Source of the DNA: Datnioides undecimradiatus
Taxonomy: Eukaryota; Chordata; Actinopteri; Lobotiformes; Datnioididae
Reading direction: 5' to 3'
Assembly (NCBI GenBank): GCA_008933995.1
Contig: WARS01002740.1
Span: 62,001 to 126,000 of the forward strand
Length of the DNA: 64,000 bases
The notes under the pieces were generated by a model. It saw only the letters and a program-made list of their open reading frames with translations, had not been told where the DNA came from and did not search any database. The stretch's first letter is position 1. Every line of letters begins with the position of its first letter. A program made the translations under genes and the position numbers. Below are positions 1 through 64,000 of this stretch, in pieces.

Positions 1-167
1 CAACAATTCAGCTCAGCTCAACTCATTCAGCACCATTGGGAAATCCATTGGGAGCAATTTGGGGTTCACTGTTTCCCAAGGACACTTCAACATGCAGCCC
101 AGAGGAGGCAGGGGATTAAAGGCCAATCTTCTTATCTTATACTGATCAACTACATGGTGGCACCATG
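1..167 (-). repeat. Teleost dispersed repeat with tRNA-like head, copy 1 (partial)
   Basis: Read on the minus strand, this contains the family's core: a GATTGGCCTTTAATCCCC box-B-like part, then CTCC, then CATGTTGAAGTGTCCTTGGG, then a run ending CCCCAAATTGCTCCC. The same core, diverged, occurs at 21288-21515, 34085-34330, 40310-40590 and 49937-50118. The copy is cut by the window edge. I treat it as a SINE-like element on the basis of its tRNA-like head, but the exact family name is not known to me. Confidence 0.65.
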
Positions 168-612
168 TCAGTTAAATTTACATTTTTTTCTTTTAACCAG
201 TATGCTTCAGAAACAAAACCCTTCATTTCCTAGATTCTATTGGTGTAGCTGAATCTATCAAAATTTATGTACTACAAACAAAAAAATGTTCCTATTTTAA
301 ATTTGCCCACCATTCACCTCAAAGTAATCACCTTGTGCAGTGATGCAGTCACTGAAAGGTGTGATTTTTTTTTTTTCTGAAGACACATAGTAAACATATG
401 TGAAAAATGTAACTAAGGCATAGTCATTACTGTAGCAACAGCCCACATGTGTTTTCCTGACTATATGACTGACACATGGCTGACCTAGTTAATGGTTTTG
501 TAACAATCAAAAGTACTCTAATGTTACCAAGTAAATTATTGCTTGTTTCTGACATTCCTTGCATATTGAATAGGTCTATTTCACTTATGTACCATGTGGC
601 AAATAAAACTTA

Positions 613-716
613 CAGTGCAGAGCAGTGGCAAGAAAAAGTAAGTGAACCTTTTGGAATTTCTTGTTTTTCTGCATCAATTTGTCATAAAATGTGATCTTTT
701 TCTTGCCACTGTGCCC
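613..716. mobile_element. Short MITE with 16-bp inner inverted repeats
   Basis: CAGTGGCAAGAAAAAG at 623-638 is the perfect reverse complement of 696-711. Between them lies sequence (GTGAACCTTTTGGAATT, CATAAAATGTGATCT) that I recognise as resembling the ends of a common teleost Tc1/mariner-type element. TA dinucleotides lie at 611-612 and 717-718, which would fit TA target duplication, but the outermost bases of the two arms are imperfectly matched. At about 104 bp it has no coding capacity and must have been moved in trans. Confidence 0.6.
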
Positions 717-718
717 TA

Positions 719-3700
719 TGGTGACAGTGAATTTTTAACTTGACTATAGTAATAGTTTTATATGGAACACTGATCAACACTAGGTGTCACACCTGATCAA
801 AATCATTGGCCACATCTTCCCCTTACCAGAATTATCTGTTCAGTGTTGTTGTAACTGAGGACATATTAATAATTATTATATTAATTGCAGAAAAGTTTTA
901 AGTGAAATCTGTTGCATTTTATATTACCATTTAATGTTCTACTGTTATATATTTTTTCTACAGCTACTGTTACTACATAAATACTACTACTAAAAATAAT
1001 TATGATCATAATGATGAAACTAATAATGATAATAAGGGTAATAACTCTGCAATGAGCTTATCAGATATAGTTCTTGACAGTTCCAACTGAGAGTAAGACT
1101 CAATATGGCACTAGGACAAATCAAGACCAACTGGGACATGTGAGGTCAACTGTGGGTACTTATTTATTGAAGATTATTTTCTATTAATAAGAAGAAATCA
1201 TTTACTAAGATATTACAAGATATTTCTGTTGGCGCTTTGGGCATTAGAGGGGGAAAGTGGAGTTTCACGAGAGAGATTGTCCACAAAACCAGATGTATAG
1301 CATTTTCACTGCTTGAAGGCTTGATTGCATACTTTAAAAAAATACCATAAAACAAAGGGACACACACCTGGCAGGTCAAGATGAAATGTGGCAAGGTAGA
1401 AGGCAACGAGGAAGGTTGTAACTTGAGAGTGAATGGAAATGAAATAGAAAGGAAGGAGTTAGTGAGCTGAGTGGAGTGGAGATAGTGAAAAGAGTAGAGT
1501 GACAAAGGGCAGTGAGACTGCAGCAAGACTGATTTAGATAACAGTATGAGGTGAAACTATGTAGTTGTGGAGAGATAAACGTAAGTGCAACCTTGAGGAT
1601 GGGGGTTAAAAAGATCTTCTTATTCTCCAGTCACTCTCTCCTAGACTGAGTTTCTATTTATATTTTTATTACAATTGAAAAAACAGAAGAACCTTCAACC
1701 TGCTCTTGAGACAACTCATACATTGAAGGATTGTACACAATATAATAAAATAACATAAGAATTGGGGTATGTGCCAGTAATTCACATCCCTTCTAAATCC
1801 TTGATTGTAATGAAACTATGGCCACAGCCTGTAACGCTGTGCTTCTGGGTAAGAGGGGTGATTAACCATAGGTGAAACAAACATACTCAAGAAATTTACT
1901 AAACCTAACTCCCAAATATAAATCAGAAGAAGGGACAATATGTCAAACAATATGGGAGATCACTCTTATAACTCCAGAGCTACAAAAATGTGGATCGTTC
2001 TATTTAAAAACAAATGTACACAGACATCCGTCCAGCCCACAGAAAGATTTGGAGGAAAGACAGAAAAGACAAAGCACAAATCAGTAAGAGACAGGTTGTC
2101 AGTCAAAGAGCTGCACAGGACCACGGGACAGACTTTCACACAAACAGGCTCATGAAAACCAAAAGGAAAAACTTGACTTACGACATATGGCCAAGACTGT
2201 AACACTTTCCCTCTATTGTGTCTGTATACTGTATATATACTGTATCCACAATCAAGAGGAGCTACCCAGCTCTGTCATTGTACCACGACAGAGGTGATGT
2301 TTTTCCCTTTGTGTGATCCAGGATTACAGAGCACAAGTAATTGCACTAATTTTGTCCTAGAGGAAGCCCATTACAAAGCAGAACAAAAGCTGGTGAAAGG
2401 ATACCAATTACCAGATTGAAAACTCCTGCTGAAGTAAATAGTCTTAATTTGATGTAATTACCAAGTTCATCAGCAAACATGAAAACTGTTTGTTTGGCTT
2501 ACAGGCTCATCATAGGCCGCTTCAGGGCAGTCTTTTCAACACTTGCTTAGACATAATTTTCTCAATTATTCCTGTAAATGACATAATTTATATGGAAGCA
2601 AACGGATGTTGGCTTTTTGGTCACAAAAACACACTGAGAGCAATTTGAATATCTTGCTTTAATGCCATATTCTTAGTAGTCATCACCAAATTCCTTTCTT
2701 TTTTGGCCTCTTTTTGTCCCCAGTCCTTTATTTCTTCCATTCTCTCTTCCACCTTCCTTCTGTCCCCCATGTCTGCTTCATCTCAACAACCCCAACCTGG
2801 AAATTTATATTTAAGCTGTACTCAAAGCCAGGAAAACTTGTGGCATAACAAGTATTCTGATGAAGAATTAATATTGCTGCAAGCCTCAGGGCATTGACAG
2901 AGGAGCCTTCACTAAAAATCATTAAAAGCATCAGCAGGATAGAGAGTGAAGCGGGCTGCTGCTCAGGCATACATAGTGCCTCTGTGGTTTTAGGCTCCAA
3001 TCGCTTTTCTCAGAACATGAAACTTGTGAGGTATCCAAAAGTCCTCTTTTAATGTCTTATTGCACTAAGCAGTCATTGCAGCAAGTGGCTTTGCATTACA
3101 CTATACAAACAAAACCTAACAGGAGGCAGTTCCATTTACACACTGCAGCTGCCAAATCCCATGCTGCTATGTTACAGCCAGCAGGCATTTGATTGATTTT
3201 CTGTGAAAAGCAGTAAATCCATTGCATGGATCATGACATGGACAGGTGGGCAGTATAGCAGATAGAGTTTAAATAACTATCATCAGGAAGAGGTGTAAAT
3301 TCTACAAACTCATCACTTTTATGGAAAAAAATGAAAATAATGCATAATTTTACAAAAAAAAAAAAAAATCTGTGCTGTGCAGTCAAACACTATGACCCTA
3401 GAAGCACATCCAGAAAACAATTACTACTTGCTACTAATTTATCTGAGAGCCAGTACTGGTAGTTGATCAATGTAACTTAAAAAGCTGTATGTGTGATGAA
3501 CTATGGTTCCACCTATGTTTCAGCTGTTATGCCATGATAAATTTGCCTTTTAAGTCATAAAATTGAAGATTTGTTTAAAATGTATGTTTGTAAAGTTTTC
3601 TACTGTGAAATGAGGTAATGTATTGGTGACTGTGACAATGGCCCTTTAACAGAAGTATTGCAATATTTATATTATTATAGTAGACATTGGTGGCAAATTT

Positions 3701-4846
3701 CCCAGTAAAATGCAGCATTAACAGCTTCACACACACAAAAAACCTGCCGAAACATAAGTTGACTTCTATTGCATAGCAGTCACAGGAAATTTAATACAAG
3801 CACTGACCACTTCCTTCTATCAAAAATACCAACCACGACAACCAGTGTTTTCAGCATTTGTTGACAGTTGGTCATTTTAAAATATTGCTGGGAGTACTGG
3901 AACAAGGAGGAACAGCAACAGTGAGCTTGAAGAGCTGTAGCACATCTCCAATTTCTTGGTGAAATAACCAGCTTCTCCTTACTGTGCTCACACCATTCAG
4001 AAACGCATACTGTTGCAGAAAAAAATCTGATCACACTTTCTTGCTGTGCAAAATTTCCTCCCATTCAAGACTTCAAAATGGTGCAGCAGAACTCTCAATT
4101 GACAGTCCGACCCTGAGGGATGAATTCATGGTGTACAAAGTGCCAGAGAAAACAACCATCATGCCCTCCTGATGTGAGTTGTGCCCCACTGACTCTCTGA
4201 CACTGCAGGGTTTTCCAAAGCTAGGCCTGCTGTTTGGTCTCTGGGTCACATCGTGGGCTATTTCGCAACATTGAAGGTTCAGTTTGACCCAGATTTTGAT
4301 GTTTGCACTCTGCTGAAGCTTGAGATCTGTGGTGATGAAGCAAATGCTTATGATCATCCTGGATGCACCATTAAGTCTCAGGTGCATCTCTCTCCACTCT
4401 GCTCCACAGAGAATATGCGCTTGGTCTACTTTTGACAAAGGCCACCTCATTGTCACTGTACAGAGCAGATGAGCTGAGCAGAACATCAGTGCAGACTCCT
4501 GATCGTAAAGCATACACACTCCTCACATTGTAGATGCACAAGAGTCAAGGAAGAATGACCTATGCTACCAGGGGGTTTGAGGCCATGTGGAGCATTAAAT
4601 GAAACCATGTCACAGCCAGCCTTACTTTTTTTAGTTGATTGTAGATAATAGTCATCTGCTATCCTTCTTACTTTAGAGTCCTTAAGACAATTGTGATCCA
4701 ACAATATTTAGCTGGTGAGTCAGTCTGATAGGCAACATCCTTTGCTGCAGTTAACTATAGAAATGTTTGGAATTGCTGGGACCCTTTCAGTGGCGTCATG
4801 GTTAGCAGGAAAGACACCACCAATTTTGAACACTGTGAACCCCAAT
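719..4846. other. No recognisable gene; presumed upstream FHIT intron
   Basis: This is AT-rich sequence without splice-flanked coding similarity. It contains a poly-A run near 3352-3368 and a 148-codon open frame on the minus strand (4073-4519) that matches nothing I know. Assignment to FHIT intron is inference, from the next exon's phase and the absence of any other gene. Confidence 0.5.
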
Positions 4847-4856
4847 AGTTATTCAA

Positions 4857-5820
4857 TTTCAGTTCAATTCAATTTTATTTATATAGCGCCAATTCACAAC
4901 AAAAGTCATCTCAGGGCACTTTACAAACAGAGCGGGTCTAGACCACGCTCATTACTATTAATTACACCCAACAGTTCCACCATGAGCAAGCACTTGGCAA
5001 CAGTGGCAAGGAGAAACTTCCTTTTAACAGGCAGAAACCTTGGGCAGATCCTGGCTCTAGGTGGATGGCCGTCTGCCTTGACCGGTTGGGGGAAAGAGAA
5101 AGATAGAGAGCGGTAGAGAGAGAGACAGGAGAGGGAGGGAGAGAGAAGGTACACCTTGTCGCAGACAAAGATATGGGAGTACATAACTGTAGATGAAAAA
5201 TGAATGGTAGGACAACAGAATCCTAGCTATGGCAATTATTTACAGTACAGTATAGAATAATGATAATAAATGGCAGTAGAGGACACGGGGCAGGTCGGTG
5301 GAGCCACAGATCAGATGTTCAGCTCTGGAGCCACAGGTATCTGTAGAGAGGTACAGAGAGAGAGACCAGACAGAAACAAGCACAGTACTAGGGGAAAGAC
5401 GACACAGAGTTAATGGTTCATCTGTGATAGTTTAAATGAGTTTGAGGAGAGAGAGGGGGAGGAGGAGATGATTATAGGATGTCCCCCAGCAGCCTCGGCC
5501 TATAGCAGCATAACTAATGGGTGGCATGGAGGGGTAGTTTAGACTATGGGTGTAGTTGGCATGGTAACTAGTACTAGCTGTAAGCTTTGCCGAACAAGAA
5601 GGTTTTAAGCTTTACTTTAAAACTAGAGAGGGTGTCTGCCTCTTGGACCCAAACTGGCAGCTGGTTCCACAGCAGAGGAGCCTGATAGCTAAAGGCTCGG
5701 CCTCCCATTCTACTTTTGGAAATTCTGGGAATCGCAAGCAAACCTGCGATCTGTTGGGGTAATAGGGACTTAGCATCTCATTGAAGTACAATGGAGCTTG
5801 GCCATTAAGAGCCTTGTAGG
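4857..5820 (-). mobile_element. L2-type LINE, 5'-truncated 3' end
   Basis: The element runs right to left. Its 3' end is the ATTCA-rich tail at the left, followed by the conserved TTTATTTATATAGCGCC block and about 700 bp of 3' UTR. On the right, 5590-5820 matches the last part of the reverse transcriptase frame of the long copy at 30710-33105. The match stops abruptly after CCTTGTAGGT, as expected for 5' truncation during target-primed reverse transcription. GTTATTCAA occurs at 4848-4856 and again at 5824-5832. This is a possible 9-bp target duplication, although part of the left copy overlaps the tail repeat. Confidence 0.85.
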
Positions 5821-6345
5821 TTTGTTATTCAAACACCAAAACATGGGAAAATTGTTGGAAAAATACAGAATTTCCCCTTTAATGTTATACCCAACACACT
5901 ATTGAAGCTCTGTTACAATTCCAAGATAACAAAGGCAGAACTATTTCTGACTTTTTTTAATTTACATTCAGCAGCAATGCCCAAACATGCCTTTGAGGAT
6001 CATGAGGCATAGGAGCCTTTTGTGTCACTACAAAGTAACCAGAGCTTACATTACAATACAATTTTCCACAAAAACAAGTGTGGAAAAACATCAGCATCCA
6101 ACCAACTCCTGTCATTATTTAATTGCTCCAAACTGTGGAACTAGAATCAGAGCTACACATATTAATTAGAAAAGGCTGATCTTTAAATATATTTTGGGAA
6201 GCTCTATACATACATATTTATGAAAAAACCTGATTTTTCTGAAGTTGCTTCATCTCAATCTAGAAACTGTTTTGACTCTTGTAACTTTTTTTGCAGCTCT
6301 TCCATTTTCTTTTGCAATTTGGCTAAATAGTTTATTTTAACAGTC

Positions 6346-6625
6346 AGGTCAAGTCAAGTCAAGTCAAGTTTATTTATATAAAGCACATTTAATGTGACAA
6401 GCACAGACTCAATGTGCTTATCAAGTAAGAGGGAGAAAGCACCATAAAACGTGAATACATACCGACATTATAAATATATAAAAACAAAATAGGTGACTTA
6501 AAAAAAACAGAAATAACAAAAGAAGCCTAATAAAAGAACCATACAAATCGTTCATGTAAAAGCCTGTCAAAAGAGATATGTTTTAAGACCACTTTTGAAG
6601 GTGGATACTGATGGCATGTTGGCAG
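6346..6625 (-). mobile_element. LINE-like 3' tail with CAAGT repeats
   Basis: A tandem (CAAGT)n run at 6346-6370 is followed by TTTATTTATATAAAGCACATTT. This is the usual tail layout of a second teleost non-LTR family, distinct from the ATTCA family. The segment near 6560-6600 (AAAAGAGATATGTTTTAAGACC) resembles the C-terminal coding end of such elements read in reverse. The right boundary is approximate. Confidence 0.6.
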
Positions 6626-9600
6626 AGCACTCACAAGTGAAATGTTTTTGTCTGTGTACTGACTCTTGAATGTGTTTAATTTCCATATTATTGTGAATTG
6701 TGAATGCACTACACACCCTATACACTTTAAATGAAGGATGGAATTCAGGGCTCACTTATTTCTTAACATTAAGCTGTGTTTAAAACTTGAAATCCCCTGC
6801 AGTTATTTCATAATAAAAGCTTTTGTCCTGAAATACATGAAGCATTTTACTGTAAAACAGCAATAGGAAGTATTGGCTTTGCCTTAACATAAGACATGAG
6901 CAACTGCCAAATAAAATGGAAATGAGTGAAAATGGGAAGGCTTGTCTGGAAATGCAATCAAATATACACGCCAAAGTTGAAGATTCTACATAAAGCTAAC
7001 TCCAATAATAATACCATGTTTTGAATAAAGACTGCTATATAGGAAGATACAGGCTTCATCTGTGCTTCGACAGCTTGAAGCATTGATTTCCAGTAATATA
7101 TTATAGCCAGTTTATACTCACTTTTACAACAATGCTCAACTGTGAGTCCGCTGTTTTTGTTCACTCCAAATCCAGCTGAATCTAGCTGCTGGGAGAGTCT
7201 TTGAAGGAGATACAGTCTTGTTCTTGTGAAATCATTATCTGGCTGAAATTCAGTCTGCTTTTCTGGGAGGCCAAGGGCTCCTGGGAGTTGGTGTCCTATC
7301 TCTCATGTGATGCTTGACAATGATCTAGGGGCCATTGCAATCCCCGGTCCTCTTCTTCTCTTATTGTTGATCAGTAACAGGGATTCAGCACTCTCCATTA
7401 CACAAGAAGAGACTATCAAGAACCCTACTCAGGTTTGCTGAATGTTTTGATCTGAGTTGCATTCCCTGGTGATTCATCCAGTTTCTCCAAGCAAAAACAA
7501 AACACTGAACCATTCAATATAAGTGCTTCAGGTAATGTTGGAGTCTGGTGAGGCTTTCAGATATGTTACAAAATATAGGACAGGACAATTCATTTTAGAA
7601 CATGTGGAAACACAATGTTTTATACATTGTTGTTGGGCTCTTTGTGTTTGTTGTGTTACATTGTAATCCACTGAAAATTATATCTTATAGAATAGTAGTC
7701 AAGCGGGTAAACCTGTATGATGTAGTTTGGCTTTTTTCTTTTCTTTTTTTTTTTTTTTTTTTACAGAATATGGTTGACATATGTACTTTGTTTCCAATGC
7801 AATATCTTGTACTAATTGGCTATTGGTTTTACTATTGGTTTTACTATTGGTGTCACTATTGGCATTTGGGTTAATACTCTTCCAGCCCAAATTTGGGGGA
7901 AAGAGACATATTTTAAACTCTCAACTCCATCTTAACATTAGTTTGTAGTATACATTAACCATCGCAAACAAATAAATACCCCAACTTCAACAGTAACCCA
8001 TACCATCTTTAAATGAAACCCTATCTGCCATTTAAATATAATAAAACTGGATATTTGATCATATTTTGAATTTTCTCCTTGTGTAATGTGCTGCAGTAAT
8101 TGGAAAATCCAGAATCTTTGAAAACATCAGTTTCATCAACCTTTGCAAAGAAAGTAAAGTTTAAGTTCACATTTCTTTGGCTTTGTTGTCTAGATGAACT
8201 ACACAATTTTGCCTTAGTCTTAAAATTTGCCTACCCATGCTGCCCTGGTGATAAGTCATAATGTGAAGTTATCTGTGGTTTCAAGATATTGTGAATTCAG
8301 TAAATGTAACAAATAATATGGTTTAGTCAGACATCTTTGTAAAAATATTTTACAGACATTGCTGTGTTGTGCAGATCAGTTGTGTAGAGTACTTGATTCA
8401 TATAACTGAGTCATTGTTAAACTACTTCAGAGATTGACAACGAACTGATCCTTTGAATCAGGTGAGCCTGAAGAGGGGAAACGTCTAAAACATGCAGAGC
8501 AGTGGGTCCTCAGGACAGCATTGGCAAACCATGTTTTACTAGACTGAATTCCCCTGCTCCTAATCTTTGTCTCTTAGTCTTTGTGCTAAATTATCTTAAG
8601 CCTAATGGCCTGTCTCTCAAAAAGTCAGGGCAATCATTTAATACACTACTGAATACAAGAGAGTCTCGCTCAGGTTAGACACCAAAAAGATCTAAAAAGT
8701 ATCTAAAATACAAAGCCAAGCAAACTGCGCAACAAAATGGCACAAATGCTATAGCTCTTTCTTTATCAACACTATTTATTTAAGAACAATACATGTACCT
8801 GCACAGTAACTACTTTCACTGCACAATAGCTTATTTATTGCTGTAGTGGTAAAATGGAATTATTTATTACTGTAGCTGTTTTATCAGTTAATTCCTATTT
8901 ACATCTTCCTTCTAGCTGTCCAGAGACTTTTATGGGACTAGGTGGAGACGGCCTCACAGCTACAACAAAAAGTAATGTGAATGGATCTCCTCAACAGCTT
9001 TTGAGAGCTAACCAAAATGACTCAGTTTTTGTAATGAGTAAGATCTAAGATCTATAGATTGTCACCTCAGCACTTTTCTTTCATGTTCCCATTCTGTTTA
9101 AATGCTCATTGTGGACCAAACACCAAAAGGGGGCAAAGACATCATAACATGAGCCAGTTTGTCATCCTTCATAAATGCCATCTCCACTAGAAAGGTGTGT
9201 TATCAAACCAGAAACACACAAGCCAAGGTGACTGTTAACAGTAATCCTTCAGATCAAGATTTGACATTTTAAGGTAAATACATGGGTTTGCCAATTTTCT
9301 ATTAGGGTTAAAACTAAATTATGAAATGCAACAAAATGACTTTTTAACTATACCCTGAACTATGTCAACACTAAGCCACATAAGCCACTGTAACCACAGA
9401 GACCAGTCTGGTCCCAGCTGGTTGTCTGTTCTGTTCTCCATCATCATCTGTACCGTGGATAAATACAGCTGAACTCACAATTTACTAATTCTTATTTACA
9501 AATTCCTGTGTTTCTGTTTTCAGATGAGCAAACATTACTCATGTGTTACCCATTTACCAAGTAAACAGTAATTAAGTACAAACAAACAAACAAAAAAAGA

Positions 9601-12600
9601 AAACAGTACAACATGCATCATTTATGAAATTATGAAAACATACGGTCCTGCTCCCAGAGAACACTGATTGAATGGGTATTTGATTTCTTGATTTATTTGC
9701 GATTGTTGATTTTTAAAATTTCTTTTCTGTTTTTACGGTTTGGGTTTAGCTTTTAGGTTTTAAGTGTTTATTCATCATTAAAACAGTTTTTTACAATGTT
9801 CACTTATGGGGTTATTACAGGTAACAATCAAGAAAATAGCACTTTGCCTTGAGAACACAGCATTCATGCTGTACTTTTTTGTGTGTGTTTTTAATCCACA
9901 GATTAAAGCAGCGATACCAAATGTCCCTGTGCAATATATTTCTGCCATTTTGCATAAAAAACATACTTTTCTAATATTCTGATATTATTTACCTTAAGTG
10001 AAGACAAATGCTTACTAAGGTAGAGACTGTACTTAAGTCTCTTACATGCCTGTAGCAAAGATGGAATGTGTGTGAGACAGTAGTGTTTGTTCCTCTCTCT
10101 AAGGTCCCAGGCCGTCTGACTACTTTAACCTGGTGATCCAGAAAAAACAGCTGTTCCTGTTGCTGACAGCCCCTGTACTTCTCACAGAAAGGTTAGACAA
10201 ACAGAAAAGCAAACGAAAGACAAAGGGGCAGGAGTTGAGTGGTGTGATGTCCTTATCTAAACGCTTAGTGCCCTCATGTAAGTGTTTACCACAAATATTG
10301 ATTTGTGCCCCTTTCCCTCTTCCCATCCCCTTCCATGACTTGTTTGTTTAATCATATCAGGTTCAGATGCCTGTTCATCATTGATAGAATTGACTGCTTG
10401 AGACAAAGCTGCCAATTTCTGTCTAAGGCATTTTCTTTTTTAGTTGCAACTTTAGAATGTTAGATCCCCTGAGTTTGAATTGATCTGATAGGGTCAATGC
10501 ACTTCCATGTACAAATCTGAAAGGGTAATGGGATGAGATAGTCATAGACTCTCAACTTTAACATGAACATTTCTTAGTTAATTATATAGCATCATGAAGG
10601 TCATTCCATTTTGTTTTGTGAATAGGAATTCATATATAAATCCTGAAACTATGGTTTAGTCATACTTCACTTGCTTTATTGCTTTATTACTGCTTTATTA
10701 TTTGTGATTTGATTTTCACGGTTTATACTACATAGACTTTACTACTATATGCAATTCACATGTCAACAACATAACAGTAGTCAGTGTTTAGTAGTTTAGA
10801 ACTGCCTCCATCAATGTAAAGTAATTTTAACTTCATACGCATAATAACTCATTAACTACGATCCTGATTAACTTAACTGCATCATTCTAATTTAATTTTT
10901 TATGATTTTGAAAGATATAATGGTTATAATGGTATAATACAATGAAAACTTAGGGAACTGTTTTTACAACCAAATAAATCAGATAAATAGATATATCAGT
11001 ATGAGACATTTGTAGTATTTTTCAGCAATATCACACTAAAAAATGTTGGTTAAAATAAATAAACCAAAACTGTGTATGCAAAATTACATTAAAAGACACT
11101 TAGTTCAGTTACACATACATTAAGTCTCTACAAATAGCATGAACCATTATTCATTTATAATATAGTAAATAACAAAACCCCCCAAAAGACATCAAATCAC
11201 ATATGCACACCAGTAATGTGAGAGCTGTGAGCAATGACGACTAACAACAGTTTTTGCAGCATATAACCAAATATTTTAAATATTTAAATAAAGAAAAACC
11301 TTGGCTTACCTAATCATATTCTCATTCAACTCCACTGTTATTATAATATGTTATTTATGGACAGGAAATAAGTCAAGGCAAGAGTCTTTGAGCAATGGTT
11401 TGGACAAAAATGTTTTCTATGGTCTTATTTTAACCTTCAACCTATGAGGAAGCACATTATTAAAGCCCTTACAGCTATCTTCAGTTTGCATATGACTCCT
11501 CGCTGGTTTTGTCTTTCTTTCTCTGCTCTCACAATCTACACAATGTAGACCCAATGCTGAGATGTCGCAGCGTATTTTCCTGGATTTTTTCTTTGAGTTG
11601 TGGATTGGCTCAGGGTGGCTTAAGACCATCTAATCCTGGCTGACAGTTAAGTAATTATTGTCAAGGCCGGCTTTGCCCAAGACACTGGGTATTGAGCTGG
11701 GGTAGCTATTGACAGGAGACAGGGGAATTCTATTTTTAACAGTGCGAGCCAGCTTTGGTAGCGTGAGAAATTGGACATGTCAGGCTTAGCCCACCTCAGC
11801 CAGTTTAGAGTTTGGTCATTTATTGTAGATCACGTATTGCATGAATAAAGTGCTTTTTTACATTTTATATATATATACGCTACAGCTTCATCAACACAAT
11901 AACAAAATATTGGTAGAATGTAATTTCAGTGAAAACGGTGAGAAGGTAAACCAGAATAATGTTGACATTATTAGTGGAAAGGCACATTGCTCTTAAATTG
12001 TTTAGGAACATTGAAGGAATATGAGTGTTCTGAGGAACATAAATGTTCTTCGCAGCATTGATATTTCATTCTTTTTCATTTAACTTGAGTGAAGGTAGAA
12101 CTTTTAAAAACCAAGATAAAATAAAAGACGTGAAATAACAAAGTGGAAATATAAGGCCAGAAGGAAGGGAGAATTTCTGAATTGCAGGTAACCATACAAA
12201 CAAAACTAATAATCAATGCCACATTATTAGTCAAATCAACCTAAACATGTAATAAATTTATCACAGACATTGAACCACACCCCTCAACCTCCTCTCTACA
12301 ACCAATGTAAGAATGGTTCACTTCCTGGATTATTAAATGCTGCCAATGAACATTATTCCGTCAGCAATTATTTTTCTTTGAAATACAGGTCTTCATGTCA
12401 ATTTTATGGGCTAAATATGGAGTAACGGGTGCATAATTTAAAGCACTGCATCTCTGCCTAATATGCTTATTTATCCTTGCGCTTTTGTTGACATTTCATG
12501 TGGGGTAATATTTCAATCATAAATCATGAGGCCTGAATAATATGCCCTCCAACAGAAGCGCTCTTTATTTACAGTGGGGACACATCTATACGCTTGCTTG

Positions 12601-14312
12601 CCCTTGTGTTAAGGTAAAGGTTCCCCTCATATAATAGATCACATATATATCTGTAGGCACTCGGGAGCTGAAAAGCTTTGACTCCTCCCACACAGGCTAC
12701 ATTGTGGGTGCATTTATCAGTTTAGTTCGATTGATGGCATAGATGCAATTTGATTTTAGTCTCTTGAAGTGGGAGATGCTTCCAGTTGTTGATCTTGGTC
12801 AGCTAGGTTTCCTTATGTTGTTTGTTAGCTTGTGCGGATGTAACTGGGACATTTGCTAAATTACACTGAATTTAACAGTCCTCAAATAAAGGTGTCATGT
12901 CTTGTCAATAGAAGTTCCTCAAGCTGTCATGCACTTCATATTCTCACAAAGTGACTCTTTTTGGCTAATCACTGTCAATCAATTCTAAAGACTATTCATC
13001 CGCAGGCAAAGAAATCTTATCTTCTCAGACAATGACTCTGATTTTGAAAACAGAGGCTTGCCCATCAGTACAATGGCTGTCAAGTCTCAAAAGAGCGTAT
13101 TGAAATTAAATTCAGATTCTATTTTCTTCCTCCTCACTCCCTTACCACCCCTGTTGTTTTTGTGATGCCAGGAGTGATGTATGTTTTAGGCTGCGAGTGT
13201 TCAAGTGAGTAGACATTTTTGAGCTTGAGGCAGACTCCCGATGAGCGCAAGGCTTTGTTCTTCTGAAAGGAACATGATGGGGAGCACTTATTCTTCTCCC
13301 ATTTGCTCTGTGCTGTCTGTCAGTGTTGACTGGTGACTGTGGGCTGAGTTTGCCCGAGCCTAGCTTCTTCTCATTTGCAGGCAGCACACCTTCCTCATCA
13401 CTGGAACCTTTACTACCTCTTCTCCATGAAGCCCATGCTGACTTTACATTATGAACAGCAGTATATGCTTTGCATGGGACTTTCCCCTTTTATCCAACAT
13501 TTTGAGTAAATATTAACATGCAGCAGTTCAGTACAATCATGCCATGATACAAATTGAGTAGTTGTGTGGGCATTAGAGTGCACACAGTATAAAAATGATA
13601 TGCAATACGGACCCCCACTGGACTTTGGTGAGAGATATTGCCATTACACTGTATGGTCAACATTTTGGCAAGAGTGAAATCCTTATTGACACGAAACAAG
13701 TGGGTTGTTGGGTGAGTAAGTAACTCGATTGTCTCTGCGGACACAACACATCACACACATTGTTAGTGACCAGGTGAGTCAATTCAATTTAATGAAAAAA
13801 ATTAAAAAATGATTCTGTTTTTAAATGAAAAATTACTGACAGAGTAAGACCCTGATCCTCAGTTAAAACCCCAAATTTTGGCAAACACTTGTGTTTCTAG
13901 CTTAGATGTTTTCATTTTGATTGACACCAACTTGAAGCTGAAGTTGTTCAGAAGTTGTTATAGGTTAATATATGTGTTTAGTATATATCAAATACTGAGG
14001 GAAACACTCAGTGATTTGATGATGTGTCTGATTAATTACAATTAAAAAACATATTTCCATATCTTTCTTATTGTGGAGGATATAGGCTTCATCCAGTGGA
14101 AATGATGTTTCGCCATCTTTGGCCTCTAGAGCACCAGGCCAGTGCAATTTTTAGATCATTTTAATATATTTTCTTTCACCATGTTTACCTAATTATTGGT
14201 CTAAATGATTTGTGATGCAGTTGATATTTCAAAGTAAATCAATACTGGCACTTTCAAAAAAAAAAATCCTCTGGCCATAGAGGAAAATTATCTGCACATT
14301 TTTTATCAGTTG
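6626..14312. other. No recognisable gene; presumed upstream FHIT intron
   Basis: About 7.7 kb of AT-rich sequence. It holds a 12-bp minisatellite at 7820-7862, a poly-T stretch at 7743-7762 and short homopolymers. I looked for the FHIT exon encoding the N-terminal 35 residues (GQHLIKPS, NRKPVVPGH) and did not see it on the + strand. The stretch 13130-13440 is less AT-rich than its surroundings but is not open in any convincing frame. Confidence 0.5.
7820..7862. repeat. 12-bp minisatellite
   Basis: About 3.6 tandem copies of a unit reading CTATTGGTTTTA, with the last copy diverged. Confidence 0.8.
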
Positions 14313-14386
14313 AATTCAATTCAGTTTTATTTGTAAAGCACAGAATCCCAACAAAGGTTACTCCAGGGCACTTTATAAAGAGAGCA
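14313..14386 (-). mobile_element. Short L2-type LINE tail
   Basis: An ATTCAATTCAG start, then TTTTATTTGTAAAGCACA, AACAAAGGTTACTCCAGGGC and ACTTTATAAAGAGAGC. This is a diverged form of the tail block seen at 4866-4935 and 30720-30790, truncated after about 74 bp. Orientation is the same as in the other copies. Confidence 0.7.
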
Positions 14387-17382
14387 AGTGTGTTTTTTTC
14401 CTGAAAAACACAATACAAATTCAATTAATTAAGTTAAATTAGAAAAAAAATTAAAACTGAATTAGTTAATTTAATTCACTGGCTTTTATTTGTGATTTTG
14501 GTGGATGACACATATACACACATATATATAGAAATCCTGAATAAGTCACTCATCTCCTGTCCCACATCTCAAAGCATCTATAATCTGACCTTTTATGTTC
14601 ATCCTCCCAAATGAAAAGAAAAAGAAAAAGAAAAAAAACTCGGGGTGACAAATGTAAATCCGGCCATTCTGTCTTGTACCACTTCATGTAAAGAACATTC
14701 TTACCATGAGTCATTTCTGCAAGTTAATATGTTAGACCATTCAGTCCCGCAAATTGTGTGAAAGAATGTTGAGGTGGGGGACCCTTTAGTGTCTAGTATC
14801 CATCAGCTGAAGAGGGGACATTAGAGCCCAAACCCGCAGGAAGCTTCACCACTAAAAACACTAAAATGCATTTTTCTCTGTTTTTTGGATTCTTCCTCTG
14901 AAGGCTAGAAAGATTTTGTCTGGGAAGATTTTATATCTGTCAGTCTGACTTAAAGAGTGTTTTCATTGATTTACAAGTTAAGTCACTTGCTCCACAGAGT
15001 ATCAACCTAATGTTTTTAGCTAGTTTCTTTTCAACACAACACACCCATTCAAAAATACGCATGCACCATGTCATAGACCAAAACTCTTAAATGGTTTTAC
15101 TCATACGTACAGGACTAACAGAAATCTCAGCTGGAGTTGGAGGTGAATGGTTTTTGTGCATGTGAAAACAAAGCCACAAAACCTTCATCTTTTGTGCGTT
15201 AAGCACAAAACCTTTATTGTTCTTTCTCAGTGTATCAGCGTAACTGAAAATATCATAATAAGGGATTCAATATTTTTATAAAAGTTACTCATAAGTTTTT
15301 AATAGAAAAGGTAAGCCCAGTCTACTCTGTGATTTAAGATTGAGATTATTTTTTTTTAAACAAGCTGTAATTTTAGTTGTTCCATTTTGCTAGAAGAGCA
15401 AAATGCTTTAACAGATGTATCATGTTGGCCTTTTTCTCCCTCCACTCATAGGCACATAATACACACAAATCGGGAACATATAGCCATGGCTTTCCTGGAG
15501 ACCTTTGATATTTATTGTGTGTAGATGAATGTCCATGTCACTAGCTGTGTGTCATTTTCCAGGGTATGACTGGGTGATGGGGGCCATTTTAGGCCAGCTG
15601 TAATCAGGCAGAAAGAGCCAATTGTTGCAGCAGCAGTGATGGATCTCTTTGTTTTGGCCATCCAGGATTTGGAGCTGCCAACGGAAAGGGCATTTTGATT
15701 CATTTGAGGGCCTGCTATCTTCATCACAGCCTGTTATACTACAAGTGTGTGAGAGACACAGTCAGAAAGAGAAACAGAGAGAGAGGAAGTAAGAAAGAGA
15801 GTATATGTGTGAATTTGGGGGTTTGTCGTTCCCTTCAATCTTATTTATTGTAACAGACTCTCAAGACACAAGTATATGAAATATTTACCACAAAGTCACA
15901 CAGATGGTAAATATAATAACATCGTTCTTATTAGTCTGTGCAAGTCTGTGTCTGTGGAATAGCTTTCTTAAGAAAAATGAACACTTTAACACACATCAGT
16001 GTAATAAGAACCTCTGTGAATAACAGAAACCATCTTTGGAGAAGAAAATCTACAACTAACATGTCCTACTACCCAGGTCCCATTATTTAACATTGCTGTG
16101 GCACAGATCATGACCTGTTCTGCAGGGAGCAGTCTGAAGTATGGATGTTGTAGCTTCAAGTCTGGCAAGCCGTCATGTCAGCCATCTTATAATATCTGTA
16201 ATATATATGATTACGTATATCAGAACTGCAAAGTATCTCTTCATTGAAAGAAGAGCAAAGAATAGACATCTATGAGCAGACTTGTCTGGAGCAGAATCTT
16301 TGACCCACGAAACATAAACATTTCCTCTTATCCTAACAGCACACTCCTCAGTTAGCCATTGAGTTTTCCTTCAACTAAACCTACATTTCCATAAAGGTAT
16401 TTGGAAAGTTTTCCCAAATATTTTCACTGCCCATTGTCAGACACAGACCAGAATTATAACTGCAGTAAATACAGCAGTTGATGAGTACACTTGTGACATG
16501 TTGTAAGAATAATGTCCAACATTGTAGATTAGCTCCAGATTTTAATTTTTGAAGTTGAAAATTACAGCAACAAAATACTATAAATAAACTACATTTAGTG
16601 TAATTCTGGGTAATATCAAATTGGTGCTTTTGGGAATATCAGAAGACGTGTCTTCAGGGATGAGACATGACAGGGAAGACAGAAAATAAAATAGTAGATA
16701 AAATTAAAAGATAAAATTTTCATATAAAGCTTAGAAAACACTCAACCACAATTGTTGCTTTTTAAAAGACAGTCCACTATACACACTTCACACTGACAAC
16801 GACTATGTGTAGATTCTCAGGATTTCATTGTGAAGAGCTGATTATAAAAAACAATATCCCCTCTCACCCTGGCTCACATTTCAAAATGCCAATTGATATT
16901 ATTCCTCAGCCCCATTGCAGCTGTAACCAACACTATGACATTTGACCTTCAGCCTTTTGGTGGCATCACATTTTTATGTAAATGTGTAATTGTTAAAGTA
17001 GGTGGCATTACACTACACTTCTGATGTTACCAGTTCTCAGTTTGTATCAACTGTAGCACACCCTTTTATCTTCCTCCGCCCTTATTCACCTACTGAGTTT
17101 TCATGAATCATAATGATAAACAATGGATGAATCAAGGATTGTTGAAATAGTAGTGTCTGGTTTATGTCCCATAAACTAAAACCTTTAGTATGCTCTAATT
17201 CTCCAAATTTACACTGTATAATTAACTTATCGGTGCCAATTAAGCAGTTAAATAATTTATTGGATTTATTGTACTTGTACTGAAGGCACATTGCTAATGA
17301 CCCTCCTGCAGTTGTGTAAAGAGTTCAGAAACTCAGAAACAAAAATAACTAAATAATAAATAAACATTTTGGTGATATATAT
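14387..17382. other. No recognisable gene; presumed upstream FHIT intron
   Basis: AT-rich unique-looking sequence with a small AAAAAG repeat near 14611-14635. I see nothing that can be supported as coding, RNA or mobile. Confidence 0.5.
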
Positions 17383-17426
17383 CTGTCTCTTATACACATC
17401 TTAGGAAGACAAGCACTGACGACATG

Positions 17427-17428
<2 letters not shown>
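17383..17428. other. Probable sequencing-adapter sequence (Tn5 mosaic end plus stLFR-like linker)
   Basis: CTGTCTCTTATACACATCT at 17383-17401 is exactly the 19-bp Tn5 transposase mosaic end used in tagmentation libraries. It continues TAGGAAGACAAGCACTG and then ACGACATGAT up to 17428, which agrees with my memory of the MGI stLFR adapter. After that the sequence turns into (TA)16. I interpret this as adapter sequence retained in the assembly, probably at a badly resolved microsatellite, and not as fish DNA. Confidence 0.85.
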
Positions 17429-17472
<44 letters not shown>

Positions 17473-17488
17473 ATAATAATAATAATAA
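17429..17488. repeat. Compound microsatellite (TA)n(CA)n(AAT)n
   Basis: (TA)16 at 17429-17460, then (CA)6 at 17461-17472, then about five AAT units to 17488. It lies directly after the adapter-like sequence, so its length and left flank should be treated with caution. Confidence 0.9.
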
Positions 17489-20400
17489 CACTTACACTTG
17501 CAGGGTATAATACATACAAAGATCAATAACTTTTTTTCATTATTAAACATTTACATATATTTAATTTCATTTAACAGCATCTTTGGTGGGTATTAATACA
17601 ATTCAGATGTTAGGTTTGCACCACTAGCAAAATGCGAGCCAATTATTGCACATATCATAATACCAATGCTGATCATACACCTACATATCATATTGAGTTT
17701 CACAATCTAGCTGTTATGTATACATGCAAAGTAATTATTACATTACAGCCATTTTACAAGATTAGCATTAAGATACTTGAACATTATATTCTGACCTGGA
17801 ACAGGATTTTATCCTGCATGTGGCCATTAGAATGACTGTTTCATTTGGTTTTCCACTGGGAACAGCCTACAGAATCAAACTATATTAGAATTAGTATGTA
17901 ACGTGAAATTAGTGTGATACAGATGGGACAGAGAGGTGTACAAAGGTCACTAAGAGGGTTGAATACAAATGACAATGTGGAATTGGGAATCAGGATGGGA
18001 ATGGGTTGAGGTGTGTGGGTGTAAGGGTTACAGGGACAGATGTTTTCCCTCAAAGAAATGATTGCATTTGCAATGTAAAACCAATCTGCAACGCCTTGTT
18101 CTTATTACATGCACCACGACCCCGGGAGTGAATCAGACGAAAGCAGTCAAATAACTGTTGTGACAGATAATAATGGGATATGAGCAGATGGTTTTCTCAC
18201 TATATGGAAATGCTTGGGCTCTTCAATCTCATCCCTCAAACCCCATGACTGGAGCAGCCGGCCGGAGACAGAGGGGACAGGCTGTTCAGAGCTGAAGATG
18301 AGATTGGCCCAGGCAGAGACATATGGAAAGCTCTCCAGTCTCTCACCCACACGATAGTTGTGCGGCTGGAATCATCCTCCCCTGATACGCTAAAGACCCA
18401 TAACATTTGGGATCCTATGAAAAAAAGGATGTGCTGTGTGTATTGGCATACAGCAAAGGAACTAAGGGATTGGCACCTTGTAAAAAGTTTCTGTGTTTGT
18501 TGGGTTGGGGTGATGAATAGAATGTCAGACTTGTATATAGCCTGCTTTCCTGATTGGGTTTGGAGCTGCAGCCTGAGATGGCGAAAGCTTTACTGAGGCT
18601 CTATGGTCAGTGTCATCTAAATTTCTGTCATATTAAATAATTCTGCAGTAGCAATTTGTATTCAGTGCCATTGTTCTATGACAACACAGGCAGTGATGCT
18701 CATATAAGCTAAGTATAAAGTAATAGTTTCAAGTGCACAATGCTAGAGGGGCAACAAGATTTCATAATTGAACTATAACCTAGTGTATTTGTCATTGTCC
18801 TTCAAATGAACTATATGACTCGTGATTCATATGAGCATTCATTCATTCCTCACATTTGATGTTAGTTTGCTGAATTGCTGTCTATTTGCAAGTTTACACA
18901 CCAAGGTCCATCTCTTTGTCTATCTAGAGAAATTAGCCTCACTACCTACATATGCAAGACAGAAACAAAAGAAAGCTCGCCAGAGAGAGAGTGGTTAAGC
19001 ATAAAAGATGAAACTAAGCACAAACTAAAACTTTAAGGGGAACAACACCACAGTCTCGTTGTCAATAATTCCATCGTTACAACACTGCCATACTCACTCC
19101 TTTTGAAAGAGTACTGTTTAGTTAAACTGCTTAGTTTATTTTTTAACTGCTGCCAAACTACTGTCATTTAAACTCAACTCTTCCTGCAAATATCTTGAAT
19201 TATAAACCCCTACAAGATTTGGGAGGGATTACAGCCTTAAGGCTGCAAGAAGGCTTATGACATATCTGTGCAAAAGGTGATACTGGTATCTTAACAATTC
19301 CTTTTGACTGTGCTGTTTCTATTTACATGCTTTAATATTTTGGTAAGGGCAACCTATACTCTCTGTGCACAGATCACACAGGCCAAAAAGTAGTGGATTA
19401 CTTTATGAGGTTACTGCATTTGTTGAGAAACATTATTCATCCAGCAACAAAAAGTAAACAAGCTGTCTCTGTTCTCTCCAGCCTCAGCCTGCATCATCTT
19501 TCATGTGGGCAAGCTCCATCACCATGGAAGCACAGAGGAAAGAAAGATATCAGCTCTTGTGACATCTGATTTCATTCCAGTGCAGTTTACACACACAAAC
19601 ACACAGACACACAGAAAAAAAAGCAAACTGATCATTTGTGCCCCTGTTTGTGGCTCTTGAGATGAATGGCTCCCAGACGAGGCCACTGTGGCATGAAATG
19701 CTAAGATGTAATCATCTTCTCACAACAGGATGCTGCTTCACGAGAGAGGAATGAACTCCAATGTCTTTTTCAGTTTTTGTATCGTTCACTGCCTTGATAT
19801 TTTCTCTTCACTAAGCCAACATTTTTTTTACTATCTCTGATGTCTTTGATTTGTGAAAGACATCTCAGTATTTTAATTTTTTATTGTTCCAGAGGTTTTC
19901 TTGGATTGAAATTTTCCAACTTTAAAAATATAGTTTTCTAGTTTTCAAAGCGATAGTCCAACAGATTACACCACACTCTGGGCTAGTACTCAATTGCTTG
20001 TTTCACACATCAGTGTTGGTACAGATTAAACAATGTAATTAGGCTTTAGCAGTGGTAGTAGGTAGATTTTACTAGATTTGGACAGTGCCAGATTTGCAAT
20101 TTCCCTCTGTTTCCATTCTGATGCTAAGCTAAGTTTACCATCTTCCGGCTTAACCATATGTTTAACAATCAGACATGAGATTTGTATCAATATTTTTATG
20201 TAAATAACAAAAAACTAAAAAATGTTTTTGTACGATTTACTGGGAATAAAGGTGTTTTTTGCGTAGTACTTAAATTGTCAACATAACTTTTACACTTACA
20301 CACAAATGTTACTCACTGAAGCTCATAATCACTTGAGTATACGGAGATTTTGGAGTGTGTAGATGTATGTGGCAATACTTAACATATTATCCAACGATTT

Positions 20401-21287
20401 CTTGAATTTATAAGGACTTAAAGCATTGCATTTTCTTGTTTTTCAAAAGTAATTGAGAGTCTATGGGCCAGTGCTGCTCTTATGTTTGTATATCACTGTT
20501 ATTTTTTTTGTTTTGTTTCTTCCCAGTGAACTCCTTTCCAGTTTGCTCCCTTAAACCACTGCTATTGATCAAATGACCCAAGATAGAATGGAACATGTTC
20601 TTGAAGCCTTTTGGATATTTGTCCTTTGCTGCAGTTGCCATACCACTCAGCAAACTGTATCTTACTTCTGTCACTGAGCTTGATTACTTTTCTGTGTGCA
20701 ATCTCTCTGACGTGGGATAAGAGCTTCCTTGTAATATGTTCCATGACCCTTTTGACTTAAATGAAATCGATCATTTTTCTTCAAGTGTCACACTTTAAGT
20801 GTGAGCCAAAATAGAGACACAGTTTTTCACATTTATAAACAACGACACACACACACACACACACGTAGGTGTGTGTGTTCATCTCTGTCTCAACATCAGA
20901 GTAAACACCAAGGTAAATGTGAAGGGATTAAATACCAGTTGTGATCCCTGCCAAGCATCATATCCATATATTTTCCAGGAATAGGAGAGACTGAAAAATG
21001 CATCATGAAAGGGAGAATCCAGTTGTTAAAAGAGAGTACTGTTTTGTTATGGTACCTTCAAACTGGCTGGTGTTTATTGTATTCAGAAAAAGAATCTTTG
21101 TGATTTGGCCAATGCTGTGCCTGAACAAAAACTTCAGTCTTAGAGTTGACTACAGCCTGTGACCACAACCTGAAGGACAATATCACCTATAGATGTCCTC
21201 TATCATATGGGGCTTAGACCACATGATTGCAACTATACTTTCTGAGTCCAACAGTAGCAAAAACAGTGCATTACACATAGAATGGGT
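17489..21287. other. No recognisable gene; presumed upstream FHIT intron
   Basis: Mostly AT-rich. Two stretches, 18100-18350 and 19480-19760, are richer in G/C and mixed in composition without being open frames. They are the best places in this part to look for conserved non-coding elements, but the sequence alone does not show that they are conserved. An AC repeat lies at 20845-20864. Confidence 0.45.
20845..20878. repeat. (AC)n ... (GT)n inverted microsatellite
   Basis: (AC)10 at 20845-20864 is followed after GTAG by (GT)5, so the two runs are reverse complements and could form a hairpin. Confidence 0.85.
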
Positions 21288-21515
21288 CATCCACCAATGA
21301 GAAGACTGGCAGTTTGGTCCCTGCATGCCAAAGTGCCCATGGGCAAGGCACTGAACCCCAAATTGGTCCAGATTGCTCTTTCATAAGTCTATGAATGAGT
21401 GTGAACAGTCGGTTTCCTTTCTGATAAACACCTGCTCATCAGTGTAATGGGTGAATGGCTCACAGACCTGTTGGGTGAAGCACTTTGAGTGGTCAGAAGA
21501 CTAGAGAGGCTATAT
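21288..21515 (+). repeat. Teleost dispersed repeat with tRNA-like head, copy 2
   Basis: This contains the family core CATGCCAAAGTGCCCATGGG, CAAGGCACTGAACCCCAAAT and the distal block CACTTTGAGTGGTCAGAAG, ending in TATATATATG. The tRNA-like head is poorly preserved here. Confidence 0.7.
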
Positions 21516-22284
21516 ATATGTATATATTTATATGTTGTTGTAGTTGATAGGAATGTTTTTTTGAGTCACTACGTTTTCGTCACTCACTCTGCTGCTACAG
21601 TTTTCATCTATGTTAGTTTGCAGCTATATTTAACTAGCCAAAGTTAGACATGATAAACTTAAAATGATACAGCAACTACCAGCAAACCAATCTTAAGATT
21701 GTTCTTGTTTGTAAAAAAAACAAAAACAAAACAAAACAAATTTGTATTCATTGGTTTGTATTTCAACACGCACAGAGAGACTCAATGAGGTAATAGGATT
21801 TATTTTTTCAAAGCAAAGCATCCTTAAAGTTAAACCACAATGGGCAAGGTTTTGGAGGTCAGCATAGCCAGGAAACCTTGATAGTTAGTGCTCATGTTGG
21901 TTTGCATTGTCATTTACTGTTTCTTGCTCCGCCACTTGATTTTAAATATCTCACTGTTTCTGTTACCTGGCAACAGTTTTCTCTATTGTGAATGAGTTGC
22001 ATGACAAGCTTATAAGCTCATGATGTTGCATTATTTTAGTATTACTCAAGTGTTGTTTATAACATATATACTATACCATAACATGACCATCTGGAAAGTG
22101 TGAAGGTTTACATCATTTTGAATGGTGAATAAGAGAGAGATAAGCACAAGGCACTAAGTCCCTAAAATGTATAATAAGTTTAAGGTCATTCATAAGAGAT
22201 GCGTAAACTCTGACTTTTCAATTTCAGGGTTAAAAATACTTCAAAGTGCCCTCAGCACAGAATTCCTTAACATAAACTGTTCAG
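21516..22284. other. Intron sequence just upstream of the first FHIT exon in the window
   Basis: AT-rich sequence with an AAAAC-type simple repeat near 21713-21740. It ends in the acceptor TGTTCAG, preceded by only a weak pyrimidine tract. Confidence 0.6.
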
Positions 22285-22430
22285 ATGTATTGGTGTGCCC
22301 TCTGCGACAAGTGGAGCGTTTTCGGGATCTTCGGCCAGATGAGGTTGCAGATTTATTCAGCACCACACAGAGAGTTGCCAACCTGGTGGAGAAGCACTTC
22401 AATGCTACGTCGCTCACCATTGCTATCCAG
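22285..22430 (+). CDS. FHIT: FHIT coding exon (human residues 35-83), HIT-domain core
   Basis: FHIT is a dinucleoside 5',5'-triphosphate (Ap3A) hydrolase of the histidine triad superfamily and acts as a homodimer in the cytosol. The exon begins after TTCAG and starts in phase 1: its first two bases AT complete a His codon (human H35). It then encodes 48 residues that read [17 protein letters not shown] at the start and end in TSLTIAIQ, before the donor CAG|GTAAAA. From memory this matches human FHIT residues 36-83 almost throughout; visible differences include Q for P at position 43 and IAIQ for FSMQ at the end. The final Gln corresponds to human Q83, which lines the substrate site. There are no stops or indels, so the exon looks functional. 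The next coding exon follows 3086 bp downstream in phase 0. Confidence 0.96.
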
Positions 22431-23850
22431 GTAAAACAAACCAAAACAAGGATTAGGTGACGCATACAGTTGCCTGAACTTCAGTTTGTAGTGAAGAGTT
22501 GAACACACATTCATTGGTGAGAGCTTATCTCAGAAATGTCATAATGTTGCAAATTATTGCTGTGCTTTTTAAGTTTGGATCAATCCTAAAACTCAATCCT
22601 AAATCACAATAGTATTTATTGGGCAATTATGTGAACAAGGAGAAGGAACCTGAATCCTGCTCTGGGCACATTTTATAAAGTGTTTGATTTATACTGGACA
22701 TTGACAGAGTATGATAAACTGAACGTGGTGAAACTGGACATTTTAAAAAGTAAAAATAAAAACTTTGATATTTTGATAAACATATGATTAACTATCAGTC
22801 AGAGTGATGCCTTAGATATTTGTTCTGTGTCTGGTTGTTGTGTACAGTGTTCTGTAGCACCTAACAGAGAGGTTTGTTACCATGTGTGAGATGAGTCTGC
22901 AGTGATATTTGCTGCTTTTACATGTACATAGACACTTTACATGTAGAAATTCCTAACTCTGCTGCCCTATTTTTCTCATTTATCCCAAGGTTGTCTGAGC
23001 TGAAGAAATTTCATAAAATGCTGCAGAAGAAACACAATTTTAATTTAATCAAATATGACAGACACAGAAAAAAAGTGTTTCATTGTAAATATTATTTAAA
23101 TAAAAAGGTTGGACAAGAAATTTTAAAGCATAATATGATTTTATGGTATTAAAACAGAATAAGACCTACTTACTCAAATCAAGAAACTAAAGTTACACAT
23201 AAAATGTGTTTAAATACTCTTATTGTATTGGTACATTTCTCACATTTTCAAGAAAGTACTGTTTTTATACTCAATAAAATGAAATAACTTGAAAATATAG
23301 AAACTCTCCTCAGCAGCAGACCAGAATGAGACCTGATGGTGTTTTCAAAATGGATCAGCTCTGCTGTCTTATGATTGAAGCTAAATACAGAGCTGACTGT
23401 GACACCCAGACAGGCTCTCGTCTCAGACTGAATGGCCTATTCTGCATAACTGGTGATATATATGCTAATATCAAAATAGCACCTAGCTTGCTCTGCTGCC
23501 CTGTCTGAGAAAATTGTTTCACAGGTTACAAGAGAAGAGAAGGAAAAAAAAAAAAGCAGAGCAGCAAAGAGTAATCTTTACCCGGATATCATTTTCTTTG
23601 ACTGGGGAGGTGAGGTGATGTGATGAGATGATAGGAGATTAGCTATGACAGCTCCAGGGTTACAGCCAACACATTAGAGGAGAACTCTGCCAGAGGGGGC
23701 AACTGCCATTTCTGTGAACACTAGCTTCTGTGACTTTTTTTTTTTTTTTTTTGATGATTTTTTGGGGACAGTTATGGTTTTGTTTACATACGTAATACAT
23801 ACATCTGGTAGCAATTAATGTTCTTTAATGTTCTTAACTCTATAAAATGT

Positions 23851-23985
23851 ACAAGGTGGGATCAAAATATTCTATGACTGCTTCTATAACAAGCAAAAAT
23901 CATATCTCATTTAAATTGACAGCTAACCCTTCAAAGTTTTCCCCTTGTGCAGCAATACACAGTTCCCAGTGCTCCAGCCCCATTT
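23851..23985 (-). mobile_element. Mariner-type 3' end (minus orientation)
   Basis: On the minus strand a frame reads WELCIAAQGENFEG, resembling the C-terminus of mariner transposases (CIxxxGEYFEG). It is followed by an AT-rich 3' UTR and an end reading CATAGAATATTTTGATCCCACC, where TTTTGATCCCACC resembles a mariner terminal repeat. It is a relic and no full transposase frame remains. Confidence 0.6.
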
Positions 23986-24288
23986 AGCTCGCTCCCTTTA
24001 TGTAACTTTGTAAAGCAAAATCTGCAGAGGGGACTGAAGACTCCCTCTTTGTTTGCTTCCACATATAGCTCAGTGTAAACTGTAGAAACTGTAGAGTTCT
24101 TGTTAACTGACGTGATTTCATTGAAGTGCTCTTACTTATATTCTTGTATTCATTTGATCCTGTGTTGTTATGATAAAACACATCTTTGCACGTGTTTTTA
24201 GTTTCCCTGAACAATTGTTTAAATCTTCTTTAGTTACCAGGAAGAAATGCATATGTGAACACCCAAGCTTCATGTAGAGTATCATTGC

Positions 24289-24530
24289 CAGGTATGACCC
24301 ACAGACCAAACAGCAACTGTGGCAGTGGAAAATCTCACAGTGTCAAAGAGAGAAGTCGGTGCGTCAAGTAAGAAGGGGATGCCAGTTGTTTTCTCCGGTA
24401 TTCACAGAAATTGCTTCTCCTCTGATTTGGCTCCCTGTGACTTTATCCTCTTCCCCAAAAATTAAATTCAAGCTGTAGAGTTGAAGTTTTGACACAGTAG
24501 AAGACATCATTGTGTGGTGACCAGGTACCA
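24289..24530 (+). pseudogene. Mariner transposase fragment
   Basis: On the + strand, 24290-24330 reads RYDPQTKQQLWQWK, a recognisable segment just before the central catalytic region of mariner transposases. After a deletion, 24421-24459 reads SDLAPCDFILFPK, matching the family's DLAPCDFFLFPKL signature, and further on FDTVEDI appears in a shifted frame. The region between the two segments, which would hold the middle catalytic Asp, is missing. The copy is therefore dead. Confidence 0.75.
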
Positions 24531-24550
24531 GCAGAGATGTAGAAACTATG

Positions 24551-24640
24551 AATCAGAATCAGAATTGTGTTTATTGCCATGTAACTGAAGAGGTTTCACA
24601 TTACTAGGAATTTGCCTTAGTGATTTGGTACATACCTAAA
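24551..24640 (+). repeat. Teleost AATCAGAATCAGAATTGTG-type dispersed repeat
   Basis: AATCAGAATCAGAATTGTGT, then TTATTGCCATGTAACTG and AGGAATTTGCC. This is a diverged copy of a sequence (AATCAGAATCAGCTTTATTGGCC, GGAATTTG) that I recognise as very common in fish genomes. The right boundary is uncertain. Confidence 0.55.
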
Positions 24641-25516
24641 ACATAAAATAAGTAACATATAATAAGAAGCATGCATGGGGTAAAATAAAATAAAATTAGA
24701 TAACTAAGATAAAATGAAGCAAAGAATGTAATCTAAACTAGAATAAGGCTATAAATTGACTATGAATTTACAAGATGAACAAATAAACAAATGAGACTGT
24801 ATAATCTATGGTAAGAGACTGTATAACCTTTTCAGTAGGAAGACTTATCTAATGCCACAGGCACTTCTACAGTCTTTGCAGTAGCCAACCACGCTTTCAC
24901 AACACATTCATTTGAACACATGTCCCAGAGCATCAGCACTCCTTCACTGTGGCATTCTACTTCAGTATGAAGTAGCCAGCGGGAAGGCTGTATGAATACG
25001 GTTTCTATGTATTTTTTGTAATACAACATTAGTTTTTGTAAAATTGGAGAGGTCCTATTACCCTCTGAAAAAGCAGGATGGGGCAAACAGAGCTCTAATC
25101 AAAAAGACACTTAAACTTATCACTAATTTTAAGACACATTTGTAATGAGTGTTGATATCGTGTATTAGAAAGCATTGTGTGTGTTTATAAGTGGAGTCAT
25201 GAGGCATTGCTCTGTAGTACACTATGAATACCCCCATGTTACACAGTAGCAATGTGGTTTCATATAAAATGTTACCAAAATATAACGCATATTGTCACAC
25301 TACTTGAAAAAAAGGGAAATAAATACTACTCATAAAGAAATAAATATCAGGACATAGTAGGCATTGAGACAAATCAGGGGGAAATCTTTTTTTTATTGGT
25401 GAAGCAAAGAAGTGAGGTACTTCAGCTCATTTGAAATTAAAATCTCTCTTTGAATTATTAATGTAAATATTTCTGAATTCTCATCTTTTCTAATTACCTC
25501 TTTCTGTTTTGACCAG

Positions 25517-25546
25517 GATGGCCCTGAAGCTGGACAAACCGTGAAG
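25517..25546 (+). CDS. FHIT: FHIT 30-nt microexon (human residues 84-93)
   Basis: This microexon encodes exactly ten residues, DGPEAGQTVK, which from memory are identical to human FHIT 84-93. The acceptor is a pyrimidine-rich stretch ending TTTTGACCAG and the donor is AAG|GTGAGA. Both boundaries are phase 0, so skipping the exon would keep the frame but remove the loop directly before the histidine triad. It sits between the 146-nt exon and the HIT-motif exon. It is too short for a standard ORF search and is recognised only by family knowledge and its splice sites. Confidence 0.95.
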
Positions 25547-28500
25547 GTGAGAACTTAATAATTCACTGCCTTTAAATATGTCATGAGGCCTCTGCAACAG
25601 TTATACACTATTAAATAATCATTGCATTTGCAGTGCTAAACTCTTGGCATGGCTGAATAATTTAAAGACCTTTTCTAAAAGGTTTAAATTATTTTTGGTT
25701 TGGTTGGAGGCTGTATGAAATGATTCAAGTTACTGTGTGGTACTGTTTCTGCCACCTTTATAGATCTCAGTGTGTCACTGTGTTTCAATGCTCTGTTGCA
25801 GCCTTCATGCTCCAAAAGTCTGTTATATTTGGTACTAGACTTTTTGCATTACATTGCATTCATTTTGAAAAAAAAGGTATATTTGTCCTTAGTGACTTGA
25901 AATAGATACAGTCTGGAAATCCTGAAAACACATTTTCTCTTTCAGCGTCTTATTATTGAACACAAACTTTTTCTACCAAAATACCATTATAATTGGTTAT
26001 TTCAAATGAGAATTGTGTCTGTGCTCATTTTGTTTTTGCTCTTAAAACTGATATAGGGGGTTGTATGAGAAAAGGTGATGTCAAATATGTTTGTGCAGAA
26101 ACCATTAAGGAACAGAACATTAACCAAGATATCACAGCCCTATTTGCTCATTCAGTACAATTAAAACAGATTTGGACAATTAGTCAGTTAATGGATTATT
26201 AAATAAAACATTTTGATGTTTGAGAGCAGATATCATTGAACAGTTCTGTACATTTTAATTTTTTCCGTAGCTTTAACAAAATTCTTTGGAAAATTAAGAT
26301 AAAAAAACTTGACTGTCTTTTATATTTATCTGTTCTGCATTGCTTTGCAAAGGTTTTATCTAGTCAACTTAGCATTAGGTGATTGGTTAGCCAGCAATGT
26401 TTGTCCAAATGTTAACATTCTCTTATGGATACTGAGGATACTAAGAGTAAAGGACAGTAAAGGACAACAATTTAACACAAATTAGAATTAGATCATCACC
26501 ATACCGTTACCATAGTCATGATGTGAAATGTATGCAGTATGGGAATAATCAATAATAAAGTGATTCCAGTAAGCAGACAGACAAGGGCATACATATTGTC
26601 TTGAGACCCAGTGAAAAAAAGGTTGTGGTGTTACTTTTTTTTTTTAGATATATTTTAACTATTGTGGTTGAAAGAAGACATCCAAGACATGCCATGTCTG
26701 CTCTGACATTTTTTTCAAATACCTGGTCAAACACTACCCCATCAGCTTTGAGTATGTCTCCACTTCCACAATTCTTCTGCTCAAGACTCTCATATTGATG
26801 AAACATTGTGATTATTACCCAAAGAAACATGATATTTACAGAAACTGGTCATTTACCTCCCTTGTCATAAAATGTGGAACTCCATAATGCTGGCCATTTT
26901 GAAAAGAAAGTGGATATGCTCTGTTAGTTCCATGGTAGGACTTAAATTGATTGTATGAACAGTGCTTGACATAAAGCTCTCAGACTTATGTCCCCCACAG
27001 AAGTCATAATTGGTTTTCCAGGTCAAATGAGGACATTTACATGAAAACACTGCAAGCAGAAAAACTGGCTTAAGTTAATTTCAAAAGAATAAGCTGATTG
27101 CATACTGCTGTGTCATCTGCTGTCACATCAGTGGCAGTACAAATTTCATCTGTTGGTTTACATAATTTTATTTTTATACTTGGCAAATGGCAAATACATT
27201 AAAGCCATAAATATGTATAATATTATAACAGCGAAAAAGCAGTAGAGTTAGCTTAGCAACTAAGGGCTTGTAAATAATGCAGGTGCAGGGTAATAATAAT
27301 ATTATAACTATAAATAATTAAAAAGAACAAGAAGACACAGAAGAGTAAAAAAAAAAAAAAAAAGACAAACAAAACTGTAGGGACGGTCAAAGGCACGAGA
27401 AATCAAATGAGTCCTAACTTGAGCCCAAAAGGCATCTAAGGAGAGGAACATTTGATTGAGAATGGTAAATGAATACAAAGCTTTTGGGCACCTTCTACAA
27501 AGCATAATGTCCTTTAGCAAGGAACCGACAGGAGCAGTTGGTCTACCAATCTGGAAGATCTGGGGTTGGAAGGGGGACAGAGGTTCTCTGAGATGCACTG
27601 TCACACTGGGCCACATATACTTTTAAAAACAAAGCATTAGGAACTCAATAAATAAATGAATTGAACAAAATAAATGAATTGAACAAAATGTAAATGTCTG
27701 AAACGAAACAATCAAGGCTTTTAGGCCCGTCTTTGACTATGGCCACTCTAAAGTATTTTCAACCTATCATATGAACATTTCTTTTTTCAAGTATACCAAA
27801 CTCTTCCAAAAACAGTACCCCAAAACAGCACTTGCTCTGTAACTGCTGGGAAAATCCGTTACAAAGTGCCTTAAGTCATCCTTTAGTTAGCACCAAAGGC
27901 AAAAGTTCTACTGTTCATCATGTTTTCTACCTTTTCCCACCAACCCTGAAAAAAAGCATTCTTCACTGTGTACCTTAATCTTAATTTTTCATTTAGAGAT
28001 TATTTGAGATGAAATGGCTTTCATCCAGCAATACAAACAAGGTCAAAGAATAATGCATTTTTGTTTGAATCACACCAGTAGGTAGGTTGTATTTGAGCAT
28101 TGCCACAATCAGTGGCTCTGAAATACTATTGCAGACCCTTTTGTTGAGAGTTTTACTGTAGGAAAGCACATCAGGGGAGCAGTGAATCAAGGCAGTAATA
28201 GAGAAGCTGTTGTTTCCCACAGATCCTTAACTCACTGAAATAATCTACATATTTTATCAAGTCATTTTAACACAAAGCAAGTCTTGATGTGGAGGCCTGT
28301 CTGGTCTTTTTATGAAAACAGATTATCTTAGTGCATATAGCACACCTGCTACAATAGCAGCCCACCCCATCTATCAACTGGGTTATTGCAATCAGGTGCT
28401 TGCACACTAGCAATAAAAATGGTCTTTTGATTGAATAAGAGAGAAGCAGGCTATAAGAGAGAGGCAAATGCTCTCTTATAAACTCACTGCCTCAAGTCTC

Positions 28501-29822
28501 ACAGACACAAATCTCTCTGTTTTGAATGATGGGATTGAATTTTTTGTCTTATGGAAAATGCAGAGTGATTATAGCGATTTATCATGTGGAGGCAGTTTAT
28601 AAATGCTGCTATTTACAAAGCAATTCTGGCTGTTATATATGACTTTTCATACATAAAGATGATTGGATGTAATAATCACAAAGTAGACAATATTCAATAA
28701 GGAATGTTTTTCTTAGCAGTGGCTATGGAAGTGTGAGTTAGATGCAGAGCAAGACACAGGAAGGATACAGTGATTAAAAAGTCTCCACGTATACTGCATT
28801 TGACAAATTATTAGCAGGACTGACAGTTAAACATGGGAATGTTGCATCTGTCATCAGTATCATTAGCTTTGTGCATGTGTGAAAGTTTGACCTAGTCAGG
28901 ACTTGCATAAATCAGAGCTACTGATGACCAATTATGCCTCTATTTGGGTCAGTGTTGGAAAATTAAATGTTTTACAATCTGTTAAACAACACTTCGTTCA
29001 TTGGTTAGATTTAGTTACAAAATCAACTTTGTCTTAATGGTTACACTAATCTTGGTTATGGTCATAGAATGACTATAAACCCACTCCCTTCCTACTTATT
29101 GGACTAGAGTCATAACTATGGCTGCTAGGTGGCTTTGCCAGCTGAACAAAATATCTTATTTTGAGGCTTTGGCTGAAACTGCATTCTGCAGGACAGAAAT
29201 AATAACAATTTAGATGTCATAGCTTTACTGCGATCTTGTGACAAACAAAAATCCTGGGGGAAAAAAAAATGAAACCAATCACATTCAAAATCATTCCTGT
29301 AGGTAAATAGCATTAATAAAAGTGATACAAAAAATTGTTGGGATATGGAGAGTTTTATGTCCACTGTATATTGAGGTTGCAATTCCTGATCCCTTTTCTT
29401 GCCTTACAGAAAAGGAATTGAAAAACATTGTTTGAATCGGTTTTTACTTGCATTTTCTGCCCAAAAATTGATAATTATAGGGTACAAGGCTATATTTATG
29501 GAAAGTATTATTACATATATTATTGCTGCACAGCAACAATATGGCTGTAAATATATGTCAATATAAGGAGAATACCAACCCTAATGGGAAATAATGTTGA
29601 ACAAGCTCTGACTACAGACCCATGTCCCGGACTGTACCCAGCCAGTCCCAACTACCAGGCGCTCGTCCACAGGCCTCTTGTGGTAAGGTGAGTAAGTAGG
29701 CCAGGAAAGAGTAAATGATGTAAATGGCATCAGAAACTAGGTGAATTTATGCAGGTATCTTGTGCATACATTAAGCAAATACACACATTTCCCACAATTG
29801 AAATGTGCAAATTTGCATTAAG

Positions 29823-29852
29823 AATCTAATCTAATCTAATCTAATCTAATCT
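29823..29852. repeat. (AATCT)6 microsatellite
   Basis: Six perfect tandem AATCT units. Confidence 0.95.
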
Positions 29853-30709
29853 TTAAGCAAGGAATGCAGGCCAGTGAAGTTATAAAGTGTGAAGGATGGC
29901 ACAAGGGAACTACCTTGAACCTTTACCTGCGAGGTCCATATGAAAGGAAAGAGTGTTACTCATCTTTAAAAAGCTAATGTAATGCTGCACCAGTACAGAG
30001 AGTTACATTAAAATCAATGATTATTGCTCTTTTCCTTAATGGTATGTTCTTGATTTGTCACTGCTTGCATTATGGGCACTCAGTAACAGCTACAGTAGTT
30101 TGCTAGTTAGTTAAGAGATTTCAGTGAAATTGTAGCACATCCATCATCATCATCAAGCTCCTTGAAATATCAAATTGTTGTAGGCAGATTGTTATGACAG
30201 TTTTTGTGTCCTACCATGCTTCCACAGGGATATACCTTTCTGACTCTAATGGACCTTTTGTTTTCCTCAACAAGTTAGTATATAAGCATTTTCTGATCTG
30301 ACATGAATTGGTAGACTACATTATTTGTATGTACTGTTAAATCTGCTCATTGAATTTTTTTTTTTACTATTAATTATTATTTAAGAGCATTTTATGATCT
30401 AAATGTTCTATACTTTGTACCTACTGGTCTTGGTTGAAGAAATCACCACTGACTTTTGGTTAGCTACAAAGAAACATAGTAGACGTCAAGAGACACATTG
30501 CAGCAGGTCTATTCATGCCTTTGATGTTAAAAGAATTGATCATATATGCAATACATCAAGAAAAGAACTAATGTCATTCTATTTTTTTTCTTATAATTCT
30601 AAAATCATAAAATGACTAACAATATTTCGGTTTATCATCCAATAATCGTATACAATATTGTATACTGCTTCTAACCTCTGTACAAGTTTGTACAGTTTGT
30701 GTTTATTCA

Positions 30710-33105
30710 ATTCAATTCAATTCAATTTTATTTATATAGCGCCAATTCACAACAAAAAGTCATCTCAGGGCACTTTACAAACAGAGCAGGTCTAGACCAC
30801 ACTCATTACTGTTAGTTACACCCAACAGTTCCACCATGAGCAAGCACTTGGCAACAGTGGCAAGGAAAAACTTCCTTTTAACAGGCAGAAACCTTGGACA
30901 GATCCTGGCTCTAGGTGGACGGCCATCTGTCTTGACCGGTTGGGGGGGGGACAATATAGAATAATGACAGCAAATGACAGCAATAGGCAGCAGAGGACAC
31001 GGGGCAGGTCGGTGGAGCCACAGGTCAGATGTTCAGCTCTGGAGCCACAGGTATCTGTAGAGAGGTACAGAGAGAGAGAGACCAGAGAGAAACAAGCACA
31101 GCACTAGGGGAGAGAGGACACAGAGCTAATGGAGTTTAAGGAGAGAGAGGGAAGAGGAGGAGTGTGGAGATGATCATGGGACGTCCCCCAGCAGCCTCGG
31201 CCTATAGCAGCATAACTGGGGGATGGCATGGATGGTGTAGTTCAGATGGTAACTAGAGCTAGCTGTAGGCTTTGTCGAACAAGAAGGTTTTAAGTTTTAC
31301 TTTAAAAGTAGAGAGGGTGTCTGCCTCTCGGACCCAGACTGGCAGCTGGTTCCACAAGAGAGGAGCCTGATAGCTAAAGGCTCGGCCTCCCATTCTACTT
31401 TTGGAGATTCTGGGAACCACAAGCAAACCTGCACTCTGGGAGCGAAGTGATCTGTTGGGTTGATAGGGACTTAGCATCTCATTGAGGTACAATGGAGCTT
31501 GGCCATTAAGGGCCTTGTAGGTAAGAAGAAGGACTTTAAAATCTATTCTGGACTTTACAGGGAGCCAATGAAGAGAAGCTAAGACCGGAGAAATATGATC
31601 TCTCTTGCTAATTCCCACCAGAACCCTCGCAGCAGCGTTTTGGATGAGCTGGAGGCCTCGCAGTGAGCTAGTCGGACAACCTGACAACAAGGAATTACAA
31701 TAGTCCAGCCTTGAGGTAACAAATGCGTGGACCAGCTTTTCGGCATCATTTTTGGACAGGATACTCCTAATCTTAGCTATGTTGCGCAAGTGAAAGAAGG
31801 CAGTCCTAGTGACCTGCCTAATATGGGACTGACAGGACATATCCTGGTCAAATATGACTCCCAGGTTCCTCACGGTAGAACTGGAGGCCAGGGTAACACC
31901 ATCCAAAGCGACTGCGAGGTCAGATAACCTGTCTCTGAGGTGTTTAGGCCCAAACAAAATCACCTCAGTTTTGTCTGTATTTAGAAGCAGAAAATTATAA
32001 GTCATCCATGCCTTAATGTCTGTCAGACATGTCTGAAGTCTGACTAATTGATCTGTTTCTTCTGGTTTCATAGATAAATATAGCTGTGTATCGTCCGCGT
32101 AGCAGTGGAAATTTATGTTGTGCTTCCTAATAATATTGCCTAAGGGGAGCATGTAAAGGGAGAACAATAATGGTCCAAGCACAGAACCCTGCGGAACTCC
32201 ATGATTAACCATTGTGTGCACGGACGAGTCATTATTAACGTGGACAAACTGGAATCTGTCAGATAGATAAGATTTAAACCAGCTTAGTGCTGTTCCTTTA
32301 ATGCCAATGACATGTTCTAGTCTTTGTAGTAGGATACCGTGATCGATGGTGTCAAATGCAGCACTGAGGTCTAGCAGGACAAGTAAGGAGACGAGGCCAT
32401 TGTCAGAAGCTATTAGGAGGTCGTTGCTAACCTTAACCAATGCTGTTTCTGTGCTGTGGTTTATTCTAAATCCTGACTGAAATGCTTCAAATAAACTGCT
32501 CCTCTGCAGGTGATCACATAACTGATCAGCTACGGTCTTTTCAAGGATTTTAGAAATAAAGGGGAGGTTGGATATTGGTCTATAGTGCGCTAAAACACCA
32601 GGGTCGAGAGAAGGCTTTTTGAGTAGAGGTTTGATGACAGCAACCTTAAAAGCCTGTGGAACATAACCTGTTAGTAATGACAGATTGATCTGGTCTAATA
32701 TAAAAGTGCCAATCAGGGGGAAAACATCTTTTAGAAGATGAGTTGGGATGGGGTCCAAAAGACAGGTTGAGGGTTTGGATCTAATGATCGTTGAGGACAG
32801 TTCAGTGAGATCTATAGAAGAGAAGTGGTCCAGAGATAACTTAGGGCCTGCAGACATTTCAGGGGCTGCTGCAGATGACACACATGGATCTCTAACAGTT
32901 GAAGAGAGTGCGTGATGAATTCTTTCCCTAATATCTTTGATTTTACTAGTAAAGAAATTCATAAATTCATTGCTACTGAGAGCTGAGGGAATAGTTGGCT
33001 CAACAGAGCTGTGACTCTTTGTCAGCCTGGCTACAGTACTGAACAGTTTATGTAAAATGTAATGATAAATCAGGTGGCTCCCCACTGTGTAAATAGATTT
33101 ATGCT
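30710..33105 (-). mobile_element. L2/CR1-group LINE, 5'-truncated, antisense in FHIT intron
   Basis: The element reads right to left. Its 3' end is a run of ATTCA repeats at 30710-30725, then TTTATTTATATAGCGCC and a 3' UTR to about 31258, then the reverse transcriptase frame. Compared with the copies at 4857 and 50415, the 3' UTR lacks about 180 bp between GGTTGGGGGGGG and ACAATATAGAA. The upstream endonuclease domain is missing, so the copy is 5'-truncated. I could not define a secure target duplication. Confidence 0.85.
31259..33085 (-). CDS. LINE reverse transcriptase (L2/CR1 group), 608-codon open frame
   Basis: This would copy the element's RNA into DNA at a nicked target. Motifs in order: [19 protein letters not shown] (about 167-185), which is the finger region; [12 protein letters not shown] (238-249), motif A with catalytic Asp; [18 protein letters not shown] (295-312), motif [10 protein letters not shown] (328-336), the catalytic YADD box; [12 protein letters not shown] (368-379); RNLGVIFD (406-413). 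The C-terminus has the [25 protein letters not shown]-type segment typical of this group, in the region 503-527. There are no internal stops. The first codon of the listed frame is GTG and no ATG start is evident, since the frame stays open only to 33105. The endonuclease domain expected in front is absent, so autonomous movement is not expected. Confidence 0.9.
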
Positions 33106-34084
33106 ACCTGAGTAACGCGTGTGCCTCATTCACACAACACTCATTAGACAGCCTCTCTGATAAATAGCTCTCTGGCCTGGTGTGGGTTTTTTTTCTGATT
33201 CTAAAGTTTCCTTCAAGGTAGGCCAATTTCATAATATAGACATTATGTAAATGACCTTATTAAATAGAAAATGCATAATATGAAAGCAGATGCCTCTAGT
33301 CAAGGTATCATATTTGTAGCATTTATAAATATTCATTTAGCCTGCCTACACAGTTTATCATGGTGTTATAATGACAAATAAATAACAATAACACAGTTAG
33401 GTTATTATGGGTTTGATGACACATAGACACAAACAGACACACACCCCAGGACAAGGCCACCTACAATGTGGCCCGATTTATAGAGGAACACCAAAAAATC
33501 AGCAGAAAGAATTAGTGGGGTCTTTGAAGTTGGAATCAGAGCTCTACAGAGACTACATTTTAGACTAAAAAAGATGGACAAAGTGAAAGAAACGAAAAAA
33601 ATGCAAGTGACCCTGCAGGATATTATGATCTATGATGCTGATGAATTCAGCAAAGTGAACTCATATTTGTTCTTATTGTATACAGTCTATTGTGGTATAG
33701 TACATATACATGGATGTGGCTAGATGAGACTGCACACCCAGCCCAAGACTTCATAGAAGCACTTTTTGTCTTCTTTGCTAAAATGTGTATTTGGGTTTCT
33801 TTTAGGTTGCCCATGGTTTGGTTAATTGAATAATAATCATTTATAACCATGTGCCTTTCTTTGCTTTTATCCCAGTCTCTTATGTTTTGTCCATCTTGGC
33901 TCTTTTGCACACAGTCTTTGTTGCTTTCTAATAATGTTGATTGAAGTTGAAGTTGATCCCAGGGCTTACTAAAGCATCCGTCTTGGAGAAGGCTATCTCC
34001 TTTATACTACTATACTACTCCTTTTATACTTTTAATGAGGGAGTTATAGGACAGGTGCTGATAAAGATTACACCAGGTGTGTGC

Positions 34085-34330
34085 TGCAGCTCTGGCTCAG
34101 AGGTAAAGGTCATCCACCTATCAGGTTTGATGGGTCAATCCCAGGCTAAACAGGCCACATGCCAATTGCTCCAATGGTTCTTCAAGCACTGTATCAGTGA
34201 TAGTGACGTTTTCTTTCTGATGAGTAACTGCCATTAATGTGTGAACGGATGAATGCTGGTGTGTAAGAGTGCTCTGAGTGGTCAGAGGACTGCGATAGGT
34301 GCAATAAAAAATACAGTCCATTTTCCATTT
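34085..34330 (+). repeat. Teleost dispersed repeat with tRNA-like head, copy 3
   Basis: The start TCTGGCTCAGAGGTAAAGG resembles a tRNA A box, and GGTTTGATGGGTCAATCCC resembles a B box. The rest follows the family with ACATGCCAATTGCTCC, TGTGTGAACGGATGAATG and CTCTGAGTGGTCAGAGGACTG. It lies between the LINE copy and the HIT-motif exon of FHIT. Confidence 0.75.
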
Positions 34331-35039
34331 CATCAGCACATGTCCAGTGGTGCAAGAGGGCAGGCCTCCTAAAGTAAGAAACTTTAGTTTAGAGTTTATT
34401 ATTGCAATTTCATAAAAATCTAAATCTTATACTTCTAATACATATACTTGTCTTTCATTTCATTTCATTGACATATAAGAATTACTCTTACTTGTCATGC
34501 ACTAACCACACAAGTTAGGGCTTTATTTTATATACCGACACGTATTAGAAGACTTTGCAAATGCATATCATTGCAAACAGTTTGTTGTTTATGCTTTAGT
34601 GAATGTTTGTTTTTTGTTTTTTTTTTGCTTAGTGTGTGTCAGATAAAGCAGTTTCTAAGGGACATTACCATATCATCCATGCAGAGAAGGAAATCAAAGT
34701 TAACCGTACAGACAGCCAAGTTTGTGACAGCAGGGAGGTTGACACCAGAAGGGGGGTGGAAAAAGTCAATTAAATCCTTAAAAGCATAAAAATAAGGAGT
34801 CTCTGTGGTGTGCAGGTAGCACGCTTGTTGAAATGCACGGTCACCCTCCTGTGATTTGTGGCACGGCAGTAATGCTCTGCTCTGGCTTCTCCAGTGTACT
34901 GTGAAGTAATGATGACTCTCTACGGAAACCATCTCTGTCACATCAGTCTGTCAGACAGCTCCCAGGTGAAAAAGTACCTGTTTCTCTAGACGTAGAACCA
35001 CGTCTAAACCATTACCGTCTCTTGTTTGTTTGCTTACAG

Positions 35040-35108
35040 CATGTCCACGTCCATGTTTTGCCCAGGAAGGCAGGAGATTTTGAGCGAAATGACAGCATAT
35101 ATGATGAG
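35040..35108 (+). CDS. FHIT: FHIT coding exon with the histidine triad (human residues 94-116)
   Basis: This exon encodes 23 residues, starting with the catalytic motif HVHVHVLP. The three His correspond to human H94, H96 and H98, with H96 the nucleophile that forms the AMP-enzyme intermediate. It continues [15 protein letters not shown], and the Tyr aligns with human Y114, a reported Src phosphorylation site. The acceptor is a long pyrimidine tract ending TTGCTTACAG and the donor is GAG|GTAAGA. Both boundaries are phase 0. The residues aligned with human positions 108 and 115 differ from my memory of the human protein (E and D here). The C-terminal exon that should follow was not found in the remaining 28.9 kb. 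Confidence 0.96.
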
Positions 35109-36869
35109 GTAAGATGGCAGACTTTTGACTATCCTAATTGTTTTGTGCCCAACAATATAATGCAAGTGATGAACTATATCTGACCTACTCACTATCGTAC
35201 CATGAAGATATAGATAATAACCTAGTTCTATAATTTTTTTAGCATCCATGTCAGTACATTTACTATTTCACAGGCCCCAGACTTGTTGAAGCGTATGTAT
35301 GTATCTGTGTTTTTTTACTGCAAGAATGGTACTACAGGCCACATATGGGATTTATTTTATCATTGCATATGATAACTAAATGAAATACCAAAATGCTTTT
35401 AAGCAGGGCAGTGTAGGAAATAGGTTGATTTGTGGGTACAGTCTTACTTTGTCTGGAATGAAAAGTGTCTTATGGTGGCTTATGTTGGCTAGGGTCAGTA
35501 ACTACAGTATTATAGAGTTATAGCAGATTGCTAATATTACTGAGTCACTCTGCCAACTTTCTGAATTATTTCTGCTTTTACTACAGTTGCTAGGTTTTAG
35601 CCTTACATGTGAAGTGCATAGTCATGGTTTGATCCCAGTTAAAAGTTAAAACAAGTTAAAACAAGTAAATTCACTATTTTATGCAAATGGTTCCATTTAT
35701 CAGTGAATGTTAAAGAATAAAGTCCCACACACTAATCCTGTAACAGAAATTGACACATTGGTAACCTCTTGATTTAAAAGCTGACTGGCAGGTCTGTCAG
35801 GTGCATGGTGGATCAATTTATCTCTTAGTACTACATAACTGGCATTGTCCTGAGACTCATGTGTGTTACTTCAGGAATTTTAGTACACAATTTACTGCTA
35901 ATGAACTGATTCACCTGTGGCTCCTAATAACTTTAATTAAACATCTGAGAGATGAGTATGAACAAATATCAGCAGGCTCTGCAGCCCCCAGGAGCCAGAA
36001 TCTTCAAACCAATGAACCACACTTCAATAAGAAAATAATGAACATACCTTTCAGGCTGTTTTAAATTTCACTGTGACATTTAGAATTTGTAACAGGAGAG
36101 TATGTGGCAAATGCATATCAATAGTGGTGAGTTTGATATGAATATTCTAATAACCTTGTCTAATAAAAAGAACTTAACTATACTTCTTCATCATGCCTGA
36201 GGGGAGAAATGAAACGTACAGGTCCATAGCAGAGTCCCAGCAGCAAAATATAAATAGGTTTGTTTTTAATTTGCATGTGATCATAAGGGTTATTGTGAGA
36301 GCAATAGCACCATCACCATTTATATTTTCGATGTCACACCTAGCAAATTAGAACATATTTCTTTGAGGTGTTTTTCTTTGCAGTGAATAATCTTCCAATG
36401 TTTGTTCCCCTCATATGTTACCACTGTTAAGTGTTTTATAGCCCAGATTTAACACATTTGTTAATAAACACTATTTAAGAGGCAATAGAGCAGGTAAAGC
36501 CCTTTTTCTCTATATATTTTGAAAAAGGGAGGAAACACAGCCAGCTGCTTACAAGTCTCATTTGCCTTTAAATGGTCAAGGCTTAGTGTGTCAGTATTAA
36601 AGCGGCACTTGTGGATAACATTGCTTGAAGCTTTTGCAAAGGGCAGCCTGACACTGTTGTCCATTTTTAACTTAAAACTACAATACTCATATAGTCAAAG
36701 AAAAAGGCTGATAAATGAATGAAGAAAAAATGAGCACAGGTGCTTTTATACTGAGCAGGAAAGCACAGTGAATGATTTTAATAATATGATTTTTTTTAAT
36801 CATATGCTACGGCCTTGGTGGGATTATGTCATTATTTTGCAAGTCAAAAATCTTGGCTATGAAGTACTG

Positions 36870-36946
36870 AGTCAAGTCCCAAGTCATGACAGTGGTGTCC
36901 CAAGTCAAGTGCAAGTGCAAGTCCCAAATTAGGTCCAAGTCTTAAA
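36870..36946. repeat. Degenerate AAGTCCC-type tandem repeat
   Basis: Repeated GTCAAGTCCCAAGTC and CAAGTGCAAGTGCAAGTCC words over about 75 bp, imperfect in spacing. Confidence 0.5.
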
Positions 36947-39394
36947 CCTTCCGTCTCCAGGAACTCAATTGGAAACTGAATTGGAAACTAAGTCCATATT
37001 TTAATTGCATGCTGAAGCCAAAGGAAACAGGCTGTTTATCACTGTAAAGAGAAGGAATGGGACTCAGGAGTACAGTTGAATTGTCACTTTATTCTGATTA
37101 AGTGTAGCATGGGAGGGTGGCCACACTCAGTTGACCCAACCAGCAGACAGCAGCTCTGTGATAGAGAACAGAGTCAGCAACTAAAGCCTGTTTGTAGCTT
37201 TCCATTTCAGTGTTGGCTCTGTCTCCCTGTCTCTTCCTCTGTGTGACTCTGTCTCTATTGCTATCTGTCTCTCAGTAATGGAGCTAAAAATAGCTGTATT
37301 GTCCTGAGGGTGGCACAGGAAAAACCTATGGGGTCAGTATAATCAAAAGTGTTCCTTCTTTGAGGAGAGGAGTTCTGCTGCCCAGTGTGAACTCTAAAGA
37401 TCTCAGCAAATGGGATGTCTCCAAAAATACTAAGCAAGTAAAATAAGTTATATACACCATTGACAGCCTAACATTAAGATTCTAAATGGCTGGAGATCAA
37501 ACTTTTAACTTTTCATAAATCATAAAACCATGAATGTGGTGTAAAAAAGTGTTTTTTATTTCCATTATAGTCCCAGGTTTACTTGTATTTGTTTAGAGAC
37601 CAGTCTATTTAAATGAACATAGATTATTCATCCATAATATGATCTGTGAGTAAACAGTCCTGTGTGTGCGCACAGGATAGTAATCCTAAGTAACCAGATT
37701 CAGAGTTCATTCACTAGTCTGCATTACCCCCAGAGCAATGGTCTATCTGTGCTGATTGCCTCATGAAAAAGCTGATTACAAGGACCCATACCCCGTTTCC
37801 TTGAGTATCGCAACACCCCAGTTGACAACTTCAGATCACCAGCTCAACTGCTTATGAGTCATCGCTTACATACTACCTAACACCCACCAGCAGCTTCAGC
37901 GAAAGTGGTCAGCCACAGAGATACTCGTGTCTGGATAGTCCATCAACAGCAGCATTGGAAAAAATATTGCAACAGGTCAACCAAGCCGATGTCATGGCTG
38001 CATGCAGGACAAAACATCTGATTCCAGGAGCATATACAGCCTGCTGACTGATCATACTACATATGCACATCTGATGGGCAGGAATACAGAAGAAACAGGT
38101 GTCACCTCTGAGGAAAGATCTGATCACAATATGCAGCATACATATGACATGAAGTGAGACAGCCCCTCCTACTGTCCTTTACAAGAAACGGTTTGGACTA
38201 GAGGTGAAGAAATCTGAAAGGGTGTAGGTGGATTGCTGCTCATGAGAAAAAAAAAACCCAACTGAACATTATTGATTTATATTGGTATTGTTTATATGTA
38301 TACTATGCAAGCAAGCTAAGTTATAACTGAAGAATAAATCTCTAATTTGCCAAAATATAGATATAGACAGGATATGGCTTCTTATTAACACATAGCTTGA
38401 TATAGTGTCTGCACTTATTGCCTGACCTCCAACCAAAACCCCAATAAATAGCAATCACTACAAATATCTCAGACATAAAATGATGGTTATCAGAAGATCA
38501 AAGCAGATCTGCTCATAATATTTGTCTCAAATTAACTTTTAATTGTTTATTTTATTTTCTTGAAATCTATGACTGTGGCAGCAGTGGTGCCACAGGGGAT
38601 TAGATTTGACCTATATAGAATCCACTATTTAATCACAGTGACCTGTATTTTATGCTTTTCTGTATCCATTGTAGAGAAGGTAATAAATCTGTCTGGCAAT
38701 CATGTAAGCAATGTACTATCTAGGACAAAGTAATTGTTGAAAACAGAAAAAACTGTGTGCAGAGTCAGTCTGTAAATTGTTGTATGTTTAAAAGAGAAAG
38801 CTTGGGTAATACATTTGTAGATGGTCTTTGTTTTGTCCTGTGAATGATACTGGCTAATTTGCTAATAGCCTGCATTCTGAGATGTCAGACGTAGAGTTGT
38901 GTTCCTCATCACCGTCACTGTCATTTACATTTAACTAATACAGCAACAATCATTGCCATTCAGATTTTTGAATGAAAAAGTTGTTTACCTGTCCAATAAA
39001 TATGATGACTCTTAAAAGCTACTTGGAAATTAGATATATATTTAGTCCACTCACTTCATAGAATCCAAATTTAGCTGATCTAGTGCATCCTATTAAACCT
39101 AGGATCACCAGTATTCCAACACCACCATCTAAGGTGCAGCAACGGATACAATCTGTCCTCCACCTGTAATTCTGCTCTCACAAATCACAGTGTGCACTCT
39201 CAAATGCTTACCTCCAGACTGACTGGTGCACAAATTTGTTTGGTGCTCTCTCACTTTAAAAAAAACTCATTGGGGCAGCCTAATGATAGGAAGTTGCAGA
39301 TGCATGAACCATTTTTTTCTGCATCATTTTAAGACAGTATGTGCCTAATTTTTTGCAATGTTACTGAACTGAAAAAAACAGCTCTTGAGATTTA

Positions 39395-39505
39395 ATGGAC
39401 TTTGGAGTTAGAGGACATATCCTAATCAAAGATAACACTAAGACTCCTAACAATGGTGAAGGAGGCAAGGGCAATACATTGTAATAAGTATGTGCTTGGG
39501 TAATT
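39395..39505 (-). pseudogene. Weak L2-type reverse transcriptase remnant
   Basis: AGGACATATCCTAATCAAAG and GGCAAGGGCAATAC align with part of the long LINE copy around 31828-31900 (AGGACATATCCTGGTCAAAT, GGCCAGGGTAACACC) with many changes. Only about 100 bp survive. Confidence 0.4.
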
Positions 39506-40309
39506 TGTTTCTACAACAATATGAACTGACTGGCAGTGAACTGTTGGCTTCTGCTATTTATTTACCAGAATATCATGCTGCATTGATTATTATTTTTCTC
39601 ATTTAATAATATTCTTTTAACTTTTTCAGGAAAGCTGCTTGAAAGAATCCTAGGTGTTTTTTTTTTCAAAGGGAGCTGTGAGTTACCAGTTAAATGCCAG
39701 AACCTGAATGTATAGGCATTCCCAGTGTTGAGTGGGATTAGAAGATGGCAGCATTTGGCATGGATGATCACATCACAGTCACTCTGAAGGCTCGCTCGTT
39801 GTGTCAGCTGAATTGCCCTGCTGTCATACTTCTTATGGGTCTGTAAAGAGATTTCCTGACATACCATCAACTCTCAGATGTCAGCTTGTCACCAACATCT
39901 GACCATCTGCTCTTCAGCTCCATTTTTACCACTTAATTTCTTCTCAGTTTGAAATGCCAGGAAAGGATTTCAGTTGTTGGGGGTTTTATTAAGAGTCTAT
40001 GATTGTTAGGGAGGCCAGTGAAGTCTCTTGTTCCATCTCAATCATAATCTTGGATTGCATAAGTCTGTAGACTCATTTTTAATGCAGGCTCAAGCTGTGT
40101 TCAAAGTTAACCAATCACATTATGCCTATAGGTAAATAACATAAATCTGCCGTCAATAAAAATGTTTCTGATTTAAACTAGATTCAAGTCAGCTGTTGGT
40201 GTTGGAATTGCTCCAATGTGTAGGGTTGCAACTGACTGGGAGAGCAATTGACCATATAGAGTTACTAAAGACACTGTGAGGTCTAATTGTTCAAAAGTTA
40301 TTGGTAAAT

Positions 40310-40590
40310 TGTATTTATTGCACATATGTAGTCTTTTTCTGTGCTTAACACTACATACTGACATTCATCCATTCACACGCTGATGGGAGCTGCTCATCAG
40401 AAGGTAAATTATTCATTCATTCATTCAGTCCCACACAAATGGACACGGACAGACACTGGGAGCAATTTGGATTTCAGTGTCCTGTCCGAGGACATTAAGA
40501 CATGCGGTTTAGAGGAGCAGGGGATTGGGAAACCAGTCTTTTGATATAACAACCCGCTAAGACTCCACAGTCACCCCACTGTAGCAGTTG
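40310..40590 (-). repeat. Teleost dispersed repeat with tRNA-like head, copy 4
   Basis: Read on the minus strand this is one of the fuller copies: a head with GGAGTCTTAGCGGGTTGTT, then CAATCCCCTGCTCCTC, GCATGTCTTAATGTCCTCGG, CCAAATTGCTCCCAGTG, TCTGATGAGCAGCTCCCATC and GTGTGAATGGATGAATG. An ATTC microsatellite has grown within it at about 40411-40428. Confidence 0.75.
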
Positions 40591-42208
40591 CTAAGTAGCA
40601 GTTAGATAAAAAGAGGTGACAAAATGCAAACCAGCAACAAATTGTGGGATAACAGGACAGCATGATGCCATGTATGCATGCAACACAATCGTTTATTACA
40701 AAAAAGCTTTACAGAATAGTAAGATAATCATAAGAAAGATACCAAATTGAAGTGGGAAACACAAATGAAATGCTGGAACGCTAACTAAAAGGCACACAGG
40801 GCGGGAAATGAAGTGCAATGAGAACAGAAGTGAATAACCATATAAAATAGGAAGGGAGAAGAGCATGAACAATGAAAAATTGTTGCCATGCTGGTATTAG
40901 ATTCAGCTTAAAACATGACTATGCTGCCTGTCACATATGCTGGCACAGCTTTTGACTCTTTGTCTTTTTTCATTAAAAGAAATCAGAATTTCTAATAAAG
41001 GACATCAATCAGACAGTGACTTTTGGACCACTACTGATAATATCACTTTAATAAGTGATCAAAAATTAAGAAATAACTGAAAAAGAAAGTCATACTTTAT
41101 TACCTCTTTTAAAGTTTTTTTTCTTGAGCTATTTGTTTGGGTTTATGCCCTTTGATTGGCACCAGGGCTGGAGTTATAGGTTGTTATGTGACCACTTGTA
41201 GAGGGTCTGTGAATTTGCCCATGCACATTTGTGAATAGTTACAAACGTAAGCATAGAGCAAACATCAAAATCTGTTTCTGTGGATGATGCAAGCTACACT
41301 TTAGCAACTAACAAGCTATTTTGTCTTTTTGAATTTCCTTTTTTTAAAAAAAACTCAAAGCAGTCTTCAAATGGACAGAGAATGTCAACAATGAACATGT
41401 TTCAGATTTTAACCTTGATAAAACCTGATTAATCGTAATAATCGTAGCTGCCTTATTTTATAATTATTAATGATAATACTTAATTAGCATGCTAGTTAAA
41501 AGGTTCAGGAAATTAAAATGTTACCAGCTGACAAATGCCTCATGTATTTCAGGCAAACATGCCAGAAAAAGTAAACTGAGAAAATACTCTAAATGACTGT
41601 TGCGGCCATGTGAATGAAACCAAAGCAGAAGCATAGCAAAGTTGTTTTTACTCACTTAGGATGCTGGGGTGAACATGTGGCTCTATCTGACTTAAACATC
41701 ATTTGAAATCATCAATGTTTGCATCGTTTTGTGTCCAACCAATAGTCTGCTGTTCTCTTTCAGCCAAGATCATTATATTATCCTTACATTACATTCTAGG
41801 TCCTTCTCAGATACATGCAACATTGCTGAATTTATTTATAAGTTGATGTCGAGGCTTTTTGTGTTTCAGATATAGGTGTCCATTATCTAAATACTTTGTA
41901 ACTGCCTTATTCTGCCATGGTGTGACTGCCACAGTGGCTCAATTTTTGGCACATGGACCACAAGATGGAGCAGTGGCACTGCTGGAGATTAGCTTGTGAG
42001 TGGATCATAATTAATTAATAAATCAATTGCACTGCTCTTCAAACAAGAACAAGAACAAGACAGTCATTTAATATCTAACTTGTGCACTTACTAAGACATG
42101 AGGCTGACATCTAAAATTGCCAATAGATCAAAAAAAGGGTCATTTAGGTAGGAAATTGATTTACTTTTTTAGATTTGAGGGCTCACTGTTATAAAGGCAT
42201 TTGAGTTG

Positions 42209-42300
42209 ATTCAGTTCAATTCAATTTCAGTTTTATTTTTATTTGTAAAGCTCCAAATCACAACAAAGGTTATCTCAAGGCACTCTACATGTAGAGCATA
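42209..42300 (-). mobile_element. Short L2-type LINE tail
   Basis: TTCAGTTCAATTCAATTTCAG leads to TTTTATTTTTATTTGTAAAG and AACAAAGGTTATCTCAAGGC, then ACTCTACATGTAGAGC. It is closest to the copy at 14313-14386 and is followed on the right by a TTCTC microsatellite. Confidence 0.7.
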
Positions 42301-42330
42301 GAACCAATTTTCTTGTCTTGTCTCTTCTTC

Positions 42331-42368
42331 TCCTCTTCTCTTCTCTTCTCTTCTCTTCTCTTCTCTTC
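42331..42368. repeat. (TTCTC)n microsatellite
   Basis: About seven tandem TTCTC units, preceded by degenerate TCTTGTC sequence. Confidence 0.9.
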
Positions 42369-43952
42369 CCACAAGCACAATCAGAAAATATGACTTCATG
42401 ACTTGGATCAAATGACTTGGAGAGTTTTTTTTCCACTGTAAAAAAAGAAAATCTGCATGTGCTGCATCCCCTTCCCCTTTTCCATAAGATGCTACTATAT
42501 TACTTTTATCCCCACCCCCACCACTGCTCTGTTCCACACGAGAGCACTCTCTTTCCCATCCCTCTATTTGAAGCACTGTGAACTTAAAAGGCACCCATGT
42601 ATGTCAGCGTCCAGTGGGGACTGTCAAAATTGCATAGGAGCATGGGGAGGACATGCTAGAAGCCCCTTGTTAGGTTGGTTTTAATTTCTTTAGGGAATCC
42701 ATACAGATCCATGCTCAAACAGGGGGGATATTTTAAACATGTCTTCTCCCTCATTTTCTAACATGTCTCTGTAGTGCAAATGACTTTGGTTATAAGGAGA
42801 GGAGAGCAGGGAGGATAGGCCCCAAAAATGGCATCCATCTGTGGTCCCTGCTGGGAATGGAAGTAGAATAGGAGACAGTGGGACAGCAAGAAGATGGCCA
42901 GAGATGGTTATGGAGGACAGTGTGACTGTTGCTAGCTAGCTGACCTCACGTCAGCAGCAAATCAGCTCGTTAAATTAGGAGCATTAAGTGGAAATGGTTT
43001 ATACTCTACACCCACATGTGGAAACTAAGTCAAGACCACTGGCAATGGGGGAGATGTAAAGGTACAAAGCATTTTAGCAAGTCAGTGGGTATAAGATTAT
43101 ACTTATTATAGTTCAAGCAGCTTCAAGTTTCAACTTTTGAAAAGTAGGCAGAGGGTATTTTAAACCACTCTTCCTTTTGTTATATGTATACTGGAGGACA
43201 TACATGGTTAAATAATCTCTTCGCATCTGCAACAGCTTCTGCGTGAATAGACAAATTTCTGCAACAATGAGAAGTTTTTTTTCTTTCACACAAGATATAC
43301 ATGAGTTTCTGTTTTCCTCTGTGCTTTCTCACTGGTGAGGGATCTGCTTAGTTTGAGTGGATGGCTGTCACATGCTTCTGTGTGCCAATCTGAATCTGTA
43401 TTATTTAAATCAAAATCATGACTTTTGACTTTCATTTGACTTTAAAGAATGCATGTGCTCACAATAAGATAAATATGAATAAGTTTAAGATTTTAAAAAA
43501 ATGGAAAAGGAAAAGTCTATATTTAAACACAGCAGAGGGTCATGGTTGACATGGTAGATACTGGTTAATGGCAGAGGAAATATATGTGGTTAAAATATTG
43601 TAATTTCACATTGATGGTCATCAGGAAAATGGAAAGCAGCCATGCACCACCTATCAACCCTGACTTCCTCTGTAAAAGGTTTTGGGGCTGTATTATAATG
43701 TGATGCTGCTTTCAGTATTAATATTGACAGACGTGTCATAATTCAAATGACATGTCCTTGTCAAGTAAACATACACATAGGTTGTTTAGCCAGTAGAATA
43801 ACTTAAAAATGCTGTTGTATTCTTATGGGGTCTTTTTTTACTGGTTGCTATCTTTTATTATTACATTCTATAGAATAGATTTTACAAAACACATTCATGA
43901 GAGGTTTGTGATGGACACTTCACTTTTAACTTTCACTGTACTTGTAACAGAC

Positions 43953-43970
43953 AATAATAATAATAATAAT
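43953..43970. repeat. (AAT)6 microsatellite
   Basis: Six tandem AAT units. Confidence 0.9.
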
Positions 43971-44350
43971 AGAATTAGAGTAGAATAATAGGATAAATTA
44001 GAATAATAGAATTATACTAAATAGTACAAGTACAATTTTTAATGGGGTGCTCTTATGTGTTACTTCAACCACAACCACTGTGACCACAGCAAGCAGCAAG
44101 ACCACACTTAAAACCTTTTTTCTAGTTTTTACCAAAACTACCATACAATATTTAGCACTGTAACTTCAATTGCTTTGACAATGTTTTTTATCTTAACAAA
44201 AATCAACAAACAACAATAAAAAAGATAAAATGAGAAAATGTCCAGCTGTATTTTAAACACTTGCTTCTCCTCTCTGTAATACTAACTTTTCTCTCACTCC
44301 TTTCCTCCCAATCTTTTATTTCAATGTTCATAACAAATACATACAAATAC

Positions 44351-44374
44351 AATAATAATAATAATAATAATAAT
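44351..44374. repeat. (AAT)8 microsatellite
   Basis: Eight tandem AAT units. Confidence 0.9.
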
Positions 44375-46120
44375 CGTACATTTTAAAGGTTCAAACAATG
44401 CCTAGTCAAATATGCACTGCAGTTTTTCATTTGTACTTTTGTCTTTGTTTTCTTGACTGACTGGAAATTGGCCTCATTGTGCACTAAACCTAGGTTCATT
44501 GTGGCTCACCACCAAAATGCCAGCAGTGATGGCAGCTTATTTATAGCACCTGGTCAACAGATGACCACCCTCAGCACTGCTAGACCAGAAGACTGCTGCT
44601 TGGCCTACACAGACCAGAAGTTCACTGACAAGCTATGTAGTGGCGCTCAAGTGTATGGTGCAGTACAGGTGTTGATCAGACTGAATTGCATGCTGTGTAT
44701 GTAGCTTGAACATGTTACCATGCTCACTGCTTTACTGTATGTTCACTGTATGGGCCAGAACTGTCAGCTCTCTTCAGAGAAGTAAAAGTATTATGTGCTG
44801 CTACAGAACTAGTTTGTGCCTCCAACAATATCTGTTCTGACAGATTCTGTTTGATTGGTTTTTTTCTTGTACAATGATATTAGTCCTTTTGTAAAGTACT
44901 GACAGTTTTTAGTTTGTCATTTGTATGTATGCACTAATGAGGATTTGCTGGTCTGTCACAAGTTGAATAACAATGAAAACCAGTATGAAAATGATTGTTT
45001 AAGTAGTATACAATACATTCATTTTGGTGGCATAATGAGCTGCTATAACAAAATTGTGGGAATATCCTTTACTTTAGTTCTACCGCATAAATTCCTCAGA
45101 GAAAATAGAGGAGACACACTTTACAAAATACAGTTTATTTTCTATTTGAGCTGTCCTTTGAAATTTCATTGTGTCACAAAATAACCCTCTTATAGACAAT
45201 GGTCTTATTATTATTATTATTAGTGAATAAATGACATTTACACCAGAGGTCCTTTAATGCTGCAAGATTGTCAAAAAGCTTAACACAATAGCATATTTCT
45301 GTCCTCTTGCTCTTTCCACTGTACTGCCTTTTTTAGAGAAACAGTCTGCAACGCCAATCCACTGTGGTGGTTCATCATCTTTTATTGTCTGTATTATCAT
45401 GTTTACAAGAAAATCCAGTTCTCTGAAACCCCTGAATTCTGTCATAGCAGCTGCTATTTTCACATGGCTGAACTGAGCCGGCATCCAGAACAAGTTAGGA
45501 TTTCTCTATATTTCCCACTTGGCTATGTCCAAACAATAGAGCTGGAGAAATGCTATGCTCTGCAAAAAGTGTCAGAAGTCAGATCATTGAAAGAGTCTGT
45601 CCTCAATGCTGTTGACTGCCAAACTTGGGGTGGAGCCGAGCTTCTTTGTACTGTTTTATGTATTTCTGTGTATTTGTCAAATTCCTTCTTACATCTTTAC
45701 TTTAGAAATACCATGGTTGTCTCTTGAAACGAATGAATGAAATGAAATTATTAGGTCCCAGTTTGATACAGATGTAGTCAGTATTAGTCATGAAAATGGG
45801 CTTGAATAGATTTACCCCAAACATGACTGAGACTTAAATAATGCAGTCTCTGCTTTACATACTTACATAAGTTTTAATACATTGCCTAGAGGTATGAAAA
45901 CAGTGATATTAGTCTTTTCATTTTTATATGTAATTGCAATTTATGCAATTTATTTTGTTCCATTACACCAACTGGACAAGATGATCAGTGAATATGGTCT
46001 GTGTTTTATCTTTTTAGGATTTTCATCTAATCTTATATTATATAATATATACATTTCAAGTCAGGGACAAAGAAAAAAACAAAAAAACACTGTAGATTAC
46101 ATAACATAGCAGTGTACGTA

Positions 46121-46333
46121 CAGACGTGGACAAAATTGTTGGTACCCCTCAGTTAAAGAAAGAAAGTCCACAATGCTCACTGAAATGACTTGAAACGTTC
46201 AAAAGTAACAATAAATCAAAATTTCTTGAAAATTAAATAATCAAAATCAGCCATTACTTTTGAGTTGTTGATTAACATAATTATTTAAAAAAACAAACTA
46301 ATGAAATAGGGCTGGACAAAAATGATGGTACCC
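46121..46333 (+). repeat. Left terminal inverted repeat of the Tc1-like element
   Basis: Begins CAGACGTGGACAAAATTG. The inner direct-repeat block GGACAAAAATGATGGTACC closes the arm. It pairs with 47542-47753. Confidence 0.93.
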
Positions 46334-46338
46334 ATAAC

Positions 46339-47475
<1,137 letters not shown>

Positions 47476-47541
47476 TCAATTAAAGGACACACCTGAGTTA
47501 ATCATGTCCCTCTGGGCAATTAGTTTTCAGTCTTTTATAGA

Positions 47542-47753
47542 GGTACCATCATTTTTGTCCAGCCCTATTTCATTAGTTTGTTTTTTTAAATAATTATGTT
47601 AATCAACAACTCAAAAGTAATGGCTGATTTTGATTATTTAATTTTCAAGAAATTTTAATTTATTGTTACTTTTGAAAGTTTCAAGTCATTTCAGTGAGCA
47701 TTGTGGACTTTCTTTCTTTAACTGAAGGGTACCAACAATTTTGTCCACGTCTG
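47542..47753 (-). repeat. Right terminal inverted repeat of the Tc1-like element
   Basis: Reverse complement of the left arm with very few differences. It ends GTCCACGTCTG just before TA. Confidence 0.93.
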
Positions 47754-47755
47754 TA

Positions 47756-49936
47756 TATCAATTATTTTCCATGGCATTTTGGAGTCAAAATGTCTACTGT
47801 TGACAACAATTTTTTAAAACTGGTCCAGTACTGAGCAGTCCGTTGGCGTGGAAATGAGCCATAATCCACAGTATACCGGTAGTATATCTGTGCCCGATCA
47901 ATATGAATCCACTAGTGCTTGTTTATTTCCACTCAAAAACTCAATTTTTTGTTGCTAAACTTTCGGTATTTAGCAACAATACAAAACCTGTTTTTCTCTG
48001 TACCAATGCTAGGTCAAGACAATATAACCTCGGCAAATAACATTTTCTCCATCAGCTCTCTCCTATGTAACAATCTGAGTCTGTCAGTGGCAAAAACAGG
48101 CACTTAGTTGACCTATGCTGACTGGTTAAAATTGTTTCCTGGTTAGTGCCTTGCTCAGTAGAAAAACTATTTCAAAAAATTGTGTGTAAGTGCTATAAGT
48201 AACCAAATTATGGCCAAGTCTCAAGGTCGTTTGCGAGTGCCTGAATTTTAATCCACAAATAATTAGATGAGACTAAACATCTATCAGCAGAAACAATTAT
48301 GAGAGGCGCAGTGATGAGCAGGCGACTTTGAAAGGTGTTGTAAGTACGATATCCCTGGATTGGTAAGATGAACCAAAGGACCCAAAACAAACTTTGACAG
48401 AGGATGGGATGTGGACATAAAGTGAGTTAACAAATTAAGTTGGCAGAAGGGAGTGATTGGAACTGTGGCAGGAAGGAAACAGACTGGCTGATTAGCTGGG
48501 GAGCATAGCTGGAGAGTTATTAAGTCCTATGGCTGGCTGAATAGCTTGACTGTAGATGAGCGGCAATAATGATTAGGTGATGGAGACTAGCTGTGGAGCA
48601 GCACATGTCATGGTTGGAAGCTGTAGCTACAAAACAATCACCTTCATGAATGAAGGTAACCTTAATTTGACAGCCAGTGGTTTAGATTATTTCAAATGGA
48701 TGAACATACTGGAAAGCTGATTTGTGGGGATATAACCTAGTGAGGTAGCTCATGCAAGGACAGGCATACCAGTGTTGATGGGAGGGTTTAGTAAAGATCA
48801 GTAAGACATCGGTTCCAGGCAGAAGAACTCTCCAGACTTGCCAAAACTGTCTAAATTGGCGGAGACTTTGGACAGTTGCACATCTTCCACCTGGACAGGT
48901 AATTAGCACGATTGGTAAGCTAGGAAGTAGAAAGTTGAAACCTAAAAAACTATAATGACTGTAAAAAGCCTGTCTTGGATTAGTAATATAATAGATTTCA
49001 TGAACAGTAGTGTAATACATATTACTCCATGATGACGGTTTTTGTCTTTCTGCCTGAAAATTAAAAGTGTGATTTTTCTTGTTATCACAGCCAAGCACCA
49101 TATCTATCAAACATAGGGTTTGAAAATTCTCTAGCGATATTTGTGTTCAGCTTCTCATTGACTTTAGGTCCACAGCAACAGTTGTTATTTGTTTGCTTGT
49201 AGATATTCAGATTTGACAGGCCAAGGTCAAATTGGTATAAAGTGGTCATAGGTGAGTTTATTTTACATCTACACAACCAGACATCACACAGCTGCAATTT
49301 GTTCTGACACAGAATCTGTCTGGAGATATTTGCATTTATCAATTCTCAGGAGAAGCAGTCAGGGTTTTTGTGATGCTTATTGATAGGAGCATATTTGGCA
49401 CTTCAGATGCTGTTGTGATGCACTGATCAAATCTCTTCTGCTCAGACATCAGTCGTTTAGAAGTGGCTTTGCTCTCCTGGTAGGGGATCATTAGAGAAAA
49501 AGAAGGTACACTATCAAACAACAGAAAATCCGACTATAAAATACATTCAGTCCACACACTTGTCTTTCCTAGGGAAAAAGTCATCTGTTCAGACAGCTGG
49601 TGTTTATGTCATGCTGCCACCATGATAGTTATTCATGCATGTCATTGCAGAAATGAATGTTGAGGCCATATGTCAGTCTTAATAGTGATTCATTAGACTT
49701 TTTTTATTGATGCCTTGATGTGTAGCAAACTTGTTTTTTGTGGTCTATTAGAAGTAATTTTGTGGCCATTCTCATTGGCCAAGGCAAAGTTGTCTAGCTG
49801 TCAGTTTAACATGAATAAATAACAGGAGCTGTTAGGGCTCCTCCCTGGTGTTTCACATTACATGTATATATGAAGATGACTTTTTTAAAAATTACAGATG
49901 AAGCATATTTGTAAGTCATGGTCATTGATGTTTAAT
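47756..49936. other. No recognisable gene between the Tc1 element and the next repeat
   Basis: This holds a 142-codon minus-strand open frame (48682-49110) whose translation includes CPGGRCATVQSLRQF. I cannot assign it to a family, and it has no splice or promoter support. The remainder is AT-rich and featureless. Confidence 0.4.
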
Positions 49937-50118
49937 CCCTGACTCCTCCAGGCTGTATGCCAGTGTCCATGGACAAGACACTGAACACCAGGTTGGTCCC
50001 AATGTTATTGGTGTATGAATGAGTTTGAATGGTTGAGTGCTGACATAAAGTGCTTTGAGTGGTGAGAGGACTAGGAAAGTGCTCTATAAGTACAGTTACC
50101 ATTACCATTAACCAAATT
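49937..50118 (+). repeat. Teleost dispersed repeat with tRNA-like head, copy 5
   Basis: CTGTATGCCAGTGTCCATGG, ACAAGACACTGAACACCAGG, GTGTATGAATGAGTTTGAAT and the distal block GTGCTTTGAGTGGTGAGAGG. It ends CTCTATAAGTACAGTTACC, the usual 3' end of this family. The head is missing or very diverged. Confidence 0.7.
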
Positions 50119-50414
50119 GTAGTGCAACCAGCACTACATTCAAAAACAATTGCAAATGTAGCTGAATCGTTGCTGCCTTGAGCCCTTCAGTAAACATTCC
50201 TTTATGAAGCCAGGTTTTTGCCCGTATCTACCCCTTAAACAAAAATGCATGTTTTTAATTCACAACAGTGTGTTACCTTTAAGACAGAACATCACTATTT
50301 TGCCACAGAGGTAGATGTTTTTGTATTTTTATAGGGAATTCTCAATAACTAATTGCAATCACAGACTGTGGGAGAATTTCCAAGTACATAAGCTATAATG
50401 CAACAGATTTATTC

Positions 50415-51267
50415 TATTCAATTCAATTCAATTCAATTCAATTCAATTTTATTTATATAGTGCCAATTCACAACAAAAGTCATCTCAGAGCACTTTACAA
50501 ACAGAGCGGGTCTAGACCACACTCATTACTATTAATTACACCCAACAGTTCCACCATGAGCAAGCACTTGGCAACAGTGGCAAGGAAAAACTTCCTTTTA
50601 ACCGGCAGAAACCTTGGGCAGATCCTGGCTCTAGGTAGACTGTCATCTGCCTTGACCGGTTGGGGGGAAAGAGGGAGAGAAAGAGAGAGAGAGACTGGAG
50701 GGAGGAGAGAGAGAGAAAATACATCTTGTCGAAGACAGAGATACGGAAGTACATAACTGTAGACGACAACTGGCAGAATGGTAGGACAACAGAGTCCTAA
50801 CTATGGGAACTATTTTAAGTACAATATACAATAATGACAACAAATGGCAGCAGAGGACATGGGGCAGATCGGTGGAGCCACAGATCCGATGTTCAGCTCT
50901 GGAGCCACAGGTATCTGTAGAGAGGTACAGAGAGAGAGACCAGACAGAAACAAGCACAGCACTAGGGGAGAGAGGACACAGAGTTAATGGTTAATCTGTG
51001 ATGGTTACAATGAGTTTGAGGAGAGAGAGGGAAGGAGGAGTGTGGAGATGATCATGGGACGTCCCCAAGCAGCCTCGGCCTATAGCAGCATAACTAAGGG
51101 ATGGCATGGAGGGGTAGTTTAGACTATGGGTGTAGTTCACATGGTAACTAGAGCTAGCTGTAAGCTTTGTCGAACAAGAAGGTTTTAAGCTTTACTTTAA
51201 AAGTAGAGAGGGTGTCTGCCCCCCGGACCCAGACTGGCAGCTGGTTCCACAGCAGAGGAGCCTGATT
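50415..51267 (-). mobile_element. L2-type LINE, 5'-truncated 3' end
   Basis: The tail is (ATTCA)n at 50415-50447, then TTTATTTATATAGTGCC and the 3' UTR, very similar to the copy at 4857-5820. The similarity ends after GAGGAGCCTGAT inside the C-terminal coding part. GATTTAT occurs at 50406-50412 and at 51264-51270, a possible 7-bp target duplication overlapping the truncation point by three bases. Confidence 0.85.
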
Positions 51268-52659
51268 TATGTGCACTGTACTTTTTGTGTCATTGTATTC
51301 TGCCAGAATTTGGGGTCTGCATGACTGTTTCAGCAGTCAGCAGCATAGTAAGTGATCCATGGTTTTCAGTGTTTTGTTAAATCAAATACATACAGTGTAC
51401 ACAGCAACCAATGAATTTGTTTCAGTGCTGTGTGTTCTATTGCTCAGTTTGAGTAAGTGAGTAATTCACCTGCTATGTATGGTCATCCTCCACCCCATAC
51501 CTGTCACTGTAAATTGTGTAATTACTGCTATGTCATACACTTTAAGCTACAAACTGTAAATGAATGTGGGGAAAACATATTAGATATCAACTCATACTGC
51601 TGGACCTCACTGTATTGTTATTACTAAACTGTATTGATCAATTAAATAGCTTATTGAAACATAACCCCAAGATATATTTATAAAAGCCAGAACAAGTGAC
51701 CTGCACACCCACACAGCCTTAAATAGTGCATCAGAATGTATGAACACTGTCTTTAAAACTGTAGATATTGTAATGCAAATGTGAAATGAAATAGGCTAAC
51801 AAAGACTGTGCAATATACCATAATTCCCTCGCATGTATGTCTGTTGTGCATTAGCAAGGCAAAATGTTAAAACTGACAACAGTAATATTCATGAGTTAAT
51901 CTTATGCATAATTTTGAATCTTGAATTGCAAAATACTTTATAATGTTTGCAATAACTTTTGACAGATACAAGTAATTTAGTAAGATGCTTTTTTTTGGGG
52001 CTTTTTTTCCTGCTGGGGCATACAGATAAGGAACAATAAAAGCACTTTCATACTTTCATCTTGGTTTTCTTATACTGAGCTGTAAGCCAGTTTCTAAACA
52101 TGGCAGTCTGAGTTATGGTAAAATATAGTCAGATGCTAGTTTAAGTTGTTTTTTGTGGCCTACACACTCTTCTCAGTAATAGATAAGACCTGGCATTAGT
52201 AATTAAAAGAAAAACAGTGGTTACAACAAAGTTGTAAAAAGGATACAACAAATTTATGTAAACTTTATTCTGGGGATTTTGACAGCTCTCTACATGTTGG
52301 TGCCATATTAGAAAAATAAACAATTAATACAATTAATAAATTATACAATTGCTGTACAGCAGTGAATGCTTCACCATCAATATTATATAGACTTTTTAGA
52401 CCTTCTATTTCTCCATTAATGTATGTTTGGACCTTCACTTGTGGCTGTAATAGTTACCACTCTTGTAGGAATGCTTTCCACAAGACGTGTGTTTGTGGAA
52501 ACTGGTGCCTAGTCAGCAAATTGCACTGTATTAGGTAATGTTAAGTAGGAAAAGTAGGCACTGATGGTGGACAGAAAGACCTGCTTCACAGTCTGAGTTC
52601 TAAGTCCTCTAGCAACGGTATACATTGGGGTTTTGACCATTTTGACATGTGGATGTGGG
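51268..52659. other. No recognisable gene
   Basis: AT-rich unique-looking sequence between an L2-type LINE tail and a GGAT-ending repeat. Nothing is supported as coding. Confidence 0.5.
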
Positions 52660-52745
52660 TATTTGACTGGTGAGATAGGCTCCAGCACCCTCACAGCCCT
52701 GCAAGCGATAAAGCGGTTACAGAAAATAGATGGATGGATTAATGG
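52660..52745 (+). repeat. Retroposon tail ending in GGAT repeats
   Basis: ATAGGCTCCAGCACCCTCAC, then AGCGATAAAGCGGTTACAG, then AAAATAGATGGATGGATT. This is a diverged copy of a tail common in fish (GATAGGCTCCAGC, GATAAGCGG, ATGGATGGATGG). The parent element is not identifiable from this short piece. Confidence 0.65.
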
Positions 52746-55071
52746 ATGTGGGTATGTTTACATTTAGATAATAATATATGTCATGAAAATGTTGGTGTTC
52801 ACTAAAAACACTTTTATGGAAAGTGTCATATATATAAATGATAAAATACATTTGTATATCTGTGTATATTCATTGACAATAAAGACCCATCTGTTTCACA
52901 TAAAAGACACAGAAGAATGTTGTTTATCAATGACAATGTCTGGATTTGACAAAGAAAAGTGACAAATGACTGCAGCAATTAGACTTAACAATCAGTCAGT
53001 CAGTCAGTAATGTAGAGAGAGTGACAGTTAGTTTAATTGGGTGTGAATGCTTAAAGCATATCCATATGTTCTTTATTTTCAGTGGGAAGGCAGATTCAGC
53101 AATGGTACTCTAAGCTTTGTTGTGTTAATACTAATAATACTGTATCTTTAATATGATTGTTGTTCCTCTACTACTCCTACTGCTGTAGCCTCTGCTACTG
53201 CTACCAATATTATATACAGGTAATATTACATAATATTTAGCTGTTTTCAACATTTCTTTTTTACTGTCAACATTTCTTTTTCACTCTCTTTGTCTCACTT
53301 ACTCTCTTCCTGGATTGATTTATGTGACCTCAGTTGTGCCTTTGAACTTTCAATGAATTCAAACCCTGACCTGGTTCAGGTGCAATTCTTCTACGACTGA
53401 ACCAGTGCTACAATAAAATCAATGCAAGCAAATGATATACTTACTGAATGTACATACATACAATATATACTGTTAGTACATACGCAGAGTACACTCACAT
53501 GCTGTCCATACTGCGTATACATATATACATTGCAGGCATATGGTACATGCGCGTATACACACTGTATAGTACACACAAACAAACAGTAATTTTGGTTTTT
53601 CAATAAAAGACCCAGATGCAGACCTTAAAAGATGCACCTAGATGTCACTAGATATCCAGCTGCAAGTCCTATGCATGTAACCTCTAACAGATAGGCCATT
53701 AAGACAAGTCAGTTAATGTCCATGATTTGGTTCACATAATAATAATAATACATGAGGCAGGGGAGGAGAGGACATCCGGTGCACACTACATGTGGTGCTT
53801 GTGACGGTTATAAAAGGAGTCTTTCATGGAGTGATCTGAGCATGTGAATGTGAAATTAACTTAGCTATGATGGCCTTTATATGTAACATTAGACATCACA
53901 CAAGATTAGCTTAATCAAATTAAAAATAGTCTTTCAAGAAACTGTACTCAACCAAACCTTCTCTTCTCTTACAGCAACTAACTCTGGCCATTTGACTGCT
54001 TCTTTAATTTATGCAAATGTAAGAGGGAAACAAGAATACACCTGTCAACTCTCAAAGACAATGTTTTTGAATGTGCAGTGCATCTTCTTCTTAACACATC
54101 AGTCTGTCATTATATCAGTTTATGTTGGGGAGACAACACTTTTATCATTGATTGGCAGCATTTTTCACTTTTTAGAAAATATATCAAAAAGTTCTAAAGA
54201 GCACTGCAACATCAAAGTAATGATAATCATTCCCACATATTATTCTAAGAAGCAATCAATACATCAAAGGAGATAGGGAAAATATGCTGCTTTTCATAGA
54301 TTGTGCATTGATTTCAAAATGATTGCAAAAAATAAAGTGTGAGAAAGATGGACTGTAGGACTGGCTTGTGACGTAATAGAATAGAATACTTGATAATGTA
54401 TTCAGTAAGCCAAAAAGAAAAGAACAAATATTGTGCAATTGTCCAGAAACTACAAAGAAGTTAAATAAAATGTATCTTACTGTTCAAGAATATATGTATG
54501 TATATAATGTATAATAAGCAAGTATTTAGACACATGTATACATTGTATAATTTTTATAACTTATATACTTATGTATTATATATATTTAAGAAATGATTTA
54601 AACCACCAACTGATTTTTTTTCACTTCTCATATTTGTACGTTTTTTTCCCACTCTCTGTTCTTAATCTGCTGTTGTAAAGCCACTGAGTTCAAACACAAC
54701 TACATTCATGATTACTTTCTGAACCAATTCATTACCAAATTGCAGTGATTCCAAAGCCCTTGTATTGGTACTGAAACTGAACAAAGCCTCAAGTTTTAAA
54801 CATTTTAAACAATTGTCTCCAGACAGATATTCTTGTAATAAAGTGCAAGAATGGTATATTATGCTGGACAGTATTGGATATTGATTTATCCAAAGGGGGT
54901 GACCCTTGTTTTTATATTTAAATTGAAATATTATTTATGTCAATCTTTTATTTGTATCTACCATTTCATTTCATTTCAGTCCAAAATCAGAAGCCCTGGG
55001 TTACCAAACTTGAATAGACTGACAGGTACAACAGTATAACAATGCATTAAATAATCAGCTTGAACATGAAT
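52746..55071. other. No recognisable gene
   Basis: AT-rich sequence with a short CAGT repeat near 52997-53011 and many alternating purine-pyrimidine TATACA-type stretches around 53450-53580. No gene is supported. Confidence 0.5.
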
Positions 55072-55195
55072 TTCAATTCAGTTCAATTAAATTTTATTTA
55101 TACAGTGCCAAATCACAGGTCAGACCACACTTAATTACACCCAACAGTTCCACCATGAGTCTGCAGCTACGGAGTCAGAGATACCTGTAGAAAGG

Positions 55196-55234
<39 letters not shown>

Positions 55235-55310
55235 AGAGGAGAAATGAAGAGACGATCATGGAACGTCCCCCAGCAGCCTAGGCCTATAGCAGCAAAACTG
55301 AGGGATGGTT
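55072..55310 (-). mobile_element. L2-type LINE tail with internal deletions
   Basis: ATTCAGTTCAATTAAATTTTA tail, TTACACCCAACAGTTCCACC, then directly the more distal part AGATACCTGTAGAAAGG, a (GA)n run at 55199-55229, and GGAACGTCCCCCAGCAGCC. Compared with 50415-51267 most of the middle of the 3' UTR is missing. Confidence 0.8.
55199..55229. repeat. (GA)n microsatellite within the LINE tail
   Basis: About fifteen GA units, an expansion of the GAGAGAG tract found at the same place in the other LINE copies. Confidence 0.9.
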
Positions 55311-56510
55311 CAGAGATTACCTGTGCCAGTCCTGGTTTGGGCATTATTCAATAACAATAGTAATATCTATAGTTGTAATTGTAATGACATGATAGCTTTA
55401 CTCCAGCTGCTTCTACTGATGCCTGTTTTAGATTGTTGTGTGCTGAACCTAAGTCAAGAGTTAATGGAAAGTGAGGTGTGTCATCCATAATGGAAGTGAT
55501 GATAGTTAATAGACGTCCTGTTTTATTGGACACGCCTATTTCACCTTCAGTTCAGGATGTCAGACATCTTCAATTCAAAGGTTTCTTTATTTCTTTTCAT
55601 CAAAAAGTGGAATCCAGAAAGGAACATGAATTAATCAAACCATAAGTGGCTGTAGAGACTCTGTTTGATGGTATTTATTAAGCCATGAGAAAAGAGTTTG
55701 AACACTTTCCTGTGCTTTCTGTTATCATTATCATGTTGAAATGTCTTGAATATAAGTAAAAATGTGCAGATTGAAAAACAGCTCACATCTCTAAAGATAG
55801 CCTTTTTGTAAAACTTGGCTATGATGGGACAAAACAGAGACAAAAGGCTGTAATATTTCTCAATTTTGTCTCAATATTTCTCAAACAGTAGAAAACCTGG
55901 GTAGAAAACAACCAGAAGGCACCGTGCTGCACTGAACCACTATATGTTCCGGCTGGTGGGTGATGTACTGATAATTTGGCCAGCTTTATCTGCTTTTAAA
56001 GAGACAGAAAATGGAAACTTGGTTGTTAACTGTGTTGTTTTACAGGTAAACAGTGCATTAAAATAGTCTTCTGAAAACAACTGAGGTGTGAAATAAACAA
56101 GTGAAAGGGTGAAATTTTCATAGCTGATTATAATCTGCAATCCTAAACATAACTTTAAAACACTGTATGCCCATAATTACAAGTTGCAAAAAAGCATTAT
56201 AAAATATCTCAATTGAATTTCCCATTTTTCCACACAAATCAATTTCACTCTTTGAACACATATGGAGTTGCATCCTCCAAATACATGGCTTTTACCTACA
56301 GCTGCAGTGTAATGATTTTTTTTTTTTTAAAAAGCACTATGTTGGTCTTCCTGTGACTAAGACAGTACCAAAGATCAAAATTAATCATGTCTAGTTTGAT
56401 AGGCAGACCAGGGCCAATCTGGTCTTATTCAGGATTCCTGCATTTAAGTCCTTTCTCCTACAGGGTCTCACAGTTTGTGTCTAGAAGTATATTGACTGGA
56501 ACAGAACTTA

Positions 56511-56768
56511 CACCGTGTCCCAAAAGTTCATGCACCACAGAAAAAGTGCAGCTTTTCCAGATTTTTGTTTGGCCATCGTGGCAACACTACCAAAAAGCTT
56601 CTCTCAGTGACATACTTCATGGTCAACCAAGAAATTTATAGGCCTATCACAAACAGATGAACTTATTAAACAACCTCACAACACCTGGCTGACCAGGTGC
56701 AACCCATTTTGGAGATGAACGGACAGAAATGTTGCCCATTGGGGTGCATGAACTTTTGGGAAACGGTG
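56511..56768. mobile_element. Mariner-type MITE with TA target duplication
   Basis: 258 bp bounded by inverted repeats, left CACCGTGTCCCAAAAGTTC then ATGCACC, and right its reverse complement with one mismatch in 26 (CACCGTTTCCC...). TA flanks both sides (56509-56510 and 56769-56770). It has no transposase. Its small size, TIRs and TA duplication fit a deletion derivative or MITE of the Tc1/mariner superfamily. Confidence 0.85.
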
Positions 56769-58084
56769 TATGTAGGCCTTGTTATCTTTTCTGTGAATGT
56801 GGATGGTGCCAACGTCAGGACAATTTCTCAGTCACCCTTTGGGGACATTGCTTAATGAAAGCATGTCCTGTCCAACATATAGGGTTGTGGCCTGTGTGGT
56901 GTCCAACACCCAGTCACCACAAGAGAAAATGGGGGTGCTAGAGGTTAATCAAGTGCAATTTCTTTCTCTCCCATCTGATATTTTCTCCTCTTCTTTGGAT
57001 TGTGTGCTGAAAAAGCTGTACTCTATATGTGTGTAGAATTTGGTGTTCAAAAGCAGCCTGTGTGTAGTAGTTCTCTACAGCAAGCTTCATAATAAGGTCC
57101 TGTTTGCAGAAGCAAAGGCAAAAGAACAGAGGGTTGTGTAGTATTTTATATAATTTAACTAGCTTTTTTCAGGTCATTGACCATCCACCCACTGACATTA
57201 TCAGTGGATGAAGTTTGCTTAGTTGCCATGGCAAAGGATCTGTTGATGTACAGGCATAGTATCATCCACAGTTTCATCCATAGCAGTTTTACTTGACTTG
57301 ACTTCTTACGGCACGGGGTAGAATTGTTGCACTTTTCACTCCCACATAGTTGGATGACGCTACAGATGACAATGTTGGTACGTCCACTGCTCACATTCAG
57401 AATGAAATATGTCAAGACTACTACTACTTGTACTTTATGCTTAGCCTTAATTAGCAAATGTTAGAATACCAACACAAGAACTAACAAGATTATAGTATAT
57501 AGTATAGTGTTATTGTAATGAGAAACAGAAGAAATGTATGGACCAAAGATACCACTAAACACTAAAGTCTTGTGTCTCTGGTGATTACAGCACCATGTGT
57601 GAGTATTTAGTCTGCACCACTAGGATCGTGTTTTAAGAATCTCAGACACCAAGAGCACTTGAGGTATCTGCCAAGTGAGAAGAAAAGTCAGAAAAGAAAA
57701 GACATGACACTCTCATTCAATTATGAAGCCAAAATGAGATTTGGTTCACTTTACCTAGACAAGGTAGGGGTGTATTTAATTTATTTTTACAGAGATCACT
57801 CCATAATTGAGAAACTCATGTCCGAAGATGAGAAGCTCTATTTCTGTTGACTGCAATACTTTACATGCAAAATATTGTTGAATTCTGTTTTTGAGATACA
57901 AATCTGAAATTCTTATTCAAATCTGAAACACTGCATCTACAGTACTTTTTACAGTGAAACGTTTTGATCCACCATAAGCTCCAATTTTTAATCAAGAAAC
58001 TGTCTGAATCATTTATAGAGGACTGTCTGAAGATGCTATGTAGAAAATCTGGTGTCAATTGAGCACAATCTCCTCATGGTAGCT

Positions 58085-58762
58085 GACTCTGGTGTCTGGT
58101 CTCTCCTCCTCCTTGACAGACTAGCCTCCATTGGTTTCACTGACACACCACTGAACTGGTTTAAATCTTAACATTGATAACTCCATAGTTTTTCCCTCCC
58201 CTCAGAGTCCGGGTGTCATCCTCGACAGCACGCCATCTTTCAAAGCTCATATCACTAATGTTACTTGGTCAGCATACTTCCATTTATGAAAAATAAATTG
58301 CCTCTGTCTATTCATTATGTCCAATAGCACTTCCATTCTTGTTCACAATCTGGTCACATCCTGCATGGACTACTGTAATTCCCTTCCTTTTGGTCTCACT
58401 TTCGAGTCCCTCCATACACTGCAACTAGTCCAGAACGCTACTGCTGCATCACCAGAACCCCCTCCATCAATCACATCACTCCTGTCCTTCAGCAGATCCA
58501 CTGGCTCCCAGTTAGATATTGTGTAGTTCAAGATTCTGTTACTCACCTTTAAGGTCATCAATAACCTCACTCCTCCAGTTCTTTCTGAACTTCTGCATAT
58601 CAACCTACCCTCCTGCATTCTCAGGTCTTCTTCTTTCATCCACCTCACTGTTCCACCTGCCCACTTGTCCACATTTGGTCTAAGGCTCTGCAACCAGACA
58701 ATCATAACATTGACTCCCTCCCCACTTTCAAAACACATCTTAAGACACATCTGTTATTCATA
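58085..58762 (+). pseudogene. Decayed L2-type LINE reverse transcriptase fragment
   Basis: In the + frames one reads LLDRLASIGFTDTPLNWF (normally just after motif A), then SPGVILDSTPSFKAHI, then LVTSCMDYCNSLPFGL and LQLVQNATA. These are in the correct order for the L2 group. The segment with motif B and the YADD box is deleted, and several frame changes are present. The 3' end (CTTAAGACACATCTGTTATTC) runs into the microsatellite at 58763, typical of L2 tails. This fragment lies in the opposite orientation to the ATTCA-tailed copies and belongs to a different subfamily. Confidence 0.8.
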
Positions 58763-58826
58763 GATGATGTTGATGATGATGATGATGATGATTATTATTA
58801 TTATTAGTAGTAGTAGTAGTAGTAGT
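58763..58826. repeat. (GAT)n(TTA)n(GTA)n compound microsatellite
   Basis: GAT units to about 58790, then ATT/TTA units to 58806, then AGT units to 58826. It probably grew from the 3' tail of the L2 fragment. Confidence 0.85.
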
Positions 58827-61617
58827 ATTTAAATCTTTGTCTTTTTTTTTTTATTTAACTGATGGTCTTCATCATTCATAGCAGCTCATTTTGGGGCAAC
58901 TTTGGTACAAGAAATGCTCAAAAATAACAAAAGGGACCTGCGGCTCTGCTGTCCTGTCCCTGATAATAAGAGAAACAGACAACTGCTCTAAAACCACAGT
59001 TGGGATAAAGGGTTAACACAGGATTTAAGGGAGCTAATGATTATGTTTTCATTTTTCTATAATCACTGTATATGTTTTTATTGTTCATCATTTATCCACA
59101 GAGTTTGCCATGTTACATTGTCACATTTCAACAGTGCCTCAGAATAGACAAAAAATATTTGCTCTAGTTTTCAGGGTTTTCCACAGCCATTGTAGGTGCT
59201 CCCACACACTCTGAAGGTGAGAGTAAAAGGAGGAGGAATCAGTTAGTTGCAATCTGCAACCTCCTCTTGATGCCACTAAGTCCTACATATTTTTCCTTTA
59301 ATTTTTCCATCTTATATATTTTTAAAAGAAAATCTCTACATTAAAGTAAAGAGTGTTTAAGAGTGTAAAGTGGTGGTTTTTATTTTTCATTTATTTTACT
59401 TTTTGATATTTAGATATGCTGGCTGTGACAGCAAAAAACATTACCACATATAATCAAAATATGCCTTAGGTATTTTTTTCTGTCAGTGCTGTATTTTAAG
59501 ATATGTTGTTTCACATAATTTACTTCTTTTGCTTCATTTACTATTTACTGCATGTTAGAAGAGTTTGATAACAGTTGAAAAAAACAAAAACGGAATTGGA
59601 GTTTCAGGGAAAAAACAACACTGCAATTATACATGAATAGCAGATTTTGCATGTTATATTTGAAATTCGAAAAGTATACATTTTTTTCTAATAACATTCT
59701 AATGGCTGTGTCTCATAATGTGTGAAAACAGGCCATAAAATTGAAACTTTCCCCACCACTGTGTGTGCAGTGGGAACGAAGTGGCTGCGGGCTTCTGGGA
59801 CATTCACAACTGAAATTACCGTAATAACGCCATTTTGGCTGTAAAGCGCAACATCTAAGCCTTACTTTTCATGAACATTTACCACTTACTATACACTACA
59901 CAACAATGAATCCATGTAGGTGGCTGCATACTATTTCCATTATTCCACTATTTTCTGGGTTTGCAGACCGCTTTGTGCATTATTTCTGGTGATTTCTGAG
60001 CAACTTGATTTACTACACTGGGCAGGCACAACAGACTGACTGAAATACAAAACATGTTGTTGGGATACATTGCTACCCTGCTTATGTGCAGAGAAGTTGG
60101 TGTGCAAATGCTTGGAATTCTTAATCACAGCAGATATGAGAGCCAGACTTCATGAACTGATGCTGTGACTGTATGTCTGTCAGGGAAACATAGTCTGGTC
60201 CGGAGCTCTGTAAACGATCTCTTTTTCTTATGCACTCTTTGCTGTTAGAAGACAAATAAAATACTTGTGATTTAACTTTTAAGAGACTCCTGCATCCTTC
60301 ATCAAACGAACATGCGAGTTCAGGGTAGAGAACTCAACAGTGTAAAAGGGACCTTGACCAAATGGCTAAATATTGTATTTTTGCTTATTTGCAGTGATAA
60401 ACCCTCCTGTAGCATTACTTATTGCCTTAACATGACCTGAATCTGCAGTGAGGGCTTATTTGGACAATATCCTGTGTAATGGATATGAATGTCATGTTTT
60501 TCAGTTCTGGTCTTTTTATCCTGTTTGCCTTTCAGATGGCAGTGGCATTACATGAGTTTTTGTCAACCTGGCCAACCAGGCAAAGCTGACAGTGCAAGAA
60601 CTTATCAGTTCTTTGGCAACCTCAGCTTCAGGTGAATGACCAAACTCATACCTCAGATGTACAGCCATATGTACAGTTCTGGCAGTAAGAATGAATAGCT
60701 CTTTCTAATCTCTACATGATATGAGGAAGTTTTTAGAGTAAATGTATCATTACAGATGTTGCCAAGATATTAATTAATGGCCGATTCATATTTTAGGATG
60801 AATAAACAGAATTTTGAATATTCAGACGGACAGATAACTCTATATCTGATCTGAATATTAATATTTTTACTAGTTTAAATTGGAACACATTTTTTCCCCA
60901 GTGTAAGCTGTAGCCAGCTGTAGATAAAGACACATGGAGATTAGTATTCATGGACATGTTCATGACTGTCAGAGCAAGCAGGATATCTGTGTCCAACTTG
61001 GCAGCTCTGCAACTGAGAGGAGGTTTAACAAAAGTCAGCTGGGAGGCACAGTACACATATACACAGCAAATGTTTGACCATCACCTCAACTACCATAGAG
61101 CTCTCTGTTTTATAGTCAGATAAATGTAGATAAACATCTCCTCCATCAACAGCATTATCTATTCACAAGATATCTGTGGTCTTTTTTGTTTTTTGTAAGT
61201 AACTGAAATTGGTCCTACTATACTTATGCATGTATACAGTGGAATAACAAATGGCAAATGACAAATGACAATTGTTTGGGGTTACATCATAAAGTCATTC
61301 AACATAAAACATCATAAAATTAATTGACAAGCTTTATAGGAAACAGTCAAAGTCACTCTAGAAACTTTAATATGCCATTTGTTTTTGTAAAACAAACAAA
61401 CAAACAAAAAAACTGTAGGCCTGTCTGAGTAGTATTAACTCATCTTATACTGGTTTGCAAAAAGCAAAACACACAAATATCAAATTATCCATAATATTGT
61501 TAAATTTTATTTAAAAGAAGTAAATAAAATAGGGTCATTGGAATACATAATATTATGAAAAATACATTATTTTAGATTTAAGCAATATAGCTTATTTCCA
61601 AACCTTCTTCTAGCCTT
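58827..61617. other. No recognisable gene apart from one exon-like stretch
   Basis: AT-rich. It contains an exon-like 96-nt stretch (60536-60631, listed under findings) and the sequence leading up to the LTR element target site. Otherwise nothing is supported. Confidence 0.45.
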
Positions 61618-61622
61618 GTTCT
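61618..61622. repeat. Target site duplication GTTCT, left
   Basis: GTTCT directly before the 5' LTR. The same five bases follow the 3' LTR at 63882-63886. Confidence 0.85.
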
Positions 61623-61999
61623 TGTCATGGTTCTGAGTTTGTTGTTTCCTGTTTTATTTTGAAAAGTTGTTTCGCTGGTGTGTTTTTGTCTACTTGTTTC
61701 CTTACCTTTGTTCTCTGTCGCTGCATTATTAAGTTAGACCTCATGTTTTGCCATGCTTGTATCCATGATTCCACGAGCCTGCTCATAGAGATCTTGGTTT
61801 TCTAGTTCTTGCTTTTTTTTTGGTTTTTGGAATTATACTTCCACGCCTTGTTTCGGACTGACTTCCTGGATTTTTGACCCTGCCTGCCTTGACCATCCGT
61901 AAGCCTAAGCCCTTTAAATAAACAGTTAAAAGATCTTTTGGCATCCCTGTCCCTGCCTGCGTCTGGGTCCTGCTCTCACCCCTTAGCCAAGTCCTGACA
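61623..61999 (+). repeat. 5' LTR
   Basis: 377 bp. It shares near-identical sequence with the 3' LTR except for a missing 73-bp block (equivalent to 63522-63594), a 5-bp TTGAG difference near the start, and small indels in a T-run. An AATAAA polyadenylation signal lies at 61917-61922. The missing block contains the TATA-like TATTTAA of the 3' LTR. Confidence 0.9.
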
Positions 62000-62000
62000 G

Positions 62001-62837
62001 AATGCAGCGACCAAAGCGGGCAAGCTTGGGGATGCAGACTACCATGAATTGTGTCAAGATCTGGACGAGCTGCATAAATACTGGCTGAAGACCCCCCATG
62101 CCGAAGTCAAGGAGATTGCTCTTCGGCTGGCTAAGAAAAAGGCGGCTGCTAAACCGCAGTGTGAAGATTCCCTACCTTACTGGCTGAAGGAATTCATTAA
62201 CCTCACTGACAGTCAGTCAGCCAGCTCGGGCTCCATCATGCTCACGCTCACCAGTCCCCAGCCTGCTTCTCCACCTAGCCCCAGTTTTGTCAGCAGTTCT
62301 CTTCCCAGTGCCTGGCCTGCTAGTAGCTCTTCTCCCAGTGTCCGGCCTGCATCAATGTTGCTAGCAGCTCTCCCAGTGTCCGGCCTGCTAGCATTGGCTC
62401 TGCTAGCAGCCTTCAACCCAATGTCAGGTCAGCTAGCATCAACGTTGCTAGCAGCTCCCCTCCCAGTGTCCGGCCTGCTAGCATTGGCCCTGCTAGCAGC
62501 TCTTCTCCCAGTGACTGGCCAGCTAGTATTGGTCCTGCTAGCAACCTGCCTCACAGTTTCTGGCCTGCTAGCCGCTACTGCTGGCTCCCCGGCCCTCCAG
62601 CGCCTCAGCAGCCCTGCAAGCCAGCGCCTCAGCTGCACACCTCCCCACTGGACGCCACTCCTGTTCCGGCGTCCGGGGTCCCGGCGGACGCCACTCCTGT
62701 TCCGGCGTCCGGGGTCCCGGCGGACGCCTCTCCTGTTCAGGCACCTGCTCCTCGTCTCCAGTCGGCGTCCCGGCCGACACCTGCTCCTCGTCTCCAGTCG
62801 GCGTCCCGGCCGACTCCAGCACCTCGTCTCCTGTTGA
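62001..62837 (+). CDS. LTR-element internal open frame 1, unknown function
   Basis: One frame is open from the 5' LTR edge to 62837 but contains no ATG near its start. It begins NAATKAGKLGDADYHELCQD and continues DELHKYWLKTPHAEVKEIALRL, a soluble, charged, helical-looking segment of about 70 residues that I do not recognise. After SPPSPSF it changes to low-complexity Ser/Pro/Ala/Leu sequence made by tandem repeats (PVSGLLALALLAA-like units, then RRPGSRRTPLLF-like units). It could be a remnant of a gag-like leader, or only passenger sequence. Translation is not supported by a clear start. Confidence 0.4.
   Translation, partial: NAATKAGKLGDADYHELCQDLDELHKYWLKTPHAEVKEIALRLAKKKAAAKPQCEDSLPYWLKEFINLTDSQSASSGSIMLTLTSPQPASPPSPSFVSSSLPSAWPASSSSPSVRPASMLLAALPVSGLLALALLAAFNPMSGQLASTLLAAPLPVSGLLALALLAALLPVTGQLVLVLLATCLTVSGLLAATAGSPALQRLSSPASQRLSCTPPHWTPLLFRRPGSRRTPLLFRRPGSRRTPLLFRHLLLVSSRRPGRHLLLVSSRRPGRLQHLVSC
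62650..62830 (+). repeat. 36-37-bp minisatellites in the LTR element
   Basis: Two full units plus part of a third of a GGACGCCACTCCTGTTCC-beginning 36-bp unit are followed by two units of a CACCTGCTCCTCGTCTCC-beginning 37-bp unit. GC-rich, unlike all surrounding sequence. Confidence 0.85.
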
Positions 62838-63397
62838 CAGTACATTCAATGCCTGCTCCACGTGCCCAGTCGGGGACAGCGGCCCGTCCAACTCAAGTTG
62901 CTAGTGTTTCCAGTGCTTCCATTGCCTCTAGTGTTTCCAGAGCCCCTAGTGTCCCTAGTGCTCCAAGTGTCCCTAGTGCTCCAAGTGTCCCTAGTGCTCC
63001 ATGTGCGCCTAGCGCTCCCAGTGCCCCTAGTGCGCCTAGTGCCCTTAGCGCTCCCAGTGCCCCTAGTGCCCTTAGCGCTCCCAGTGCCCAGTCAGCACCT
63101 CCAGAGAGGTTAAATCTTCGCGGCCGCCCTCCTGCCCGGCCTCCGGAGAGGCCTGTCCTTGGTCGTCGCCCTCCTGCCCGGCCTCCGGAGAGGCCTGTCC
63201 TTCGTCGTCGCCCTCCTGCCCGGCCTCCGGAGAGGCCTGTCCTTCGTCGTCGCCCTCCAGCCTGGCCTCCGGACCAATTCAGCTTCAGTCATTGCTCCAT
63301 GTCACAGTCTGACCCCCTGATTTTTCTGGACTGTCTGTCCCTCCTCCTGACCCCTTTCACCCACCCTGCTTCATGGACTTCTTTTTTTGAACTTTAG
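62838..63397 (+). CDS. LTR-element internal open frame 2, Pro/Ser/Arg-rich repeats
   Basis: The frame, open until 63397, is offset from frame 1, suggesting an old frameshift between them. It has an AP(S/C)APSVPS-type tract from 6-residue units (62930-63090), then RRPPARPPERPVLR 14-residue units (63117-63268), then a short hydrophobic end. No ATG precedes the repeat region closely except MPAPRAQSG at 62850. I do not know a function, and composition bias alone could keep the frame open. Confidence 0.35.
62930..63090 (+). repeat. 18-bp minisatellite in the LTR element
   Basis: Tandem units of the type CCTAGTGCTCCAAGTGTC, imperfect, encoding AP-S-V/A-PS repeats in one frame. Confidence 0.85.
63117..63268 (+). 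repeat. 42-bp minisatellite in the LTR element
   Basis: About 3.5 copies of a 42-bp unit starting CGTCGCCCTCCTGCCCGGCC and containing CCGGAGAGGCCTGTCC, highly similar to each other. The unit length is a multiple of three, so the frame is kept. Confidence 0.9.
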
Positions 63398-63433
63398 GGA
63401 CATCTGGGATCTGTCCCTTGAGGGGGGGGGTTC

Positions 63434-63881
63434 TGTCATGGTTCTGAGTTGAGTTTGTTGTTTCCTGTTTTATTTTGAAAAGTTGTTTCCCTGGTGTGTT
63501 TTTGTCTACTTGTTTCCTTACATTGATTAGTCCATTGATTTCACCTGTGTCTCGTTTTGCTGCCCTCCCCTGTCTATTTAAGTTATACCATTGCCTTTGT
63601 TCTCTGTCGCTGCATTAAGTTAGACCTCATGTTTTGCCATGCTTGTATCCATGATTCCATGAGCCTGCTCATAGAGATCTTGGTTTTCTAGTTCTTGTTT
63701 TTTTGTTTTTGGAGTTATACTTCCACGCCTTGTTTCGGACTGACTTCCTGGATTTTTGACCCTGCCTGCCTTGACCATCCGTAAGCCTAAGCCCTTTAAA
63801 TAAACAGTTAAAAGATCTTTTGGCATCCCTGTCCCTGCCTGCGTCTGGGTCCTGCTCTCACCCCTTAGCCAAGTCCTGACA
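63434..63881 (+). repeat. 3' LTR
   Basis: 448 bp, TG...CA bounded. It carries a TATA-like TATTTAA at 63575-63581 and AATAAA at 63799-63804, so it retains what looks like a full promoter and polyadenylation layout. Confidence 0.9.
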
Positions 63882-63886
63882 GTTCT
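63882..63886. repeat. Target site duplication GTTCT, right
   Basis: Matches 61618-61622. Confidence 0.85.
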
Positions 63887-64000
63887 ACTTGTGTTCAAGT
63901 TGAACTTCTCTCCTCACTGATCTCTATTTTGTCTGATTTACAAGACATCCAATTCCAGCATAATGGCCTTTGGGATCATCGTGCATTTGTTTTTTTTCTT

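What the first reader, a model, noticed from the sequence alone, without database searches (positions are those of the whole stretch)
17383..17428. Tagmentation / stLFR adapter sequence embedded in the assembly
Seen: 17383-17401 is CTGTCTCTTATACACATCT, exactly the 19-bp Tn5 mosaic end. It is followed by TAGGAAGACAAGCACTG and ACGACATGAT. From memory this is the beginning of the MGI stLFR read adapter, giving 46 consecutive matching bases. Chance occurrence in a fish genome is negligible. It abuts (TA)16, where read-through or gap filling easily goes wrong.
Basis: partly seen in the sequence, partly recalled or inferred. Interest (0 to 1): 0.8.

Follow-up and report, generated by a model that had tools for sequence, protein, structure and literature searches.

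The report
Leftover stLFR sequencing adapter in assembly
A short stretch of this fish genome assembly is laboratory adapter DNA from library preparation, most likely pasted in during gap filling; it is one of dozens of such scars in this assembly and is not biology.

Summary
Window 17383-17427 is letter for letter the 45-nt stLFR forward adapter that a published pipeline filters out. Base 17428 (T) fits either adapter or the following (TA)n. The window lies in a 581 Mb assembly whose contigs C307 and C467 have exactly the longest-scaffold and N50 lengths published for the Mekong tiger perch, Datnioides undecimradiatus, built from stLFR reads with Supernova, GapCloser and TGSGapFiller. The Tn5 mosaic end occurs at least 84 times there (reversed control 0); 12 of 84 run on through a full 73-nt adapter. 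N runs lie within 300 bases downstream in 12 of 84 copies, upstream in 0 of 84. Simple repeats precede 48 of 81 loci, against 0.8% of random window positions. In three loci a non-simple flank is repeated after adapter plus Ns or fill, so the contigs really overlap. Eight loci carry adapter followed by about 340-860 bases copied from one other locus. It is an assembly artefact; the gap-fill step at this copy is inferred. No reads were available.

The parts
17383..17401 (+). Tn5 mosaic end (19 bp), first part of the stLFR transposon adapter
   Evidence: Exact, only hit in the window; 84 exact copies in the genome
17402..17427 (+). Continuation of the stLFR forward adapter (26 nt)
   Evidence: Exact match to the filter sequence printed in PMC10989976; 14 copies in the genome
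17428..17428 (+). T: adapter base 46 or first base of the repeat, not decidable
   Evidence: Matches the 73-nt adapter of other copies and also the TA repeat phase
17429..17460 (+). (TA)16 microsatellite, right side of the probable closed gap; the left flank ends ..GATATATAT at 17382

Best explanation
These 45-46 bases are stLFR library adapter, not fish DNA. In a short insert the read runs off the genomic end into the Tn5 mosaic end and the adapter behind it. Some such reads survived adapter filtering. The short-read assembly broke at a TA microsatellite, and the gap filler extended the left contig with reads whose tails were adapter, then joined the result to the right contig. Because the fill left no N, the later long-read gap filling had nothing to correct here. 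Shown: adapter identity, genome identity and published pipeline, 84 copies, outward direction where gaps remain, microsatellite bias, repeated flanks at overlapping contig ends, and copied fills. Inferred: that GapCloser rather than Supernova wrote this copy, that it used the stLFR reads, and that the true locus is an uninterrupted TA/CA microsatellite.
For: Exact 45-nt match to the printed adapter. 84 mosaic ends genome-wide, reversed control 0; 57 of 84 match 27 or more adapter bases and 12 of 84 all 73. N run within 300 bases downstream in 12 of 84 copies, upstream in 0 of 84. Simple repeat directly upstream in 48 of 81 loci against 169 of 20,000 random window positions. The other printed stLFR adapter occurs twice, one copy being all 45 printed bases running straight into Ns. 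Flank repeated on both sides of the inserted stretch: 46 bp in L018, 38 bp in L020, 32 bp in L062. One source locus copied behind the adapter in 8 places, another in 2. Longest-scaffold and N50 lengths identify an assembly made with stLFR, SOAPnuke, Supernova, GapCloser and TGSGapFiller. In a sister fish project GapCloser was fed stLFR reads (PMC9632004, passages).
Against: I found none against adapter origin. The paper reports that adapter reads were filtered, so some escaped. 72 of 84 copies have no N within 300 bases on either side. This copy has no N and no repeated flank beyond the TA repeat, so its gap-fill step is inferred from sister loci. 33 of 81 loci have no simple repeat directly upstream by my rule. 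12 of 84 copies match only the 19-base mosaic end before departing.
Confidence: 0.98

Rival explanations
1. The adapter was already in the Supernova contig (an assembly-graph error) rather than added by GapCloser.
For: One contig (C40) itself ends inside a tandem adapter (L019), and 9 of the 12 full-length adapters lie 0-16 bases from an N run.
Against: In 6 of the 8 shared-fill loci the copied sequence stops at a single N after about 340-395 bases, which looks like a gap filler running out of estimated gap length; that this is GapCloser behaviour is my recollection.
Confidence: 0.25
2. A natural Tn5/IS50-like element or a transgene inserted in the fish genome.
For: The mosaic end is derived from Tn5 ends (recalled).
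Against: The bases after it are the synthetic stLFR adapter. No second end lies in the 64 kb window even with 3 mismatches. Copies are cut at many lengths. Repeated flanks differ in length (46, 38, 32 bp), unlike a fixed 9-bp Tn5 target duplication (recalled). My genome-wide search for the natural outer end did not complete.
Confidence: 0.005
3. Chance match in fish DNA.
For: None found.
Against: About 1e-18 expected for 45 bases (my arithmetic); 84 copies of the 19-mer against 0 for the reversed control.
Confidence: 0.0001

Closest known systems
MGI/BGI stLFR forward adapter (Tn5 mosaic end plus further adapter)
   Same: 45 of 45 bases of the sequence used as filter in PMC10989976
   Different: Cut after base 45 or 46; 12 of 84 copies in this genome run to 73 bases
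Adapter contamination at contig ends in public assemblies (PMC11536531, passages read)
   Same: Adapters concentrated at contig ends and their reverse complements at contig beginnings, i.e. pointing out of contigs; adapters kept overlapping contigs apart
   Different: There Illumina adapters in microbial genomes; here the stLFR adapter in a fish genome, in 72 of 84 copies with no N within 300 bases, some followed by copied genomic sequence

Membership tests
stLFR adapter contamination | Exact adapter sequence | tested here: met
   45 of 45 bases
stLFR adapter contamination | Library type of the project is stLFR | tested here: met
   C307 and C467 lengths equal the published longest scaffold and N50 of the stLFR + Nanopore assembly of D. 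undecimradiatus
stLFR adapter contamination | Recurs across unrelated loci of the same assembly | tested here: met
   84 mosaic ends, 14 copies of the following 26-mer, 2 of the second adapter
stLFR adapter contamination | Points from contig towards gap | tested here: met
   Across the genome: N run within 300 bases downstream in 12 of 84, upstream in 0 of 84. Not testable at this copy, where no N remains
stLFR adapter contamination | Absent from independent reads of the locus | not testable with these tools
   No reads or second assembly held
Natural Tn5/IS50 insertion | Natural outer end, and a second end at the far side of the element | tested here: not met
   allows 3 mismatches, which covers the natural outer end as I recall it, and finds one exact mosaic end and no second end in 64 kb. 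The genome-wide search for the outer end did not complete; the inner end and transposase genes were not searched for
Natural Tn5/IS50 insertion | 9-bp target duplication (recalled) | tested here: inconclusive
   Both flanks here are TA repeat, so none can be told; sister loci show repeats of 46, 38 and 32 bp

The most novel reading that the evidence does not exclude
The adapter acts as a shared overlap hub for the gap filler: once an extension enters it, the program can leave along any adapter-bearing read, so unrelated gaps receive the same piece of genome. Here one locus (C478:6181136) was copied in pieces of about 340-860 bases behind the adapter into 8 others, giving false dispersed duplications that the published long-read gap filling did not remove.
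Probability: 0.85. Interest if true: 0.25.

Novelty: not a real feature. Interest (0 to 1): 0.12.

Why it matters
It is an error to mask, not biology. The practical point is wider: this assembly holds at least 84 mosaic ends, false fills that copy one locus into eight, and spurious insertions at microsatellites. These can mislead marker design, duplication counts and indel calls. Other assemblies made by the same stLFR, Supernova and GapCloser route deserve the same check; I could not test any.

Tried and rejected
Natural transposon, transgene and chance were considered and rejected (see rivals). Exact scans of the 45-mer in viral contigs and genome contigs gave 0 matches. A strict repeat score on 30 bases upstream found 30 of 84 copies repetitive, against 0.14% of 5,000 random window positions; a looser rule on the last 12-16 bases found 48 of 81 loci, taking the first copy of each locus. 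Its second control, from the same loci further away, counts N runs as mononucleotide repeats (191 of 4,050), so I rely on the window control. In one search shared stretches of 15 or more bases between the flanks appeared in 20 of 81 loci. Most are simple repeat. I count only L018, L020 and L062. I dropped L042 (22 bp at the junction, mostly TA) and L030 and L047 (27 and 35 bp, repeat-like). Searches for the 3' part of the adapter, for the ordinary MGI adapter and for the natural Tn5 outer end did not complete, so nothing is claimed from them. Paper searches (15 of 838 papers listed; 4 of 4; 10 of 14) listed no paper whose title or abstract start reports leftover adapter in this assembly; most were seen only as listings. 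PMC7751402 (passages) was not used.

Full report
Observation. The window reads ..GGTGATATATAT, then CTGTCTCTTATACACATCTTAGGAAGACAAGCACTGACGACATGAT at 17383-17428, then (TA)16 at 17429-17460 and a CA run. The 19-bp mosaic end is the only match in the window with up to 3 mismatches. No other exact stretch of 13 or more bases of the 73-nt adapter lies in the window (one of 12 at 3796), and the window has no N.

What it is. PMC10989976 (one passage read) prints the stLFR forward adapter used for filtering: 45 bases identical to 17383-17427. It also prints the second adapter. Base 17428 fits both the 73-nt adapter seen in other copies and the TA repeat. The 73-nt form is read from the loci, not from a paper.

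Which genome. The window is G000:C189:62001-126000 of a 581,297,614-base genome in 497 contigs. Contig C307 is 39,224,198 bp and C467 is 9,689,676 bp. PMC7235238 (passages read) gives exactly these numbers as the longest scaffold and scaffold N50 of its stLFR + Nanopore assembly of Datnioides undecimradiatus. The held copy has fewer sequences than the published 4,442 scaffolds and 595 Mb; I suppose that short scaffolds were left out. The paper's pipeline was an stLFR kit, SOAPnuke filtering, Supernova 2.0.1, GapCloser, then TGSGapFiller with MinION reads. The passages do not say which reads GapCloser used; in a sister project they were stLFR reads (PMC9632004, passages). Taxonomy: Lobotiformes, Datnioididae.

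How widespread. The mosaic end occurs 84 times (31 forward, 53 reverse; reversed control 0; the tool warns that counts of repeats are lower bounds). I fetched all 84 copies in 81 loci. Adapter match lengths run from 19 to 73 bases. 12 of 84 stop matching right after the 19 bases; at least two of these (L009 and L038) go on as adapter after one changed or missing base. 57 of 84 reach 27 or more, 12 of 84 are the full 73, and the window copy is the only one of 46. Three loci hold two whole mosaic ends in tandem, and contig C40 ends inside a tandem adapter (L019). The 26-mer after the mosaic end occurs 14 times. The second adapter occurs twice: once all 45 printed bases followed directly by Ns (L101), once 24 bases followed by other sequence (L102).

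How it got there. Direction: N runs lie within 300 bases downstream in 12 of 84 copies and upstream in 0 of 84, so where a gap remains the adapter points into it; the other 72 have no N that near. Place: a di-, tri- or tetranucleotide repeat ends at the adapter in 48 of 81 loci, against 169 of 20,000 random window positions, a figure that includes mononucleotide runs. Overlap: in L018, L020 and L062 the last 46, 38 and 32 genomic bases before the adapter are repeated exactly at the start of the sequence after the Ns, so the two contigs overlap and adapter plus Ns or fill was set between them. Copied fills: in 8 loci, 32 adapter bases are followed by the same genomic sequence. The sequence has 9 matches in all, and the only one without adapter is C478:6181136 (L100). 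For the 7 of these 8 loci compared over up to 1,530 bases, identity to L100 runs 338 to 864 bases, 5 of them ending at an N, a single one. The eighth (L082) was compared with another copy, L023, and ends at a single N after 366 bases. A second source, C315:11080127, was copied behind the adapter into 2 loci. Natural insertion does not account for this; a gap filler extending through adapter-tailed reads does.

This copy. It has no N and its flanks are TA repeat on both sides, so the individual gap-fill event is inferred from the sister loci. As it left no N, the later Nanopore gap filling would not have revisited it (inference).

Novelty. Adapter at contig ends is a known kind of error; PMC11536531 (passages) describes it in microbial genomes. 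Three further searches listed nothing on leftover adapter in this assembly by title or abstract start. Verdict: artefact, low interest, with a small practical lesson about copied fills.

Noticed in passing
L017, L023, L045, L049, L057, L062, L066, L082: About 340-860 bases of one genomic locus (C478:6181136, L100) are pasted behind adapter in 8 other places, as false duplications.
   Followed up: yes
L019 (contig C40, last 47 bases): A contig ends inside a tandem adapter copy (34-base unit); the same unit is tandem in L037 and L068.
   Followed up: partly
L101, L102: The second stLFR adapter is also in the assembly, once full length (45 nt) directly before an N run.
   Followed up: yes
G000, all 84 copies: The mosaic end is in 31 places forward and 53 reverse, a lean that I did not test or explain; it may reflect the order in which the gap filler extends contig ends.
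   Followed up: no
window 17349-17519, - strand: An open frame across the adapter contains MCIRDR, the translated mosaic end; such a peptide in predicted proteins would flag the same artefact.
   Followed up: no
L023 tail and its source L100: The copied fragment holds AAGTCGGAGGCCA, which resembles the start of the ordinary MGI adapter as I recall it; the search for that adapter did not complete.
   Followed up: no
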